Part shown: in pieces, positions 1-64,000 of the stretch
Position numbering within the stretch: the stretch's first letter is position 1
Layout of the letters: every line of letters starts with the position of its first letter
Assembly (NCBI GenBank): GCA_010672925.1
Contig: JAAHFP010000013.1
Coordinates: 1-64,000 of the forward strand
Source of the DNA: Symploca sp. SIO1C2
GTDB lineage: Bacteria; Cyanobacteriota; Cyanobacteriia; Cyanobacteriales; Coleofasciculaceae
Direction: 5' to 3'
Length of the DNA stretch: 64,000 nucleotides
Notes under the pieces: generated by a model
What the model saw: only the letters and a program-made list of their open reading frames with translations
Database searches by the model: none
What the model was told of the DNA's origin: nothing
Translations under genes and position numbers: made by a program

Positions 1-192
1 TTTGAGGGAGAATTCATGAAATTTACACTCTTTATATCAAAAAAATATTATTACCTCAATGCCAGGATACCTGGGATGAGCTAGTCTTGACTCTCCGAAG
101 AAAGCTCCAAGCCAAGACTAAAGCCAAAGAGTCTTCAGCACTTTCATAAACAAAACTTATCACCCTAACTACTGGAGAGCCAGTCTCCTTTA

Positions 193-1203
193 ATGCTGAA
201 TATTATGACCCTGGCTTACCAGGGAATGTTAATTGAGGATTTACCTAACAATAATTTAGAACAGCGACGCCAACATCTTTTTAATGCTTATGTAGAAAGA
301 ATGTTTCAGCGTCGGGGTGCCCATAGTCCCTATCCTCAACAGCAGACAAAACGCTGGCTGAGGTGGCTGGCAAAGCAGATGTCAGAGAAATCCCAAACAG
401 TTTTTTTGATTGAGCGCCTGCAACCTAGTTGGTTAGAAACTAACTGGCAAAAATGGATGTATGCCATTGGTATTGCTGTTATGGGTGGATTAATTATTGG
501 GTTAGGTGCTGGGTTGAGTATCGAGTTGATTTTGGGCAAGGGAGTGATACTCATGGGCGGGCTAATTTTGGGACTAGGTGGTGGATTAATTGCAGGACTG
601 ATTCTGAGGCTAGTTCTCCATCAAATAGAACCAGTTGAACATATAAAATGGTCATGGGTAAAAGCTAAAAATAACCTCGTTATTGGTTTACGCATAGGAC
701 TCATTGTCGGACTAATTTTTGGGTTCAGTAGTGGACTAATTATGTTTTCAATCTCTGGACAAGCTGTAGCGATACAAGAGGGTTTAATTTATGGTTGCAG
801 TGGACTAGGAACGGGAATAGTTTTTATCTTGTTGCGTGGTTTAACTGGGGGTGGTATTGAAACAACGACCACACCTAATCAAGGGATATGGCAATCAGCT
901 CAAAATAGTATGGTCTTTACTGTGATAGGAGTGCTAGCAATGGGAGTATTTGCTTATTTGTTAGATGTCCCCATTTTTCTTGGAGCATTTGTGGGACTTG
1001 TGTTTGGCCTATTTTGTCCTGCTGGTATAGCTTGTATGCAACACCTAAACCTGCGTCTAGTGCTGTACTGCAACGGCTATATTCCCTGGAACTATGCCCG
1101 TTTCCTCGACTATACTACGCGGCTCATCTTCTTGCAAAAAGTCGGTGGTGGCTACATCTTTATCCATCGGTTGCTGTTAGAACATTTTGCTGCTCAGTAT
1201 TGA
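193..1203 (+). pseudogene. C-terminal remnant of a NACHT-family NTPase with glycine-rich membrane region
   Basis: The first residues (PLMLNIMTLAYQGM) and the stretch from about residue 25 (LFNAYVERMFQRRG, then RWLRWLAKQM and QTVFLIERLQPSWL) match the part that follows the NTPase core in cyanobacterial NACHT proteins. After this come several Gly-rich hydrophobic segments (about residues 90-280), as in the membrane tails of that family. The reading frame extends upstream as LLESQSPL and is then closed by TAA at 166-168. No Walker A or B motif occurs in any frame of bases 1-192, so the ATPase half is missing. There is no ribosome-binding site before the ATG. Best explanation: a decayed 3' end of a larger gene. 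A short functional membrane protein is less likely. Bases 1-192 contain a small frame ending in TCATAA near 150 that I do not recognise. Confidence 0.6.
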
Positions 1204-1422
1204 TAAGGACTCAGGAATCAGAAGACAGTCCTCATATGCGATCGCTTACGCCCAATTATAATGACCTGAATCTACGTTATGTTTTTATTCGCGAATAAAG
1301 AATTACTCCTCTCTATGTATTGTCCAAAACGGGATGCTCCCCAATAATTAAGTGTTTTCGACGATGGCAATGCGTCAGAAGCCGTGTTAATATCAGCATT
1401 GCTATTTCTGCTTATGCCTGCG

Positions 1423-2679
1423 ATGGAAAACGCTCATGCTTTGTTGGTTGGTATTGCTAACTACCAATCAATTAATAGGCTTCCAGAAACTGTTCTTAAA
1501 GATGCTCAGGATATTTATGAGCTGCTGATTAGTCCACAGCACTGTGGATATGTAGGGGATAACGTACAATTGTTGTTAGATGGTCAGGCAACAAAGGCAA
1601 ATTTAACTCAGGCACTCACTCAATTAGCCCAGCGTTGTAATCAAGATTCTACTGTTTTTATCTATATTTCTAGTCATGGTGGACAGGTAGAGTTTGGTTC
1701 TTATGCAGGGGAGTATCTGTTACCGGTGGATACAGACTATACATCGGAGGAATCATTAGCTCAAACGGCGATTTCTGGTACTCAGTTCACTGATGCTTTA
1801 CGGGCAGTCCCGGCTCAGAAAATTGTAGTTGTTTTTGATTGCTGTCATTCTGGTGGTATTGGTCAACCAAAGAATGTCACTGCAGCAAGTATCAAATCTG
1901 GATTACCGGAAAGTTATTACGATGTTCTTAAGGAAGGTCGAGGTAGGGTGATTCTGGCATCTTCTCGTAGCAGTGAGTTTTCTTACATCCTTCCTAATGC
2001 TGATAATAGCTTATTTACAACGCATCTCTTGGCGGGAATGCGGGGCAAAATCTCTAGTGATGATGGTACGATCTGTATCTTTAATCTATTTGAGTATATT
2101 CAACCCTTAGTTACTAGTGAACAACCTAATCAGCACCCTATTTTTAAAGCGGAATTAGAGGATAATTTTCCCATTGCTCTCTACTTAGGTGGGAAAAAGC
2201 ATGTTGTAGGTGTTGATGATGATGGCTTTCGCTATGATGCTTACATCAGTTATGTAGATGAAGAACCTGATACAACTTGGGTCTGGGAAACTTTAGTGCC
2301 ACGCTTAGAGGATGCGGGGCTAAGGATTGCAGTTTCTGGTGAGGTAGAAATATTTGGTGTGGCGCGGGTGGTGAATATTGAACGCGGCATTAGACAATCT
2401 AAGCGTACTGTGATTGTACTATCCGATTTATATATGGCAAATAATATTGCAGAATTTGAGAATACATTGGCTCAATTTTTGGGACTTGAAGAAGGGGCGG
2501 CTCGTTTATTGCCAGTTTGCACTGTAGCAATTGACTCTAATCTTTTCCCATATAGGCTTAAACAACTATCTCTGGCTAAGCTATATCATCCTCGACGTGC
2601 TCAACGGGAATTTAAGAAGTTGATTGAACAGTTACAACAACCATTGCCTCGGCGAACAGGTGATGGACTCTTTCAATAA
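1423..2679 (+). CDS. Caspase-like (peptidase C14) protease fused to a TIR domain
   Basis: Residues 1-250 form a metacaspase-like p20/p10 fold: N-terminal strand ALLVGIANY, catalytic His in the SSHGG motif (about His85) and catalytic Cys in FDCCHSGG (about Cys141). Residues about 268-390 are a TIR domain (YDAYISY start, then GIRQSKRTVIVLSDLYMAN). The position of the TIR NADase glutamate is occupied by Glu346. I chose ATG 1423 (MENAHALLVG) because caspase-domain proteins of this type start a few residues before the first strand; GTG 1384 and ATG 1414 are in frame alternatives. The next gene, 90 bases on, carries a related TIR domain on an ATPase with WD40 repeats. The pair resembles a sensor plus protease effector. 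The role in cell death or phage defence is inference. Confidence 0.8.
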   Translation: MENAHALLVGIANYQSINRLPETVLKDAQDIYELLISPQHCGYVGDNVQLLLDGQATKANLTQALTQLAQRCNQDSTVFIYISSHGGQVEFGSYAGEYLLPVDTDYTSEESLAQTAISGTQFTDALRAVPAQKIVVVFDCCHSGGIGQPKNVTAASIKSGLPESYYDVLKEGRGRVILASSRSSEFSYILPNADNSLFTTHLLAGMRGKISSDDGTICIFNLFEYIQPLVTSEQPNQHPIFKAELEDNFPIALYLGGKKHVVGVDDDGFRYDAYISYVDEEPDTTWVWETLVPRLEDAGLRIAVSGEVEIFGVARVVNIERGIRQSKRTVIVLSDLYMANNIAEFENTLAQFLGLEEGAARLLPVCTVAIDSNLFPYRLKQLSLAKLYHPRRAQREFKKLIEQLQQPLPRRTGDGLFQ

Positions 2680-2769
2680 TTGATAATGAACAATGGATAA
2701 TGCATAATTACCATTTTTTGAATTGTTTTGACTTTTCAGTTCCGATGAAAAAAAAGCAAATGTAGGAAT

Positions 2770-5700
2770 ATGGTAGCAACTTACGACTTTTTTGTATCTT
2801 ATGCTGAAGCGGATGGAGCTTGGGTAGAAGGCTACCTGTTAGATTCACTGCAAGCAGCAGGTATTCGATGTCACTCTGAGGCTGCTTTCCGTTTGGGTGT
2901 ACCTCGGATTCTGGAATTCGAGAGTGCAATTAGACGAAGCCAGCGTACTTTGCTGGTGCTTTCTCCTGCATATATAGCAAACAGTGTTAACCAGTTTGTT
3001 GATCTGCTGGCTCAGTTTTATGGATTGGAAACAGGGCAGTGGCCAGTGATTCCCCTTATTTTGCGTCCGGTTCAACTACCACTTTACTTGAACACTCTCA
3101 CTAAATTGGACGCTACTAATGAGGAGAAGTGGCAACAGGTAATTAAACGCCTTTGTGATGATGTACAGCGTCCGGTTCCCAATTCTTTACCTAAGCCACT
3201 ATGTCCTTATCCTGGAATGATACCTTTTAGTGAGGCAGACAGTGAACGCTTTTTTGGGCGTGACCAGGAAGTTGAACAACTTATTAATCGCCTGCGCTTG
3301 TATCCGTTTGTTTCTGTTATTGGTCCTTCTGGAAGTGGAAAATCTTCTCTGGTGTTTGCGGGACTCGTTCCTGCTTTGCGTGACAGCAGACTTTTTGGTT
3401 CCGGTGAGTGGTTGGTTCGGACGATTCGCCCTGGTGAAATGCCGATAACAGCCCTAGAATCAGCATTGGGGAGTGATCTAACTAATCCAATGTTAGCAGT
3501 TACAAAAGCCCTCAGTACCCAGCCCAATGCTCAACGATTGTTATTAGTTGTAGACCAACTAGAGGAAGTATTTACCGTTGCTAACCAGCAGGCATTACCT
3601 TTCCAGAATGCTTTGTTGAGTTTAGTGGAAACTCCTAACAGCTATGTGATTGTAACTGTTAGGGCTGATTTTTATCCTGACTTGATGGAGTCGCCACTTT
3701 GGCCAAAGATTCAGTCCTATCGGCGGGAGTTACTACCTTTGGATGCGAAGGGATTGCATCAGGCTATTATTAAACCAGCGGAGAATGTGAGTGTATTTAT
3801 AGAAGCTGCTTTAATAGAACGTTTGGTGACAGATGCGGCGGGGGAACCGGGAGTTTTACCTTTGATTCAAGAGACTCTTGTGCTGCTATGGGAAAAATTG
3901 GAGCGGCGATTTTTACCCCTTAGAGCCTATGAAGCTTTGGTGCTTACTAGCAAAACTTACAGAAATTTTGATGGTAGCAATCGTACAGGATTGCAAGCTG
4001 CGATCGCAAATCGTGCTGATGTGGTTGTAGTAGCATTGGATGAAAAACAACGGTCAATTGCCCGTCGTATATTTCTCCGTTTAATTCAGTTTGGTGAAGG
4101 ACGTGCTGATACTCGTCGCCAGCAATCAGTTAATGCATTACGTGCTGTAGGCGATGAAGTAGAGGTGTTTGATCAGACTTTGCTCTATCTAGCAGATTGT
4201 CGCTTAGTAACTCTTAGCGGTGAAGAAGAAGATGTTGATAGAAAAGTGGATATTGCCCATGAATCTTTAATCAGTGCTTGGCCTGCTTTACAATGGTGGC
4301 TCAATGAGCGCCGAGAGGCAGAACAGATTCGTAGGCGCTTGATGCGTCAAGTAGAAGAATGGATACGGTTAGGAAAAGATAGTGGAGGACTACTGGATAA
4401 GACAGAATTGGCAGAAGCTGGTAGTTGGTTGAGTAGTCCTGATGCTGATGATTTAGGCCGCGATGAGACAATGCTAGAACTAATAGAAGCTAGTGAGCGG
4501 AAAATTCAGCAAGAGGAAGAAAAGGAAAGAAAATCGGAAAAAACAATTCAGAGGAGGGCTATAGCTGCGTCCATCTTTGCAGTAGCAGCAATTACAGCAG
4601 CTATCAGTTTTTTGTGGCAGTTGAAGCAAGCACGACAGGAGGAAATCAAGAATTTAACTGCCTCATCTGAGGCGCATCTTTCTAATGATGAGCAGATTGA
4701 GGCACTATTAGTAAGTGTGGAGGCTGGTGAAAAACTCAAAAAGCCAGTTGTTTCGTTGCCATTTGTTTCGTCATTGCCATTTTTTTCGTTACCAGATAGT
4801 TTCAAGATGGAAACGGTGGCAACTCTTGCCAAGGCAGTCTACGAAGTACAAGAGTTTAATCGCTTAGAGGGGCATAGTGGTAGAGTCCGGGATGTCAGTT
4901 TTAGCCCAAACGGTGAAAGACTTGCCTCGGCTAGTGATGATAATACGGTCAAACTTTGGAGCAAAGAGGGTAAATTGCTCCAAACCTTGAAGGGGCACAG
5001 TGATATAGTTACTAGTGTTAGTTTTAGTCCCGATAGTGAAATAATCGCCTCAACCAGTAGAGACACAACCATAAAACTTTGGAGTAAGGATGGCGAATTG
5101 CTCCAAACCTTGGAGGGACACCAAAATAAAGTCACCAGTGTGAGTTTTAGTCCAGATGGCAACAAAATTGTTTCAGGGAGTGATGATAGTACAGTCAAAC
5201 TTTGGAGTAAGGATGGCAAATTGCTCCAAACTTTGGATGGGCACGAAAGTTCAGTCACCAGTGTGAGTTTTAGTCCAGATGGCAACAAAATTGTTTCAGG
5301 GGGTAAAGACGGTAAAGTCAAACTCTGGAACCTTGACGGCGAGAAGCTTCAAAATATTACTCATGGCAATCTGGTTACCAGCGTAAATTTTAGTCCAGAT
5401 GGTCAAAGAATTGCCTCTGCCAGTGAAGACGGTATCATCAAACTCTGGATTGATAACCAAGGGTCTTATGAAGCCCCAGCAGATGACCAAGGGCTTGATG
5501 AGTGGAATGCTTCCAATAAGTCAGTTAATGATGTGAGTTTCAGTGTCGATGGTCAAAGAATTGCTACAGCGGATGAGGACAATACTGTCCAAATCTGGGA
5601 CCTCGAAGGCGATTTGCTCGAAACCTTAGGGGGTCATCAAGCCCCAGTGAAGAGCGTGAGTTTTAGTCCCAACAAGGACATCCCACTTCTTGCTTCAGCT

Positions 5701-6747
5701 GGTGACGATAACAGCATCAAACTTTGGATGCTTAAGAACCAAGCTTTGCAAGTTTTAAAGGGGGATGACGTTTCCGATTCCTGGAAGAGTGCAAGGTTCA
5801 GTCCCAACGGCCAAATTCTTGCCTCGATTAATTCGGGCGATAACATAATAAAATTATGGCAACTCAATGGTGGGCGACTTAAAAACTTGGGAACACTTAG
5901 TGAGCCGATTAACAACATCAGATTTAGCCCGGATAGTCAGAAGATTGCTTCATTCAAGGATAATACTTTAAAAATCAAGGATAATACTTTAAAAATCTGG
6001 GACCTCAATGGCAATTTGCTCCAAACTTTGCCAGGTCACAGCGAACAAGTTACAGGCATAGACTTTAGTCCAGATGGTAAATTTCTTGCCTCAACCAGTT
6101 CTGATCAAACTATCAAACTCTGGAGTATCAATGATGGGCAGTCTCAAACCTTGGGAACACTTAGTGAGCCGATTAACAACATCAGATTTAGCCCAGATGG
6201 TCAGAAGATTGCTTCATTAAGTGATAATAATCAAAACAATATAAAAATCTGGGATCTCAATGACAAATTGCTCCAAACTTTGCCAGGTCACAATGGGAGA
6301 GTTATGAACATAAATTTTAGCCCAGATAGTAAAGTTTTTGCCTCAAGCAGTTTTGATCAAACCATCAAACTCTGGAACCTGAACAATTACCAAGAGCTTG
6401 CAACCCTCAAACATAGCGAGAGAGATGGGGAGGTGGTTTTCTCTCCTAATGGTAAATTTCTGGCCTCAATCGCTTGGGACAACAGGGTAAAACTCTGGAG
6501 TCTTGACGGCAGGGAAATCACCACTTTAAAGGGTTCTGGCAGTAGTATCTTGAAAATAAGTTTTAGCGAGGATAGTAAGATACTGGCCGCAACCAGTGGA
6601 GATAACCAAGTTGCTATTTGGAATTTGGAGTTAGAGTATCTGCTGAAACACGGATGTAATTGGTTGAGTAATTATCTCACAATTGACGGAAGTGACGAAA
6701 GTGCCCTAGCAGAAGAGCAAAAACTCTGTAAAAAAATCTTAAAATAA
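2770..6747 (+). CDS. TIR - nSTAND ATPase - transmembrane - 14 WD40 repeats
   Basis: Residues 1-110 are a TIR domain. Residues about 145-560 are an nSTAND-type P-loop NTPase with Walker A GPSGSGKS (185-192) and Walker B LLLVVDQLEEVF (about 257-268). One hydrophobic helix follows at about 598-618. From about 697 to 1290 I count 14 WD40 repeats (GH...SFSPDG...KLW), enough for two seven-bladed propellers, then a short Cys-containing tail. STAND proteins of this build are switch ATPases: the repeats sense a ligand and the N-terminal domain signals. The TIR aligns without gaps to that of the upstream caspase-TIR protein, but Val77 replaces its Glu346, so this TIR may recruit rather than cleave NAD. 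Some WD40 units are near-identical, showing recent internal duplication. The gene overlaps the convergent gene by 9 bases. Confidence 0.85.
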   Translation: MVATYDFFVSYAEADGAWVEGYLLDSLQAAGIRCHSEAAFRLGVPRILEFESAIRRSQRTLLVLSPAYIANSVNQFVDLLAQFYGLETGQWPVIPLILRPVQLPLYLNTLTKLDATNEEKWQQVIKRLCDDVQRPVPNSLPKPLCPYPGMIPFSEADSERFFGRDQEVEQLINRLRLYPFVSVIGPSGSGKSSLVFAGLVPALRDSRLFGSGEWLVRTIRPGEMPITALESALGSDLTNPMLAVTKALSTQPNAQRLLLVVDQLEEVFTVANQQALPFQNALLSLVETPNSYVIVTVRADFYPDLMESPLWPKIQSYRRELLPLDAKGLHQAIIKPAENVSVFIEAALIERLVTDAAGEPGVLPLIQETLVLLWEKLERRFLPLRAYEALVLTSKTYRNFDGSNRTGLQAAIANRADVVVVALDEKQRSIARRIFLRLIQFGEGRADTRRQQSVNALRAVGDEVEVFDQTLLYLADCRLVTLSGEEEDVDRKVDIAHESLISAWPALQWWLNERREAEQIRRRLMRQVEEWIRLGKDSGGLLDKTELAEAGSWLSSPDADDLGRDETMLELIEASERKIQQEEEKERKSEKTIQRRAIAASIFAVAAITAAISFLWQLKQARQEEIKNLTASSEAHLSNDEQIEALLVSVEAGEKLKKPVVSLPFVSSLPFFSLPDSFKMETVATLAKAVYEVQEFNRLEGHSGRVRDVSFSPNGERLASASDDNTVKLWSKEGKLLQTLKGHSDIVTSVSFSPDSEIIASTSRDTTIKLWSKDGELLQTLEGHQNKVTSVSFSPDGNKIVSGSDDSTVKLWSKDGKLLQTLDGHESSVTSVSFSPDGNKIVSGGKDGKVKLWNLDGEKLQNITHGNLVTSVNFSPDGQRIASASEDGIIKLWIDNQGSYEAPADDQGLDEWNASNKSVNDVSFSVDGQRIATADEDNTVQIWDLEGDLLETLGGHQAPVKSVSFSPNKDIPLLASAGDDNSIKLWMLKNQALQVLKGDDVSDSWKSARFSPNGQILASINSGDNIIKLWQLNGGRLKNLGTLSEPINNIRFSPDSQKIASFKDNTLKIKDNTLKIWDLNGNLLQTLPGHSEQVTGIDFSPDGKFLASTSSDQTIKLWSINDGQSQTLGTLSEPINNIRFSPDGQKIASLSDNNQNNIKIWDLNDKLLQTLPGHNGRVMNINFSPDSKVFASSSFDQTIKLWNLNNYQELATLKHSERDGEVVFSPNGKFLASIAWDNRVKLWSLDGREITTLKGSGSSILKISFSEDSKILAATSGDNQVAIWNLELEYLLKHGCNWLSNYLTIDGSDESALAEEQKLCKKILK

Positions 6748-8505
6748 AGGAATATTGACTCCAAAATTTACCCCAATGGAAATATCGTTAAAATTCCGAG
6801 AATTGCCAACGAGTAAATCAAAAGAGTCTCCGAAAAGATAGGATAATGATGCACCAATAAATATATTCGGATCCAACTTGTAAATCATTTGAGCGCTCAC
6901 CTGATGTCTGGTATCAAGGCGGCTTTGGCGGGTGAAGTCATCATAGATAAACCGATAATTTAACAGCCCTTGCAGCTGAGGACTGATATCAGAACCTAAA
7001 CTCAAGTTCAAAGCATTAGAAACTCGACTTTGAATCTCTGGTTCAGCAAAGCTAACTTTTAGTTGATAGCCTGAATCGAGAAATAGATCCGATGAAAACC
7101 GATCCACCCGCCTGACTGTAAATTGTGCTGAATTTTCGATTAAATCATCGAACGAACCAGTCCCGTAGAGTTGCCGATGTTCCCATCCTAGTTCACCGGA
7201 CATCTTGTTATCCAATTCCTGTAGCACCCCAAGACCAATATTCAAAGAGTTGTAGCCATCTGCTTCCTCCGCAAATCGCAAAAAACTACCTCCCACATCA
7301 GCTGCTAGGCGTGTCTCTGCTCCCAATTCCGGTGTTGCTAGCAAAGTAACAACATTTACAAAAGCCGTATTTTCAGTAGGTGATAGGGCAGCGATATCAG
7401 AATTAGTCAGAATTGAAGAGAGCAACTGCAACCGTACATTTGGTACAGGGCGTAGTAGACTCAGCATAAATTGGTCGTCTTCTTCTTCGACATCCTCACC
7501 AGGGGGAGGCTCAGGAAAACTATCCTGCTTCTCTTCAGTTACGGAATTTTGGGATTGAAAGGATTCAGGAGATAGGGGATTGTTGTTGAGAGGAACAGAG
7601 GCAAACTGTTGCTGAGGAATTGTTTGGGTGTTCTGTGGGATAAAGTCTGGATTTACTAACTCATCACTTAGTGGTAGTTGTTGATTTTCTTCGACTGTTT
7701 GGGAAATTTCTGCAGTAGCCATGGCTTCAATCGGTATGGTATTTGCCATTGAATGAGCCATATAGAGAAGATTCTGGCGTTCCTGGGCGAGAAAACTGAC
7801 TGTATAGATCATCTGGTCTTGTTCCCACATCACTGATGAAAGTGACCGGGGTGGGTTTTGTTTTGCCCCCTCCAACAGATATCCCAGAGTATCTTTTGCC
7901 AAGGTGATTGGTGCTGCTGCCTGATGTTGCTCTAATGCTTGCTGGGCAGTAGAGGAAGTCTGGCTATCTACGGAAAAACTACCCACCATGCAAGATGGGG
8001 AACCAGTATCACAACTGAAGAGGCTGACTGTCAGACTAGGGGGTGACCGAAAAGAAAAAACTCGAACTAAATATTGGTTTGTTTCTTCGTCTGAGCTATT
8101 CCTAGATAGAATTCTAGATGGTAAACGCATCGTCCAACCAGAGGGTAAGCTATCTCTGATTTGTTCCAGATAGGGAGCAAAAATATTACCAGAGGTGGCT
8201 GAGTCTTTCAGTGCAACTTCTAACGCTATTTTTTTTTCTGTTAAATTCCGCAAGTTCACACCAAATCCGGTTACCATAGAGCCGTTTTCAGCCAACGGCG
8301 AAATCTCTGTAGAGACGCGCCATGGCGCGTCTCTACAATGTGGGCATAGCGAGTATCGCGATACCGGATTGGGTCTCACTGTGCTGTCTTTGGTTTGGAC
8401 TAGAGATTCTTGGGGCAGGGTTAGCTTTTGAGTAAACCCTGCTTTTACTGGGAGTACGCTTCCCCAAATTACCGAAACAGCAAATAGGAAAAATCTTTTG
8501 CTCAT
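6739..8505 (-). CDS. Secreted outer-membrane barrel-like protein, unknown function
   Basis: 588 residues. A signal peptide is clear (MSKRFFLFAVSVIWG... ending near VKAG). The middle (about residues 240-360) is low-complexity, rich in Gln, Pro, Ser and acidic residues. The last 210 residues have alternating short amphipathic strands and end in a terminal Phe (GVNIPLF), typical of an outer-membrane beta-barrel. Residues following the signal peptide (about 42-80, including RYSLCPHCRDAPW) are encoded by an inserted interspersed repeat (see 8260-8374), so this N-terminal part is not original protein. The next gene on the same strand encodes another exported protein; the two may form a unit. I do not recognise the family. 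Confidence 0.6.
   Translation of the reverse strand: MSKRFFLFAVSVIWGSVLPVKAGFTQKLTLPQESLVQTKDSTVRPNPVSRYSLCPHCRDAPWRVSTEISPLAENGSMVTGFGVNLRNLTEKKIALEVALKDSATSGNIFAPYLEQIRDSLPSGWTMRLPSRILSRNSSDEETNQYLVRVFSFRSPPSLTVSLFSCDTGSPSCMVGSFSVDSQTSSTAQQALEQHQAAAPITLAKDTLGYLLEGAKQNPPRSLSSVMWEQDQMIYTVSFLAQERQNLLYMAHSMANTIPIEAMATAEISQTVEENQQLPLSDELVNPDFIPQNTQTIPQQQFASVPLNNNPLSPESFQSQNSVTEEKQDSFPEPPPGEDVEEEDDQFMLSLLRPVPNVRLQLLSSILTNSDIAALSPTENTAFVNVVTLLATPELGAETRLAADVGGSFLRFAEEADGYNSLNIGLGVLQELDNKMSGELGWEHRQLYGTGSFDDLIENSAQFTVRRVDRFSSDLFLDSGYQLKVSFAEPEIQSRVSNALNLSLGSDISPQLQGLLNYRFIYDDFTRQSRLDTRHQVSAQMIYKLDPNIFIGASLSYLFGDSFDLLVGNSRNFNDISIGVNFGVNIPLF
8260..8374. repeat. Palindromic interspersed element inserted in frame in a coding gene
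   Basis: The ends are ACCAAATCCGGT (8260-8271) and ACCGGATTGGGT (8363-8374), a 12-base inverted repeat with one mismatch. Inside are a perfect 30-base palindrome (8308-8337, centred on CGCCATGGCG) and the 12-base palindrome GTATCGCGATAC (8353-8364). A related copy lies in non-coding DNA at 54175-54317, and part of the core recurs near 16312-16362. About 38 codons are added to the host gene without a frameshift or stop. Confidence 0.75.
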
Positions 8506-8616
8506 AATTACTTATAATTCTCTTCTAATCTGAAAATAGACACGGAGACGCGGAGAGAAGGATTTTCATTCTTTGTTGTGAGCTTTCGCTTATGGGAGTC
8601 TGACTTATCCTTAGAA

Positions 8617-9489
8617 TTAAACACCTCCGAAAGCAGGGAAGGGGAAGCCGTCATCAACGGGAGCAGTAAATGTCGGAAGATCTATAACAGTTGTGAGTTC
8701 ACTTAGTCCTGACTCGTCTTGTGCCCTCGATGCCTCACAAGTTTCCTGCCGAATCTTACTGAGTAGTTCCCGAATCTCTGTTGATTGTTGATTTACATAT
8801 GCCTCATGTCTTTCTCCACATCCTAAACCCAAAGCTATTCGATTATCCTCATAGAATCTTCGCAGACTAAATTCCCCTCGCTGCAATCCCCCATCAGCTG
8901 ACACCACTGCAACTTCACCATTTCCCAGTTCAATGGTATTCCCATTTTGATTATTTATAACTGTAATCGGACCATCGGACAAAACCCCAACGATTGTCTC
9001 TTGAGCCTGTTTTCTTCTCCAAACAAATAGTGCCGTTCCTGTGGGTTTCAATTCGACTTCTGACGTTTCAATTTTGCAGCTTTTTGTAGGACTGTTACTA
9101 TCATGCATTGCAAGCCCACCGCCTTGGTCAATCAAAAAACCGCATCTTTCTTTTTCGGGGGAAAACTTAGAAGTAGAATTTTGACCCTGATTGTACAAAG
9201 CATGCTGAGGCAGAATCGAAAGCTTTGCCATAGCATTCTTGTGAGTTTTAAGCCAATCCCCAGGTTGTAAGTCTTGACCAGTGCTGGTGAGGCGACACCA
9301 ATTTCCCTCCTCTTCACAATTTTTTATCCTTGGGGTATGAAATACAACTCTTTTTTCAAAATTGTATATATCTACTCTCGGGGAGTTATTTTCTCTCGGT
9401 TGTTGAGCTAACGTCGGAGCTATCCAAGAAATTACCAGAAGACTGCTAGCAATCAATTTCTGGCTGAAGATCCAAGTTTTCTTTGTCAT
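8617..9489 (-). CDS. Exported FecR-like domain protein
   Basis: 290 residues with an N-terminal signal peptide (cleavage likely after APTLAQ). Residues about 60-95 (CRLTSTGQDLQPGDWLKT, then AMAKLSILP) fit the FecR-type pattern of a strand, GxxLxPGDxLxT and a loop. A second all-beta stretch runs at about 140-205. The C-terminus has a short helix pair with conserved Cys residues. In cyanobacteria such exported FecR-like proteins accompany TPR/CHAT or barrel proteins; here the downstream neighbour on the same strand is the barrel-like protein at 6739-8505. No sigma/anti-sigma partner is adjacent, so a regulatory FecR role is not supported. Confidence 0.55.
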   Translation of the reverse strand: MTKKTWIFSQKLIASSLLVISWIAPTLAQQPRENNSPRVDIYNFEKRVVFHTPRIKNCEEEGNWCRLTSTGQDLQPGDWLKTHKNAMAKLSILPQHALYNQGQNSTSKFSPEKERCGFLIDQGGGLAMHDSNSPTKSCKIETSEVELKPTGTALFVWRRKQAQETIVGVLSDGPITVINNQNGNTIELGNGEVAVVSADGGLQRGEFSLRRFYEDNRIALGLGCGERHEAYVNQQSTEIRELLSKIRQETCEASRAQDESGLSELTTVIDLPTFTAPVDDGFPFPAFGGV

Positions 9490-9991
9490 AAAACATTATC
9501 TCCCTACACAAATGCTAGGGCGATTTCATTCTAAATGGTAAAATTTTGTGTTCAGCAACAACTAAAGTTCACTAAGAATGTTCTAAGCCGCTATTTAAGA
9601 AGCATTCTTTAGAACCTTACAGCAAGAAGATATGTAAAAAAGACAGGCTCTAGCTCCAGCTCTAGCGATGTTTATGATCGCAGGAAGTGCTGGTTAAAAA
9701 TGATACCAATGTAACAGGCAGCTACCTGCTGTCTATTGTAGAGTAGTTTAACAGCAAAGCTGTTTACTAATGCTTTAAGTTTACAAATTGAAAACATGGA
9801 ACAATACGCCTCTATTGGCGGTACTATGACCAGGCTGCGAATTTGAGAAGGTCGAGTTGAGAAGGTCGAATGGGGAATTGTAGGGGCGCAATGCTTGCGC
9901 TTTTGAGAATCGATATTATGTCCTGCAAATCACCCATAATAAAAATTTCTCCGCGTCCCTGAGTCTACTTACAAATCAGGAGGAAGAACAG
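9490..9991. other. Intergenic region without a recognisable gene
   Basis: About 500 bases between two minus-strand genes. It holds short repeats: AGCTCCAGCTCTAGC near 9652, a doubled GAGAAGGTCGA near 9845-9870, and the common cyanobacterial fragment GTAGGGGCGCAATGCTTGCGC near 9879. I see no open frame with protein-like composition and no tRNA. Confidence 0.6.
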
Positions 9992-10390
9992 TCAAGGATA
10001 ATCAAATAAGGATAGTATTTGGTCAAAAAATGGTTCTCCAGCACGGGTTTGCAGAATCGAGTGAACTAATTCAATGAACTCCCAGTCTAGGTGCCGATTA
10101 CTTTCAATCAATTTGCTGGCAGGATATAAGGTAAAATCATCATTATGCAATTCATTGGTTCTACCCGTTTGCCAGCTATAAGGTTGGGGTTTCCAGGAAA
10201 GAGATTTGCCACGCAGAGTAAACTGGAACCACTCTATCTTGCCCTGGCGTAGTTCCACAAATAGGTCAAAATAAGGCTCCCCGCCCTGATACCAGACCCT
10301 AGTATTGTCTTTTTGTGTGGTTGGGGTTAAGAGCTTCCGATCAATCTGTCGTAGAGAAGCGCCTAGTTCGGCAATTTTTTGGTGATTCAT
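9992..10390 (-). CDS. Conserved hypothetical protein
   Basis: 133 residues from the ATG at 10390 (MNHQKIAELGASLRQ). The frame is open further upstream to 10483, but that extra part (MFNRKWTIVNLTK...) looks non-native. The protein is soluble and mixed alpha/beta, with many aromatic residues (VWYQGGEPYFDLFVEL; IEWFQFTLRGKSLSWK). I do not recognise the family, though the pattern looks like a cyanobacterial conserved small protein. It lies 122 bases downstream of the phytochrome-like kinase on the same strand and may be read with it. Confidence 0.6.
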   Translation of the reverse strand: MNHQKIAELGASLRQIDRKLLTPTTQKDNTRVWYQGGEPYFDLFVELRQGKIEWFQFTLRGKSLSWKPQPYSWQTGRTNELHNDDFTLYPASKLIESNRHLDWEFIELVHSILQTRAGEPFFDQILSLFDYP

Positions 10391-10512
10391 CGCTGAATCG
10401 AGACTTAGTAATGGGTGGCAAGTTTGTGGACATCTGGGTTCAGATTTGGTCAAATTGACTATTGTCCATTTTCTATTGAACAACTTTCAATTTTCAATAT
10501 CTTTGCTTTAGC

Positions 10513-12519
10513 TTATTTGGTACAATCAGGATAAGTTAAAGTCACCGTTGTGCCCTGACCTTTACCAGGACTATCTAATTGTATGTGACCACCCATCATT
10601 TCTACAAACTGTTTGCAAATTGCTAAGCCTAAGCCAGCACCACCATAACGTTGTTTGATGGAGTTATCTTCTTGAACAAAAGCTTCTAACAAACGTTCCT
10701 TTTGGCTCATCTCAATACCAATACCAGTGTCAGATACCTTAATTTGTACCATCGGCTGCTCTACCAGTTTAATAACCGTTATGCGGACTTCCCCAGTCTC
10801 AGTAAATTTGAAAGCGTTGGCCAGTAAATTAGTGATAACTTGTTTGAGCTTAGCTTTGTCGGCATAAATCTGCTCAACCTCGCAACTAATAATAAAATTT
10901 AGCTCCCGGCGCTGGGTTACGAGACTAAATAGCTCACGTTGCTCTTCCAGAAAAGAAACAAGATTCACAGGCTCCAACTCGACCCTCATCTTGCCTTCTT
11001 CTATTTTTGTGATGTCTAAAACATCGTTAATAATCGCCACTAGGCTTTGAGCAGACTTATCAGCTAATTGGATATAGTTATTTAGCTCTTCCTGGTTGGG
11101 ATATGAACCTGTGCTCAAAATTTGCAGGTAGTTTAGCGTTGAGGCTAAGGGAGTAAGTAATTCATGGCTGGTAGATGCCAGAAAATTTGATTTGAGTCGG
11201 CTAGACTCCTCTGCTACTTTGCGGGCCAGCTTGAGTTCTTGATTATGCATTTCCAACTCGTGGAGTTGATACTGCATGACTGCCATTGCTAAGTGGATGC
11301 CTATGGACTCAACTAACTCAATGTCTTCATCAGTCCAAGGAGGAGCTTGATTTTTTTTGTACTCTCGCCAAACCTCGAAAGACTTACGAGGTCGCTGCTG
11401 ACGCTCATCCGAGTCCCAATATCCAGCCCAGAGAGTTTCTGTATTGACAGCGTTGCGGAAAATGGTGAGGCAACCGAGGGAGTCCTGGCTATTGTGTTGA
11501 AGAGGGAGAACAACTATTCCTCGGATAGAGGTAGCTTGGAATGCCCAGCTAAAATCTGCTAATTCGGTTTCTTGGTAGAGGTCAGTTACCACTTGTAGTT
11601 TTCTCAAATTAGTATACTGAGAACTGGGAGAGTCTTTGAGCATCAATTGTTGTTGCCAGAAGGACTGTTGTTCTAGCCAAGCTGGTTGTTGTGGTTCTAC
11701 CAAAGCTGGCTGCACACCGCAGGTGTAAAGAGCTGGGGCTTCTGTATTTATTGCTCTTAAATAGAGTCTACCACCTGAACCTCGGACAGACCTGACGATT
11801 CTTTCTAGAACCAGTTGCAATATTTCCTTAATCGGACGTGGTGAGTGCAGCAAGGGGGTAATCTGATTGATCATGGTTTCCTGCCGAACCTGCTCTCTTG
11901 CTTGAGTCAACAGACTTGATTGAGCGATTGCGATGGATACTTGCTCTGCTACTAATTGGACTAGTTCTAAATCTTGCTCTGAAAAGGCTCTTGGTTGAGA
12001 GTGGTGAGATACCAGTAGACCCCAGAGGCGCTGTTGGTAGAAAATTGGCACTACTAGGGAAGAGAGAACCCCCATTGCCTTGAGATATTCTATGTGACAG
12101 GGGTCTACCGATCGCTTAACAATTTCTCTTATCGGTTTTGAGCTAGTAGGTTCAGCTGTAAAGTCGCTGCGACTCAGGGTAATTTGCTCCGATGCCACAT
12201 CCACAATGGAGCGCTGTCTAGTTTTGATCAACATCTCACGAGCTAGGGGAGGAATATCTGTGGCAGGAAAATTGAGTCCCTTCAAAGATGGGAGACGTTT
12301 CTGAGCAATGGACTCGGCAATCACTTGTCCACTAGCATCTGGATGAAAGCGATAGATCTTTACTCGGTCAGTTTGCAAAAATGAGCGCATTTCGGCCACA
12401 GTTGCCGATAAAATATCCTGTAGCTCTAAAGACTGGCGGATTTTATTCGTTATGCGATGCAGTAATCCTCCGTAAGTTGTCACTTTTGTCGCTTCCTGGT
12501 ATTGTTTTGGGCGACCCAT
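10513..12519 (-). CDS. Knotless-phytochrome-like sensor histidine kinase (GAF - GAF/PHY - HisKA - HATPase)
   Basis: 668 residues, no membrane segment. GAF1 (about 18-205) has the phytochrome-type signatures FPATDIPPLARE and DPCHIEYLKAMGV, with Cys141 followed by His142, the canonical bilin-attachment pair. The second domain (about 215-425) carries an insertion with PRKSF (377-381) and WRE, the PRxSF and WxE motifs of the phytochrome tongue, as in Cph2-type (group II) phytochromes that lack the N-terminal PAS and knot. HisKA has SHELLTPL (phospho-acceptor His452). The HATPase has N-box NLLANAFKF, DTGIGIE and GAGLGLAIC and looks intact. A red/far-red sensor is the natural reading, but bilin binding is unproven. 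No response regulator is next to it. Confidence 0.75.
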   Translation of the reverse strand: MGRPKQYQEATKVTTYGGLLHRITNKIRQSLELQDILSATVAEMRSFLQTDRVKIYRFHPDASGQVIAESIAQKRLPSLKGLNFPATDIPPLAREMLIKTRQRSIVDVASEQITLSRSDFTAEPTSSKPIREIVKRSVDPCHIEYLKAMGVLSSLVVPIFYQQRLWGLLVSHHSQPRAFSEQDLELVQLVAEQVSIAIAQSSLLTQAREQVRQETMINQITPLLHSPRPIKEILQLVLERIVRSVRGSGGRLYLRAINTEAPALYTCGVQPALVEPQQPAWLEQQSFWQQQLMLKDSPSSQYTNLRKLQVVTDLYQETELADFSWAFQATSIRGIVVLPLQHNSQDSLGCLTIFRNAVNTETLWAGYWDSDERQQRPRKSFEVWREYKKNQAPPWTDEDIELVESIGIHLAMAVMQYQLHELEMHNQELKLARKVAEESSRLKSNFLASTSHELLTPLASTLNYLQILSTGSYPNQEELNNYIQLADKSAQSLVAIINDVLDITKIEEGKMRVELEPVNLVSFLEEQRELFSLVTQRRELNFIISCEVEQIYADKAKLKQVITNLLANAFKFTETGEVRITVIKLVEQPMVQIKVSDTGIGIEMSQKERLLEAFVQEDNSIKQRYGGAGLGLAICKQFVEMMGGHIQLDSPGKGQGTTVTLTYPDCTK

Positions 12520-12602
12520 TGTATCTTTTTGTGATGAAAAGTATTTTTGTTTACTTAATATTAGTTATATAATATTTCATTTTGTCTATTGAGAATGACT
12601 TA

Positions 12603-13085
12603 ATGAGTATTGCGATCTCGCTCAATGCTGAATGCATTAACAATCTTAATCTGAAACCGGCTCAGGCGGTGATTGCTCAACTCTTACAAGAAGGAGCGAT
12701 CGCTGCTAGCGAACAACAACTAACTTTCAACATCGACTACCCTCAGGCACCGGAGGATCCACGGGAAATCTCAGAAATACCAGAGATCCGTTTGTGGTTT
12801 GTGCGTTTGGATGCTCAATATCCTTGGATGCCGTTTCTGCTGGATTGGAAGGGCGGGGAATTAGCTCGCTACACTGCCATGTTGGTGCCACACCAATTTC
12901 ACCGTACCGAAGGTATTCAGTACAACCCAGAAGCTTTGGAAATCTTTGTGATGCAGAAAGTATTTATCTTGACTAACTGGTTGAAGCAGCAAGGGATACC
13001 GACTAAGTCCCGTGTTCAGTCTCTGGCTAAGATGCTGGGTTATGAATTGGACGATACCTTTTTTGACCTAATTGAGTCAAGGTAA
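12603..13085 (+). CDS. crr6: CRR6-family NDH-1 (NdhI) assembly factor
   Basis: 160 residues from ATG 12603 (MSIAISLNAECINNL); an in-frame TTG at 12582 is less likely. The block from about residue 56 (SEIPEIRLWFVRLDAQYPW) through PFLLDWKGGELARYTAML and GIQYNPEALEIFVM is what I recall of cyanobacterial/plant CRR6, needed for maturation of the NdhI subunit of the NADPH-dehydrogenase-like complex. Length fits. It is soluble with a C-terminal helix (QSLAKMLGYELDD). It is divergent from the phytochrome-like kinase with about 80 bases between start codons. Confidence 0.7.
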   Translation: MSIAISLNAECINNLNLKPAQAVIAQLLQEGAIAASEQQLTFNIDYPQAPEDPREISEIPEIRLWFVRLDAQYPWMPFLLDWKGGELARYTAMLVPHQFHRTEGIQYNPEALEIFVMQKVFILTNWLKQQGIPTKSRVQSLAKMLGYELDDTFFDLIESR

Positions 13086-13525
13086 GGTAATTACCATAAA
13101 CTGAAGACGCATTTAACTTTCAGATGTTAAGCTAGGGAGTAGGAAGGAAGTGTCAATCTCGGAAGTAACTCAAGATATTATCTTGGGTTGTGGGCAAATG
13201 AAGTAACTAGTGCTCTGAAGGCAGAAGGAAAGAAAGCTTGCACGGTAAGCTTTTTAACCTGTTTTCACACTTTTGGTTATTTCTGCCGCGCTGCACTAGT
13301 GGAAAAAATTTCCCGGCTCAAACTGGTGAGCCAGGAAGTGTCAATCAGGGTGCATCTACCACTCCACTCTTCCTGGGTTCACCATCACTATCCGGACAAA
13401 TCCTCCAGTAATTTGATCGCTTATTGAGCTGATCCAATTTCTAATGGAAAACTTAGGAAACTTTCAGGGAATTAGATCAATCTATGTGTAAATAACTATA
13501 CTACTTAATCCTCTAGACTTTATTC
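13086..13525. repeat. Intergenic region filled with small repeat elements
   Basis: The segment ACTAGTGC (13207) ... GGTTATTTCTGCCGCGCTGCACTAG (about 13275-13300) has the ends of the CTAGTGCAGC element family found at 23021, 31774 and 56667. A hairpin GGCTCAAACTGGTGAGCC follows (13315-13332), and AGGAAGTGTCAATC occurs twice (about 13146 and 13334). A 79-codon open frame here is built from this repeat material and is not treated as a gene. Confidence 0.5.
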
Positions 13526-16003
13526 GTGCAGCTAAAGCCCTTGAAATTAAGCGATACTACTATTATTGATCAGGTAGCAGTGGCACAGGAATTTCATATC
13601 TCTGTGACTCCCCTAGGGGAAGAAAAACATTTGGTACGTATTGAACGAGTTGCTCCGGGAGTCCCATTAGCCCAAGAGCAAGTCACCTGGCCAGTGGAGG
13701 AATGGTTAGCCCAAGCACGACAGTTGATGAATGATCCTCTTTTGGGCTTGTTGCAGGGAAACGCTACTTTTGGTAGTGATTTTTTGTCTTTTCAGGAAGG
13801 AGATAATCCCCTAAGTCAATCTTCCCTCAATCTGGTGTCCCTGGGTCAGCAACTTTACCATGCTTTATTTCAAGGAAGACTGCGGGATAGTTGGATGATG
13901 GCACAAGCCATTTCCCAAAATCAACACAAGGTTTTGCGGCTGCGCTTAGGTCTTAGAGGAACCAGTTTACCTCGCTTACCCTGGGAAGTACTACATGCGG
14001 TTGATCGTCCCTTAGCCACAGGAACTGATATTGTTTTCTCTCGCTACCAATTGGGTTTGGGGTTGACGGTTCCTTTCCGGAAACCAGTTGCTCGAGTTAA
14101 TCAACCCCTCAAAATCCTGATGGTGATTTCCGGTCCTAGTGACCAAGAAAGTTTAGAGTTACTACAGGAAGCTAATCACCTCAAAGAAGAACTCCAAAAC
14201 CGTTTCTCTCACGATTCACCAGCAATTGAGCTGACTATTCTCTCACAGCCAGGAAGGGAACAACTCACTCAAGCTCTCGAACAAGGTCAATATCAAGTTT
14301 TCCACTACGCAGGTCATTCTAACTTGGGAGATGCTGGGGGCAATGTTTATTTAGTAAGTAGCAAAACTGGTTTAACCGAGATTTTAAACGGTGATGACTT
14401 AGCGGGATTACTGGTAAACAATGGTGTCCAGCTAGCGGTATTTAACTCCTGCCGTGGTGCCTATACCGCCGCCTCAAATGACCCAGAAAATCCCCAAGAG
14501 CGCAATTTGGCAGAAGCCTTGGTTAAGCGGGGAATTCCTGCGGTTATTGCTATGGCAGAACGAATTCCCGATGAAGTATCCCTGAGCTTAACACGACTAC
14601 TCTACCGCAATCTCAATCAAGGCTATCCTATTGATCTGAGCCTGAGTCGAGCTAGACAAGGACTAATTTCTGCTTACGGCTCAAATCAGTTGTATTGGGC
14701 GCTACCTGTTCTCTATCTGCACCCAGAATTTGATGGTTTCTTGATTCACACAAGTGAATCTACTTATAACCGGGAAGCTTTCTTTACTTTACCTGAGCCT
14801 TCTGAAAACTCTCTGGACGCAGAGTTGGAAGAAGCATCTTTTCTATCCCAGGGAACAAACTTCTCTAATGATTCCCGAGATATTGAAGATCTTATTATTG
14901 ATCCTAGTTTAGATCCAGACGATCTGCCTGACTTTATTCGGAGTTGTCTCCAGGATAGTTTCCCTGAGTCGGATTCCCCTGTTGAAAATACGGAAGCCAC
15001 TGCACCTGTATCTGAATCTTCAGCAATTTCAAATTCGGAATCATCAGTAAATCCCTCCAATCTCCAGCAATCCTCATCGGAGGAATTAGAAGCACCATCT
15101 AAAGAAACTACTAACTCGGTTGAATCAGTTGAGGAAACTCAGACGACAGATACCAAGACTTGGCAGCAAAAGTTACAAGGTATTCCTAAGCTGTGGCTGG
15201 GATTGGGGACAACAGGTATTGTCGCCAGTGCTTTGTTGGGTTTTTGGTTTTGGGACAGTCTTCAATTGTCACCAACAAAGTTACTTGAGCAAGACTCGGT
15301 ATCAGGTGTTCCCCAAATTCCGGCTTCCCAGGATGTAGATTTGGCTACAGCTAAGACTCAAACAGTTACAGCAATTGCGATTGAAGAATTTAGTAAAGGT
15401 AATTTAGCCCCAGGACAAGAGGCAGTAGAGGCCTTACTGAACCGAGGAGCATTACCTCAGGCCAAAGCTGCTTTGGAAGCTATTTCTTTATCCCAACAAG
15501 ATAATCCCGCTGTGAGTTTCTTGAGAGGACGTCTGGCTTGGCAATCTGTCCAAGCGGGGAACCAAAATTACAGTGTCGATGATGCTAGACGTTTCTGGCA
15601 AGAGGCAAGCAACAAGCAACCTAGTTCCTCTAGTTATATGAATGCTCTAGGTTTTGCTTACTATGCTGAGGGAGATTTTGAGAAAGCCAATAATATCTGG
15701 TTTGAAGCACTAACCCTTAACCAAAAAGTACAGAAAGTATCAGATCCTTCCAACGACACTGAGCAAACTGTCAGAAAAGCAGAAACTCTGAATATCTGTG
15801 CAGGTTTGGCACTAGGACTCTGGAAATCTGCTCAAGAGCAATCCGGTGATAAGCGAGGGAATTTGATCAATGAATCCCTCAAATTACGCCAGAAAGTCAT
15901 AACTGACAACCCGGACTTTCAATCAGAAGCTTTAAGTAAAGATTGGCTTTGGTCACAACAAGCAATTCAGGACTGGCAATCGCTGTTAGCAGTTAGCAAT
16001 TAG
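13526..16003 (+). CDS. CHAT-domain protease-like protein with membrane helix and TPR-like tail
   Basis: 825 residues from a GTG start. Residues about 110-410 form a CHAT (caspase-HetF-associated) domain: catalytic His in HYAGHS and catalytic Cys in VFNSCRGAY; LRGTSLPRLPWEVL is a typical early CHAT motif. A Ser/Glu/Asn-rich linker (about 415-545) leads to one transmembrane helix (about 553-573), then Ala-rich helical repeats of TPR character (AKAALEAISLSQ; YMNALGFAYYAEGDFEKANNIW). The protease domain is probably cytoplasmic and the TPR part on the other face. This is one of three caspase-fold proteins in the first 27 kb. The substrate is unknown; similarity to HetF is at domain level only. Confidence 0.75.
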   Translation: MQLKPLKLSDTTIIDQVAVAQEFHISVTPLGEEKHLVRIERVAPGVPLAQEQVTWPVEEWLAQARQLMNDPLLGLLQGNATFGSDFLSFQEGDNPLSQSSLNLVSLGQQLYHALFQGRLRDSWMMAQAISQNQHKVLRLRLGLRGTSLPRLPWEVLHAVDRPLATGTDIVFSRYQLGLGLTVPFRKPVARVNQPLKILMVISGPSDQESLELLQEANHLKEELQNRFSHDSPAIELTILSQPGREQLTQALEQGQYQVFHYAGHSNLGDAGGNVYLVSSKTGLTEILNGDDLAGLLVNNGVQLAVFNSCRGAYTAASNDPENPQERNLAEALVKRGIPAVIAMAERIPDEVSLSLTRLLYRNLNQGYPIDLSLSRARQGLISAYGSNQLYWALPVLYLHPEFDGFLIHTSESTYNREAFFTLPEPSENSLDAELEEASFLSQGTNFSNDSRDIEDLIIDPSLDPDDLPDFIRSCLQDSFPESDSPVENTEATAPVSESSAISNSESSVNPSNLQQSSSEELEAPSKETTNSVESVEETQTTDTKTWQQKLQGIPKLWLGLGTTGIVASALLGFWFWDSLQLSPTKLLEQDSVSGVPQIPASQDVDLATAKTQTVTAIAIEEFSKGNLAPGQEAVEALLNRGALPQAKAALEAISLSQQDNPAVSFLRGRLAWQSVQAGNQNYSVDDARRFWQEASNKQPSSSSYMNALGFAYYAEGDFEKANNIWFEALTLNQKVQKVSDPSNDTEQTVRKAETLNICAGLALGLWKSAQEQSGDKRGNLINESLKLRQKVITDNPDFQSEALSKDWLWSQQAIQDWQSLLAVSN

Positions 16004-16357
16004 GGTTTATTTACTTGACTTGGCTGATTATTGCTTGGTATTATTTTACACTGGAAAAATATGCGCACATATAGACTCTCTTAGAGATGCGGTATAAGAC
16101 AGGCATCGAAGCATATTCCACATTATTACCCATAGGCGTAGGAGATGTCAGACGGGCTGAGCCTGCAATCTCTGTCTGATGCCTGAATCCCACGCGCTTC
16201 TAGCCGTGGGAGTGGCTCAATATAATCTTGCATTGATACCTTAACTTTGAAAAAAATAGCGCTCGCTGGTGTGACCCCTCACATCAGATTTTTTGTTATC
16301 TTGCTCAATATAGAGACGCGCCAACAGCCCTACAGACATCCTTCGGCAGGCACATCT
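16004..16357. repeat. Intergenic repeat region with an IS200/IS605-like hairpin
   Basis: The hairpin CCCACG...CGTGGG (16189-16210, loop CGCTTCTAGC) is followed by AGTGGCTCAATAT, resembling the subterminal hairpins of IS200/IS605-type elements. No transposase is nearby, so it may be an orphan end. The block 16312-16362 contains TAGAGACGCGCC and ATCTCTACC, arms of the palindromic family also seen at 8260 and 54175. Confidence 0.45.
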
Positions 16358-17488
16358 CTACCGTACTGTAATGGGATGTCCTCCTTGTTGCAGAGATTGG
16401 CTCAAACAAGTAAGAATCTTCACTAGTTGAGCACCAACCCAGCCTGAAGAAAGATTTGAGGGTTGGGCAGTGCGGATATTATGGAGAAAGCGATCGCATA
16501 CCAATCCCAAAGGTGGAGTTGATTCTATCGCTAAAACTTCACGACTTTGACCAGTAGGAGTAAACTGGTTGCCTTGTTGCTCTAGATATCCACGCTGAAT
16601 ACTCAGAGGTTCTTGAGTATCCATCTCATTAAAAATCAAGCTTCCTTGTTTTCCCACAATAGTAAGACGCCGCTGTTTATCAGGATTTAACCAACACAGA
16701 TGAATAAAAGCTTGGAAACCATTGGCATAGGTTAGGGTAACTTGTACTAAATCGGCTAATGGTTGTTGACTATTTGTTGTTTGTTGTTGGTTGTTGGTTA
16801 TTTGTTTTTGGTTGTTTGAAATATTCTCCTTGTCTCCCTTGTCTCCCTTGTCCCCCTTGTCTCCCTTGTCCCTCCCCATCTCCCCATCTCTCGGCAACCA
16901 AACTCTACCAACCGCCTGTACTTGCACTGGCAACTGTTCTAACCAATTGTTAAAAATCGCAATGTCGTGAATTGCCAAATCCCACATGGCATCAACATCA
17001 TAACGTACTGGTCCTAAATGAGTACGAGCAGCGTAACCATAACGTAACTCTCCTAGGCATCCCGACTGAACCACCTCTTTTCCGCGCTTAACTGCTGGGT
17101 GAAACAGATAGGTGTGATCAACCATCAACTGTCGGTTTTCTTGTTCGGCAATGTGGCATAGTTCTAAGCATTCAGCTACATCAAGGGTTAGAGGCTTCTC
17201 TGCTAGGACATGATAACCTTGCCGTAAAGCATCAGCAATTAAATGGTAATGGGTAACAGCAGGAGTCGCGAGCGCAACTGCCTCAATCTCAGGATGAGCA
17301 CGTAAAGATTCCCAATCTGTAGCCAAAACTACTCCATTGAGGACAAAACGCTCTTGAACAGTGGCTAAGCATTCTGGGTGAGGATCAACTACTCCCACCA
17401 GATGAGCATTAGGGTGTTCCCAAAAAATTCGTATGAGATTTGTACCCCAACGACCTGCTCCCAATACGACAATTCCAATCTTTTTCAC
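16358..17488 (-). CDS. Gfo/Idh/MocA-family oxidoreductase with an in-frame repeat insertion
   Basis: 376 residues. The N-terminal Rossmann domain has GAGRWG in the first loop (VVLGAGRWGTNLIRIF) and the family motif EKPLTLD with its conserved Lys. The C-terminal alpha/beta domain contains HTYLFHPAVKRG and AMWDLAIHDIAIF, typical of NAD(P)-dependent sugar/inositol dehydrogenase-like enzymes. Between about residues 200 and 246, in a surface segment of the C-terminal domain, the chain is interrupted by low-complexity GDK-repeat and Asn/Gln/Thr-rich sequence derived from an interspersed repeat (16761-16895). Sequence on both sides joins smoothly, so the gene is probably still functional. Substrate unknown; the neighbour rnc is probably unrelated. 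Confidence 0.75.
   Translation of the reverse strand: MKKIGIVVLGAGRWGTNLIRIFWEHPNAHLVGVVDPHPECLATVQERFVLNGVVLATDWESLRAHPEIEAVALATPAVTHYHLIADALRQGYHVLAEKPLTLDVAECLELCHIAEQENRQLMVDHTYLFHPAVKRGKEVVQSGCLGELRYGYAARTHLGPVRYDVDAMWDLAIHDIAIFNNWLEQLPVQVQAVGRVWLPRDGEMGRDKGDKGDKGDKGDKENISNNQKQITNNQQQTTNSQQPLADLVQVTLTYANGFQAFIHLCWLNPDKQRRLTIVGKQGSLIFNEMDTQEPLSIQRGYLEQQGNQFTPTGQSREVLAIESTPPLGLVCDRFLHNIRTAQPSNLSSGWVGAQLVKILTCLSQSLQQGGHPITVR
16761..16895 (-). repeat. In-frame composite low-complexity element (copy 1)
   Basis: Read on the minus (coding) strand: GGGAGATGGGGAG, then GGGACAAGG/GGGAGACAAG repeats, then GAGAATATTTC, then CAA/ACA-rich 7-mers. It encodes roughly RDGEMGRDKGDKGDK and then Asn/Gln/Thr-rich sequence inside the oxidoreductase. 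Same architecture as 24743, 29250 and 29943. Confidence 0.75.
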
Positions 17489-17500
17489 TTAATTATCTAG

Positions 17501-17600
17501 TGGCGCGACACAGCTAAAAATGTGAGATAGATTTTAAATTTTAGATTTTAGATTTTAGATTTTAGATTTAACCTAATGGCACGACAACCTAAAATACTGG
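17501..17600. repeat. Inverted-repeat element carrying TTTTAGA heptamers
   Basis: GTGGCGCGACACAGCTAAAA at the left and TGGCACGACAACCTAAAA at the right flank about five copies of TTTTAGA (about 17533-17572). The end sequence is a variant of the TGCCGTGACACAG family at 54430. Similar TTTTAGA tracts occur at about 43951 and 59150. Confidence 0.45.
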
Positions 17601-17650
17601 AATACATTTCCTCCCCATCTCCCTCAGCTCCCTCAACTCCTCCATCTCCC

Positions 17651-18391
17651 TCAGTTTCTGTTTACATTAACACAATTAGCTTGCTCCCTAATATCCCAAA
17701 ACGCTTGTTTCGCAGCAGCTTGCTCTGCTGCCTTCTTCGAGCGTCCTGTTCCTTCTCCTAATCGCCGGTTTTGGAGCCAAACTTCAGCAGTGAATCGGTG
17801 AGCACCACCATGTAACGGATTGGTTTCTTTAATACGATAGTCTGGGAGAATTTTGTAGTTAGCTTGAGTCCATTCTTGGAGAGCATCCTTATAGTTTTGG
17901 CGTGCTGGATCTTGCCGAATTTCAGCAGCTAGTTGCTTCATGTGAGGATCTAGCCAGGGACGCACCAGTTCTAGGGTATGAGTACTCAAATATAGTGCTC
18001 CTAAGACTGCTTCCAAGGCATCTGCCAGTCGTGATGTCTCTCCCACAAGATCATGAGCAGCACTATGAGAAACCAGCAAATAGCGCTCTAGTCCATAAGT
18101 GCGAGCAATTTGGGCAAGAATGCGATCGCTTACCAATACTGAACGAATAGCAGCAAACTCACCAACCTCTGAGTTGGGATAAGTTTCCAACAATAACTCG
18201 GAAGTTACCAAACGCACTACTGCATCACCGACAAACTCCAATTGCTCATAGTTAGCTTTTGCTGAAACACTGCGATGAGTTAATGCTAAGTCCAGCAGTG
18301 ACCAATCTAGGGTCACCTGTTCGGGCAATCCTAATTTTTGCAGAAATTTTTGCAGTTGTTTTTGACGGCGAGGGTCTTTAGGAATCATCAA
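17651..18391 (-). CDS. rnc: Ribonuclease III
   Basis: 246 residues. The RNase III signature is YEQLEFVGDAVVRL (48-61), with active-site Glu52 and Asp56; the second acidic pair is in LADALEAVLGALY (Asp124, Glu127). A double-stranded-RNA-binding domain occupies about 160-238 (DALQEWTQAN ... KKAAEQAAAKQAF). It cleaves dsRNA during rRNA and mRNA processing. The start codon is only 16 bases after the 3' end of tRNA-Thr on the same strand, with no Shine-Dalgarno sequence, so the mRNA is probably made by tRNA processing. ATG 18388 is an alternative start one codon in. Confidence 0.9.
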   Translation of the reverse strand: MMIPKDPRRQKQLQKFLQKLGLPEQVTLDWSLLDLALTHRSVSAKANYEQLEFVGDAVVRLVTSELLLETYPNSEVGEFAAIRSVLVSDRILAQIARTYGLERYLLVSHSAAHDLVGETSRLADALEAVLGALYLSTHTLELVRPWLDPHMKQLAAEIRQDPARQNYKDALQEWTQANYKILPDYRIKETNPLHGGAHRFTAEVWLQNRRLGEGTGRSKKAAEQAAAKQAFWDIREQANCVNVNRN

Positions 18392-18407
18392 AAGAACATA
18401 ATCATAA

Positions 18408-18480
18408 AGCTGGTGACAGGACTCGAACCTGCGACAGGTGGTTTACAAAACCACTACTCTACCAACTGAGTTACACCAGC
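18408..18480 (-). tRNA. trnT: tRNA-Thr (anticodon UGU)
   Basis: On the minus strand all arms fold: acceptor GCTGGTG/CACCAGC, D-arm ACTC...GAGT, anticodon stem GTGGT/ACCAC with loop TTTGTAA (anticodon TGT), and T-arm GCAGG TTCGAGT CCTGT. The discriminator is U. The 3' CCA is not encoded. Confidence 0.95.
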
Positions 18481-18647
18481 AACTAGAGATAATTATAACA
18501 AATCCTGGGGTAATACAGCTGCCCTAAAAATAAAAATAGGGGCGATTACTCAGTTTCCTCAAGCGCAATGAAGTGCCACATGGGTCTGTTCTCTGTCATA
18601 GGTAGAAGTATACCAAACAAAGTACAAGTTAACGATAATTAGTTATT

Positions 18648-19316
18648 ATGCAGCTTGCGACCCTCTACCCCATCCTATACAAAATTCTCCAACCTTGCTT
18701 TCCCAATTGCTTGTGGGCAGGAAGTGGCGATTCTCCGGCAATCGCACTAACCTTTGATGATGGCCCTCACCCCCAGCACACTCCAGAATTACTTCAAGTA
18801 CTAGACTACTACCAGATCCGAGCTAGTTTTTTTTGGCTAGGTAATTGTGTTGACCAAGCACCAACTGTTGCTAGAGAGGTTTATCAAAGAGGTCACTGGA
18901 TTGGGTTGCATGGGTATTATCATTATTCCTTTCCCTCACTGTCACCAGATACTCTTAAGCAGAGTTTGCTCTCTACTCAACAGGCTATCTCTCAAGCCTG
19001 TCAAACTAATCCAGAAATTATCCGAGACGTTCGCCCCCCTAACGGACTGTTTACCCCCCATACTTTGAAATTATTGTACCAGTGGAACTATCGACCGGTT
19101 ATGTGGAGTGTGGTGCCGGAAGACTGGGAGCGTCCTGGTATCTCAGTTGTAGTAAAACGAGTTTTACAGCAAGTTCAAAGTGGTTCGCTCATTGTCCTAC
19201 ATGATGGTCATTATGGAGGCCAAGATGTTGCCCAAACCACAGCTATGTTAGTTTCTGAGCTGTTACAGCAAGGTTATCACTTTATTACTGTAGACCAATT
19301 ATGGATGCAAGTCTGA
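18648..19316 (+). CDS. Polysaccharide deacetylase (NodB-like, CE4)
   Basis: 222 residues, nearly the bare catalytic domain. CE4 motifs are in order: TFDDGPHP (catalytic base and metal Asp), HGYYH (metal His pair), RPPNG (RxPxG), MWSVVPEDW and IVLHDGH (the last His motif). The family removes N- or O-acetyl groups from peptidoglycan, chitin-like polymers or exopolysaccharide. The N-terminus (MQLATLYPILYKILQP) is weakly hydrophobic, possibly an anchor or atypical export signal. It is divergent from the tRNA-Thr/rnc unit. Substrate not determinable. Confidence 0.85.
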   Translation: MQLATLYPILYKILQPCFPNCLWAGSGDSPAIALTFDDGPHPQHTPELLQVLDYYQIRASFFWLGNCVDQAPTVAREVYQRGHWIGLHGYYHYSFPSLSPDTLKQSLLSTQQAISQACQTNPEIIRDVRPPNGLFTPHTLKLLYQWNYRPVMWSVVPEDWERPGISVVVKRVLQQVQSGSLIVLHDGHYGGQDVAQTTAMLVSELLQQGYHFITVDQLWMQV

Positions 19317-20280
19317 AGGCAGAAGGCAGGAGGCAGGAGGCAGAAGTGTCTTTTTTCTAAAGTCCAATTTCTACTAACGACCAATGACCAATGACCAATG
19401 ACCGATGACCAAACTTCAAGAGTCCCTTATCAACAATTTATGGCTTTTTCACATTTTCTTGACCACATCTGGGAATTTGTGTGTTAGAAATTGATTTACA
19501 TCAGCAAACCTTACTTGACAAAGTTTTTCTCTCTAGCTGTAAAAAATGTTTCTTATCCAGAAGAAATTCGCCAATCGAGTCACTAAAGAATATTGTCAGC
19601 CAAATAGAACACATGTACTAAACGAATGAGATGTGAGCTAATAAAATTTTCATCAGTGGATGGCTGTCATCATTTGCTAAATTCACTAAAATAACGAATG
19701 GTATTTCTGCCGTACTGCACGCCAAGCAATTTATTGGAGCCTAAGTTGGATGGAAACTCTAAAAATCGCCAAGACAAGTGCAGTAGAGCTAGTTTTATTA
19801 ACTTGAACTTTGAGGCCAACCTCTGTGACGAAACAACACAAGAAGAGGGTACTGATCATGGGTGCATTAATCAAAATACCACTACTTGTACACAAAAGCT
19901 CCTTACAAGCCGAACTAGCTATCGAAGATTCAAGTTGAGAACAGACGCCCATTTTTTGTAAATAAAGCTACAATCAAAAAGTCTCAAGAGAAACTAGTGC
20001 TAACAACTATTGCCCAAGTCTTCAGGTACAGACTGAGTAACAGGAAATAATTATCATAAGAATTTCATTACTTGGTTATTCTGACTAGAGAAGACTACGC
20101 AAAATTACCTACTATAGCAATTCTAAAATGGTATGTGAACAACAGATAGAGCAGCAAACCCTTGTTATAGCTAAATCAATTGTTTACAGCCTATTTAGAG
20201 GTGCTATATCCGAGCACTCTTGAGCAGATTCACATTGATCATCTACTGGTCTGTAATTGAAGGAGCATGAGGAGAAAGGC
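19317..20280. other. Long intergenic region upstream of the sigma factor
   Basis: About 960 bases. 19317-19415 is tandem low-complexity (GGCAGGA units, then CAATGAC units). Around 19684-19715 is a fragment (GGTATTTCTGCCGTACTGCAC) of the CTAGTGCAGC element family. The rest is AT-rich with no convincing gene. It should hold the sigma-factor promoter(s), but I cannot pin a -35/-10. A Shine-Dalgarno sequence (GAGGAGA) precedes ATG 20281. Confidence 0.5.
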
Positions 20281-21405
20281 ATGACCCAGGCAAACGATTT
20301 TTTTCTGGCAACTATTACTCCACCTCAAAGTGAGTTGGAATCCTTGATTGAGGATGAGGCAACCAGAAATGAGCTGATAGAAGCTCAACAGGAAGAGGAA
20401 GACAATAAGCCTGGGAAGGTGCGATCGACCCGTCGTCGAGCCCAAACCAAAAAGAAGCACTATACGGAAGATTCAATTCGACTTTACCTCCAAGAAATTG
20501 GAAGAATCCGCCTCTTGCGGGCAGATGAGGAAATTGAACTTGCTCGCAAAATTGCTGATTTGTTGGAATTAGAGCGAGTACGGGAGCGTTTAGGTGAGCA
20601 GTTAGACCGGGAGCCCTATGACAGTGAATGGGCAGTGGAAGTAAATATGCCACTGCCAGCATTTCAGCATCGTCTCTATCTGGGACGAAGGGCTAAAGAC
20701 AAAATGGTGCAGTCAAACCTGCGTCTGGTAGTTTCAATTGCCAAGAAATATATGAATCGGGGACTTTCATTTCAAGACCTAATTCAAGAAGGCTCTTTGG
20801 GTCTGATCCGGGCAGCAGAAAAGTTTGATCATGAGAAAGGTTATAAGTTTTCTACCTATGCTACTTGGTGGATTCGGCAAGCAATTACTCGGGCGATTGC
20901 TGATCAGTCCCGCACTATCCGCTTACCGGTTCACCTCTATGAAACGATCTCGCGGATTAAAAAAACCACCAAAATACTTTCCCAAGAAATGGGTCGCAAA
21001 CCAACAGAAGAAGAAATTGCTGATCGCATGGAAATGACCATCGAGAAGCTGCGATTTATTGCCAAGTCTGCTCAACTACCTATCTCCCTAGAAACACCAA
21101 TTGGTAAAGAGGAAGACTCTCGACTAGGAGACTTCATCGAAGCTGATGGAGAAACTCCAGAAGATCAGGTTTCTAAAAATCTGCTGCGGGAAGACCTCGA
21201 AAGTGTTCTTGATACCCTCAGCCCTCGTGAACGAGACGTGCTCCGGTTACGTTACGGGTTAGATGATGGACGAATGAAGACCCTAGAAGAAATTGGTCAA
21301 ATCTTTAATGTCACTCGCGAACGAATTCGGCAAATAGAAGCCAAAGCTCTCCGTAAACTGCGCCATCCTAATCGTAATAGTATTCTCAAAGAATACATCC
21401 GCTAG
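20281..21405 (+). CDS. rpoD: Principal RNA polymerase sigma factor (RpoD/SigA)
   Basis: 374 residues from ATG 20281, which has GAGGAG seven to eight bases upstream; a TTG at 20257 is rejected. An acidic N-terminus is followed by region 1.2 ([16 protein letters not shown]), region 2 ([53 protein letters not shown]), region 3 ([13 protein letters not shown] ...) and region 4 ([40 protein letters not shown]). It directs the core polymerase to housekeeping promoters. The full set of regions and the short region between 1.2 and 2.1 fit cyanobacterial group 1 SigA. A hairpin terminator follows. Confidence 0.93.
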
Positions 21406-21432
21406 ATATCTCTATTATCTACATAGCAGTTG

Positions 21433-21466
21433 AAAGGAGGAGTGACATGAGGGTTGCCCCTCCTTT
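21433..21466 (+). terminator. Probable intrinsic terminator of rpoD
   Basis: AAAGGAGG (21433-21440) pairs perfectly with CCTCCTTT (21459-21466), 28 bases after the stop codon. The downstream U-tract is short (TTTATT). Confidence 0.6.
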
Positions 21467-21485
21467 ATTGATCTGGAGAGAGGGG

Positions 21486-21581
21486 TATAGCAACCGCCAA
21501 GGTGATTAGGACAAGGGGCTGCCATCCCCTTGTTAACTTGCTGTACTTGAGAATGTCTTAAGCGCCCTGGCAACTGCTATA
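21486..21581. repeat. Small inverted-repeat element
   Basis: The ends TATAGCAACCGCCAAGG and CCCTGGCAACTGCTATA are imperfect inverted repeats. An internal stem ACAAGGGG/CCCCTTGT is at about 21510-21532. A related half (CCTAATCGCCTTGGTGACTGCTATG) is at about 54366-54390. Confidence 0.5.
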
Positions 21582-21659
21582 TTCGGCAATTGAGCTCTCC
21601 CCCATTGACTCAATTGTTAGCACCCCATAACAAAAATTGTTCCAATCTTGCATTTATCG

Positions 21660-21800
21660 ATGAACACATACCAACAGCGTTTTTATGAACGTATTGGTTT
21701 TGAGTATAACTCCAGTACCACAATGGTCTTGTATAATCAGCCTTTAGCCACTCCAGTACCAGTTATGAATCTACAGTCTCAAGAGTTGTCAGAGGCATAG
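21660..21800 (+). pseudogene. Possible C-terminal remnant of a GNAT acetyltransferase
   Basis: A 46-codon frame reads NTYQQRFYERIGF then YNSSTTMVLYNQPL, resembling the last GNAT motif (fYerlGF ... mxlxL). No upstream acetyl-CoA-binding motif is present. Its 3' end overlaps the convergent kinase gene. The resemblance is short, so this is tentative. Confidence 0.35.
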
Positions 21801-22782
21801 AATACTGAAGGCGAGTCAGATTGTGGTCACTCGCCGCATTACTTGATCTATCCTCCTCGGATACAGGTACGGCTTGCAGATTTCCTTGCATTGTTTCAAT
21901 CAGGGTCTGAGCCATTAAAAAATTTAACCCAGGTGAAATTGTGGTAGTTTTAGCGGTTGACTCCTCTACCTCAGGTGTTGTAGAAAGCGTATCAACTGCT
22001 TCACTCCAAACTGGATTGGGAGCTTGGATATCAATCCAAATGTAAACCTCTTCTGCTTGAGGAGATAAAGTAGCCCAGACTTTAATACTACCATCTTCCA
22101 TTTGGGAAATAGCGGTATCAACAAGAGCTAATAAGGCTTGCTTGAAGCGCCGTGGATCTGCGGAAACATAAATTTTGGACTCAGGAGAAATTATTTCGAG
22201 CTGGAGGTTGCGATTAGCTGCTTGCAGATAGGTAAGATCATCAACCTCGTCAAATACCTTGTTCAACTCTACTGGCTGATTGTCCAAGCTATTTGTACCA
22301 TGCTCAGTTTTGGCCACAGCAATTACTTCGTCCAAAAGCTTTACCATCTTTTGAGCAGAGGTGTTTGCTTGGGCAAGAAAATCTCGTTCTTCTTCTGGAG
22401 AATCGCAAAGATCCGACAAAATCAGTTGATGCATACCCATTAAACTGCTCAGGGGCGATCGCAATTCGTGAGAAGTTCGTGCTAAAAACCCGGCTTTGAA
22501 CTGGCTCATGTGCTTGGCCATTTCGTAAGCCATTTGGGTTTGCTGAAGTTCTTCTTGGAGAGTGGATAGTTTATCCTGGGCATCCTCTTGAGGTTCAGAT
22601 TTTACGATCTTTCCCTCAAGAGGAGGTTTGTCTTCCTGAAGAGTATCTTGGGTTTGAGGAGCATCTTGATTTAAAGACTCTGCGGTATTATTCACTGGTT
22701 CCTTAGGAGAACGGATCAAGCGGCTCCCTAAGAACCCTAGCCCAACACCAGTCAACAAATAGATCAGTTCCATCACGTCCAT
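21763..22782 (-). CDS. Membrane-anchored histidine-kinase-like protein with degenerate ATPase domain
   Basis: 339 residues: one N-terminal membrane helix (about 4-22), an acidic linker with a coiled coil (68-96), then a HisKA dimerisation helix with SHELRSPL (His105). The ATPase domain that should follow is eroded. The N-box reads LLALVDTAI instead of NLLxNAxK, the usual DTGxGI is replaced by DIQAPNPVW, and no GxGLG loop is seen, though FLMAQTLIETMQGNLQ keeps the shape of the last helix. It probably cannot bind ATP normally and may act as a phospho-acceptor or scaffold. It converges on rpoD. Confidence 0.65.
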   Translation of the reverse strand: MDVMELIYLLTGVGLGFLGSRLIRSPKEPVNNTAESLNQDAPQTQDTLQEDKPPLEGKIVKSEPQEDAQDKLSTLQEELQQTQMAYEMAKHMSQFKAGFLARTSHELRSPLSSLMGMHQLILSDLCDSPEEERDFLAQANTSAQKMVKLLDEVIAVAKTEHGTNSLDNQPVELNKVFDEVDDLTYLQAANRNLQLEIISPESKIYVSADPRRFKQALLALVDTAISQMEDGSIKVWATLSPQAEEVYIWIDIQAPNPVWSEAVDTLSTTPEVEESTAKTTTISPGLNFLMAQTLIETMQGNLQAVPVSEEDRSSNAASDHNLTRLQYSMPLTTLETVDS

Positions 22783-23020
22783 ACTTATAAGCAGTCAACT
22801 ATATTTTAAAATTTTGCCAAGATTCAAATTGTCTCCAGCATAGCGATTTTTTGGTTATTGGTCATTGGTTATTATTTATTAGTTATTAGATTCGTCGGGA
22901 TAAGTTTAGGGCGAATCTTGACCAAGGTAATAGCTGTAAACCTGTCAAACCCACCCTATTTATTTGAGCAATTGAGTTTCTTGATACATTTGAAGGAAGC
23001 GATTGACTCTTGGTGTTGGC
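22783..23020. other. Intergenic, low-complexity start, no gene seen
   Basis: Upstream of the degenerate kinase. 22854-22890 consists of GGTTATT/TTATTAG-type repeats. Nothing protein-like was identified up to the repeat element at 23021. Confidence 0.5.
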
Positions 23021-23162
23021 CTAGTGCAGCAGGCATAACAATAACCCACCAGTTTGAAAGCGTTATAATCTTTAATATCTAAGCATTTTTAATTTTCAAT
23101 TCTGTTGGCGTCGCGTGGTGAGCCAAGGTAGGCAAATTTTTAATTCCGCGCAGCGGTACTAG
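23021..23162. repeat. CTAGTGCAGC-type inverted-repeat element, interrupted copy
   Basis: Starts CTAGTGCAGC and ends GCGCAGCGGTACTAG, with the shared core AACCCACCAGTTTGAAAGCG and CTAAGCATTTTTAATTT. Compared with copies at 31774 and 56667 it carries about 35 extra bases (about 23104-23138) before the right end. Confidence 0.65.
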
Positions 23163-23275
23163 CTTCGGTGAATGCAATGACTCTATTATACCAATTAGTA
23201 ACATCGTTAGCTTCAATCTTGATGACTTGAGCATAATCGGCAATGGCGTCTCCATAACAACCTTGAGGCAAAAAT
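23161..23275 (-). pseudogene. Remnant of a TPR-repeat gene
   Basis: On the minus strand the sequence reads QGCYGDAIADYAQVIKIEAN followed by DVTNWYNRVIAFTEA, a good single TPR (G.Y..AIADY..VI ... WYNR). There is no start, and the frame ends in the repeat element at 23162. Too short for a gene. Confidence 0.4.
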
Positions 23276-23586
23276 CATTCCCTCCACCGACATAGTTTTT
23301 TTTGCGTTAAGGCCGAATGGCAATAGTGCTAGTGTACTTACGACAGATAGACAATGCCCAGATTGCCCATAGGTTCTAGATTTTAAGTTAGAAATTTTAG
23401 TTTATTGTTAAAAATCGCAATTATTGTAGAGGCGTATGCTATATATTTTAACCAGAGGAGGCAATAATTTTTAATATTAAAATTTGCTCAGGCAATTGAA
23501 TAAATCAAAAATTTTACTAAAATTAATTTAGGGGAATAAAACCACAAAAAATATTTCTTCTTTGAGAAGACACAATCAAAATTGGT

Positions 23587-26427
23587 ATGTGTATATTTAT
23601 GATCTTTCCCTCTAAGCCTCAGGTTTTTTGCCTCAGCACAGCTGTGTGGACTTTCCTGTTGGTAACTAAAATTTCTCCAGGAGTGGCTCAGGGTCCATAC
23701 AGCTTATCATTACAAGGGAGAGAGTCACTAAACATTATGCTTCGCTCCCCCAAGAGGGAAGCCTTGGCACAGAAAAACTCTGGTTTGGTGAGCAATCTGC
23801 CAGTGCGAATACATTCCTACAGTCAATTAGCTAAAACTTCCACTTTGTTGGAGTCAGGGAAAGCCTTTTTTGCTGCCGGAAAATTCAGAGAAGCAGCTAG
23901 GGTATGGCAACAGGCATCTGTGAGCTACTCAGAACAAGAAAATTCCTTGGGACAAGCGCGATCGCTAAACTACTTATCTTTAGCTTATTTGAATTTGGGG
24001 GAGTGGGAACAGGCTCAAAGGACGATTAGCCAAAGCTTGAGTTTGTTACCAATTTCTGACAACTTGCCGGAGGAAGGAGCAGAGATTCTGGCGGAGGGTC
24101 TTAATACTCAAGGGAATATTCAATTGGCTCTCGGACAAACAGCAAGAGCTTTAGATACTTGGAAACAAGCAGCGATCGCCTACGAGTCAGTTGGGGACAT
24201 TACTGGTAGACTAGGAAGTCAGATTAATCAAGCCAGAGCCCTACAAAGCTTAGGCAACTATCGGCGATCGCAAAAGCTCTTAGAACAAGCATTAGCTCAA
24301 CTCCAATCCCAACCCAATACAGGGATTAAGGCGACAGGATTGGGAATGTTGGGAGTTGCTCTACAGGCAGTGGGAGACTTAACTCAATCTAGAGAACTTT
24401 TAGAGCAAAGTTTAGCAATTACTCAACAACTGGAGGTTAAAAATCCGATCTTTGGCAGGGATACAAGTGCCACCCTCTTGAGTTTAGGGAATACTCTGGC
24501 TGCTCTCCAAGAAACAGAGGCAGCACTGAAGCGCTATCAACAAGCCACAACGGTCGCTACCAATCCCTTAACTCGCACTCAAGCTTTACTCAATCAGCTA
24601 AACTTGTTAGTCAAAACCCAACAGTGGAAAGAAGCTCAAACTCTATTGCCCCAAATCCAGTCAAACCTCCTCAGCCTCTCCCCTAGCCGTGCATCAGTTT
24701 ACGCACAGGTGAATTTTGCCGCCAATTTGATGAAGCTGGGAATGAGACACGGAGACGCGGAGACACGGAGACGCGGAGACGCGGAGACGCGGAGACGCGG
24801 AGATGACGGGACAAGAGAGACAAGGGAGATATTTCTAATCTCCAATTCCCAATTCCCAAACAACAAACAACAAACAACAAACAACAAACAACCAACAACA
24901 AACAACAAACAACAATTCATCGCTAAATTGCTAGCCAAGGCGGTACAGGAAGCAAGAAGCTTGCAAGATCCGCAAGCAGAAGCCTATGCTGTGGGACAAT
25001 TGGGACATTTATATGAACTTACCACCCAGTGGCAGGAAGCAAAAGAACTAACAGAGCAAGCAATTATCATTGCTCAGAGGATTAAGGCTGCTGATATTGT
25101 TGCTCTCTGGCAATGGCAATTAGGAAGAGTTCTTAAACAACAGGGACGGATTAATGAAGCAGTGGAGGCTTACAGTAGTGCAGTTACTACTCTACAATCT
25201 CTGCGCCAAGAACTAGTTACCAGCAATCCTGAGTTGCAATTTTCGTTCACTGAGAGTGTTGAACCTGTTTACCGAGAATTAGTAGCATTGCTGTTGCAGT
25301 CTAATCCCAGTCAAGCTAACCTCAAACAAGCTCGTGAACTAATTGAAGCTCTTCAGTTAGCTGAACTGGAAAACTTCTTTCGGCAAGCTTGTTTGCAGTC
25401 TTTACCGCAAGTGATTGATGAGGTAGACTTACAAGCTGCTGTAGTATATCCGATAATTCTACCCGATCGCCTCGCGGTGATTGTCTCCCGTCCAGGAAAA
25501 CCTTTGTTTCACTACGAAACTAAATTACCTCAAGCACAGATTGAAAATGCGATCGACCAACTCCGACTTTATCTGAGTCCCCACTTTTTTGACGAGGATC
25601 TTTTACGAGAATCTCAAAAATTGTATGATTGGCTGATCAAACCCGCTGAAGCAGAGTTAGTAGCCAATGATATAGAAACTTTAGTCTTTGTCCTTGATGG
25701 TTCTTTACGAAGTCTACCGATGGCTGCTCTTCATGATGGTGAACAGTATTTGATCGAAAAATACAGCATTGCTCTTACCCCAGGATTACAATTGCTAGAA
25801 CCCCAACCCTTGAAACTTGAAGAGTTTAAGGCGCTAACAGCTGGATTGAGCGAACCTCGACAAGGTTTTTCCGCACTACCAGCGGTGGAGGAAGAAGTGA
25901 ATCAAATTGCCTCTGAAGTCCCATCTGCTATCTTGCTCAACTCTGAATTCACTTCAGAGCAATTAAGGACAAAGATTAGCTCTGTTCCTTTTCCCGTAAT
26001 TCACCTTGCTACTCACGGTCAGTTTAGCTCTAAAGCTCAAGAGACTTTTCTTGTTACTTGGGACGGTAACCTCAAAGTAGAGGATTTAGCTCAGTTACTC
26101 CAAACTAGGAAACAAGATATCACCAATCCCCTGGAATTACTAGTCCTCAGTGCTTGCCAAACTGCCACAGGAGATAAAATGGCAGCTTTAGGTTTGGCTG
26201 GATTTGCAGTGCGCTCCGGAGCACGGAGTACTCTGGCAACCCTCTGGCAAGTGAACGATGAATCTACTGCTGAATTCATGGTAGAGTTTTATTCCTCACT
26301 CACCCAACCATCGGGAATAACCAAAGCGGAGGCACTGCGGACCGCTCAACTAAAACTTTTAGAGCAACCTCAGTACCAGCACCCCTTTTACTGGGCTCCT
26401 TTTGTATTGGTAGGGAATTGGTTATAG
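23587..26427 (+). CDS. Exported TPR - CHAT protein with in-frame repeat insertion
   Basis: 946 residues. Residues 1-35 look like a signal peptide (LSTAVWTFLLVTKISPGVAQ); ATG 23599 is an alternative start. TPR-type helices run from about 80 to 380 and again 440-540 (AFFAAGKFREAARVWQQA; ALGQTARALDTWKQAAIAY). The CHAT domain is at about 620-946, with catalytic His in IHLATHGQFS and Cys in VLSACQTATGD, ending HPFYWAPFVLVGNWL as the family usually does. At about residues 385-444 the TPR array is broken by a low-complexity insertion from an interspersed repeat (24743-24917). The DUF928 and CHASE2 kinase genes follow in the same direction, a grouping I recall from other cyanobacteria. Confidence 0.8.
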   Translation: MCIFMIFPSKPQVFCLSTAVWTFLLVTKISPGVAQGPYSLSLQGRESLNIMLRSPKREALAQKNSGLVSNLPVRIHSYSQLAKTSTLLESGKAFFAAGKFREAARVWQQASVSYSEQENSLGQARSLNYLSLAYLNLGEWEQAQRTISQSLSLLPISDNLPEEGAEILAEGLNTQGNIQLALGQTARALDTWKQAAIAYESVGDITGRLGSQINQARALQSLGNYRRSQKLLEQALAQLQSQPNTGIKATGLGMLGVALQAVGDLTQSRELLEQSLAITQQLEVKNPIFGRDTSATLLSLGNTLAALQETEAALKRYQQATTVATNPLTRTQALLNQLNLLVKTQQWKEAQTLLPQIQSNLLSLSPSRASVYAQVNFAANLMKLGMRHGDAETRRRGDAETRRRGDDGTRETREIFLISNSQFPNNKQQTTNNKQPTTNNKQQFIAKLLAKAVQEARSLQDPQAEAYAVGQLGHLYELTTQWQEAKELTEQAIIIAQRIKAADIVALWQWQLGRVLKQQGRINEAVEAYSSAVTTLQSLRQELVTSNPELQFSFTESVEPVYRELVALLLQSNPSQANLKQARELIEALQLAELENFFRQACLQSLPQVIDEVDLQAAVVYPIILPDRLAVIVSRPGKPLFHYETKLPQAQIENAIDQLRLYLSPHFFDEDLLRESQKLYDWLIKPAEAELVANDIETLVFVLDGSLRSLPMAALHDGEQYLIEKYSIALTPGLQLLEPQPLKLEEFKALTAGLSEPRQGFSALPAVEEEVNQIASEVPSAILLNSEFTSEQLRTKISSVPFPVIHLATHGQFSSKAQETFLVTWDGNLKVEDLAQLLQTRKQDITNPLELLVLSACQTATGDKMAALGLAGFAVRSGARSTLATLWQVNDESTAEFMVEFYSSLTQPSGITKAEALRTAQLKLLEQPQYQHPFYWAPFVLVGNWL
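24743..24917 (+). repeat. In-frame composite low-complexity element (copy 2)
   Basis: CGGAGACGC-type 9-mers (coding RRGDAET), then GGGACAAGAGAGACAAGG, GGGAGATATTTC, CAATTCCCAATTCCC, and CAACAAA 7-mers (coding NNKQQTTNNKQ). It lies inside the TPR array of the CHAT protein. Antisense frames across it look like small membrane proteins but are artefacts. Confidence 0.8.
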
Positions 26428-26432
26428 GTTAG

Positions 26433-26553
26433 GGGAGATGGGGGGATGGGGAGATGAGGAGATGGGGAAGGCAAGGGAGACAAGGAAGATATTCCCCATT
26501 TCCAAACAACAAACAACAAACAACAAATAACAAATAACAAACAACCAACAACA
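26433..26553 (+). repeat. Composite low-complexity element in an operon spacer (copy 3)
   Basis: GGGGAGATGGGGGGATGG, GGGAGACAAGG, then CAAATAACAAATAAC / CAACAAACAAC, ending at the ATG of the DUF928 gene. The purine-rich strand is again the transcribed sense strand. It replaces any Shine-Dalgarno sequence for that gene. Confidence 0.75.
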
Positions 26554-27336
26554 ATGAAATTTAAAACCCTAAAACCGATGATGCTTGGCTTGAGTATCCT
26601 ATCTTTGAGTATTGCAGTCAACTCTGACTTATTTACTCAGGTTCAGGCTCAATCAGAGTTAACCTTGACAGCAGCTGAGTCTACTTCTAATGAATTGACC
26701 CCTATTGTCAACTTCAAGCCAGATAGTAATGAAGAGCTCGATGCCTCCAAAGGAGGAGCTTCTCGACCCACTAATATCAAATGCAGCAGTGATGAAACCT
26801 ATAATCCACCAATGACCTCCTTGCTTCCGTCTTCTCAACAAGGATTAACAGTTACTACTCATCCTACCTTTTGGGTTTATATTCCTCAAACCTCTGCTCC
26901 ACAAGCACATTTTACTCTCAAAGATGAAAATAATCGTGGAGTTTACCAAACCCGGTTTCCCATTAATAAAACAGAAAGAATTGTTAGCATTAGCCTACCA
27001 AAGGATGAATTTCCTCTAGAAGTAGGTAAAACTTATCGGTGGTCTGTGGCATTAATTTGTCAACCCACCCAAACAGATATTCCCATTGTTGGAGGCAAAG
27101 TCAAGCGTGTAGAATTGAACTCAGCACCCATAACTGCTCAAGACATTGGCACAAGTTCAGATCTACTTTTAGCAGAGGCTGTGTCCTATGGGAAGGCAGG
27201 CTATTGGTATGATATGCTGAACAACCTTGCCCAACTCCGGCAAACACACCCCAACAATAACGTCATCACCACTAATTGGGTTCATCTATTAAACTCTGAG
27301 GGATTAGAAAAGATTGCAACTAAGCCATTGTTCTAA
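26554..27336 (+). CDS. Exported DUF928-family protein
   Basis: 260 residues with a signal peptide (to about QVQAQS). The DUF928 features are GGASRPTN, LLPSSQQGLTVTTHPTFWVY, VSISLP and PLEVGKTYRWSVALICQP. It sits between a CHAT-TPR gene and a CHASE2 kinase, the usual setting of this family in cyanobacteria. The function is unknown. The N-terminal part of the mature protein is Ser/Glu-rich and probably unstructured. The start codon directly abuts a low-complexity repeat. Confidence 0.7.
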   Translation: MKFKTLKPMMLGLSILSLSIAVNSDLFTQVQAQSELTLTAAESTSNELTPIVNFKPDSNEELDASKGGASRPTNIKCSSDETYNPPMTSLLPSSQQGLTVTTHPTFWVYIPQTSAPQAHFTLKDENNRGVYQTRFPINKTERIVSISLPKDEFPLEVGKTYRWSVALICQPTQTDIPIVGGKVKRVELNSAPITAQDIGTSSDLLLAEAVSYGKAGYWYDMLNNLAQLRQTHPNNNVITTNWVHLLNSEGLEKIATKPLF

Positions 27337-27506
27337 AATAGGCAGGTAAAATCATTTTTCACGGGTATTTGGGAAAGTCGAATTGAGAATTGGGAATTTA
27401 GTGAGTGTAAATATCTCCCTCAGCTTCCCCAGCTCCCTCAGCTCCCGATTTATCCTGCTTTTTCTAGTTGTACTAATAATTTTTCTGTTGCCCTTTAGCA
27501 AAATCA

Positions 27507-30500
27507 ATGTGGTCAAAATTAAGCTCAGGTCACAAAGGATGGATTGCTTTACTAATTACAGCTCCAATAGTGGCAGGATTAGTAATTGCGGTCAAATTAA
27601 CGGGATTTTTTCAGCTACTAGAATGGGCAATATATGATCAATTCTTTTGTCTGCGTCCTACCAAACCCATTGATGAGCGTATTTTAATTGTCGCTATTGA
27701 TGAGTCAGATATCAACTATCTTGGGAAATGGCCGATTCCGGATGCAGCCCTAGCGCGATTAATTAAGATACTCAATCAACATCAGCCTGCAGCAATTGGC
27801 TTAGATTTATATCGCGATTTACCTGTAGAACCGGGTCATCAAGACTGGTTAGAAGTGATGGAATCTACCCCAAACCTCATTGGGGTAGAGAAAGCCGTTG
27901 GTACTAAAGTAGCTCCCCCTAATACCTTGAGCAAAATGGAGCAAGTGGCTCTAACTGATCTATTGGTGGATGCTGATGGTAAAGTTCGTCGAGCTTTACT
28001 ATCTTACAGAACTCCGGGGGGTCCATTGAGATTTGGTTTAGGTAGCAAATTGGCTTTGATCTATCTCGAAGCCAAAGACATTACCCTAGAGATCCTTGAT
28101 GATGCCAAAAAGCATTATCGCTTGGGTCAGGGTATCTTTGTGCCTTTTAAAGAAAATGATGGAGGCTATGTCCGTACCAACTCCGGTGGCTATCAAATCT
28201 TCTTGAATTATCGCGGTCAACAAGACCGTTTCCGTACTGTAACATTAACTGAAGTATTAGAAAATCAGGTAGAGCCAGAGTTAATTCGTGATCGCCTGAT
28301 CTTTGTTGGTTCTATTGCCGCCAGTCTTAACGATGAGTTTTATACACCCTACAGCAGTCGTCTGAGTAACGCACCCCAACCTACACCTGGAGTAGTAATT
28401 CATGCTAGTTTAACCAGCAATATGTTGAGTGCAGCCCTTGATGGGCAACCACTAATTAGGGTTTGGGCTGAACCTTGGGAATGGTTATGGATTTTGGCTT
28501 GGTCTGGTATTGGTGCTACCTTACATTGGGGATTGTTAGATCTTGATCAATACCGTAAGCAGATTGCTACCCGTTGTACAGTTGGGGGTCTTTACATTGC
28601 TCTAACTGGAGTTATTCTGGTTACTGGTAGTTACCTTGCTTTTCTTGCAGGTTGGTGGATTCCGATTATTCCTCCCTTAGTAGCTTTGAGTGGCTCAGCA
28701 ATGGCTATCACTAGTTATCAAATCCTCAAGTTACAGCAACAACGTACAGAATTAGCCTACCAAAAATTCAGTATAGAGCAAGAGAAAATCAAAGCTGAAG
28801 CTGCATCCCAGGCAAAAAGCCAATTACTGGCAAAAATGAGTCACGAGTTGCGAACTCCCCTCAATGCCATCTTGGGGTTCACCCAAATTATGAGCCGTAG
28901 TTCCCAACTGAGCAATGAACATCAGGAATATCTAGACATTATCAACCGCAGCGGTGAGCACTTACTAGAGTTAATCAATGACGTTTTGGATTTGTCAAAG
29001 ATCGAAGCAGGCATGATGTTGCTTTATGAAAGTAGCTTTGATTTGTATTATCTGCTTGATGGTCTCGAAGAAATGTTTAAATTTAAAGCTGCTGATAAAG
29101 AGTTACAGCTAATTTTTCAGGTAGCTCCGAATGTTCCTCAACATATCACAACAGACAAAAAAAAGTTGCGAGTTTGTTTACTCAACCTCCTTTCCAATGC
29201 GATTAAATTTACTCAATCAGGTACTGTAACCTTGCGTGTGGGGCTAGTGAGAGAGGGAGATGGGGAGATGGGGAGATGGGGGGAAAAGGGAGACAAGGGA
29301 GACAAGGGAGACAAGGGAGACAAGGGAGACAAGGGAGAAGAAAAGAAATTAAATATACCAATCCTCAATTCCCAATTCCCAATTCCCAAACAACAAAAGA
29401 CAAAGGACAAACAACAAACAACACAAGACAAAGGACAAACAACAATTCACTTTGAAGTAGAAGACACTGGATGTGGCATTAGCCCAAAAGAAATTGATAG
29501 TCTATTTAAGGATTTTTTCCAAACCCAAATAGGTCAGCAATCCACTGAAGGTACAGGTTTAGGTTTAACTATTACCCAAAGTTTTGTGCAATTGATGGGG
29601 GGAGAGATTACAGTTAGTAGCGTAGTTGGGGAGGGAACAGTTTTTGGGTTTGAGATCAAAGCTATGCCAGGAAAGGCATCTGAAGCAATATCTCCACCTC
29701 TCAAGCGGGTAATTGCTTTAGAGCCAACCCAGGCAGAGTACCGTATTTTAGTAGCAGATGATCGCGAAGAAAACCGCACTTTGCTAGTTAAATTACTAGA
29801 GCCGATTGGTTTTGAAGTGCGTGAAGCAGCTAATGGCAAAGAAGCAGTGGCATTATGGGAGACTTGGCAACCACACCTCATTTGGATGGATACCCGAATG
29901 CCGGTGATGGATGGTATAGAGGCAACTAGAATTATTAGGGCTAGGGGGAAGTGGGGAGATGGGGAGATGGGGAGATGGGGAAATGGGGGAGCTGAGGAGG
30001 ATAAGGGAGACAAGGAGACAAGGGAGATATTTTCAATTCCCGATTTTCAAATAACAAAAAACAAACAACTAACAACTAACAACAAACAACCAACAACAAT
30101 TCCCATAATTATTGCTCTCACTGCCAGTGCATTTGAAGATAAGCAAGAGGAAATATTAGCAGCAGGCTCAGATGATTTTGTACTTAAGCCTTTTAGCGAT
30201 GAGATAATTTTTACTAAAATATCTCAATATTTAGAAGTACGCTATCTTTATGAAGATGTATCCCAATCTTCCGCAACTTCTGGGAAAGTGGTGGGGATTA
30301 TTAGTCACTTGAAAGGGGCTTCATTTTTCCACAAAGAGCTGTCAGTAATGCCTTCAAGTTGGTTAATAGATCTAGACCAGGCAGCTTTAATCTTAGATGA
30401 AGAGTCAATTACCCATTTAATTAAACAAATACCAGAGAATCAAGCATCTCTGGCCGAAGCATTAAAAAATTTAGTTAATGATTTTCGCTTTGATCTGATC

Positions 30501-30554
30501 TATGAATATACCCAATCAGTTATAGAAAATAACAAAATTGAGGTGAGGTATTAG
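27507..30554 (+). CDS. CHASE2 hybrid sensor histidine kinase with two in-frame repeat insertions
   Basis: 1015 residues. One N-terminal membrane helix (about 12-35) precedes an extracytoplasmic CHASE2 domain (about 40-320; DERILIVAIDESDI, GLDLYRDLPVE), followed by about three membrane helices (325-410) and a coiled coil. HisKA has KMSHELRTPL (phospho-acceptor His446). The HATPase has N-box LLNLLSNAIKFT, then EVEDTGCGI and GTGLGLTI. The receiver domain has the phospho-acceptor Asp795 (IWMDTRMPVMDG) and Lys in VLKPFS. About 66 residues of repeat-derived sequence are inserted between the N-box and EVEDTGCGI (29250-29448), and about 52 in the receiver between TRIIRA and PIIIALTASAF (29943-30098). 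All catalytic motifs survive. It is the last gene of the CHAT/DUF928 group. Confidence 0.85.
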   Translation: MWSKLSSGHKGWIALLITAPIVAGLVIAVKLTGFFQLLEWAIYDQFFCLRPTKPIDERILIVAIDESDINYLGKWPIPDAALARLIKILNQHQPAAIGLDLYRDLPVEPGHQDWLEVMESTPNLIGVEKAVGTKVAPPNTLSKMEQVALTDLLVDADGKVRRALLSYRTPGGPLRFGLGSKLALIYLEAKDITLEILDDAKKHYRLGQGIFVPFKENDGGYVRTNSGGYQIFLNYRGQQDRFRTVTLTEVLENQVEPELIRDRLIFVGSIAASLNDEFYTPYSSRLSNAPQPTPGVVIHASLTSNMLSAALDGQPLIRVWAEPWEWLWILAWSGIGATLHWGLLDLDQYRKQIATRCTVGGLYIALTGVILVTGSYLAFLAGWWIPIIPPLVALSGSAMAITSYQILKLQQQRTELAYQKFSIEQEKIKAEAASQAKSQLLAKMSHELRTPLNAILGFTQIMSRSSQLSNEHQEYLDIINRSGEHLLELINDVLDLSKIEAGMMLLYESSFDLYYLLDGLEEMFKFKAADKELQLIFQVAPNVPQHITTDKKKLRVCLLNLLSNAIKFTQSGTVTLRVGLVREGDGEMGRWGEKGDKGDKGDKGDKGDKGEEKKLNIPILNSQFPIPKQQKTKDKQQTTQDKGQTTIHFEVEDTGCGISPKEIDSLFKDFFQTQIGQQSTEGTGLGLTITQSFVQLMGGEITVSSVVGEGTVFGFEIKAMPGKASEAISPPLKRVIALEPTQAEYRILVADDREENRTLLVKLLEPIGFEVREAANGKEAVALWETWQPHLIWMDTRMPVMDGIEATRIIRARGKWGDGEMGRWGNGGAEEDKGDKETREIFSIPDFQITKNKQLTTNNKQPTTIPIIIALTASAFEDKQEEILAAGSDDFVLKPFSDEIIFTKISQYLEVRYLYEDVSQSSATSGKVVGIISHLKGASFFHKELSVMPSSWLIDLDQAALILDEESITHLIKQIPENQASLAEALKNLVNDFRFDLIYEYTQSVIENNKIEVRY
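29250..29448 (+). repeat. In-frame composite low-complexity element (copy 4, inside HATPase)
   Basis: GGGGAGATGG units, five GGGAGACAA 9-mers (coding KGD), AATTCCCAATTCCC, then CAAC/GGACAAA 7-mers. It lies between two strands of the ATPase domain, upstream of EVEDTGCGI. Confidence 0.85.
29943..30098 (+). repeat. In-frame composite low-complexity element (copy 5, inside receiver domain)
   Basis: GGGGAGATGG units, GGGAGACAAGG, GGGAGATATTTTC, AATTCCCGATTTTC, then CAACTAACAAC-type 7-mers. It lies between TRIIRA and the strand PIIIALTASAF of the receiver. Confidence 0.85.
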
Positions 30555-30570
30555 ACATTGATCACAAGTT

Positions 30571-30699
30571 ATATCAAGTTCGGATAAACAGTTATAATTC
30601 TCTTCTACCTTGCAACCTTCTTTCTTCCCTCCTGCCTCGGAGCCTCCTGCCTCCTACCTTATTGCCACTAAAGTGTAAGTATTCTACCGAACTTGATAT
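30571..30699. repeat. Small element with perfect 13-bp terminal inverted repeats
   Basis: ATATCAAGTTCGG (30571-30583) and CCGAACTTGATAT (30687-30699) are perfect inverted repeats. The interior contains GCCTCGGAGCCTCCTGCC, the same low-complexity block as near 34681-34715. Confidence 0.7.
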
Positions 30700-30740
30700 G
30701 AATAAGGAAAGCCACTGACTTACTTCTGTTCGTAGAAGGT

Positions 30741-31733
30741 CTACTTCCACACATCTTTATCTGATAAATATCGAAAAGCATCAGTAGTATCTTCTGGTTG
30801 ATAATAGGAAAAGAGATTGGGGGGATAACGATTGACGTATTGATCAAAGACTGAGCGGTAAAGTTCCATATGTACAGAGGGTGGGTAGTGGCTGGCTCGA
30901 AATTCGGCAATAGGAATGGTTACTGTTATAGAAGACTCGTGAACCGAGTTAGCTTGTTTCATAAGCATACCGTTGGGATCATAAATAGCAGAACCACCAC
31001 TGCCTCCATCGGCAAAGAACCCTGGATTATTGGGAGAGACGGCATTGTTGGCAATTGCCGTATAAACGCGGTTATAATACGAAGTTGCTTGAACATCAAA
31101 GGAATTAAATCCTCCTGAAGCAGTTCGCAAGATGATTTCTGCACCTTTCATGGCAAAAGCTCGGAATAGTTCTGGTTCTTTCTGTATCGAGCTAGTGGCA
31201 ATATTACCGATGGGGGTACGAGTCACGGGAATAACTGCATCCCAACCATACATCTCAACATATTGCTCGAGCACATCATAAATTGAAGTAGTGAACAGTT
31301 CAAAACCTGAGCCAAAAACAGCTTTAATGTTTCTAGGCTTCCAGTGTTTCTCCACAATCTCGCCATCAGGACCGATAATTGTGGTGATTGATAGTATATG
31401 GTTAGGCCATGCTTTATCCTTAGCGTAAGAACCGAAGACAATATAACAGCTGTGTTCCTTCGCTTTTTTTCCGATCGCCTCTGTCTCTTCCCCTGGAATC
31501 TCGATCGCTATTTTGAGCAAATCCTGTCGATTCCATCTATTGGAGTAACCTGTAATCGGAAATTCATGAAATAACAGTAAGTCTTTTGGTCCTCCCCAAT
31601 TATTAGCAATATCAATGAGCTCTAACAGATGATTGAGGTTCTCCTGACGGGTTTGCTCTATCCGATTTACATCGACACCCCGTATGCGAGATTGGACAAC
31701 ACTGAGGCGAATGACAGGTTTGGCTAGCTCCAC
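30741..31733 (-). CDS. Nitrilase-fold carbon-nitrogen hydrolase homologue lacking the catalytic Cys
   Basis: 330 residues with the nitrilase fold. The catalytic Glu is in LLFHEFPITGYS and the Lys in VEKHWKPRNI. The third strand, normally GxxICYE, reads IGNIATSSIQKEPELF, so the nucleophile Cys is absent. The following FAMKGAEIILRTASGG is as expected. I recall amidase/formamidase-like relatives with a Ser-Glu version here, so this may be a divergent subfamily rather than a dead enzyme. The gene stands alone between a CHASE2 kinase (convergent) and a nuclease gene. Substrate unknown. Confidence 0.7.
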   Translation of the reverse strand: MELAKPVIRLSVVQSRIRGVDVNRIEQTRQENLNHLLELIDIANNWGGPKDLLLFHEFPITGYSNRWNRQDLLKIAIEIPGEETEAIGKKAKEHSCYIVFGSYAKDKAWPNHILSITTIIGPDGEIVEKHWKPRNIKAVFGSGFELFTTSIYDVLEQYVEMYGWDAVIPVTRTPIGNIATSSIQKEPELFRAFAMKGAEIILRTASGGFNSFDVQATSYYNRVYTAIANNAVSPNNPGFFADGGSGGSAIYDPNGMLMKQANSVHESSITVTIPIAEFRASHYPPSVHMELYRSVFDQYVNRYPPNLFSYYQPEDTTDAFRYLSDKDVWK

Positions 31734-31773
31734 TTTAAATCAATCCAAAACAGGTATTAGGGATTAGGTTACC

Positions 31774-31892
31774 ACTAGTACCGCTGCGCGGAATTAAAAA
31801 TTAAAAATTAAAAATTAAAAATTGAAAATGCTTATAGAGTAAGGATTCTATCGCTCTCAAACTAGTGGGTTATTTCTGCTGGGCTGCACTAG
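31774..31892. repeat. CTAGTGCAGC-type inverted-repeat element
   Basis: CTAGTACCGCTGCGCGGAATT at the left and GCTGGGCTGCACTAG at the right. Reverse complement of the copies at 23021 and 56667 (shared core ATAGAATCCTTACTCTAT). It contains about five AAAAATT heptamers. Confidence 0.75.
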
Positions 31893-31930
31893 AAGGAATA
31901 AAGTAGGGTAATTATATAACACACCAACAC

Positions 31931-33445
31931 CTAATCCCCTACCTGGTAAAAGTCTACTAACCACTGTTTGAGGCGATAGGTAGCACGGCAATCATCTTCG
32001 TTGTAGCGTCTAATAATCTCTAGAAGAGAGCGATTACCGGTTTCCAACCACTGACTATACAAACAAACACATTGGGAGCCACTAATTTCCCGATCCCGCC
32101 ACTCAAAACCCAACCATCGAGCCAGATTTTTGAGAGAATAACTCTCAACTGGCAAAGTAACTGTATTTATTACCTGCTGATGCACATCTCTTAACCGGGG
32201 AAGCAGGGGTTGAATCAGTTGTGATGGAGTATGGTAAAGTTTGGCTAAGCGCTTGAGGGCTTCTACTTCATAGCTAGCAAAATGGAAGATTGGAGCATCT
32301 GGGTAGAGCCAAACTAATTCTAAAAATTGCTGCCAAATTGACTCTTCTGCTATTGGTTTTTCTGCTAGTAAAGGATAAAATTTTTCTGTACGACTATGCC
32401 GCTCAACTACTAAAATACCCAGTAAATAGTCTAGCTTTAAACTAGGCTCAGCTTCAATATCAAAGTATAACTCGACATCTGCTGTGGAGAAGAAATTGAT
32501 GTCAGGCTCAGAGGTTGAGGGAGAAAGATACTCTCCAGAAACAGTTGCTTCCCTGACATCCAAAGAGTTGTAATTATGACGGAGAATGGCACGATTTTGT
32601 GCTGTTGCTTGAGCCTGTTGTAGCAAATCAGCTGCAATTTTTTCACTTAACACCGACTCCAAAGTAGTAACAGAAGTAGCGGCAATCGATTCTACCGTAG
32701 TTAATCCCAAAGACTGCAACTCCTGGTAGCGACGAGGGGTAACTCCTGGCAACAGAGAAAGATGCTTTTGAGATTTAGCGATCGCGTAACAACTACTATG
32801 CCACTGACAAAGACCACATTTCTGACGGGAGATAAATATTTCTGGCTCTTTTTGCTGTTGCAATGTCTCCAGACATTCCCCTACCAGTTTTTGCATCACT
32901 GGTATCCAAATATCTAAGTTTACTGCATGAACCTTTTGGCGACGCAAAATTAACCAAGCTGTAGTTGGCCATATTTTTTGTACCACTGCCAGGATTTGAG
33001 CACAAAAAGCAGCAATAATTTTATATTCTGGCTTGGGACGTTTCCCTAATTTAATGGTAGTGGGGACATAGAGCCAATCACCAAAAATTGATCTTCCTGG
33101 TTGTTTTACTAACAAATCAGGAGAGCTGACCAATTTCTGTCCCTCGACTGTTTTTGTCAGTAACACTCCTTGGGAAATACGCTCCGTTCCCTGTTGCATC
33201 AAACTCCAAGTTGCTTGAGCTCCAGCTTCCCAATCTCTATCAGGATAGTTGGGTTTTTGATAAGGAGCAAGAGCAAAAACTGCTTTTTTATGAGTAAAGC
33301 TATCCTGTCGCAGCTTTAATAGGAAATCTTGGGGTTGTTCTTGCTCAGAGAGGTCTCCATAAATTTCTAGGAACGCTCTACGCCGACAACGTTTGTAATC
33401 TAGCAGTAATTCATCTGTTAACAGCAGTTGTTTGTCATTTGTCAT
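31931..33445 (-). CDS. TM0106-family RecB-like nuclease fused to an RNase H-fold exonuclease domain
   Basis: 504 residues. The N-terminal half is RecB/Cas4-like: DELLLDYKRCRRRAFLE is the first helix, VSSPDLLVKQPG supplies the acidic nuclease residue, and the cluster KCGLCQWHSSCY suggests an Fe-S or Zn site with an upstream Cys. A helix-hairpin-helix-like stretch follows (LLPGVTPRRYQELQSLGL). The C-terminal half has the DEDD-type exonuclease shape (VELYFDIEAEPS ... FHFASYEVEALKRL ... YNEDDCRATYRLKQWL). The ATG and next codons (MTNDKQ) fall in a tandem repeat, so TTG a few codons on may be the original start. It may act in DNA repair; no CRISPR locus is present to suggest a Cas4-like role. Confidence 0.75.
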   Translation of the reverse strand: MTNDKQLLLTDELLLDYKRCRRRAFLEIYGDLSEQEQPQDFLLKLRQDSFTHKKAVFALAPYQKPNYPDRDWEAGAQATWSLMQQGTERISQGVLLTKTVEGQKLVSSPDLLVKQPGRSIFGDWLYVPTTIKLGKRPKPEYKIIAAFCAQILAVVQKIWPTTAWLILRRQKVHAVNLDIWIPVMQKLVGECLETLQQQKEPEIFISRQKCGLCQWHSSCYAIAKSQKHLSLLPGVTPRRYQELQSLGLTTVESIAATSVTTLESVLSEKIAADLLQQAQATAQNRAILRHNYNSLDVREATVSGEYLSPSTSEPDINFFSTADVELYFDIEAEPSLKLDYLLGILVVERHSRTEKFYPLLAEKPIAEESIWQQFLELVWLYPDAPIFHFASYEVEALKRLAKLYHTPSQLIQPLLPRLRDVHQQVINTVTLPVESYSLKNLARWLGFEWRDREISGSQCVCLYSQWLETGNRSLLEIIRRYNEDDCRATYRLKQWLVDFYQVGD

Positions 33446-33613
33446 TTGTCGTTTGTCATTTGTTATTTGTCATTTGTTGTTTGTTATTTGTCGTTTGTTA
33501 TAGCAATTATCGCAAATCCTGAAGTTATATCTAACTTTATTCTCAATTCTCAATTCCCAATTCTCAATTCTCAATTCCCAATTCTCAATTCTCAATTCCC
33601 AATTCTCAATTCT
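33425..33613. repeat. Tandem heptamer tracts (TTTGTCA/TTTGTTA and AATTCTC/AATTCCC)
   Basis: 33425-33500 is a run of TTTGTCA-like 7-mers; 33538-33613 is a run of CAATTCTC/CAATTCCC units that reaches into the 3' end of narM. These are short tandemly repeated repetitive sequences of the type known in cyanobacteria. Confidence 0.75.
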
Positions 33614-34070
33614 CCATTTTCACCAAGCCAAATTCCTGGAGTGCTGGTAAAAAGTTTTTGTTTTCATGGCTAGGTCTACTAAGTTTCATTAAGGCAAAGC
33701 GCTGTACAGGAGCCAATGATTTCCATTGGGATAAGGTAATCGATATTCCCAACTCCTGAGCTTTTCCCTCAATGCTGGAGGGAATAATTGTAGCATCCAG
33801 CCAAGGGGGATGAGGTTCGATAGCCAGTTTAGAAGCGACTGTACCTGTATGTGCCAAAACTAGTTGTTGTAAATATTCCTCATAAGCAGTGATTTCCTCT
33901 ACTGTAGTGCAGGGCATCTCTACAAGTGCTTGACGCTCTTGCTGGATAAATTTATTCCAGTGGAGCAATTTGAGTTTGACTCCACAAGTGTCTAATTTCA
34001 GTCGCACTTGCATTGGTATACAATTTAAAGAATTAACAAAGTCGGCTTCAAATTGGAAAAAGTAGGTCAT
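33606..34070 (-). CDS. narM: Nitrate-reductase-associated protein NarM
   Basis: 154 residues. FQFEADFVNSLNCIPMQVRL, then LDTCGVKLKLLHWNKF, MPCTTVEEITAYEEYLQ and VQRFALMKLSRPSHENKN match my recollection of NarM, required for active nitrate reductase in cyanobacteria. No nar/nrt genes are in the window, so here it is unlinked. Its last codons lie at the edge of an AATTCTC repeat tract, which may have altered the C-terminus (FGLVKMEN). Confidence 0.8.
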   Translation of the reverse strand: MTYFFQFEADFVNSLNCIPMQVRLKLDTCGVKLKLLHWNKFIQQERQALVEMPCTTVEEITAYEEYLQQLVLAHTGTVASKLAIEPHPPWLDATIIPSSIEGKAQELGISITLSQWKSLAPVQRFALMKLSRPSHENKNFLPALQEFGLVKMEN

Positions 34071-34144
34071 ATTGGTTATTAGTTGTTTGTTGTTTGTTGT
34101 CTGTTATTTGCTGGTTGATTGCCCAAAAAAATATTTTTTTCAGT

Positions 34145-34612
34145 TCAAGGGTTTCTTCTATAATTGCTTCTACGGATAATCCAGTAACTAAATGATAGAG
34201 CCAAAATAGTAAAGGCTAAGCCCATTACCTGTATTCCTGAAGTTTTTGAAAGGTCAAGAATAATAATTTTACGTGAGACAGCAATTAAAGAAGTGACTAT
34301 TACTAATTCTACTTGAATAACATGTTTGCGTAGATAGGCAGTAATGTTTTCTAAGATTTCCAGGGCTATCAAAATATTTAAGAACAAACCAAAAATATTC
34401 AAGAGTCCTTTAGTAAAAAAGCCTGATTCTTCAGAAAATAGTTGCTTAGACAGGACAAAAATTAGGTCATACAGTGCCACTAAGATGATCACTACCATAA
34501 CCACAGACAAAATTTTGGAGACAAAACCCTCCATTTGATCTAACCATTTTAAAAAACTCTTGTCTCGACAAGAGTCTCTGAATAGAAGTAAAAACTTTTT
34601 TAACTGCTGCAT
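34145..34612 (-). CDS. PsiE-like membrane protein
   Basis: 155 residues from ATG 34612 (MQQLKKFLLLF); an upstream in-frame TTG is less likely. Four hydrophobic helices (VVMVVIILVALYDL; LLNIFGLFLNILIALEIL; VELVIVTSLIAVSRKIIILD; VMGLAFTILALSFSYWII) with the pattern ALEILENITAYL...VIVTSLIAVSRKIII fit the phosphate-starvation-inducible PsiE family. The physiological role is unclear. It lies between narM and a Ser/Thr kinase, all on the minus strand. Confidence 0.65.
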   Translation of the reverse strand: MQQLKKFLLLFRDSCRDKSFLKWLDQMEGFVSKILSVVMVVIILVALYDLIFVLSKQLFSEESGFFTKGLLNIFGLFLNILIALEILENITAYLRKHVIQVELVIVTSLIAVSRKIIILDLSKTSGIQVMGLAFTILALSFSYWIIRRSNYRRNP

Positions 34613-34665
34613 TGTTATGTAAATTCCGGCGGCCAAAATGATATTAACATTACCTGAGTTCGGAA

Positions 34666-36126
34666 TTAAGCTTCTCTCCTGCCTCCTGCCTCGGAGCCTC
34701 CTGCCTCCTGCCTTCTTGCACTAGGTGATCGCACTTCCTCTAAAAAACTATTGACCTGTTGTACCAACCACTCTTTTTGTGCTGATGTTAACCATTTGCC
34801 AAATCGATGGGTGCGTGCTCCTTCGACAACTATACAAGCTGTTATTGCTTTTCCATTAGCTTGGTGTTGTGTATCCAATTCTATCCAGTTGATATCCATT
34901 GTCCGTCCTTTCCTCCAGTAACTCTGGCGCAACAACTTCCACTTGAGTTGGCTCAACAGTGTCCACTGCAACTGAAAGTTTTGCCTGTCAATCTCTAAGT
35001 AGATATGACCTGTTAGCCTAAAAATATTCTTGATAAACATCCACAGAATTACTGGCACACAAAATAAAATTGTTACTCCCGCAAGTGATAGCAGTTGTTG
35101 GAGAGCAAAAGAACTCGATGCCAAAGAACTAAAGGATAAAATTACCACCACCGCTAGCACAAAACTGATAACTGCTCCTCTAAATAAGTTTTCCTGCTGC
35201 TGAGATTGCCACCCAATCGGGGGAATATCTAGTACCAGTTGATCGATATTTTTGCTTAAGGTGATGCGGCTACCAGGAAACCGAAGCTGCTTAGTTGCTT
35301 CTTTTTTGAGAGTAATTGATTTCCCCCGCAGCTGAAGTAATGCTTCTTGTGCTGAAGGAAATCTATCTTCCGCAACCGGTTCCAGCATTTTCTCTAACCA
35401 GTCGGCAAATTGAGGAGAGATTTTAACCTGAGAGCGAAAATCAATTTTGAGCCGACGTTGGGGTAAATCAGCAGGTGAGCGATGGGTTAACAGAAACAGT
35501 AAAGTGGCACCCAAGCTGTACAAATCAGATGTTGGGTAAGCTTGTCCCCTAAATTGCTCTGGAGCCATGTAACCATAGCTGCCGACTACTGTGCTACCTT
35601 GGGTGAGAGTATTTCGATAGACATTCTGCACTGCACCAAAATCTACTAGGAATACTTTTCCCTGTTTATTACAAATCAGATTTTGGGGTTTGATGTCCCT
35701 GTGGATAATTGGGGGTGATAAATGGTGAAGATAGTGCAGAATTTTGAGAACCTGTATCGCCAACTTCTTGACTGTGGCTTCATTTGGCCGCCAACCCTGC
35801 TCCACTAAAGAGGCTAGAGACTTACCTACTGCTAGTTCCTGGATGATATAAAACCAGTGATTCTCAGCAGTATCCACCTGGAAGTAGTTAAGGTAGTTAG
35901 GAATAGCAGAGTGATTTAAGCTGGAGAGTACTTGTGCTTCTCTCTTAAATAGTTCCAATACTTTCCAGTCTTTCATCCCTAGCAATGATAGCTCTTTGAG
36001 TGCTACTCTTTGACTACTGTTTTGATCTTGAGCTGCGTAGGTAGTACCGGTTCCCCCACTCCCCAAGATTCCGGAAATTTTATACCGTTGGGCGATGATG
36101 TCTCCGGGTTTGTGTAGTGCTTCCAT
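34666..36126 (-). CDS. Serine/threonine protein kinase with two membrane helices
   Basis: 486 residues from ATG 36126 (MEALHKPGDIIAQRYKI). The kinase domain has GSGGTGTTY (glycine loop), VALKEL (Lys), IIHRDIKPQN (catalytic loop), LVDFGAV (DFG) and GYMAPEQF. Two hydrophobic helices (about residues 316-366) are followed by a basic soluble domain. The last residues (RRQEAGGSEAGGRREA) are encoded by the GGCAGGAGGC tandem block, so a repeat has replaced or extended the C-terminus. A second kinase gene is immediately upstream with a gap of about 57 bases; the two may be cotranscribed. Confidence 0.85.
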   Translation of the reverse strand: MEALHKPGDIIAQRYKISGILGSGGTGTTYAAQDQNSSQRVALKELSLLGMKDWKVLELFKREAQVLSSLNHSAIPNYLNYFQVDTAENHWFYIIQELAVGKSLASLVEQGWRPNEATVKKLAIQVLKILHYLHHLSPPIIHRDIKPQNLICNKQGKVFLVDFGAVQNVYRNTLTQGSTVVGSYGYMAPEQFRGQAYPTSDLYSLGATLLFLLTHRSPADLPQRRLKIDFRSQVKISPQFADWLEKMLEPVAEDRFPSAQEALLQLRGKSITLKKEATKQLRFPGSRITLSKNIDQLVLDIPPIGWQSQQQENLFRGAVISFVLAVVVILSFSSLASSSFALQQLLSLAGVTILFCVPVILWMFIKNIFRLTGHIYLEIDRQNFQLQWTLLSQLKWKLLRQSYWRKGRTMDINWIELDTQHQANGKAITACIVVEGARTHRFGKWLTSAQKEWLVQQVNSFLEEVRSPSARRQEAGGSEAGGRREA

Positions 36127-36183
36127 GATGCAGGCAACAGGGTAAAAATAAGCTTTGAACACCTAATACCTAACACCTAACAG

Positions 36184-37902
36184 CTAAATATTGCTACTCT
36201 GTTCCGGAGTAACCTGCAGATTGACGGGTAGCTGACAATGGGAGCCATTAACTCCCCAAAACCAAGTCCCCCCGTACTGAGTTTCACACATATACATAAT
36301 GCATTCCAGGTTATCACCGCAGGTCTTTTGGACATCCTGCCGAAAGCGGTTGTGTGCTTCAACTTCTATTGCTGGAATTCGATCTTCTGCCGTCTGAATA
36401 ATAGTTCTTATCTGCTTTTGCCAATAACTAGTAGTAACCTTCCTGGCTTTTTCTCTTACCTCCGGCCAATTGCCAGAATTAAGTGCTTGCTGTACTTCTT
36501 GTAAAAGAGTATCATTTGTTGCCCACTCTTTTTGCCATTGAGCGATCGCTCCCTGAGCTTGTTGATTAGTAGGGATAGTATGAGGAATAATTTCAATTAA
36601 AGCAATTGCGTCCTCGATATTCCCTTCTTCTTGGTAGAGTTTAGTGGCTTGTTGGATTAGCTTGTTAGACCATTGACTAATTAAACTCCTCGCTTCTGCT
36701 TCAACTAAGTTAACTGGGAGAAGCCTTTCCGCCATGATAATGGCTTCTTTAAAATCCTGAGCTTGGGCAAGCTGCTGAGCTTTTTCTAGTAGTTTTTCGG
36801 CACAGGTATTTAGCCAACCTTGAGCAGATGGGTAGGTAGGTGAAGTTTGGCGAACATTGATGGCAGTGTTGATACAAGCTTCATATTGTTCTCCTCTACC
36901 CAACTGCTGAATTTCATCCAATACTAGCTGTTCTCGAGTCGATTGCCCCTGCCAATAGGCAAAACTTAATCCCAAACTTGCTAAAGCCGCAACTACACCG
37001 ACTGCTAAAGCACCTAGGGATTTGTGGCGATAAGGAGAGGAAGGTAAGCGAAAAGTCGCAGCTACTGTGGTTGGTTTTGGCGGTAAAGCAGTTTCAATTC
37101 CCAGTAGTTGGAACCATTCCTGAACTGATTGGGGACGATCCTCCGGTAGGAGAGCCATTCCCTTAAGAATAGCATGATTTACCCTGTCACTCAGATGAGA
37201 ATTGAACTGCTTCGGCGGTTCTAATTCTGTACCAGCAGCCCTCACCGGAGCCGCCATCGGCAATTCTCCAGTTAAGATCGCATAAAGAGTTGCGGCTAAA
37301 GAATAAATATCAGTATAAACATCTCGCTTGGCTCGTCGGTCATACTGCTCGATAGGTGAGTAGTTATCGGAGACAAATTGGGTATGAGTCTGTGTCAGAT
37401 TAGGAGTAAACTCACGAGCAATGCCGAAATCAATTAATACAGCTTCCGATTTGCCGGTTCGGAGCATGATGTTTTGTGGCTTCAAGTCTCGATGCAAAAA
37501 GCCGTTATTGTGTACTTCTACCAGTGCTTCACCAATTTGCTGGATATAGTGCAAAGCTTCTGCTTCCGGTAAAGTATCTCGATTAGTAACCCAACTAGCT
37601 AAATCTTCACCGTCAATGTATTCCAGCACTAGACAAGGCAGTGCTCCTTCTTGGAAAAACTCGTATATTTTGACGATATGAGGATGAGAGCATTTACCCA
37701 TTCTGAGGGCTTCATCCTGGAAATCTTGCTGGAATTTGGCAAAATCCGGGTGCTCTATAATGGTTTCATTCAGAGTTTTGATCACCACCTGTTGGTGATT
37801 TTCCGTTGTTGCTAGGTAGGTAACTCCGAAGCCACCAGTTCCTAATTTTCTCTCTATAGTATATTTGCCGCCTTGTAATTGCTGCCCTGCCACCCAAGAC
37901 AT
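36184..37902 (-). CDS. Serine/threonine protein kinase with membrane helix and extracytoplasmic helical repeats
   Basis: 572 residues from ATG 37902 (MSWVAGQQLQGGKYTI). The kinase domain has GTGGFGVTYLA, VVIKTL, FLHRDLKPQNIML, LIDFGIA and SPIEQYDRRAKRDVYTDIYS (activation segment). One membrane helix is at about 306-326. The C-terminal part has TPR-like helices (QAQDFKEAIIMAERLLP) and ends with a small Cys-bearing segment (CGDNLECIMYMCETQYGG, GSHCQLP) that could form disulphides outside the cytoplasm. The design suggests an external or envelope signal. Its neighbours are another kinase (downstream) and the ccaR-like regulator (upstream, same strand). Confidence 0.85.
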   Translation of the reverse strand: MSWVAGQQLQGGKYTIERKLGTGGFGVTYLATTENHQQVVIKTLNETIIEHPDFAKFQQDFQDEALRMGKCSHPHIVKIYEFFQEGALPCLVLEYIDGEDLASWVTNRDTLPEAEALHYIQQIGEALVEVHNNGFLHRDLKPQNIMLRTGKSEAVLIDFGIAREFTPNLTQTHTQFVSDNYSPIEQYDRRAKRDVYTDIYSLAATLYAILTGELPMAAPVRAAGTELEPPKQFNSHLSDRVNHAILKGMALLPEDRPQSVQEWFQLLGIETALPPKPTTVAATFRLPSSPYRHKSLGALAVGVVAALASLGLSFAYWQGQSTREQLVLDEIQQLGRGEQYEACINTAINVRQTSPTYPSAQGWLNTCAEKLLEKAQQLAQAQDFKEAIIMAERLLPVNLVEAEARSLISQWSNKLIQQATKLYQEEGNIEDAIALIEIIPHTIPTNQQAQGAIAQWQKEWATNDTLLQEVQQALNSGNWPEVREKARKVTTSYWQKQIRTIIQTAEDRIPAIEVEAHNRFRQDVQKTCGDNLECIMYMCETQYGGTWFWGVNGSHCQLPVNLQVTPEQSSNI

Positions 37903-38113
37903 GACCCAAAACCTCAAGTTACATTATTACATCCCTTACTCATCAGATCCTTCGAGTTTTTCTTGCTCCAATCCGGATAAGAGAGCATCTTGAAGCAGAA
38001 GAATCAATTTCAATACTGAAAAGGTCAAATCTTATCACTGTTCTCTGTTCGCTTTTCCCTCTTCCCTTCTGCCTTCTGCCCTCTAACTCCTGCCTGGGAG
38101 TTTTTTTAAAGTC

Positions 38114-38794
38114 TTAATTTTTGGTATTACTCAAACGGTAGCCCATCCCATGAACTGTCTCAATTAAATTGTTGGGCGCACCTGCTGCTTTTAGCTTCAG
38201 GCGCAAACTTCTCAAATGGACTTTTACTGTATCTTCTTCTACTTTCTCCTCGGTCGGCCAAATATGTTGTATAATTGCCCGACGACTAAGAAGGCGGTGG
38301 CTATGGCGCAAGAGTAACTCTAGGATACAGTATTCTTTAGGGGTTAGGTGGATGGGAGTTTGAGCGTAGCTAACTTCGTAGCTACTTGGATCGAGGCGCA
38401 AGTTACCCCACTCTAAAACCGGTGACAAGGAACTATGACCCCGGCGTAACAAAGCACGAATGCGAGCAAATAACTCTCCCAAATCAACGGGTTTGATGAT
38501 GTAGTCATCTGCACCAGCATCTAGCCCAGATATTTTATCACTGACGGTATCGCGGGCAGTCACCATCAGGATAGGCATTTGATAACCCTGCGATCGCAAA
38601 AGTTGGCAAAAGCTGATGCCATCGAGTTCTGGTAACATGACATCTAGCAGTAGCAGATCATAATCGCTCACTTTAATGTATTCTAGAGCTGACTCTGCTT
38701 CAAAAGCCCGATCAACAACATAGAGTTGGTCAGTTAGGGCTTCCTCTAAGGTTTCAGCCAAGCGGCTATCATCTTCAACTAAAAGAATCCTCAT
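38114..38794 (-). CDS. ccaR: CcaR-type response regulator (green-light chromatic acclimation)
   Basis: 226 residues. The OmpR-type receiver has Asp8/Asp9, phospho-acceptor Asp51 (LLLLDVMLPELDG) and Lys101 (IKPVDLGELFARIRALLRRG). The winged helix has PKEYCILELLLRHSHRLLSR and EEDTVKVHLRSLRLKLKAAG. The sequence closely follows my recollection of Synechocystis CcaR (VLEWGxxRLDPSxYEVSY, ETVHGxGYRL). It is divergent from the phycoerythrin-linker operon, with a perfect double CcaR G-box in between. Its partner CcaS, a cyanobacteriochrome kinase, is not within reach in the window. Confidence 0.88.
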   Translation of the reverse strand: MRILLVEDDSRLAETLEEALTDQLYVVDRAFEAESALEYIKVSDYDLLLLDVMLPELDGISFCQLLRSQGYQMPILMVTARDTVSDKISGLDAGADDYIIKPVDLGELFARIRALLRRGHSSLSPVLEWGNLRLDPSSYEVSYAQTPIHLTPKEYCILELLLRHSHRLLSRRAIIQHIWPTEEKVEEDTVKVHLRSLRLKLKAAGAPNNLIETVHGMGYRLSNTKN

Positions 38795-38988
38795 CCTGTC
38801 TCTTTGCTTCTAGGTTCAAATTTAGCAAAAAAAGGTTCCGTTTTGAGAAAACTTAGCAAAAAAGTCATCTGGGTCTGAAGCAAGGGCAAAATTGTAAACT
38901 TATATTGCAAAGTTTAATACTTGTGTCTCGTCAGGTTGCATATTGATCCTTGGAGCCTGTTGTCTACAGTGGTTCGTATTTCGGATTC

Positions 38989-39010
38989 CTTTCCGATTTC
39001 TTTCCGATTT
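38989..39010 (+). promoter_or_regulatory. CcaR-binding G-box (tandem CTTTCCGATTT)
   Basis: Two perfect, adjacent copies of the 11-mer CTTTCCGATTT (38989-38999 and 39000-39010) match the known G-box direct repeat (CTTTNCNATTT twice) bound by CcaR. It lies 104 bases before the cpeC start and about 195 bases from the ccaR start. It predicts green-light activation of the cpeC operon. Bases 38795-39113 hold no gene; CCAGT/ACTGG, a small inverted repeat, lies just downstream of the box. Confidence 0.9.
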
Positions 39011-39113
39011 CTTCACCAGTTTCTGTACTGGGAGTTTGTTAAGTTTTCTTGATTTTTTCAACTAAATCTAGACACAAGCTACAAAACTTCAGCATCAAGG
39101 AGATGATTTTCCT

Positions 39114-39989
39114 ATGACATTTGGACCTGCCTCCCGACTGGGAGTTGCCTTATTTGAAGAAACCCCACCTTGGGAAATGATCCCAGGTCGTTCCGACGAA
39201 GAAGCAGAAAGCATCATTCGTGCTGTCTACCGGCAAGTTCTGGGCAATGCCTACGTTATGGAGAGCGAACGGGCAGCAATTCCTGAATCCCAGTTCAAGC
39301 GCGGAGAATTGAGTACTCGTGAGTTTGTTAGGGCTGTGGGTAAATCTGACCTCTACAAGTCCCGTTTCTTTGATACTTGCCCTCGCTATCGGTTCATTGA
39401 ACTCAACTTCAAACATTTCCTCGGTCGTGCTCCTGATGGGTTAGAAGAGATGCGTGCCCACAGCACCATCTTGGATACTCAAGGATTCGAGGCAGAAATT
39501 GATTCCTACCTAGACAGCGACGAATATCAGAATGCCTACGGAGAAAGCTTTGTTCCCTACTACCGGGGCTACAAGACTCAACCGGGTAAAAATATGGTGG
39601 GCTTCACTCACCTGTTTGCTCTGGCGCGAGGAGCTTCCAGCAGCGACCTCAAAGGCAGCCTTTCTGGAAAAAGCCCTGTGCTGAACCAGTACGTCATCCA
39701 GGAAACTCCTCTAGCGGTAATTCCTCCTTCTGGTGGTTCACCGGGAAATGGTTGGTCTTTCCAAGAAACTTTGGCTGGGGCGCGGACACGCTTGGGTTCT
39801 GGTGCTGGCGAAGAAGGCAAAGTCTATCGTATCGAAGTTACCGGCTATAGCTCTCCCGGTAAAGTTCGTCGTATCTCCCAGTTCCGCCGCAGCAACAAGG
39901 TTTATTTTGTGCCTTTTGACAAACTATCACAAGAATATAAGCGCATTCACGCTTTGGGTGGCGTAATTTCCAGTATTACTGCCTGCTAA
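39114..39989 (+). CDS. cpeC: Phycoerythrin-associated rod linker with CpcD-type C-terminal domain
   Basis: 291 residues. The PBS-linker domain (about 20-150) has [55 protein letters not shown] and EIDSYLDSDEYQ. The CpcD-like domain (about 233-290) has VYRIEVTGYSS and KVYFVPFDKLSQEYKRIHAL. Such linkers join phycobiliprotein hexamers in the rod. It is the first gene after the CcaR box and has a good ribosome-binding site (AAGGAG). The cpeC label follows position in the cpeC..ESTR-type operon; exact linker subtype is not certain from sequence alone. Confidence 0.85.
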   Translation: MTFGPASRLGVALFEETPPWEMIPGRSDEEAESIIRAVYRQVLGNAYVMESERAAIPESQFKRGELSTREFVRAVGKSDLYKSRFFDTCPRYRFIELNFKHFLGRAPDGLEEMRAHSTILDTQGFEAEIDSYLDSDEYQNAYGESFVPYYRGYKTQPGKNMVGFTHLFALARGASSSDLKGSLSGKSPVLNQYVIQETPLAVIPPSGGSPGNGWSFQETLAGARTRLGSGAGEEGKVYRIEVTGYSSPGKVRRISQFRRSNKVYFVPFDKLSQEYKRIHALGGVISSITAC

Positions 39990-40022
39990 TTCGGATTAAA
40001 GATTGTTTTAAGGAGAATTTCA

Positions 40023-40790
40023 ATGAGTGTCGTTTTAGATACCCCAGTAGAACTGCGCCCGTCGAGCAATCCTGACGATGTGGCAGCAGTCATTCAAGCG
40101 GTTTACAAGCAAGTCTTAGGTAACCCCCACGTCATGGAAAGCGAACGGTTGGCTACCGCTGAGTCTCAGTTGGCCAACGGTAACTTCACGGTACGGGAAT
40201 TTGTCCGCGTTGTTGCTAAATCAGACTTCTATCGCAGCCGCTACTTTGAGTCTTGTGCCCCCTATCGCTTTGTTGAACTTAACTTCAAGCATTTGTTAGG
40301 TCGCGCTCCCACTGACCAAGCTGAACTTTCTGAGCATATTTGCCTTTGTATTGAGCAGGGCTATGATGCAGAAATCGACTCCTATATCGATAGTCAAGAG
40401 TATCAGGAGAAATTCGGCGAAAATATCGTACCTTTCTATCAAGGTGCTCAAACTCAAGTCGGACAAAAAAATGTTGGCTACAACCGTACCCTGTCTCTAT
40501 ATCAAGGATATGCCGGGGTAGACAGTGCTTTTACTGGAGCTCGTTTAGTTAGCGATGTTGCTGGCAACGGTGCTACCAAAGCAGCTGTTCCTACTACTGG
40601 AGGTCGTCTGTCAGCTTACAAGGATGCTACAGAAAAGACTTTCAAGATTCTGGTGACAGGGTCAAAATTTGATAGCCCTCGTCGAGTCAGTACTACTGAG
40701 TACATTGTCCCCGGAAATCGCATGACCCCACAAATCCAGCGGATTCATCGAGCCGGTGGCAAAATTGCCAGCATCACTGAGGTGGTGTGA
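40023..40790 (+). CDS. cpeD: Phycoerythrin-associated rod linker
   Basis: 255 residues. PBS-linker domain with [40 protein letters not shown] and [20 protein letters not shown], followed by a CpcD-type tail (FKILVTGSKFDSPRR ... MTPQIQRIHRAGGKIASI). The ribosome-binding site AAGGAG lies eight bases upstream. It is 33 bases after cpeC, clearly in the same operon. A long inverted repeat (40821-40886) follows before cpcL. Assignment as CpeD rather than CpeE is by gene order. Confidence 0.8.
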   Translation: MSVVLDTPVELRPSSNPDDVAAVIQAVYKQVLGNPHVMESERLATAESQLANGNFTVREFVRVVAKSDFYRSRYFESCAPYRFVELNFKHLLGRAPTDQAELSEHICLCIEQGYDAEIDSYIDSQEYQEKFGENIVPFYQGAQTQVGQKNVGYNRTLSLYQGYAGVDSAFTGARLVSDVAGNGATKAAVPTTGGRLSAYKDATEKTFKILVTGSKFDSPRRVSTTEYIVPGNRMTPQIQRIHRAGGKIASITEVV

Positions 40791-40820
40791 AGTAACCACG
40801 GCTAACAGCTAAGTAATCAA

Positions 40821-40886
40821 TGGTTCGTAGTTGAGCTTTGGTGCTTACATCTTAAATGGAGGCTACTAAAGCCTAGCTACGAACCA
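40821..40886 (+). promoter_or_regulatory. Long hairpin between cpeD and cpcL
   Basis: TGGTTCGTAG (40821-40830) and CTACGAACCA (40877-40886) are perfect 10-bp inverted repeats, with a further stem possibility GAGCTTT/AAAGCCT inside. There is no U-tract, so it is more likely an mRNA processing, stability or attenuation site than a full terminator. It sits in a 130-base spacer, the longest gap before cpeE. Confidence 0.6.
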
Positions 40887-40920
40887 ATGTGGTAGAAAAT
40901 TCCTTTAATAAACCAAAAAA

Positions 40921-41646
40921 ATGGCAATTCCTTTACTTGAGTATGCGCCAACTAGTCAAAACCAGCGCGTTGCTAGCTATGAAATCCTAGGGGAAGAACA
41001 GCCCCGGATTTTCACTACCGAAAACCTGCCTTCCCCTCTAGAAATCGATGATATGATTGGGGCAGCTTACCGGCAGATTTTTAACGAGCAACAAATGTTG
41101 GCAAGCAACCGCCAACAAGGCTTGGAGTCTCAACTACGCAATGGTCAAATTACAGTGCGGGACTTCATTCGCGGACTAGTACTTTCTGAACCCTTCTGGC
41201 GACGCAATTACGAAGTCAATAACAATTACCGCCTTGCCCAGATGTGTGTCCAGCGAATTCTTGGGCGAGAAGTTTACAACGATCGCGAAAAGATCGCCTG
41301 GTCTATCGTCCTAGCAACCAAAGGGTTACAAGGGTTTGTTGATGACTTACTTAACAGTGAGGAGTATCTGGATAACTTTGGTTTTGATACCGTCCCCTAT
41401 CAACGGCGGCGGATCTTGCACCAACGCTCTCAAGGAGAGCTTCCCTTTGCCCGAATGCCCCGTTATGGTGCGGACTACCGGGCTCAACTGGAGGCACTAG
41501 GATACTTCCAACCGATGGAACCCCCCTATATTCCCCCAGAATGGCTGGGCAAGGTAGGTAAGGTGATTACTATTGCTGGCGCTGGAGTGTTAGCCCTCGG
41601 CACAGCAGCAATTGCCCTATCAGCTTGGGGAATTATTTCCCTGTGA
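40921..41646 (+). CDS. cpcL: CpcL (CpcG2-type) membrane-anchored rod linker
   Basis: 241 residues. The CpcG-type linker domain (about 18-165) has [52 protein letters not shown] and [18 protein letters not shown], followed by [16 protein letters not shown]. Instead of the core-binding tail of ordinary CpcG, residues about 215-239 form one hydrophobic helix ([20 protein letters not shown]). This is the hallmark of CpcL, which holds rod-only phycobilisomes to the thylakoid membrane and favours photosystem I. The start lacks a clear Shine-Dalgarno sequence, unlike its neighbours. Its place inside a phycoerythrin-linker operon under a CcaR box parallels cpeC-cpcG2-cpeR1 of Nostoc punctiforme. Confidence 0.9.
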
Positions 41647-41701
41647 TCTTGGCTTGACAAGTACACAAAAGACAAACTTTATTAATTTAAGGAGAAATCA
41701 G

Positions 41702-42472
41702 ATGGCAACTTTAGCCGCAGCATTAGTCAGTGATCCCGTAGAATTGCGCATTGGTGCAACAGAAGATGACTTACAGCTAGTCATTCGCGCTGTTTACAAG
41801 CAGGTTTTGGGTAATGCTCATGTACTCTCCCACCAGCGCCTAGACAGTGCAGAATCGATGCTTCGCAATGGCGATATTACAGTTCGCGGCTTTGTCCGGA
41901 TGGTAGCTCAATCTGAGTTGTATAAGTCCCTCTTTTTTGAAGGAAATCCTCCCTATCGCTATATTGAGTTAAACTGCAAACACTTACTTGGTCGCGCCCC
42001 CCTAGATCAGGCAGAAATTTCCCAGCAGGTACAGATTTACATCGAACAAGGCTGCGCTGCAGAAATCGATTCTTACATCGATAGTGAAGAGTACATCCTG
42101 AATTTTGGTGAAAATATCGTTCCCTATCCCCGCTGTGTCAGCAGCCAAACAGGAGTCAAGAACAATGTCTACAACCAGACAGTTTCCTTACTAGGTGGCT
42201 ACGCCAATAGTGATGTCAGCAGCAAACAAGCTCAATCGACTTCTACAGTAGGTGCTAACCTGCCCCAGAAAGTCAAGGTTGCTAGTTCTCGTGGTGGTGC
42301 TTCTGGCTCAACTAATAAACGGTTCTGCATTGCTGTATCCAGACCAGGAGTTACCCCTGTTGTCAAGCAGAGTAACGCAACTTATGAGGTTGGCTACAAC
42401 CAGCTGTCCAAGAAAATTCAAAACATTCAAAAAGCGGGAGGCAAAATTATTAGTATTACTGAGTTAGTCTAA
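41702..42472 (+). CDS. cpeE: Phycoerythrin-associated rod linker
   Basis: 256 residues from ATG 41702, which has GGAG 8 bases upstream; the frame is open further 5' but overlaps cpcL. The PBS-linker domain has [40 protein letters not shown] and [20 protein letters not shown]. The C-terminal CpcD-like stretch ([12 protein letters not shown] ... [20 protein letters not shown]) is more diverged than in cpeC. It resembles the two linkers beside cpeB (50170 and 51000) more than cpeC, judged by [26 protein letters not shown] and YIEQG. Confidence 0.8.
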
Positions 42473-42760
42473 AATTTGCAGCTGTTCAGCTGGGGTATCT
42501 GGAAAAGAATAGCAAGTAGAAGCCAAAAACTGGGTTTCTGGTGCTGCTTTTTAAAGCAAGAGGCAGAGGACAAAGGTTCCAAGAAAATCAAGCTTCAAGG
42601 CAGTCCCTAGGAAAAGTTTTCATTTCTAGGCGATGAAATTCGGAGCATTCCTGTTGCCGGTTGCCCTTTGCCTACTTACAGGTCATACTCTCAATGAGAG
42701 TAATTACTCAGATAACTAACTCAAAGTTTATTCTAATCGCCCCAAACAACTCTTTTTGTC

Positions 42761-43282
42761 GTGGATATTACCAAATTTGTCGAGGATTCTCTAGGACAAT
42801 GGCGCTCTCAACGAAGTTCTCACAACTTAGCTTTTACTTACTTTGAACAAGTAACTTCAACTATTGACATTGTCCCTTTGGCTAAAGATGATTCAGAAGT
42901 GATCGATTTGTGTAAATCCAATGAAATTGATCCGCAAATGGTTAGCCACCCCTTTCGCATGAGTTGGGAAGGAGAGTCTGATTGGGAGGAAGGAGAAACC
43001 TTTGAGGGAACGACAATTTTAGTGCCAGTTCCTGATCCGGATAATCTGCAAGTGGGAAGGTTACTGCGAGGTCAAGGCTACGCAGAAACTATTCCTTCCA
43101 TTGGTAAGTATCATTTTACTGAAGATGGCACATTTGTCCTTTTAACCGCATACGATAGAGCGGCAGCTGAGGAAAAAATTTGGTTTGTTAACCCTAATTT
43201 GCGTATGCGAGTTTCCTTAATTAAAACCAGTGCGGGCTCTGGGGTACTAACTGCATCTTTTTCTTCAGAAATTCGTTCTTGA
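42761..43282 (+). CDS. cpeS: CpeS phycoerythrobilin lyase
   Basis: 173 residues from a GTG start (VDITKFVEDSLGQWRSQRSS). The S/U-type lyase beta-barrel pattern is present: W-SQR-SHNLAF near the start, LCKSNEIDP, SWEGES-DW, GTTILVPVPD, GRLLRGQGYAE and WFVNPNLRMRVSLIK. CpeS attaches phycoerythrobilin to the Cys82-type sites of phycoerythrin subunits (Cys80 in both CpeA and CpeB of this window). About 290 gene-free bases precede it; it may be read with cpeE. It is followed within 40 bases by cpeT, as in known cpeESTR operons. Confidence 0.8.
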   Translation: MDITKFVEDSLGQWRSQRSSHNLAFTYFEQVTSTIDIVPLAKDDSEVIDLCKSNEIDPQMVSHPFRMSWEGESDWEEGETFEGTTILVPVPDPDNLQVGRLLRGQGYAETIPSIGKYHFTEDGTFVLLTAYDRAAAEEKIWFVNPNLRMRVSLIKTSAGSGVLTASFSSEIRS

Positions 43283-43319
43283 TTCAGGATTGAAAGATTA
43301 ACAGGATTTTTAAAATTAT

Positions 43320-43931
43320 ATGGAAGAAGATTTAATGCTAACTCTAGCTCACTGGATGGCAGGAGAGTTTAGTAATCAAAAACAAGCGTTGGAAGATTCC
43401 ATAAATTATGCCCATATTCGTGTTTTTTTTCGTCCTTTACCTTGGGATTTTTTTTCGGGAATTGGCTTTTATTCTGAGCAAGTTTATGACTACGACCTCT
43501 GGACACCCTACCGCCAAGGAGTTCATCGATTTGTTGACCAAGGAGAGCAAATTTACATTGAAAATTACAAACTAATAGACCCCATACTCTATGCCGGATC
43601 TGGACGAGAACTAGACATCTTAAAAACGATTACTCCCGACTGTATTGAACGCCGCTATAACTGTTCTATGGTGTTTCACCGGGAAGGTAATCTATTTCAG
43701 GGGAATGTTGAAGGGAATTGTTGTTTCATTGAAAGAAATGGCCAACAAACTTATTTAGATAGTGATGTAAAACTAACAGAAACAACTTTTGTGAGTCTAG
43801 ACAAAGGGAAGGATGTCAAGAGCCACAAACAGGTGTGGGGTTCAACAGCCGGTCATTTAAAATTTGAAAAGCGCCAAAGCTATGCATCGGAAGTTCCCAA
43901 CATTGAGAAATTAGAAATGGTCAATTACTAA
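43320..43931 (+). CDS. cpeT: CpeT/CpcT-family bilin lyase or chaperone
   Basis: 203 residues. LAHWMAGEFSNQKQAL, AHIRVFFRPLPWDFF, GFYSEQVYDYDLWTPYRQG, DCIERRYNCSMVF and VWGSTAGHLKFEK are the core motifs of the CpcT/CpeT family, which acts on the Cys153/165-type site of beta subunits or assists phycoerythrin maturation. ATG 43335 is an alternative start. It lies between cpeS and cpeR in the same direction. Confidence 0.88.
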   Translation: MEEDLMLTLAHWMAGEFSNQKQALEDSINYAHIRVFFRPLPWDFFSGIGFYSEQVYDYDLWTPYRQGVHRFVDQGEQIYIENYKLIDPILYAGSGRELDILKTITPDCIERRYNCSMVFHREGNLFQGNVEGNCCFIERNGQQTYLDSDVKLTETTFVSLDKGKDVKSHKQVWGSTAGHLKFEKRQSYASEVPNIEKLEMVNY

Positions 43932-44096
43932 TTTTCTTGACCAGAAAGATTTTAGATTTTAGATTTTATAATTGAAGAATTAAAATGGTCACAAGCCCCT
44001 AAACTTATTCATTGGGTAAATCTAAAACTTCAATCTTCAATCTTCAATTGCTTAACTCTCCCCTAGCTGTAATAGAAATTAAGGGTTACAGGAACC

Positions 44097-44402
44097 ATGC
44101 TACCTCCAGTCGCTCGTAAAAAAATGCAAGCTTGGATTCGCAGCCGTCACCTGATTTGTTCGGGAAATTTTTTTCTGTTTGAAACCTTAGATTATTCAGC
44201 AGTTGAGCGATTTGAACAATGTGTAACAAGTTTAGGGGGAACTTTAATTTCTGTCGAACCTACTAAACGAGTTTGGATGGGAACTCATCGCAAAATTCTG
44301 CTCTATCAGGCTAGAGCCAGTCTGCATACTCCCCACCACGACTTGAAACAATATTGGTTCAAGTATGGTAGCTTTAATACCCGATTTGATGAAACGCCTT
44401 AG
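44097..44402 (+). CDS. cpeR: CpeR, activator of phycoerythrin genes
   Basis: 101 residues: MLPPVARKKMQAWIRSRHLI, then GNFFLFETLDYSAVERFEQC, LGGTLISVEPTKRVWMG and RASLHTPHHDLKQYWF match CpeR, the small positive regulator needed for cpeBA expression. Being last in the CcaR-controlled operon, it would pass the green-light signal on to cpeBA (minus strand at 48757-49842). A spacer of 165 bases with TTTTAGA repeats separates it from cpeT. Confidence 0.85.
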   Translation: MLPPVARKKMQAWIRSRHLICSGNFFLFETLDYSAVERFEQCVTSLGGTLISVEPTKRVWMGTHRKILLYQARASLHTPHHDLKQYWFKYGSFNTRFDETP

Positions 44403-44489
44403 TTTAGTCATTGGTCATTTGTACTCATAACGCTTGACCAAAAATCCAAAATTATACGACTAAAGTACTTGGGATAAGTTTAAAAAATT

Positions 44490-44530
44490 TAGATTTTTAG
44501 CGGTTATCATTAGATTTTTAGCGGTTATCA
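44490..44530 (+). promoter_or_regulatory. 20-base direct repeat upstream of the tandem linker gene
   Basis: The 20-mer from 44490 (TAGATTTTTAGCGG, then TTATCA) recurs at 44511 with a period of 21 bases, two helical turns. The second copy runs directly into the ribosome-binding site AGGAGG. It could be a tandem operator or a slippage duplication of the leader. Confidence 0.45.
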
Positions 44531-44546
44531 GGAGGAACATAGTACC

Positions 44547-46340
44547 ATGATTAATACTTTATTGCCTTCAGTACTAGGCAAAGCCTCGGAATTAGGAATC
44601 AGTTTTTTTGAAGAGACAGCTCCTATTCAACTCTCAGCCAATTTCTCTTCTGAAGAAGTCGAAGGGGTTCTCCGGGCTATCTACCGCCAGGTACTAGGCA
44701 ATGCTCACATTATGGATAGTGAGCGCCTTACCGTTCCCGAATCCCAGTTGAGAAATGGAGAAATTACGGTGCGGGAATTCGTGCGGCAAGTAGCGAAATC
44801 GGAACTTTATCAAAACCGCTTTTTTGATAACTGTCCCCAACTTCGCTCTATCGAGCTCAATTTTAAACACTTGCTCGGACGTGCTCCGGAAAGCCGTGAA
44901 GAACTGAGCCTTCACGTCCAAATTCTTAATGAAGGAGGCTATTGGTCTGAGATTGATTCCTACATCGATAGCGATGAGTATCAAGAGGCTTTCGGGGAGA
45001 ACACTGTTCCCTATTACCGAGGTTACAAAACCCAGACAGGAAAAAAAGTAGTTGGTTTTACTCATCTGTTTCAACTGCTGCGGGGCTCTTGTAGTAGCGA
45101 TCTCTCCAGTTTCGTGGGAAATAGCTCTCGCTTACAGCGATCGCTTTTCACCAGCCAGCCCAGCGCCATAGTTCCTCTATCCTTGCCTCCTAAGCCAGTA
45201 ACTGATGTTCAACAACTGCTCGCTAAAACATTAGGTCTCAAGAGCTATCAGCCCGTTAGCCCTGAGGAAACTCCCAGCGCTGCACCGACTGATGTTGACT
45301 TAGGACTAGCCTTGCGGCAACAGTACCAAGCCTTTGAAGATGAGACTCCGATGGAGTTGCTGCCCGCTTCCTCAGAAGGAGAAGTTGAAACTGTGATCCG
45401 TGCCGTCTACCGGCAAGTATTGGGCAATGCCCATGTTATGGAGAGCGAACGCTTGAGGGTTCCAGAATCTCAGCTCAAACGAGGGGAAATCAGCGTTCGC
45501 GAGTTCGTGCGCCAGGTAGCGAAATCAACACTCTACCGCTCTCGATTTTTCGACAATTGCCCCCGCTATCGTTCCATGGAATTGAACTTTAAACATCTTT
45601 TGGGACGTGCTCCTGATGATTATTCTGAGACCTTCTCTCACAGTCAGATCCTTGATCAAGGAGGCTTTGAAGCGGAGATCGATTCCTACCTCGACAGTGA
45701 TGAGTACCAAGAGGCTTTTGGGGAGAATATCGTACCCTATTATCGGGGTTACCGCACCCAGACTGGCAAGAAACTGCTTGGGTTTACTAATACATTTAAA
45801 CTCTACAAGAGTCTCTCTACCAGTGATAAAGCAGGAGTGGAAGGTATCCAGCCTCGGTTGGCAAAACCCCTCATGTACAACAATCCTTCAGGAATAGCTC
45901 CTGTCACAAATATTCAGGAATTGATAGCTGAGGCACTCAAGCCGCAGCCTTGGAAGGCAATCAAGCCAGTGGAAGTACAACCAACAGAAGCAGAGTCTGC
46001 CTTGCAGCGCCAGTATCAGGAACAGGAGGCTCTCTTGGAAACCTTACACAAACAATTGGCTGAGTTACGACCTTCAGCAGCCTTTGGTGAGCAAACATTG
46101 AGCAAGTGGCAGACTGTGAAAGAGGATCCTCAAACAGCTCCTACCTATTCCTCTCCTCTGGAGCAACTCTTTATAGAAGAGTCCCCACAACTGCCCTCCG
46201 AATCCCTGGAACAGCGCATTCAAGAACAGGCTCAAGAAATTGCCAACTTAGAAGCCAAAATTGCTGATTCGCGCCGTTTGGCTGCCTTTGGAGAAGCAAG
46301 GTTGGGTAAGTGGCAACGTCGTTCGTTCTCTATTAGGTAG
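44547..46340 (+). CDS. Tandem double-domain phycobilisome rod linker with coiled-coil tail
   Basis: 597 residues. Two complete PBS-linker domains are present: about 28-160 ([35 protein letters not shown]) and about 275-405 ([35 protein letters not shown]). Each is followed by the YYRGY(K/R)TQTGKK motif, so the gene arose by duplication of a CpeC-like linker. There is no CpcD domain. The last 120 residues are charged, Gln/Glu-rich, probable coiled coil, with two copies of AAFGE-x2-L-x-KWQ (near residues 510 and 577). Normal rod linkers are 250-290 residues with one domain. A strong ribosome-binding site (AGGAGG) is present. It presumably spans two hexamers; the tail's partner is unknown. Confidence 0.85.
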   Translation: MINTLLPSVLGKASELGISFFEETAPIQLSANFSSEEVEGVLRAIYRQVLGNAHIMDSERLTVPESQLRNGEITVREFVRQVAKSELYQNRFFDNCPQLRSIELNFKHLLGRAPESREELSLHVQILNEGGYWSEIDSYIDSDEYQEAFGENTVPYYRGYKTQTGKKVVGFTHLFQLLRGSCSSDLSSFVGNSSRLQRSLFTSQPSAIVPLSLPPKPVTDVQQLLAKTLGLKSYQPVSPEETPSAAPTDVDLGLALRQQYQAFEDETPMELLPASSEGEVETVIRAVYRQVLGNAHVMESERLRVPESQLKRGEISVREFVRQVAKSTLYRSRFFDNCPRYRSMELNFKHLLGRAPDDYSETFSHSQILDQGGFEAEIDSYLDSDEYQEAFGENIVPYYRGYRTQTGKKLLGFTNTFKLYKSLSTSDKAGVEGIQPRLAKPLMYNNPSGIAPVTNIQELIAEALKPQPWKAIKPVEVQPTEAESALQRQYQEQEALLETLHKQLAELRPSAAFGEQTLSKWQTVKEDPQTAPTYSSPLEQLFIEESPQLPSESLEQRIQEQAQEIANLEAKIADSRRLAAFGEARLGKWQRRSFSIR

Positions 46341-46351
46341 ATTGACATCCT

Positions 46352-46372
46352 CCCCGGCCTAAAGGCACGGGG
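46352..46372. repeat. Orphan IS200/IS605-like terminal hairpin
   Basis: TTGACATCC precedes the hairpin CCCCGGCC-TAAA-GGCACGGGG, then ATTCC. This matches the look of IS200/IS605-family end hairpins in cyanobacteria. No tnpA or tnpB is nearby. Confidence 0.5.
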
Positions 46373-46435
46373 ATTCCAAAAGCGTCGAACAGCGATAACT
46401 GAACGGTAACAACAAAGCGAACAAGGAGGCAGGTG

Positions 46436-46525
46436 TAGGGTTTGCTGAATAAGTGTGGAAAATTCCCTAAAACCTACCACCTGCCACCTACCACCTGCCA
46501 CCTACCACTTATTCAGCAAGCCCTA
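46436..46525. repeat. Small element with TAGGG(T/C)TTGCTGAATAAGTG ends
   Basis: The left end TAGGGTTTGCTGAATAAGTG (46436-46455) and right end CACTTATTCAGCAAGCCCTA (46506-46525) are inverted repeats with one mismatch. The interior is ACCTACCACCTGCC repeats. The right end forms the last codons and stop of the adjacent lyase gene. Related ends occur near 54632, 57716-57917 and 60325-60597. Confidence 0.75.
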
Positions 46526-47396
46526 TACTAGAACTTTCGATTTGGGATATAGCAATTTTGGTAACCTGTGGAATACCCACCCGCTCATCAGCTAATTTCT
46601 CTTGTAAGTATGGTAAAGCTGAGCCATCTCCTAATTTTCCCAGGGAAAGAACCGCTGTCCGTATCAAGTCTGGATTAGGATCATCTAACAGAGGAAGAAG
46701 ATTGGGTAAAGCAAACTGGGGAGGAAATTGACTTAGGGTCGTTGCTGCTTCCAGACGGACTTCAACGGCTTCATCTTGAAGTGCGGAAATTATAATTTGC
46801 TCAAACCCCTCATCCTGATGCTCTGAAGAAGACGCGATATTAGCTATTGCTCCGACAACAGCAGTGCGGACTTCTACTTGCTCAGATTGAAAGGCTTCAT
46901 ACAGTTGTTCGGTAGCTTCTGCACCAATCGATGCCACTGCCCAAATAGCTTGCCCTTTGGCTGTCTTAGAATAATCTCCTGCAATGATTTCCAATAAAGC
47001 CGGAGCAGCAGCGGCTCCTCGACGAGATAGAGCACCAGCAGCAGAACCCCTGACCACCGTATCCTCATCCTTCAACATAGCCTCGATCAGGGTAGGAATA
47101 GCTTGAGGCTCATCAATTTTTGCTAGCCCTTTAGCCGCTGAGCGCCGCACAACGGGATTGGGATGGTGAGCAAGAGCCTCTAACAAAAAAGGTGCAGCTG
47201 GTTTACCAATTTCTCCAAAGGCTTCTACTAAGCCTAATCGGATCATGCCTCGCCCATCTGCCAATGCTTCTGTCATTCGTTGCAATAGTTGAGAATCGGT
47301 AGAATCGAATGTTCCTTGGGCAAGTTGTTCGTTAATTTGTGCTAATAATTGTTCGGTTTCAACAGGATCGGGGGATTGAGTTGAACAGTCTACCAT
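46509..47396 (-). CDS. HEAT-repeat E/F-type bilin lyase (CpeF/MpeV-like)
   Basis: 295 residues built of HEAT/PBS-lyase repeats: GMIRLGLVEAFGEIGKPAAP, NPVVRRSAAKGLAKI, EDTVVRGSAAGALSR and VRTAVVGAIANIA. The first 130 residues align well with the protein at 56804-57697 (same FDSTDSQLLQRM start; same RRSAAK...EDTVV sequence), so these are paralogues. CpeF/MpeV-type lyases attach the doubly linked phycoerythrobilin to beta-phycoerythrin (Cys48/Cys59 here). The last residues IGLAE and the stop are supplied by the repeat element at 46436-46525. It converges on the tandem linker gene. Confidence 0.75.
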   Translation of the reverse strand: MVDCSTQSPDPVETEQLLAQINEQLAQGTFDSTDSQLLQRMTEALADGRGMIRLGLVEAFGEIGKPAAPFLLEALAHHPNPVVRRSAAKGLAKIDEPQAIPTLIEAMLKDEDTVVRGSAAGALSRRGAAAAPALLEIIAGDYSKTAKGQAIWAVASIGAEATEQLYEAFQSEQVEVRTAVVGAIANIASSSEHQDEGFEQIIISALQDEAVEVRLEAATTLSQFPPQFALPNLLPLLDDPNPDLIRTAVLSLGKLGDGSALPYLQEKLADERVGIPQVTKIAISQIESSSIGLAE

Positions 47397-47751
47397 ATTT
47401 TAAGTAATAAATAACGTCTAATGTGAATTAAATTGCACATATTGTAGAGGCGGGTTTAGCGACAATCTAGGCCATTTGACTGGAATATTGGGATCAAAAC
47501 CCACCCAACACCGTCCCCCGGTTAACACAACCAGCTCCCAATTCTACATTTTACCCCTAAGAAACACATTCAACCGCAAGGTGTTTCTTTCATCTGTTGC
47601 GGATGCGATTGCATCCGTGGGGGGCTCACATCTTGCACTATGCATTATAAATACTTGAATTTGTTCAATCAGAGCAATCAATTCCAATACACCAAACAGT
47701 CAAATCTTATCACTGTTGCCTGTTCCCTAACTCCACAAGTATCTTTTCAGC
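47397..47751. other. Intergenic, no gene seen
   Basis: Upstream of the HEAT lyase. It contains a hairpin-like AAGAAACACATT...AAGGTGTTTCTTT (about 47560-47590) and the sequence GATGCGATTGCATCCG. Nothing protein-like. Confidence 0.4.
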
Positions 47752-47957
47752 TTAGTGAAAGATCTTAGTTAAATTTTTAACAATTGTTCGATATTCAGAA
47801 TAATTATACTGTTGTGCCATCATCAAGGCTGTTAAACCTTTCTCTTTTTTAATCTCTCTATCGGCTTAATATCAGTAAATTGGCTAAGCAAGGTTTGTAC
47901 TACATCTGTTTCACCTGCCTTTGCTGCCTCTATTAATTCATCACTAATGTTAGCCAT
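47752..47957 (-). pseudogene. Frameshifted ankyrin-repeat fragment
   Basis: From ATG 47957 it reads MANISDELIEAAKAGETDV then VQTLLSQFTDIKPIER and hits a stop. A one-base shift restores EKGLTALMMAQQYNYSEY, the start of an ankyrin repeat, ending at TAA 47752. The total of 206 bases is not a multiple of three. Truncated and out of frame. Confidence 0.55.
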
Positions 47958-48126
47958 GAGATCTGTATTCAATTTTCCAGTAATAAGTAAGTTGGGTTAG
48001 CGATAGTGTAACCCAACACCAACGTTCTTGAGTATGCTGATAAGCAAAAGACGCATTCACCTTGAATGTTTCGGATGATAGCTCACAGGCAAGATGCCTG
48101 TTCCACAAGAAACTGATGATTGAATT

Positions 48127-48222
48127 AGGTGATTTCTAGGAAAAAATGTACCTATCGTAGGGTGTGTTAGCGCAGCGTAACGCACCAAATTCTGGGTACA
48201 ATCATTTTTAAAAATCGCCTTA
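48127..48222. repeat. AGGTGATTT-type element, uninterrupted copy
   Basis: Contains TGTACCTATCGTAGGGTGTG and TTAGCGCAGCGTAACGCACC and ends TTAAAAATCGCCTTA. The same element at about 56409-56634 and (reverse) 54385-54575 carries an insertion exactly at GTAG (here 48157-48160). Confidence 0.65.
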
Positions 48223-48230
48223 GCTGATAA

Positions 48231-48494
48231 TTAGAGCATGCCCATATTAGCCAAACCCAAAATGGCTCCAAATCCAATTACATGACCTAAACTAGTTGTT
48301 GCTAAGAGAGCAGGGAATCCCATGCCACCAAACATTTCCGGCATAGGTAACTCAGGCTTTACACTTGGTTGAGCCATGGTAAACTTACCAAGGGCGATCG
48401 CTAATATATTACAAATAATCATGACCACCCCTACTTTGGGACTCCAAGCAACGGTCTGGGGAACAGCAGCAGCAAGAGTTATTAAATGAATCAT
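48231..48494 (-). CDS. psaK: Photosystem I subunit PsaK
   Basis: 87 residues with two membrane helices: WSPKVGVVMIICNILAIALG and PALLATTSLGHVIGFGAILG, as in PsaK (subunit X), a peripheral PSI subunit. It is on the same strand as cpeBA, 262 bases downstream of cpeA, behind that operon's terminator. Placement of a PSI subunit gene within the phycoerythrin region is unusual. The repeat element at 48127-48222 directly follows its stop codon. Confidence 0.9.
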   Translation of the reverse strand: MIHLITLAAAVPQTVAWSPKVGVVMIICNILAIALGKFTMAQPSVKPELPMPEMFGGMGFPALLATTSLGHVIGFGAILGLANMGML

Positions 48495-48711
48495 GTTAGT
48501 GTCTCCTCATTTTTAAAAGGTCGGTTATTGAAAACGGAAAAAATGTAAATCTTGAAAGTACTCTGCTGTTATTTAGCTATTAAAAAATCAAAGCGAGCCT
48601 GTACTGAAAGCAGAAATAACGATCATGAACAAAATCCGTTATAACAGGTGAAGGACTCACAGCCAATTACTTAACCTATCTAGCCAAGTAACAGGCAACA
48701 GAGTCCTTCAC

Positions 48712-48749
48712 ACTAAAAAAATACCGTTTCTCATAACCAGAGAAAACGG
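48712..48749 (-). terminator. Intrinsic terminator of cpeBA
   Basis: On the minus strand, CCGTTTTCTC pairs with GAGAAACGG (one bulge), followed by TATTTTTTT, beginning eight bases after the cpeA stop. A further perfect inverted repeat, GTGAAGGACTC (48648-48658) / GAGTCCTTCAC (48701-48711), lies just beyond. Confidence 0.8.
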
Positions 48750-48756
48750 AGCTCTA

Positions 48757-49260
<504 letters not shown>

Positions 49261-49308
49261 CTATTTGTAATAAAATTTAATGAGTGATCAAAAATTAACC
49301 GGAAGAAA

Positions 49309-50169
<861 letters not shown>

Positions 50170-50964
50170 ATGGGAAAATTAACCACATCAGCAACTCTAG
50201 GTTTAGATGCCTTTGAAGTTGAGCCCCTAGAACTTCGACCGAATGCGACGGAAGAAGACCTACAGGCAGTCATTCGTGCAGTTTACAGGCAGGTATTAGG
50301 TAATCAGTACGTGATGGAAAGCGATCGCCTCTCCAGTGCTGAGTCCCAACTGCGTAATGGGGAGATTACCGTTCGGGGATTTGTCAGGGAGGTAGCTCAA
50401 TCGAGCTTGTATCAATCTCTGTTTTTTAATGGAGCCTACCAATATCGTTTTATTGAGTTAAACTACAAGCACCTACTAGGTCGTGCTCCTCAAGATCAGG
50501 CAGAAATTTCCCAGCATGTTCAAATCTACAGCGAACAGGGATACGAAGCTGAAATTGATTCCTACATTGATAGCAGCGAGTATAGCCAAAAGTTTGGTGA
50601 GTGGGTTGTTCCCTACCCCTGTGGTATTCGCTCTCAAGTTGGGCTGAAGAATGAAGCCTTCAACCGGATGTTTTCCTTGTTGCGGGGACCTGCCACCAAT
50701 GACAGTGATAGTCGTCCTCGGTTAATTTCCTCGATAGCCGCGAACTTGCCAACTCCCATTAAGGCACCAGCTGTGGGCAATGGAGCTAACTACGGCAATA
50801 CAGGTAAGCGTTATTCCATTGCTTATTCTACCTCTCAGGCAGCAGCTCGACTGAATCGGTTCAGTAAGCAAGAAAAGGTAATCAGCTACGAGCAAATGAC
50901 GCCATTTGTGCAAAAAATTCATCGGACTGGTGGCAAGATTCTCAGTGTTACTGAGCTAGCTTAA
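50170..50964 (+). CDS. Phycobilisome rod linker (phycoerythrin-type)
   Basis: 264 residues from ATG 50170 ([20 protein letters not shown]); an upstream in-frame TTG is rejected. The PBS-linker domain has [40 protein letters not shown] and [20 protein letters not shown]. The C-terminal CpcD-like stretch has [16 protein letters not shown] and [19 protein letters not shown]. It is a close paralogue of the next gene (shared [20 protein letters not shown] and [15 protein letters not shown] / [15 protein letters not shown]), so a recent tandem duplication. Location beside cpeB suggests it links phycoerythrin hexamers. Confidence 0.85.
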
Positions 50965-50999
50965 TACTTTTCGTTAACCAATGTATATAGGAGAAAATT

Positions 51000-51794
51000 A
51001 TGGGCAATTTAGCAATGTCAGCAACCTTAGGGTTGGATGCTTTTGAAGTACCTCCCCTAGAATTGCGTCCCAATTACACCGAAGATGACTTACAAACAGT
51101 GATCAGAGCGGTTTACAAGCAGGTACTGGGCAACGAATACCTAATGGATAGCCAACGCCTAGAAAGTGCCGAAGCTCTATTGAGAAACGGTTCGATTACT
51201 GTTCGGGATTTTGTCAGAGTTGTGGCAAAATCTCCTTTGTATCAGTCCCTATTCTTTCATGGCTCTCCCCAGTATCGATTCATCGAACTGAACTTCAAAC
51301 ATTTGTTAGGTCGTCCTCCGCAAGATCAAGCAGAAATTGACGAGCACGTCAAGATCTATTACGAACAGGGATACGAGGCAGAAATTAACTCTTATCTTGA
51401 TAGCGAGGAGTATCTCCAAAACTTTGGGGATGATATTGTTCCTTATCCCCGTAGCATTCGTACCCAAGCAGGGGTTAAGACAGAAGGCTTCAATCGGATG
51501 TTTTCTTTGTTAAGGGGACCTGCCACTAGTGATCGTGGTAACAGTGCTCAATTAATTACCTCCCTAGCCGCTAACGCCTCCACTCCCATTAAGGCACCAG
51601 CTGTAGGAAATGGAGCTAACTACACCAATACAGGCAAACGTTTTCTCATTGTTTTTTCTAGTTGTGCAGCTAATGCTCGGATGAATCGGTTGAGTAAGCA
51701 AGAATACGTGATTACCTACAACCAGATGTCCCCAACTGTTCAGAAAATTCATAAACAGGGTGGGAAAATTCTCAGTATTACTGAGGTAGCTTAA
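51000..51794 (+). CDS. Phycobilisome rod linker (tandem paralogue)
   Basis: 264 residues, same architecture and length as the preceding linker, 35 bases downstream and with GGAG before the ATG. Domain motifs: [60 protein letters not shown] and, at the end, [20 protein letters not shown]. Sequence divergence is greatest in the first 60 residues of the linker domain and in the CpcD-like part, suggesting different hexamer partners. Probably cotranscribed with the previous gene and the small capping linker that follows. Confidence 0.85.
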
Positions 51795-51901
51795 GTAGCG
51801 AACCAGTAAATTAAGCAGCATAACTGATTTTTACGGCTACTTAATTTATTGAAAATCGACTGATTAATCTTCTGTTGAATATTACTAGAGAATGATAAAC
51901 T

Positions 51902-52108
51902 ATGGCACAAATGACAACAGTTGGCACTCCCCAAGTGAGCGATTATAGCGGTCGCATCGTGGAAATTGAAGTAACAGGCGTATGCCGCCAAGATGTCAAG
52001 CGAGTTAGTTCCTACAAAGTCAAAGTTCCTCACAGCCGTATGAATCAGGCAATGCAGGATATTTATCGTTTAGGGGGTCAAGTTACTGCGGTTAAGACCC
52101 TTGCTTGA
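51902..52108 (+). CDS. CpcD-family small rod-capping linker
   Basis: 68 residues consisting only of the CpcD fold: YSGRIVEIEVTGVCRQDVKR, SYKVKVPHSRMNQAMQDIYR and LGGQVTAVKTLA. Such proteins cap the distal end of phycobilisome rods and set their length. It comes after two rod linkers in the same direction; 108 bases separate it from the second. Whether it caps phycoerythrin or phycocyanin rods cannot be told, but the context favours phycoerythrin. Confidence 0.85.
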   Translation: MAQMTTVGTPQVSDYSGRIVEIEVTGVCRQDVKRVSSYKVKVPHSRMNQAMQDIYRLGGQVTAVKTLA

Positions 52109-52336
52109 AAGTAGTTTTTAGTTGGTTTTAAAACCACATTCTCTTTTAGTTCCCCTTCTAAGAGTAGCCCTGGTTCATTATAGTCAGAGAAAAACTATGA
52201 AATCTCGTACATCTGGTCAAAATTACCAAGGCAAAAGTATGAGGTGGTAAATATTCTCTGACGAACATGGATGAGTCCTGCTCTAGAGGGGGAACCAACA
52301 AAAATTAACAAAAAAATAAAGCTAGGGCAAACACCT

Positions 52337-52930
52337 TCAGATAGCTGAAGCTCTCAAACGATTTTGTTCCATTAACTCTTCTAAAAAAGAGGGAGAAACA
52401 CAACGGCGTTCGGAACAGTAAGTCATCAAGTTTACTCCATTAACTATCTTAACGGTACTGACCCGCACCCGAAAATCATCGGTCACAAACCAACATTTTT
52501 CCTGTCCTTGATTGCGCTCATATTCTGTCTCAATTGTCAACACTCCATCATCGGTAAACTGGTAAGCACCGATAACAGGAATGCCCTCTACATAACCTTT
52601 ATTGCGCAAAAATTTACCAGTGTAGGAATTTTGAGGATGGGGAATATCCACTAAAATAGCTTCATAGTTAGGATCGGGTTCTTTTTCACTTAAATTTCCC
52701 TGCCACTGAAAACTAGCTCCGCCACTAGCTAAAGTGGGCTCTACTCCTTGCTCTTGACAGATTTCAATCACTCTGCGGTCATCTGAGTCTAAAACTTTGA
52801 TAATTAAATTCGATTCCCCAGATTCATTTCCTGCTGAGTCAAAGCGATGGACTGTACGTTGAGAAAACCAAACTCCCTCACTTTTTCTAAAGAAATCCAT
52901 CATCGTCATAGGTGCTGTTAAAAGCATCAA
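52337..52930 (-). CDS. S/U-type phycobiliprotein lyase (CpcS/CpcU/CpeU family)
   Basis: 197 residues. MMDFFRKSEGVWFSQRTVHR, LDSDDRRVIEICQEQGVEP, SFQWQGNLSEKE, GKFLRNKGYVEGIPVIGAYQ and FRVRVSTVK follow the CpcS/CpeS barrel pattern. It differs from cpeS at 42761 in lacking the LVPVPD-type strand and having an extended C-terminus (CVSPSFLEELMEQNRL). Likely a second lyase of the CpcU/CpeU or CpcS-III type. ATG 52906 (MTMMDFF) or 52897 (MDFF) may be the true start. It converges on the capping-linker gene. Confidence 0.75.
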   Translation of the reverse strand: MMLLTAPMTMMDFFRKSEGVWFSQRTVHRFDSAGNESGESNLIIKVLDSDDRRVIEICQEQGVEPTLASGGASFQWQGNLSEKEPDPNYEAILVDIPHPQNSYTGKFLRNKGYVEGIPVIGAYQFTDDGVLTIETEYERNQGQEKCWFVTDDFRVRVSTVKIVNGVNLMTYCSERRCVSPSFLEELMEQNRLRASAI

Positions 52931-53070
52931 TCTTTTCCCCTCGATTATTGAATTAATTACTTAAGTTAATTAAAATTAACAATCTTAATGAAGAAACATT
53001 AAAAATCAAATTAATGACCCATTAAATTTTACGATAAATTTGGTTAGTCTTTTCACAATTATCTCTTGGC

Positions 53071-53913
53071 ATGAATCCCTTAGTTGCTCGCCTTAGCTTT
53101 ACTTCCTTTGCTCCCGATGATATCCAAGAAGCTCTGCACAAAGGCAAAAGTCTGAAGAATAGAGATTTGGAAGGGATAAATCTGAGCCAGAAGGATCTAG
53201 AATCCGCTGATCTTAATGGTGCTATCTTAATTGGAGCAAATTTAAGCCAAACCAATCTCAGTGGAGCCAATCTCCAAGGCGCTGATTTGCGAAGGGCGAA
53301 TTTACGTTCAGGCAATCTTAAAGGGGCAAACTTACAGGATAGCTATTTATATCGGGCTGTTCTCTGTGGTTGTGATTTGAGTGGAGCGCAACTAGATGAA
53401 GCCAAACTGCAACTGGCGCTCTACGATGCCCAAACTATTTGGCCAGAAGGTTATAATTATCGCAATTCTGGCGCAATCGGTCCTAAGGCAAATTTAGCTG
53501 GTGCTTATCTCAATACAGCTAATCTCAGAGGTGTGGATTTGCGCGGTGCTAACCTGCGGGGAGCGTACTTGAGTGGTACTGATTTAACCGGAGCAAATTT
53601 AGAAGGAGCTGCTCTAAGTGGAGCTAACTTAAAAAGAGCTTTTCTCACTGGAGCTTATTTACGCAACGCGCGACTGATTAATGTAGAGTTACAGTTTGCA
53701 GATTTGCGGGGTGCTGATTTGACAGGAGCCTCCTTGGAACAAATACAGAATCTGGAAGGAGCAGATTTTAGCGAGGTTCAAGGATTGAGTGATTGGGAGC
53801 GCTCTTATTTGTGTAGTCGCCCTGCTCAAGAGTTGGGCACTTGGAATCCCTTTACTCGTTCGAATACAGCCAAGAGCTTGGGATGTCTGTTGAATCAGAC
53901 GGGGAAAGATTAG
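53071..53913 (+). CDS. Pentapeptide-repeat protein
   Basis: 280 residues. Two runs of A(N/D)LxG repeats, about residues 45-125 (ADLNGAILIGANLSQTNLSG) and 150-240 (ANLRGVDLRGANLRGAYLSG), fold as a right-handed quadrilateral beta-helix. They are separated by the loop LYDAQTIWPEGYNYRNSGA, common in cyanobacterial members. The C-terminus after 245 is non-repetitive with two Cys. Cytoplasmic; function unknown. It lies between a bilin lyase and cpeY. Confidence 0.8.
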   Translation: MNPLVARLSFTSFAPDDIQEALHKGKSLKNRDLEGINLSQKDLESADLNGAILIGANLSQTNLSGANLQGADLRRANLRSGNLKGANLQDSYLYRAVLCGCDLSGAQLDEAKLQLALYDAQTIWPEGYNYRNSGAIGPKANLAGAYLNTANLRGVDLRGANLRGAYLSGTDLTGANLEGAALSGANLKRAFLTGAYLRNARLINVELQFADLRGADLTGASLEQIQNLEGADFSEVQGLSDWERSYLCSRPAQELGTWNPFTRSNTAKSLGCLLNQTGKD

Positions 53914-54174
53914 GCGATTTTTAAAAATGATTGTATAGCAAAAGGGGTGAGCGAAAAAAAGGGTGGGGAGCTGAGGGAGCTGAGGGAGCTGGGGGAGAAG
54001 AGAGAACTTATAATGTTTGGGCACAAAGCTCAAGAAATCCCACCCAAAATTTCGTTCACCCTAGCAAAAGGCTCCAGGGCAGAGGGCAGAAGGCAGTCCC
54101 GATGAACAAATTTTTTTCACCACCAGGTTATGAAAATATACTCTTCCCTGTTGCCTATTGCCTACTTTCAAGTC

Positions 54175-54317
54175 ATACCAAATCTGGTTACAACAGAGCC
54201 GTTTTGAGCAAATCGTGAAATCCCTGTAGAGACGCGCCAACAGCCCTACGGGCATCCTTCGGCAGGCGAGTCTCTACAATGTGGGCATAGCAGGTATATC
54301 GATACCGGATTTGGTAT
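54175..54317. repeat. Palindromic interspersed element (same family as 8260-8374)
   Basis: The ends ATACCAAATCTGGTT and CCGGATTTGGTAT are inverted repeats. It shares TGTAGAGACGCGCC and ACAATGTGGGCATAGC with the intragenic copy at 8260-8374 but has a longer loop (CAACAGCCCTACGGGCATCC). Confidence 0.7.
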
Positions 54318-54429
54318 CAGAAGGGAAAAGATTAACAGGTAAGGATTTGAGCATTTTGTTTTGTCCTAATCGCCTTGGTGACTGCTATGCCCAGAATTTG
54401 GTGCGTTACGCTGCGCTAACACACCCTAC

Positions 54430-54536
54430 TGCCGTGACACAGCTAAAACTGTGCAATAGAAAATCCACCGTTTTCCTTGTAAATTCAGGTATTTGAGCCA
54501 TTTGCCTAATGAACCATTTTAGCTGTGTCACGGCAC
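54430..54536. repeat. TGCCGTGAC-type element nested in another repeat
   Basis: Perfect 19-bp terminal inverted repeats TGCCGTGACACAGCTAAAA / TTTTAGCTGTGTCACGGCA, flanked by the duplicated target CTAC (54426-54429 and 54537-54540). The empty target is seen at 48157-48160. Confidence 0.85.
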
Positions 54537-54739
54537 TACGATAGGTACATTTTTTCCTAGAAATCACCTTAGTACTCTGTCAATCTTTTCCTTCTGCCCT
54601 CTGCCTTATCCTCAAGATAACGGGCCTATTTAGGGCTTACTGAATAAGTCGATTGATTCGGGTTTTGAAGTAATGAATAATGATTAATGAGTGATGATCT
54701 CATTATACTACCTAACACCTACAACCTAACACCTACCAC

Positions 54740-55942
54740 CTAATTATCTGCCAATTGTTTTAAAGCTAACGAACAAGCATATTTCAAATCAAAAATTTGA
54801 GTATCAGAAGCCTCTTTAAGGAGTGGAATTGCCCGTTCATCTCCTAAATTTCCTAAAGCAATTGCCGCCCCTGCCCTCGATTTTTGAAACTGGGGCATAG
54901 TATTTTGTAGCGCTTCTACCAATAAATCGTAAGCTGGGGTATATTTCAGCCAGCCCAGCAGTTTGACTACATGATAATGGGCTCCATAGTCATTGTGAGC
55001 TTCTTTTTCCCAAGTCTTGAACAGTGCATCTGGAGCTTCCTCTGGATACAATTCCAACAAAGTTTTACTCCCTAGATAACACCGCCCAAAATCTGTATGG
55101 TACAGTTCATTAATGACAAAATCTAAACTCGGTTTTTGGTCGTATTCGTGGACTAAATCCAAGTCATTGGGATGATCTCGAATGACTTGCTCTAAATAGG
55201 GTTCTATCTCTGCGGAGCTAATTTTTCCCGTCGCAGTACCAGATTCTGCTAACAGTCGAATTCCTCGCAGCCGAAAGACCAGGGATACAGGACAACGAGC
55301 AATCTGGGGAATGGCATCATAGTATTGAGCATCAATTAAGTCTTGGATGCAGGCACGTCGGGCGTTAACACTATCGTGCTGGAGGAAGTCAACTACTTTC
55401 TGTATTTGGCTATAATCTCCAGTTAAGCGACAAATAGCAGATATTGCGGCACTGACAATGGGTTCATTATCCGCTTCGACAAATTTTTGGATGTGGGAAA
55501 CAGCAGGTTGATAGTTTAATTTAGCCAGGGTTTGAATAATAATTCGGTAACTCTGCTCTTTTTTTTCCAATAATTGGGCAATTTCTTCCAAGATTGCGGT
55601 ATCTTCTGTGCCAATTTCTCCAATAGCCCATACTGCATTTTCGACTGTATAACAATCTTCATCCCCCAAGCAGGTGCTAATGAGCGGTAAAGCCTTTCTT
55701 GCTTGCAAGCGCCCCAAACTTTCCAATGCCTTGCGCCTCGTGATGCGATCGTACAACTCGGTGGAGGGATTTTGCACAGCTTCGATTAAGGCATTGATGG
55801 AGCGTTCTGTGGGATACTTGATTAGGTGGGAAGCGGCAACGTAGCGATCCGTGGGAGCATCAAGCTGTTCGGGGGGGGTTTGGAGGAGAGCGATCGCTTG
55901 GTCTTCGCTTAAATTAAACAGATTGAAAAAACGTTTATCCAT
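54740..55942 (-). CDS. cpeY: CpeY-type phycoerythrobilin lyase (HEAT repeats)
   Basis: 400 residues. MDKRFFNLFNLSEDQAIALL opens the protein; HEAT/PBS-lyase repeats follow (DRITRRKALESLGRLQARKA; VENAVWAIGEIG; SAAISAICRLTGDYSQIQKV; RAGAAIALGNLGDERAIPLL). The conserved middle (RACIQDLIDAQYYDAIPQIA, CPVSLVFRLRGIRLLAESG) fits CpeY, the E/F-type lyase for the central Cys of CpeA, usually helped by CpeZ. No CpeZ gene (about 200 residues) is in the window. A short acidic-protein gene is divergent upstream. Confidence 0.8.
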   Translation of the reverse strand: MDKRFFNLFNLSEDQAIALLQTPPEQLDAPTDRYVAASHLIKYPTERSINALIEAVQNPSTELYDRITRRKALESLGRLQARKALPLISTCLGDEDCYTVENAVWAIGEIGTEDTAILEEIAQLLEKKEQSYRIIIQTLAKLNYQPAVSHIQKFVEADNEPIVSAAISAICRLTGDYSQIQKVVDFLQHDSVNARRACIQDLIDAQYYDAIPQIARCPVSLVFRLRGIRLLAESGTATGKISSAEIEPYLEQVIRDHPNDLDLVHEYDQKPSLDFVINELYHTDFGRCYLGSKTLLELYPEEAPDALFKTWEKEAHNDYGAHYHVVKLLGWLKYTPAYDLLVEALQNTMPQFQKSRAGAAIALGNLGDERAIPLLKEASDTQIFDLKYACSLALKQLADN

Positions 55943-56110
55943 CTTGAGAGATTCAGCTAGATAGAACCGCGCACAAAAGCTACGTGCTTTATTCGTAGGA
56001 CTTAGTGTACCAACATCAAAGGTTGCGCGTTTTTAATCGTACCACTGGGAGCAGGATCTGAGAAAATAAAGCATAGGCAAGAAGGTAACCAAAATACGGA
56101 AACAACTAAT

Positions 56111-56386
56111 ATGACTGAAAATTTAGACACCACAGCAATCGATACTGAAGACAAGGCACAGGAAGCTCAACAGGAAGCAGAACCAGTCACTCCTCAATCC
56201 ATTGCCGAAGTCATTACTGAATTGGAAAAATATCGAGAGCGCTTACTCAAAGACATGGCAACAGTAGCCAAAAAAGCCAAAATGCCCCAATCTAAGCTAA
56301 AAGAGGAACTAGAGCCTCAACTCAACAAAATTGATGCTGCCCTCGAAAACTTGCGCAATCAACATGCTGCTTTGACTAACCCATAG
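56111..56386 (+). CDS. Small acidic coiled-coil protein, unknown
   Basis: 91 residues. The first 30 are acidic, Gln/Glu-rich and probably unstructured. The rest are two helices (SIAEVITELEKYRERLLKDM; SKLKEELEPQLNKIDAALEN) likely to form a coiled coil. There is no membrane segment or Cys. I recall similar short proteins in other cyanobacteria but no function. It is divergent from cpeY. Confidence 0.65.
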   Translation: MTENLDTTAIDTEDKAQEAQQEAEPVTPQSIAEVITELEKYRERLLKDMATVAKKAKMPQSKLKEELEPQLNKIDAALENLRNQHAALTNP

Positions 56387-56443
56387 GCATTTTGAGGTGT
56401 TAGGTAATAGGTGATTTCCTCCGAAACAATGTACCTATCGTAG

Positions 56444-56568
56444 TGCCGTGACCCACCTAAAACTGTGTTTTCTCCCTCAGTTCCCTCAACTCCCTCAGTT
56501 CCCTCAGCTTCCTCAGCTTCCTCAGCTTCCTCAGCTTTCTAATAAAACATTTTACCTGGGTCACGGCA
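56444..56568. repeat. TGCCGTGAC-type element nested in another repeat
   Basis: Ends TGCCGTGACCCACCTAAAA / TTTTACCTGGGTCACGGCA (17 of 19 pair), flanked by duplicated GTAG (56440-56443 and 56569-56572). The interior is a TTCCCTCAGC/TTCCTCAGC tandem tract. Confidence 0.85.
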
Positions 56569-56666
56569 GTAGGGTGTGTTAGCGCAGCGTAACGCACCAC
56601 ATTGTGGGTACAATCATCCTCAAAAATCGCCTTGGCTGAGCACACTCACAATGTCTCATAGAGAGG

Positions 56667-56763
56667 CTAGTGCAGTGCGGCGGAAATAAGTAACCAGTTG
56701 GAAATCGATAGAATCCTTACTCTATCAGCATTCTTAATTCTTAATTCCGCGCAGCGGCACTAG
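56667..56763. repeat. CTAGTGCAGC-type inverted-repeat element
   Basis: CTAGTGCAGTGCGGCGGAAAT at the left and GCGCAGCGGCACTAG at the right; core GATAGAATCCTTACTCTAT. Cleanest copy of the family (97 bases). Confidence 0.75.
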
Positions 56764-56803
56764 TAATCGTTATTTTTTGCAGTTCCTTAAAGGAAAATTC
56801 ACC

Positions 56804-57697
56804 ATGAGTAATCAAAGCGACACTCTCCCGATGTCTACCGGGGAAGTGGATGACTTTCTAGCATTAGCTAGACAGGAAGTTGCTGAACAGACATTTGACT
56901 CCAGTGACAGTCAACGCCTACAACGCATGGTGGAGTGCCTGGGGGATTCCCGGGGAATGGTGCGGTTAGGTTTTGCTGATGCCCTGGGTAAAATTGGCAA
57001 ACCTGCTACTCCCTTCTTGCTAGAGGCTTTGCTCAATCACCCCGATCCTGTGGTGCGACGCGCTAGTGCCAAAACCTTGACCCTTATTGCCGATCCAGAA
57101 ACGGTTGCTCCTCTAGTGGAAGCTCTATTAAATGATGAGGATACAGTTGTCAAAGGCTCGTCAGTAGGAGCTCTCGCTCGAATTGGGGAAGCTTCAGTCC
57201 CTGTGTTGTTAGAAATTTTAGCATCACCAGAACATCCTGAAAGTACCAAAGGTCATGCTGCTTGGGCTCTATCATTTATTGGAACAGAAGCAAAAGAATA
57301 CCTTTATCGAGCAATTGCTTCGGATTCGGAGTCAGTTCGCTCTGCTGTGGTAGGTGCAATCGCTAAAATAGCCCAAGAGCAAGAGGAAGAGGAAGCTTTT
57401 AAACTTCTAAACAAGGCTCTTGATGATTCATCAGAAACAGTACGCTGTGAAGCAGCCGCAGTTTTAGGAAATTTGGCTTATAAACCAGCAGCCCCCCGTC
57501 TGATTGAGTTACTAAGTCATCAGAGTGATGAAACCCGCAAAGCAGCAGCGTTGTCTTTGATGAAAATTAAAGACAACGCTGCTATAGCACCTTTACAAGC
57601 TGCCTTAGAAAGAGAATTAGAAGAGCCGATTAAGCAGATTATTAACTTGGCTATTACTCAATTAAAGAGGCAATCGGAAGAAGAAGATTGGGATTAA
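56804..57697 (+). CDS. cpeF: CpeF/MpeV-type bilin lyase (HEAT repeats)
   Basis: 297 residues from ATG 56804 (MSNQSDTLPM) with AAAGGA upstream. HEAT repeats throughout: GMVRLGFADALGKIGKPATP, DPVVRRASAKTLTLIADPET, EDTVVKGSSVGALARIGEAS, STKGHAAWALSFIGTEAKEY and VRCEAAAVLGNLAYKPAAPR. It fits what I recall of CpeF (formerly MpeV), the lyase for the doubly linked bilin of CpeB. The paralogue at 46509-47396 is more diverged, so this copy is the better CpeF candidate. It is 7 kb from cpeB, with cpeY on the other side of the small acidic-protein gene. Confidence 0.75.
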   Translation: MSNQSDTLPMSTGEVDDFLALARQEVAEQTFDSSDSQRLQRMVECLGDSRGMVRLGFADALGKIGKPATPFLLEALLNHPDPVVRRASAKTLTLIADPETVAPLVEALLNDEDTVVKGSSVGALARIGEASVPVLLEILASPEHPESTKGHAAWALSFIGTEAKEYLYRAIASDSESVRSAVVGAIAKIAQEQEEEEAFKLLNKALDDSSETVRCEAAAVLGNLAYKPAAPRLIELLSHQSDETRKAAALSLMKIKDNAAIAPLQAALERELEEPIKQIINLAITQLKRQSEEEDWD

Positions 57698-57715
57698 AAA
57701 GACACAAGTATTTGG

Positions 57716-57917
57716 AGCTTGCTTCAGGAAGTGTGTAAGCCTTGTATGGCATAGCTTTTAACCATTTTGAAAGCTCAATAAGTGCAAGTTTTTTGTATCG
57801 ATAGGCTCATTTCCCTTGCACAAATGATGAACATCTTGCGCTCTTTACAACTATTATCTCCCTTGTCTCCCTTGTCCTCCTTGTCTCCCTTGTCTGACTT
57901 ATTCAGCAAACCCTATT
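57716..57917. repeat. Element with GCTTGCTTCAGGAAGTGTG and TTATTCAGCAAACCCTA ends
   Basis: The left end AGCTTGCTTCAGGAAGTGTG and right end GACTTATTCAGCAAACCCTA belong to the family at 46436 and 60325. A CTCCCTTGT tandem tract lies before the right end. It occupies most of the 350-base gap upstream of the next gene. Confidence 0.6.
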
Positions 57918-58044
57918 TGGAGACAAGTGGCCATTTGTAACGATTTTTGCCAGATTAGAGTTGCATCAGGACACAAATTAGAGAGAATAAGCTAAGAGGT
58001 TTTGCTCTTTTGATGCTTTTAAAACTATTGTGTGAGGGGTGAAT

Positions 58045-59058
58045 GTGAAAAATATTCTAATTAAACCAGTTTCCTGCCTAGTTGGTCTTACTGCTTTGAC
58101 TGTTGTCAGTAACACAATACCGGCCTCCGCTCAAACTCTCAGTTTGGATTCATCAGTGGAGGTATCTGAGGAGAATTCAGCTCAGGTGGTTGAGACTAAG
58201 GTAATATCCGTTGCGAATAGTGAGCCACTCGCAGAAGTAGAAGTTATAGAGCAAAAGCCAGAAGATTTTTGGTTTAGGAGGAGTGCTAACCTCTTCCAAG
58301 AGCCTTCTACTGTAAGTGATGAGGCTTTTGTCTCTAAGGAAGAAGAGCTCAATGAATACCCTTCTGTTTCGGAAAAGCCAAAGCCTTCGGTTGCACCAAT
58401 ACTCCAAGAAGTAGTTGAGCAGGATAATCTGCTACCAACCGAGTCAGTTGGTGCCAAGGAGTATCAAGTTAATTATCCTGAGCTTGCAGCTACTGAACCA
58501 ATGCCAGGAACCTTAGATACATCGGCTGCTGTTTTAAGGGTTGAGCCAAAAACTGCTGTAGTTTCGGAAGTCAACTCTGAACTTTCCGGCACTACTGTTG
58601 CTCAGCGGGACTTCGATCTCCGTCGAATTCCTCGTCCTATTCCCAATTGGATTGGGGTTGGGGGCAATATTGGTTTAACTGATAATGATGAGGAAAGTGC
58701 TATAGGCAGAGGCGCTTTTGTCGTTAATGCCAAACTAAATTTAGTTCGCAATATATCACTTCGACCTGCTGTAATTATCGCAGATAACACTACTTTTCTC
58801 GTACCAGCCACTTATGACTTTATAATCCCTGCGGATAAACCCTTCGGCAGGATTAAATTTGCTCCTTTTGTCGGTGGAGGTGCTGCTTTTTCTACCGGTG
58901 ATAACAGCAGCGTTGGTTTCCTGCTCACTGGTGGTGTAGAGGTTCCCCTATCACGACAATTTGTTGCCAATGGTTCGATTAATATCGGCTTTCTCGAAAC
59001 TACAGATATAGGAATTCAATTAGGGGTTGGTTATCTATTCTCTGAGTTTTTGAAATAA
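58045..59058 (+). CDS. Exported protein with C-terminal outer-membrane barrel, unknown
   Basis: 337 residues from GTG 58045 (MKNILIKPVSCLVG), preferred over GTG 58039 because GAGGGG lies at proper spacing and Lys follows the start. The signal peptide ends near PASAQT. Residues about 30-190 are acidic and low in structure. From about 200 the chain has barrel strands (WIGVGGNIGLTDNDEESA, FAPFVGGGAAFSTGDNSSVG, DIGIQLGVGYLFSEFLK). It is small for a porin (about 8 strands). No partner gene; standing alone. Confidence 0.6.
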   Translation: MKNILIKPVSCLVGLTALTVVSNTIPASAQTLSLDSSVEVSEENSAQVVETKVISVANSEPLAEVEVIEQKPEDFWFRRSANLFQEPSTVSDEAFVSKEEELNEYPSVSEKPKPSVAPILQEVVEQDNLLPTESVGAKEYQVNYPELAATEPMPGTLDTSAAVLRVEPKTAVVSEVNSELSGTTVAQRDFDLRRIPRPIPNWIGVGGNIGLTDNDEESAIGRGAFVVNAKLNLVRNISLRPAVIIADNTTFLVPATYDFIIPADKPFGRIKFAPFVGGGAAFSTGDNSSVGFLLTGGVEVPLSRQFVANGSINIGFLETTDIGIQLGVGYLFSEFLK

Positions 59059-59149
59059 TAGCGCGACACAACTAAAATAGTGAAATAGACGTAGGTTGGG
59101 TCGAGGCAACGAGACCCAACCAAGCCTCACTGCTGTTGGGTCAATCAAT

Positions 59150-59178
59150 TTTAGATTTTAGATTTTAGATTTTAGATT
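59150..59178. repeat. TTTTAGA heptamer tract
   Basis: About four copies of TTTTAGA between GCGCGACACAACTAAAA (59061) and GGCCACGCTGC (59311). The surrounding 270 bases carry IS605-like palindromes (GCCAGGGGCTT) but no gene. Confidence 0.5.
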
Positions 59179-59328
59179 GACCCCATGTCTAAAGCCAGGG
59201 GCTTGGAATAATGATAAAATCTTTGTTTTTTCCACGGATAAATCCGGGGGCTTGTATCCTTGTTTTTTTTCGGTCACGAAGAAAGCTCTACCCAACTACA
59301 TTTTTAGCTAGGCCACGCTGCTAAATCA

Positions 59329-59808
59329 TTAACTTAATTCAATCTCAAAGAAACTATCAGCAGGTTTCTGAGCAATGGTAGTATCCCAAGAAATTGCTTG
59401 CAAAAAAGCCTTGCTTGAGGGGGTTTCAACCACATCTACACCCCAGTTTCCTGGTTGCAGAGCATCTGGAGAGCTACTTGTGGCAGGAGTGGTTTTAATT
59501 CCCCCTAATACTAGAACATGGGGCAGAGCAGCTTCACCGGAATTTTGAGTTTGACGCTTGTTTCGTATAGCTTGAGCACAAAGTTCCCCAACTTGCTGCG
59601 GCGAAAGTTCGGAAGTTGGAAACAGAATCTCCGTAATCCAATGGGGATGATTAATCAGTCTACATTGGCAGGATGGGTGAGCGCTCAATCCTAACCGAAA
59701 TACTTCTACAAATTCTTCCTTACTCAGAGGGGGTACGATGTCTGGGGAAACATTAAAATTGTGGGAAAGTAGCATCCGCCCCTGTTCTGTTTCCGAAGAT
59801 ATTGACAT
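59329..59808 (-). CDS. Conserved hypothetical protein
   Basis: 159 residues, soluble. The first half is a small alpha/beta unit with HPSCQCRLINHPHWITEILF; the middle is polar. It starts 82 bases after psb28 on the same strand and may be cotranscribed with it. I do not recognise the family. The composition is normal for the organism, so it is probably a real gene. Confidence 0.55.
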   Translation of the reverse strand: MSISSETEQGRMLLSHNFNVSPDIVPPLSKEEFVEVFRLGLSAHPSCQCRLINHPHWITEILFPTSELSPQQVGELCAQAIRNKRQTQNSGEAALPHVLVLGGIKTTPATSSSPDALQPGNWGVDVVETPSSKAFLQAISWDTTIAQKPADSFFEIELS

Positions 59809-59889
59809 AATCTTTTTTCCTTTAGCCGAATAAAATTGTTTGAAGCCTTACTTTCCCTTGTCCCCCTTATCCCCCTGTTGCCCTACTTC

Positions 59890-60240
59890 TTAAGAGTCAT
59901 TCGACTTTGACTTACTGAATCCTAGCCCGTTGTCTTTAGCATATCGTTCCATAAAGCGCATGAAACGCTCCCATGCCTCGGGGGATTTCATTAGATGAAC
60001 TACTTCTAGTGCTTCTGGCTGACCATTGACAAATTTACCTTTTACCTCTCGTGTTACAATTTCACCTTCCTCATCTACCATGTACATACCCAGGATATTT
60101 TCCAATTGCTTACCGTTGAAAGCTGTAGGTTTATCAAAATAGAAAGTTGCAGTACCTTGGCTACCATCGCGAGAGCGGGTCAGGCGAACATTAGGGACAA
60201 CTTCTTCTTTAACACCTCTAAAAAACTGAATCTCAGCCAT
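59890..60240 (-). CDS. psb28: Photosystem II assembly protein Psb28
   Basis: 116 residues. [20 protein letters not shown], then [47 protein letters not shown] and [19 protein letters not shown] are the full Psb28 signature. It binds assembly intermediates of PSII on the cytoplasmic side (CP47 region). Length is typical. Confidence 0.92.
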
Positions 60241-60324
60241 AGCAGTTCATTACAATACTTAAAAGTTTCTTAATCTATCTTCTCATTCATTGGTCATTAG
60301 TCATTGGTCATTAGTCATTAGTAT

Positions 60325-60597
60325 TTAGGGCTTGCTTCAGGAAGTGTGGAAGCTATACCAGACAGGGCTTTCAATCATTTGGCAAGCCGAATAAGTTCAA
60401 GGTTTTTGTATCTTTTAGCCCAAAAACCTTGCACCATCGTAGGGGAACACCTGGTTAAATCAATAATGTGAGGGGTTAAAATCACCGGTGGTAACGCCAG
60501 CTGAAATTACCCGAAAGCCTTATGCAGCAAGCGACCCGTTACTCTTAACTCTTCACTCATTACTCATTACTCATTACTCATTCAGCAAACCCTATTT
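60325..60597. repeat. Element with GGGCTTGCTTCAGGAAGTGTG and TTCAGCAAACCCTA ends
   Basis: Same family as 57716. The interior contains a CAAGGTTTTTGTATC...AAAAACCTTG stem and a CTCATTACTCATTA tract. It fills the gap between psb28 and nuiA. Confidence 0.6.
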
Positions 60598-60657
60598 ATC
60601 TCCCTTGTCTCCCCCAGCTCCCTTACAATAATACTCATCCATTTCCTATTACTTGTC

Positions 60658-61032
60658 ATGACCTTGCTCTCCCAATTCCAAGATGCGATCGCTGGTTTAT
60701 ATTGGATTAGTGCAACCGATGAACTGTGGGAAGTGCTGACTCTTAACGGGGAGCCCACATCTGAAGCGATCGCCCAGCTTTCAGGAAAGGCATCTGTTAA
60801 AGCCAGAGACTTTGAGGCATTCTTCAAAAATGCCACTACAGAGCAAGACTGGCATGGCGAGGAAGACAAAGCCGATGTCCAACGCTACAAAGCTCTAGTG
60901 GAAATGCTAAAAGAAAACCTTCAAGCGATCGCAATCTACGCGGTGGGAGAAGCTGAAATGGACGTTTTTGTAGTAGGCAGAGCCGAATCCGGACAGTGGA
61001 TTGCTCTCAAGACGATGGAAGTGGAGTCGTAA
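60658..61032 (+). CDS. nuiA: NuiA-like inhibitor of sugar-nonspecific nuclease
   Basis: 124 residues. The pattern matches Anabaena NuiA: FEAFFKNATTEQDWHGEEDK, RYKALVEMLKENLQAIAIY, VGEAEMDVFVVGR and a short C-terminal strand ending VES. NuiA binds NucA tightly and blocks its active site, protecting the cell from its own nuclease. Here it converges on the nucA gene with only 13 bases between stop codons. It has HIP1 octamers in its coding sequence, so it is native. Confidence 0.8.
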   Translation: MTLLSQFQDAIAGLYWISATDELWEVLTLNGEPTSEAIAQLSGKASVKARDFEAFFKNATTEQDWHGEEDKADVQRYKALVEMLKENLQAIAIYAVGEAEMDVFVVGRAESGQWIALKTMEVES

Positions 61033-61045
61033 TTTTCAGTTCCTG

Positions 61046-62032
61046 CTATTGATAGACCTTGCTCTCAATAATTTCCTCAATTTTATCGGGTAATTCTTCA
61101 AAGAAATCATAGCCTGTTAAAGCTTCAATTTCATCAACTGTTGTGAGATAGTCTCGCCAGCTGGTGTGTTTGACAGACTCATTGTTAGGCATGTTAGCAG
61201 CAATAGTCTCAGTAGGACTGCCATTGGCAATAATAAGAATAACTTTCCAGGTGCTCTCTGGAACAGTAACACCATTCCCAATAGTGCCGATCTTTCCTAG
61301 AGGACCTGCTACAGTATAGACTTCTTCATTACCGAGCTCAGTAATAAGATCTCGCTCATAGCTCTCCAGCTCTCTCCAAACTTCTCTGTTATTCGATGGA
61401 CTCTGGGGCATCATATTACTCATCAAGAAAGTCGCGCTGTTGTCTTCCTGATTACTGTCTCGATCTGCACTAGGAGCAATGTGCCCCCGGTCATACCCAC
61501 TTCTTCTGTAGTCTCGCGGTGTGACTTGATAGCATGGTACATCAGGATCTGGGCGGAAGTCATTTTTTCGCTCAACGTCTCCCAGGAAACTTGTATTTAC
61601 GGTCCACGACACCCAGTTAGCAAGATTTCTGGAACAGTTGTAGGAAATCACAAATTGCTCTTTGGGGATTAGATAGTTGTTTAGATCCGTCGAGTTGGCA
61701 TCACTGGGGTTGCCGAACTTAATTTCTTGTAATACCAACTCTGCAAATGACTTAGGTGGAGAAGGTTCGCTTACTTCTGGTTTCACTCTTTTAGCCTTAG
61801 GTGTGCCAGGGGGGAGACTAGTGCAGACAATGCCATCACCATCCCTATCAAGTTTGAAAAAGTCTTGGACAAAGACATCGAATAGAGCCTGTGCTTCAGG
61901 TTGCGTAGCAAAATCACTGCAGTTGCAATCGCTTAAAACGCAGCTTGGTAGATTCAGGGCCTCGGCTTTGGGGGAGAAAAAGGCCAAACTCAAGCAAGCG
62001 ATTGCCACCAATGTTAAAAATATTCGTTTCAT
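61046..62032 (-). CDS. nucA: NucA-type DNA/RNA non-specific endonuclease with excalibur-like domain
   Basis: 328 residues from ATG 62032 (MKRIFLTLVAIACLSLAFFS), whose signal peptide ends near AEA. Residues about 36-72 (CNCSDFATQPEAQALFD ... DRDGDGIVC) are an excalibur-type calcium-binding domain. The nuclease domain (about 120-328) has DRGH (181-184, catalytic His184) and the metal-binding Asn in SPSNNREVWRELE. The enzyme is exported and degrades DNA and RNA. Classical NucA lacks the excalibur part, so this is a larger variant. The inhibitor gene is convergent next door. Confidence 0.88.
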   Translation of the reverse strand: MKRIFLTLVAIACLSLAFFSPKAEALNLPSCVLSDCNCSDFATQPEAQALFDVFVQDFFKLDRDGDGIVCTSLPPGTPKAKRVKPEVSEPSPPKSFAELVLQEIKFGNPSDANSTDLNNYLIPKEQFVISYNCSRNLANWVSWTVNTSFLGDVERKNDFRPDPDVPCYQVTPRDYRRSGYDRGHIAPSADRDSNQEDNSATFLMSNMMPQSPSNNREVWRELESYERDLITELGNEEVYTVAGPLGKIGTIGNGVTVPESTWKVILIIANGSPTETIAANMPNNESVKHTSWRDYLTTVDEIEALTGYDFFEELPDKIEEIIESKVYQ

Positions 62033-62124
62033 ATGTACCGTTTTTTCTGTACTGTTTTGTACCATGAAATGAAAAAAATCAGTTTTCTAGGTGAATAATG
62101 CGATTGCCCACGGCAGCAGTGTAG

Positions 62125-63918
62125 CTAATCGCTCAACGTCACCTCTCTGGCCAGGTATTTAAACCAGGTGAAGTACAAACCAAGGGAAAGGAGAAGGAAC
62201 AGTAGTAGTAGAATGCAAAAATTATCCCAACGTTTCATGATGAGCATCATGCCCATGAGGAATAAAACTAGCTGCCAGGGAATGGCGATTAAGGTAGCAA
62301 GCATGTCCCGTCGATTCTCATTATTGATTCTAGCCTGAATATTAGTTGGGAGCTTGTTGCGGATTTTGCCCCACCAACCAAATGGTCTAGTCTGTTGGTA
62401 GAAGTTATCCATAACAGCCGTATCTGTTGGCTCAGTTAAAATCGTCCCCAAGATACATCCGAGGAAGGAGCAAATACTGGGAATCAAAAAGAGTCCATAT
62501 TCGTTGAAATTAGGATTCAAGTTAGGTAGTATCACTGCCTTAGCGAGTATAGCTGCTACCATTCCCGCCACTGTACCAATAGCAAATCCATAGCCGTTAA
62601 AGCGCCACCAATACCATCTAAAGACTAGGGGAATCGATAGTCCAGTGCCAAGACCAAGGGTGAGCCAGCCCCAAATATCGTTGATATTGGTAATATTGAA
62701 ACTAAACAGTAATCCGACCACAACAATTACAACTGATGCCAAGCGGCTTTGGAAGACTAGTTGTTGTTCGGAAGCTTCCGGAGCAATGTAGGCTTGATAG
62801 ATATCTTTCACCCAGTAAGCAGCACTCGCATTGATAATCGAGTCAAAAGTAGACATTGCGGCGGCAATAAAGCAAGCTACTAGTAATCCTTTGATGCCGA
62901 TGGGAACATAGGCAGCAATGACTTTAGGTAAGATCAGTTCAGGGTCAGTAATTGCTTCTGTAGTTATGCCGTAATGAATGCCAAGAACAGCGAAAGCTGT
63001 TACTAGAGGCCAGCGAAATGATAGCAGTAAAATCCAGAACAAGGAAAGTAAACCAGCTTCGCGATCGCTTTTGGCCGCAAAGTAGCGTTGGATCATATAA
63101 CCACCTCCTCCTCCAAAACCTGTCATAATTTCTTTCAACAGGTAGAAGAAAATTACTCCTCCAAACAAATTGAAGATGGCATAATCTCCTGGTAGATCAA
63201 CCGTTATGGGAGGAAAAATACTGCTCCACTCAGCGAAACTCCACTGTTGCAATTGTTCAGATCCAGGAAGAGTAATGGAGAAGGTATCTGGAATAGTCGC
63301 TGTTTGTAGAGCTAAGACACAAATATAAAGAATAGCGAGGAAAACTAAGATGCCCTGAAATACATCTGTCCAGACTACCCCATAGAAACCACTTAAGGTT
63401 GTATAAATTAGAGCTAGTAGAATCAGAAAAATCGCAGCATAGCGGTCATCAATACCCAGAAAGTTACCAAAAAATTTGCCACCTCCAACGGCAAAGTAAC
63501 TCATTGTACCAATAGCAAAGATAATATTGGCAACGGCACTAATAATACGGGCGATATTTCCTTCTCTACCGGAACCAAACCGCAAGCGCATCCATTCAGC
63601 TAAAGTCATTACTTGGGCTCTTCGGTTCCACTTGCCCATAAAAATCATCAGCATTGCCATAATTAAGACAACGCCACCCCGGATTTCAATGAACAATCCT
63701 TTTGTTCCTAAGGCATAGACTAAGGCAGTGATAATCATAGTGCCAGCAAGGTCGGTATTGGATGCCATACCAGATGCTCCCAAAACCCACCAAGGCAAAC
63801 GGCGATTACCCAAAAAGTAAGATTCTATTCCCTCAGAGGCTTTCCGCTGAAGCACCATACCGAAAATGACTATACCTATGAGGTAGACAATGACAATAAT
63901 GTAGTCAATTGGATGCAT
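62125..63918 (-). CDS. Sodium:solute symporter family transporter
   Basis: 597 residues with about 14 membrane helices, beginning IDYIIVIVYLIGIVIFGMV. SSS-family signs: SEGIESYFLGNRRLPWWVLG and SGMASNTDLAGTMIITALVY near the first helices, LSGFYGVVWTDVFQGILVF, and ACFIAAAMSTFDSIINASAA (Na-site helix). A run of five Gly lies in TGFGGGGGYMIQRYFA. It belongs to the broad SLC5-like family; the substrate cannot be told. It is the last complete gene; upstream bases 63919-63955 are TTAAATTG repeats. Confidence 0.85.
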   Translation of the reverse strand: MHPIDYIIVIVYLIGIVIFGMVLQRKASEGIESYFLGNRRLPWWVLGASGMASNTDLAGTMIITALVYALGTKGLFIEIRGGVVLIMAMLMIFMGKWNRRAQVMTLAEWMRLRFGSGREGNIARIISAVANIIFAIGTMSYFAVGGGKFFGNFLGIDDRYAAIFLILLALIYTTLSGFYGVVWTDVFQGILVFLAILYICVLALQTATIPDTFSITLPGSEQLQQWSFAEWSSIFPPITVDLPGDYAIFNLFGGVIFFYLLKEIMTGFGGGGGYMIQRYFAAKSDREAGLLSLFWILLLSFRWPLVTAFAVLGIHYGITTEAITDPELILPKVIAAYVPIGIKGLLVACFIAAAMSTFDSIINASAAYWVKDIYQAYIAPEASEQQLVFQSRLASVVIVVVGLLFSFNITNINDIWGWLTLGLGTGLSIPLVFRWYWWRFNGYGFAIGTVAGMVAAILAKAVILPNLNPNFNEYGLFLIPSICSFLGCILGTILTEPTDTAVMDNFYQQTRPFGWWGKIRNKLPTNIQARINNENRRDMLATLIAIPWQLVLFLMGMMLIMKRWDNFCILLLLFLLLSLGLYFTWFKYLAREVTLSD

Positions 63919-64000
63919 TTGGTTAAATTGTTAAATTGTTAAATTGTCAATTGATTGTTTGAGCAAAAATACTCAACTTTTTCTTGTAAAATAAGATTCT

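Follow-up and report, generated by a model that had tools for sequence, protein, structure and literature searches.

A tandem G-box precedes an enlarged, predicted CcaS/CcaR-controlled phycoerythrin operon in Symploca sp. SIO1C2

Introduction

How many phycoerythrin (PE) genes of Symploca sp. SIO1C2 stand behind a single CcaR-type box, and where is the sensor that would operate it? The question arises from a 64-kb stretch of DNA (the window, meaning the whole stretch analysed), in which a first-pass annotation had described a complete green-light-controlled operon. We read the locus as a CcaS/CcaR-controlled phycoerythrin operon that combines CA2 with the CA1 gene cpcL and is an enlarged version of the cpeCDESTR type; judged from sequence, we put the probability of this reading at roughly 0.8. 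Green light is the probable inducer of the cluster. The operon is not complete within the window, as the ccaS gene is absent from it and is encoded elsewhere in the genome. The features are listed in Table 1.

Table 1. Features of the phycoerythrin locus in the window.
Feature	Coordinates	Strand	Basis or remark
ccaR, OmpR-family response regulator, 226 aa	38114..38794	-	Pfam Response_reg + Trans_reg_C; tree
Tandem G-box, CTTTCCGATTT x2	38989..39010	+	exact match; predicted CcaR site
cpeC-type phycoerythrin rod linker, REP + CpcD domain	39114..39989	+	letter by order/convention
cpeD-type phycoerythrin rod linker, REP + CpcD	40023..40790	+	letter by order/convention
cpcL, rod-membrane linker, REP + C-terminal hydrophobic helix	40921..41646	+	PDB match, hydropathy
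cpeE-type phycoerythrin rod linker, REP + CpcD	41702..42472	+	letter by order/convention
cpeS bilin lyase, GTG start assumed	42761..43282	+	Pfam CpeS 5.6e-61
cpeT bilin lyase	43320..43931	+	Pfam CpeT 5.7e-67
cpeR, putative cpeBA activator	44097..44402	+	name by synteny
Two-REP linker, coiled-coil-like tail, 597 aa, without CpcD domain	44547..46340	+	Pfam PBS_linker_poly x2
cpeA, presumed indirect CpeR target	48757..49245	-	NCBIfam phy_ery_CpeA above cut-off
cpeB, presumed indirect CpeR target	49309..49842	-	NCBIfam phy_ery_CpeB above cut-off

Results

The box and its regulator

The operon is preceded by two exact copies of CTTTCCGATTT, at 38989–38999 and 39000–39010, and the distance from box start to cpeC start is 126 nt. 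This is the sole perfect 11-bp tandem within the window, and the CTTTNCGATTT-N0-12-CTTTNCGATTT pattern has a single match across the 8.67-Mb genome, at the same position; from the base composition of the window, ∼1.6e-6 perfect tandem 22-mers of this kind are expected by chance genome-wide. The box agrees at 21 of 22 bases with the Synechocystis G-box CTTTCCGATTTCTTTACGATTT as printed in an excerpt of its source (PMC8256508). Single 11-mers with up to two mismatches occur 26 times in the window, where 27.7 are expected, and single CTTTNCGATTT occurs 19 times genome-wide, against 33 for the reversed control. As these counts are not above chance, we dropped them as evidence for a G-box and relied on the tandem only. 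The box is retained within the genus; it is identical in the same-genus genome G173 and carries one change in G242.

In a tree of 48 rows, the divergently transcribed regulator belongs to a 35-row CcaR clade with support 96/92, and every one of the 32 box-linked rows falls inside this clade. Both the perfect repeat and the identification of the regulator as CcaR, as first annotated, are thereby borne out. Among 291 genomes sampled from the order, 42 contain the tandem pattern when one mismatch is allowed, against 7 for the reversed control. A divergent CcaR gene lies at most 1.3 kb away at 28 of the 36 box loci examined, and at 1.4–1.7 kb at two more.

Genes behind the box

Linker, lyase and CpeR genes follow on one strand, with coordinates and Pfam matches in agreement. 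The top PDB match of CpcL is Synechocystis CpcL (8hfq; residues 1–241, E 3.9e-102), covering the full length, and its hydropathy reaches 2.18 at residues 215–233, giving the CpcG-type REP and C-terminal hydrophobic helix characteristic of this linker. No Pfam or NCBIfam model matched CpeR; proteins that are 70–86% identical to it, labelled hypothetical, lie after cpeT in three named PE clusters, and both the gene and its place in the CA2/CA1 set of PE linker, cpeR and cpcL are assigned by synteny. G173 has the genes in the same order, beginning with cpeC and ending where its two-REP linker starts, and G137 has the same gene set without cpcL and cpeE. The genes proposed for the enlarged operon, including CpcL and two lyases, thus all stand, but its proposed extent (38114–44402) is too short, since the two-REP linker gene follows on the same strand. 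A single box stands in front of the rod linkers of PE, the lyases that complete this pigment protein, its activator and the antenna linker CpcL.

The box may reach less far than this gene order suggests. On an alternative that we find rather unlikely, though of appreciable weight, control by CcaR would stop after the promoter-proximal genes cpeC, cpeD, cpcL and perhaps cpeE, and cpeST, cpeR and the two-REP linker would be transcribed from separate promoters. Three gaps could hold promoters (cpeE–cpeS, 288 nt; cpeT–cpeR, 165 nt; cpeR–linker, 144 nt), and the first two are poorly conserved relative to G173. Promoter-like matches are present in the cpeS–cpeT and cpeT–cpeR spacers; the overall total of promoter-like matches, 23, is not clearly above that of shuffled sequences (17.9, sd 4.5). 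A terminator-like match lies at 41615–41630, near the end of cpcL. At other loci, cpeS and cpeT fall within the box run in just 3 of 36 cases, and locus L215 has a cpeC-D-E-S-T-R run outside the box operon. In three lineages a tail linker belongs to an operon preceded by a box of the CcaR type, but no such box was found at 34 of the 37 tail-linker loci examined, and the tail linker is therefore not generally a CcaR target. Against restricted control, cpeR lies within the box run at 19 of the 36 loci, and at locus L193 the box is followed on one strand by cpeD, cpeR, the tail linker, cpcL and ccaS.

The sensor gene

An intact ccaS gene (C35:231614-234256) is located ∼193 kb from the operon on the same contig, behind pebA-pebB. 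Compared with the protein at the CcaS position in Calothrix PCC 7103, two parts of its product show 70% and 77% identity. The protein has a hydrophobic N-terminal stretch followed by GAF, three PAS, HisKA and HATPase domains, in line with the membrane helix, green/red-type GAF, PAS and kinase of a CA2 sensor, the spectral type being predicted from sequence; the closest PDB entries to its GAF domain are RcaE structures (8k9o, 7ckv). Proximity of ccaS to ccaR is usual for CA2 but not defining. In G173, pebAB-ccaS adjoins ccaR, and the linkage has therefore probably been lost in the lineage of Symploca sp. SIO1C2, which would make ccaS a photosensor gene now separated from the regulon it is predicted to serve.

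The distance of 193 kb, the many GAF kinases in the genome and a second CcaR-like regulator next to a GAF kinase on contig C57 would fit a different kinase as the sensor, with CcaR an orphan here. We regard this as improbable, as there is one strong CcaS match, intact across 880 aa, and ccaS lies next to ccaR not only in G173 but also in G193 and G137.

The gene content of the operon resembles the cpeCDESTR operon of Fremyella, and on a further alternative the PE genes would be controlled by RcaE/RcaC (CA3) through an L-box, the G-box being a relic. With up to two mismatches to the L-box pattern used, the genome has 75 L-box-like sites and 10 matches to the reversed control, an excess due in part to one sequence that is repeated many times. 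With this pattern no exact L-box was found in the genome, none of the 75 sites lies before cpeC or cpeBA, and a single site falls in the PE cluster, within the gene for the two-REP linker. Of the other GAF domains aligned, none combines the cysteine, the glutamate and the lysine, and the G-box is kept across the genus. We therefore consider control by RcaE/RcaC highly improbable.

The two-REP tail linker

The tail of the two-REP linker is conserved in the tail alignment, and its position after cpeR is common to other genomes. Tail linkers with 1–7 REPs occur in several orders, often immediately after cpeR. The REPs of the Symploca protein group with CpeC in a tree of 124 columns made by a quick method, which has many weak forks and no Gloeobacter rows and of which only the broad grouping was used. 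Beyond the REP edge the tail has no PDB match. A single-sequence structure prediction gave a mean pLDDT of 41.8 and was not relied on. In G173 the linker ends at residue 262 on one contig and its continuation, with overlapping first residues, is on another; this may be a true split or an assembly artefact. We found no description of the family in the open-licence literature, and it appears to be undescribed.

Tentatively, and with well under even confidence, we propose that crown cyanobacteria have a family of undescribed CpeC-like linkers with 1–7 REPs and a coiled-coil tail ending in LNKWR-R-F, commonly encoded after cpeR. In some lineages CcaR and green light would have them made together with CpcL; they might string or cluster PE hexamers and dock by the tail, possibly to a CpcL/photosystem I antenna. 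If so, the size of the antenna would be determined by the number of REPs, which would vary between close relatives.

Discussion

For the Symploca operon as a whole, we prefer control of the entire run by CcaS/CcaR. Under green light, CcaS in the membrane would phosphorylate CcaR, which would then bind the tandem G-box and turn on cpeC-cpeD-cpcL-cpeE-cpeS-cpeT-cpeR as a single transcript, with read-through from cpeR expressing the two-REP linker. CpeR would activate cpeBA. CpeC, CpeD and CpeE together with the lyases would give PE rods, and CpcL would anchor a rod antenna serving photosystem I. The two-REP linker may hold two PE hexamers and attach by its tail instead of a CpcD domain. Counting against this reading are the unlinked ccaS, the spacer gaps and the poor conservation of two of these spacers, the promoter-like and terminator-like matches, the lack of a box at most tail-linker loci examined and the naming of CpeR by synteny.

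In Nostoc punctiforme, CcaR reportedly binds the G-box and controls cpeC-cpcG2-cpeR1 (group II chromatic acclimation). That system shares ccaR, the G-box, a PE linker, a CpcL-type linker and CpeR with Symploca, which adds cpeD, cpeE, cpeS, cpeT and the two-REP linker and in which ccaS is unlinked. In gene content, the Symploca operon comes closest to a cpeCDESTR operon said, by the title of Cobley 2002, to be present in Fremyella diplosiphon, with linkers, lyases and CpeR in the same order as far as that title tells. Symploca differs in its CcaR box, internal cpcL and terminal tail linker, and CA3 in Fremyella is, according to an excerpt, controlled by RcaEFC (PMC12461855). CcaSR control of PE rod linkers, with a hydrophobic linker in several species, has already been published (PMC4417701). 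Geminocystis NIES-3708 and NIES-3709 likewise have CcaSR and a light-regulated operon with a PE linker and CpeR; the NIES-3708 operon lacks cpcL, and the lyases are not named as members (PMC4424290, PMC4417701). The enlarged operon is thus a fuller version of the known CcaS/CcaR system.

The two-REP linker invites a different comparison. Glr1262 and Glr2806 of Gloeobacter and CpcN of Anthocerotibacter have more than one pfam00427 domain, CpcN without a CpcD domain, and linkers holding several hexamers have been shown structurally in Gloeobacteria. The Symploca linker resembles these in having several REPs and no CpcD domain, but its REPs group with CpeC and its tail is without PDB match. PDB totals put CpcN first for it, but each total adds up five domains and was not used for ranking; per domain, single-REP PC rod linkers score higher. 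To our knowledge, the core linker ApcE, among the PDB hits, has several REPs in every cyanobacterium. MpeD of marine Synechococcus, a PEI/PEII chimera, is described as a PE linker with two linker domains and so offers a precedent for the two-domain form; the excerpt of its source mentions no such tail (PMC2246261). MpeD and ApcE rule out that multi-REP linkers are confined to Gloeobacteria. The tail linkers make it testable whether multi-hexamer linkers are normal in the PE antennas of thylakoid-bearing cyanobacteria.

The box, its regulator and the order-wide sample

The tandem of two 11-mers claimed in the first-pass annotation is present between ccaR and cpeC, and the window contains no other perfect 11-bp tandem. 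From the base composition of the window, about 1.6e-6 such 22-mers would be expected in the genome, and a pattern search of the 8.67-Mb genome returned no further box pair. Single 11-mers occur at chance level in the window (26 vs. 27.7 expected with ≤2 mismatches), and the genome holds 19 vs. 33 for reversed controls. Because single 11-mers are not above chance, the arrangement is informative and not the word itself. The distance from box start to cpeC start is 126 nt in the window and 127 and 126 nt in two genomes of the same genus (G173 and G242), a spacer conserved within the genus; five further loci that begin with cpeC have 130 nt. The window, G173, G193 and G137 have a perfect second half-box; in the remaining matches it is degenerate.

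In our sample of the order, the tandem box with ≤1 mismatch was found in 42/291 genomes and the reversed pattern in 7/291 (counted from the result table). One box locus was examined for each of 36 of the 42 genomes; four of the six left out share sequence with loci L221 and L222. A divergent ccaR lies within 1.3 kb of the box in 28 of the 36 loci, and at 1.7 and 1.4 kb in L206 and L218. At L193 and L208 phycobilisome genes stand behind the box, and the contig ends 148 and 1067 nt off with no ccaR before that. Neither ccaR nor a phycobilisome gene was found at the box in L216, L221 and L222. At L202 (G170) a co-directional regulator of 56% identity precedes the box, with no phycobilisome gene found nearby; a relative of CcaR may have a further target here.

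In a tree of 48 regulators, the window protein groups with those of G173, G242, G193 and G137 (support 100/99). The enclosing clade of 35 rows (support 96/92) consists of all 32 rows having CTTTCCGATTT ≤1 kb upstream, among them Synechocystis salina and Leptolyngbya PCC 6406, and three rows without it; N. punctiforme is not among the named rows of the tree. All four own-genome paralogs included, the best of them 63% identical, fall outside this clade.

Features of the window, its genome (contigs C35 and C57) and related loci (L numbers)
Feature	Location	Remarks
ccaR	38114-38794 (-)	receiver domain and OmpR-type DNA-binding domain
Tandem G-box	38989-38999 and 39000-39010 (+)	
Inverted repeat GGTTCGTAG...CTACGAACC	40822-40888	cpeD-cpcL spacer; retained with changes in G173 and G242
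Terminator-like site	41615-41630	near end of cpcL; consensus scan
21-bp direct duplication	44489-44530	perfect; immediately 5' of two-REP linker start
Two-REP linker	44547-46340	PBS_linker_poly x2; no CpcD domain
psaK	48231-48494	NCBIfam above cut-off; within PE cluster, beside cpeA
Two more PE rod-linker genes	50146-50964, 51000-51794	divergent from cpeBA
ccaS	C35:231614-234256	880-aa frame; ~193 kb from ccaR
CcaR-like regulator, adjoining GAF kinase	C57:59929-64604 (L105:4930-9605)	regulator 57% identical; kinase GAF keeps cysteine and lysine, not glutamate
Seven-REP linkers with the same tail	L154:8317-14340 (G068), L155:4004-10033 (G267)	2007 and 2009 aa
Tail-sharing coiled-coil protein	L141:13089-15407, L142:4681-7221, L143:2625-4280, L145:5934-8120, L269, L273, L276; L252:1495-2163	

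The sensor gene

In several named relatives, a GAF kinase gene that we take for ccaS stands next to the box operon or at its distal end. The 64-kb window holds no ccaS-type kinase; the genome has one strong match to the Calothrix PCC 7103 protein (C35:231656-234229; 70% and 77% identical in two parts). The frame encodes GAF, three PAS, HisKA and HATPase domains and lies directly 3' of pebA and pebB, both above the NCBIfam cut-off of the two bilin reductase models. Its GAF domain has RcaE as best PDB match and keeps the cysteine, the glutamate of FPxEVFP and the lysine of KAKL. Since pebA-pebB-ccaS adjoins ccaR in G173, and ccaS and the peb genes are also close to ccaR in G193 and G137, the ccaS-ccaR linkage is probably ancestral and lost in the window genome, unless the contig is misassembled. 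A GAF histidine kinase at 10513-12519 (best PDB match 8w26) is not the CcaS.

Operon content

The gene calls of the first-pass annotation match ours, with cpeE starting at 41702. cpeS and cpeT both fall within the run of genes behind the box in only 3/36 loci (window, G173 and G137), a count in which the G242 run is cut by a contig end; cpeR does so in 19/36. The cpcL product aligns from end to end, with its C-terminal helix, to Synechocystis CpcL (structure 8hfq); its hydropathy is 2.18 at residues 215-233. The intergenic gaps from cpeC through the two-REP linker are 33, 130, 55, 288, 37, 165 and 144 nt. In a consensus scan these spacers were free of terminator-like sites, and promoter-like sites fell between cpeS and cpeT and between cpeT and cpeR. 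As the scan totals are close to those of shuffles (terminator-like 17 vs. 12.2, sd 3.6; promoter-like 23 vs. 17.9, sd 4.5), individual sites carry little weight. The aligned G173 spacer has no second copy of the 21-bp duplication.

No family model matched CpeR. Proteins 70-86% identical to it, annotated as hypothetical, come after cpeT in the plasmid-borne PE clusters of Rippkaea PCC 8801, Gloeothece PCC 7424 and Pseudanabaena PCC 7367. Going by the title of Cobley's 2002 work, Fremyella CpeR is reportedly an activator of cpeBA whose gene belongs to cpeCDESTR. The plasmid PE clusters of three named cyanobacteria (L259, L260 and L261) contain linker, lyase, cpeT and cpeR genes, and two of these stretches PEB reductase genes. 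Between psaK and cpeA, G173 has a gene for a 225-aa CpcL-like linker that is absent from the window.

The tail-bearing linker

Against solved structures, the last 196 residues of the two-REP linker match only at the REP-proximal edge, besides two matches near E 1. In an alignment of 22 rows, L, K, W and R are invariant near the end of this tail; a poor single-sequence structure model, not relied on, gives it two helices.

We collected linkers for likeness to the window protein and recognized the tail by a C-terminal regular expression, so that the set of 37 is not a frequency estimate: 20 have one REP (one of these, L223, is a contig-end fragment), 15 two and 2 seven. Pseudanabaena PCC 7367 supplies a named case, the plasmid gene that comes after cpeR (L260). 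A profile built from the REP edge and the tail matched 33/388 genomes of a class-wide sample at E ≤1e-30; many of these lie outside the order, and the matched open frames span 324-791 aa. At 1e-10 the profile matched 103/386 genomes of the phylum, most places listed being REP edge only. REP number varies within genera (one in G042 vs. two in G084, G160 and G185; one in G247 vs. two in G118). In a domain tree, tail-proximal REPs of one- to seven-REP forms tend to cluster in the CpeC-like part (weak support, 81). Four-REP forms of ~1000 aa in G284, G198 and G089 lack the tail by the expression used.

In 7/37 loci the tail linker is followed by a coiled-coil protein that shares the tail at its end. 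In our reading its N-terminus resembles a ribbon-helix-helix domain, without Pfam support, and at E 0.001 the window's own genome has none.

The tail linker stands behind a CcaR-type box in three lineages: the window's genus, G138 and G421. In G138 (L193), a single strand carries, in this order, box, cpeD, cpeR, tail linker, cpcL and ccaS. In G421, which belongs to a different order, ccaR points away from a run of tail linker, cpcL and ccaS, and the degenerate tandem CTTTCCGTTTTCTTTACAATTC lies in between. Against a link to CcaR, only 3/37 tail-linker loci (stretches of 3.4-30 kb) have a box-like tandem, and box and tail linker are far apart in G120, G220 and G269. cpeR lies <700 nt upstream of the tail linker in 22/37 loci, and a same-strand cpcL within 200 nt in 4/37.

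Comparison with known systems

Judged from sequence, the regulatory core reads as an ordinary CcaS/CcaR system with an unusually full operon and a displaced sensor gene; the unexpected element is the tail-bearing linker at the operon end. Whatever goes beyond genes, sites and synteny, we infer. Our searches of open-licence papers turned up nothing on this tail.

The window box differs by one base from that used in E. coli, printed as CTTTCCGATTTCTTTACGATTT in an excerpt of PMC8256508. A passage of PMC4417701 places PE linkers under CcaSR control, together with the hydrophobic linker in several species, and chromatic acclimation classes are described in parts of PMC9415938 and PMC12461855. An excerpt of PMC2246261 describes the marine Synechococcus protein MpeD as a chimera combining two linker domains, so the mere presence of two domains in a PE linker of crown cyanobacteria is not new. 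The tail linkers extend the printed statements on the proteins described earlier and do not contradict them.
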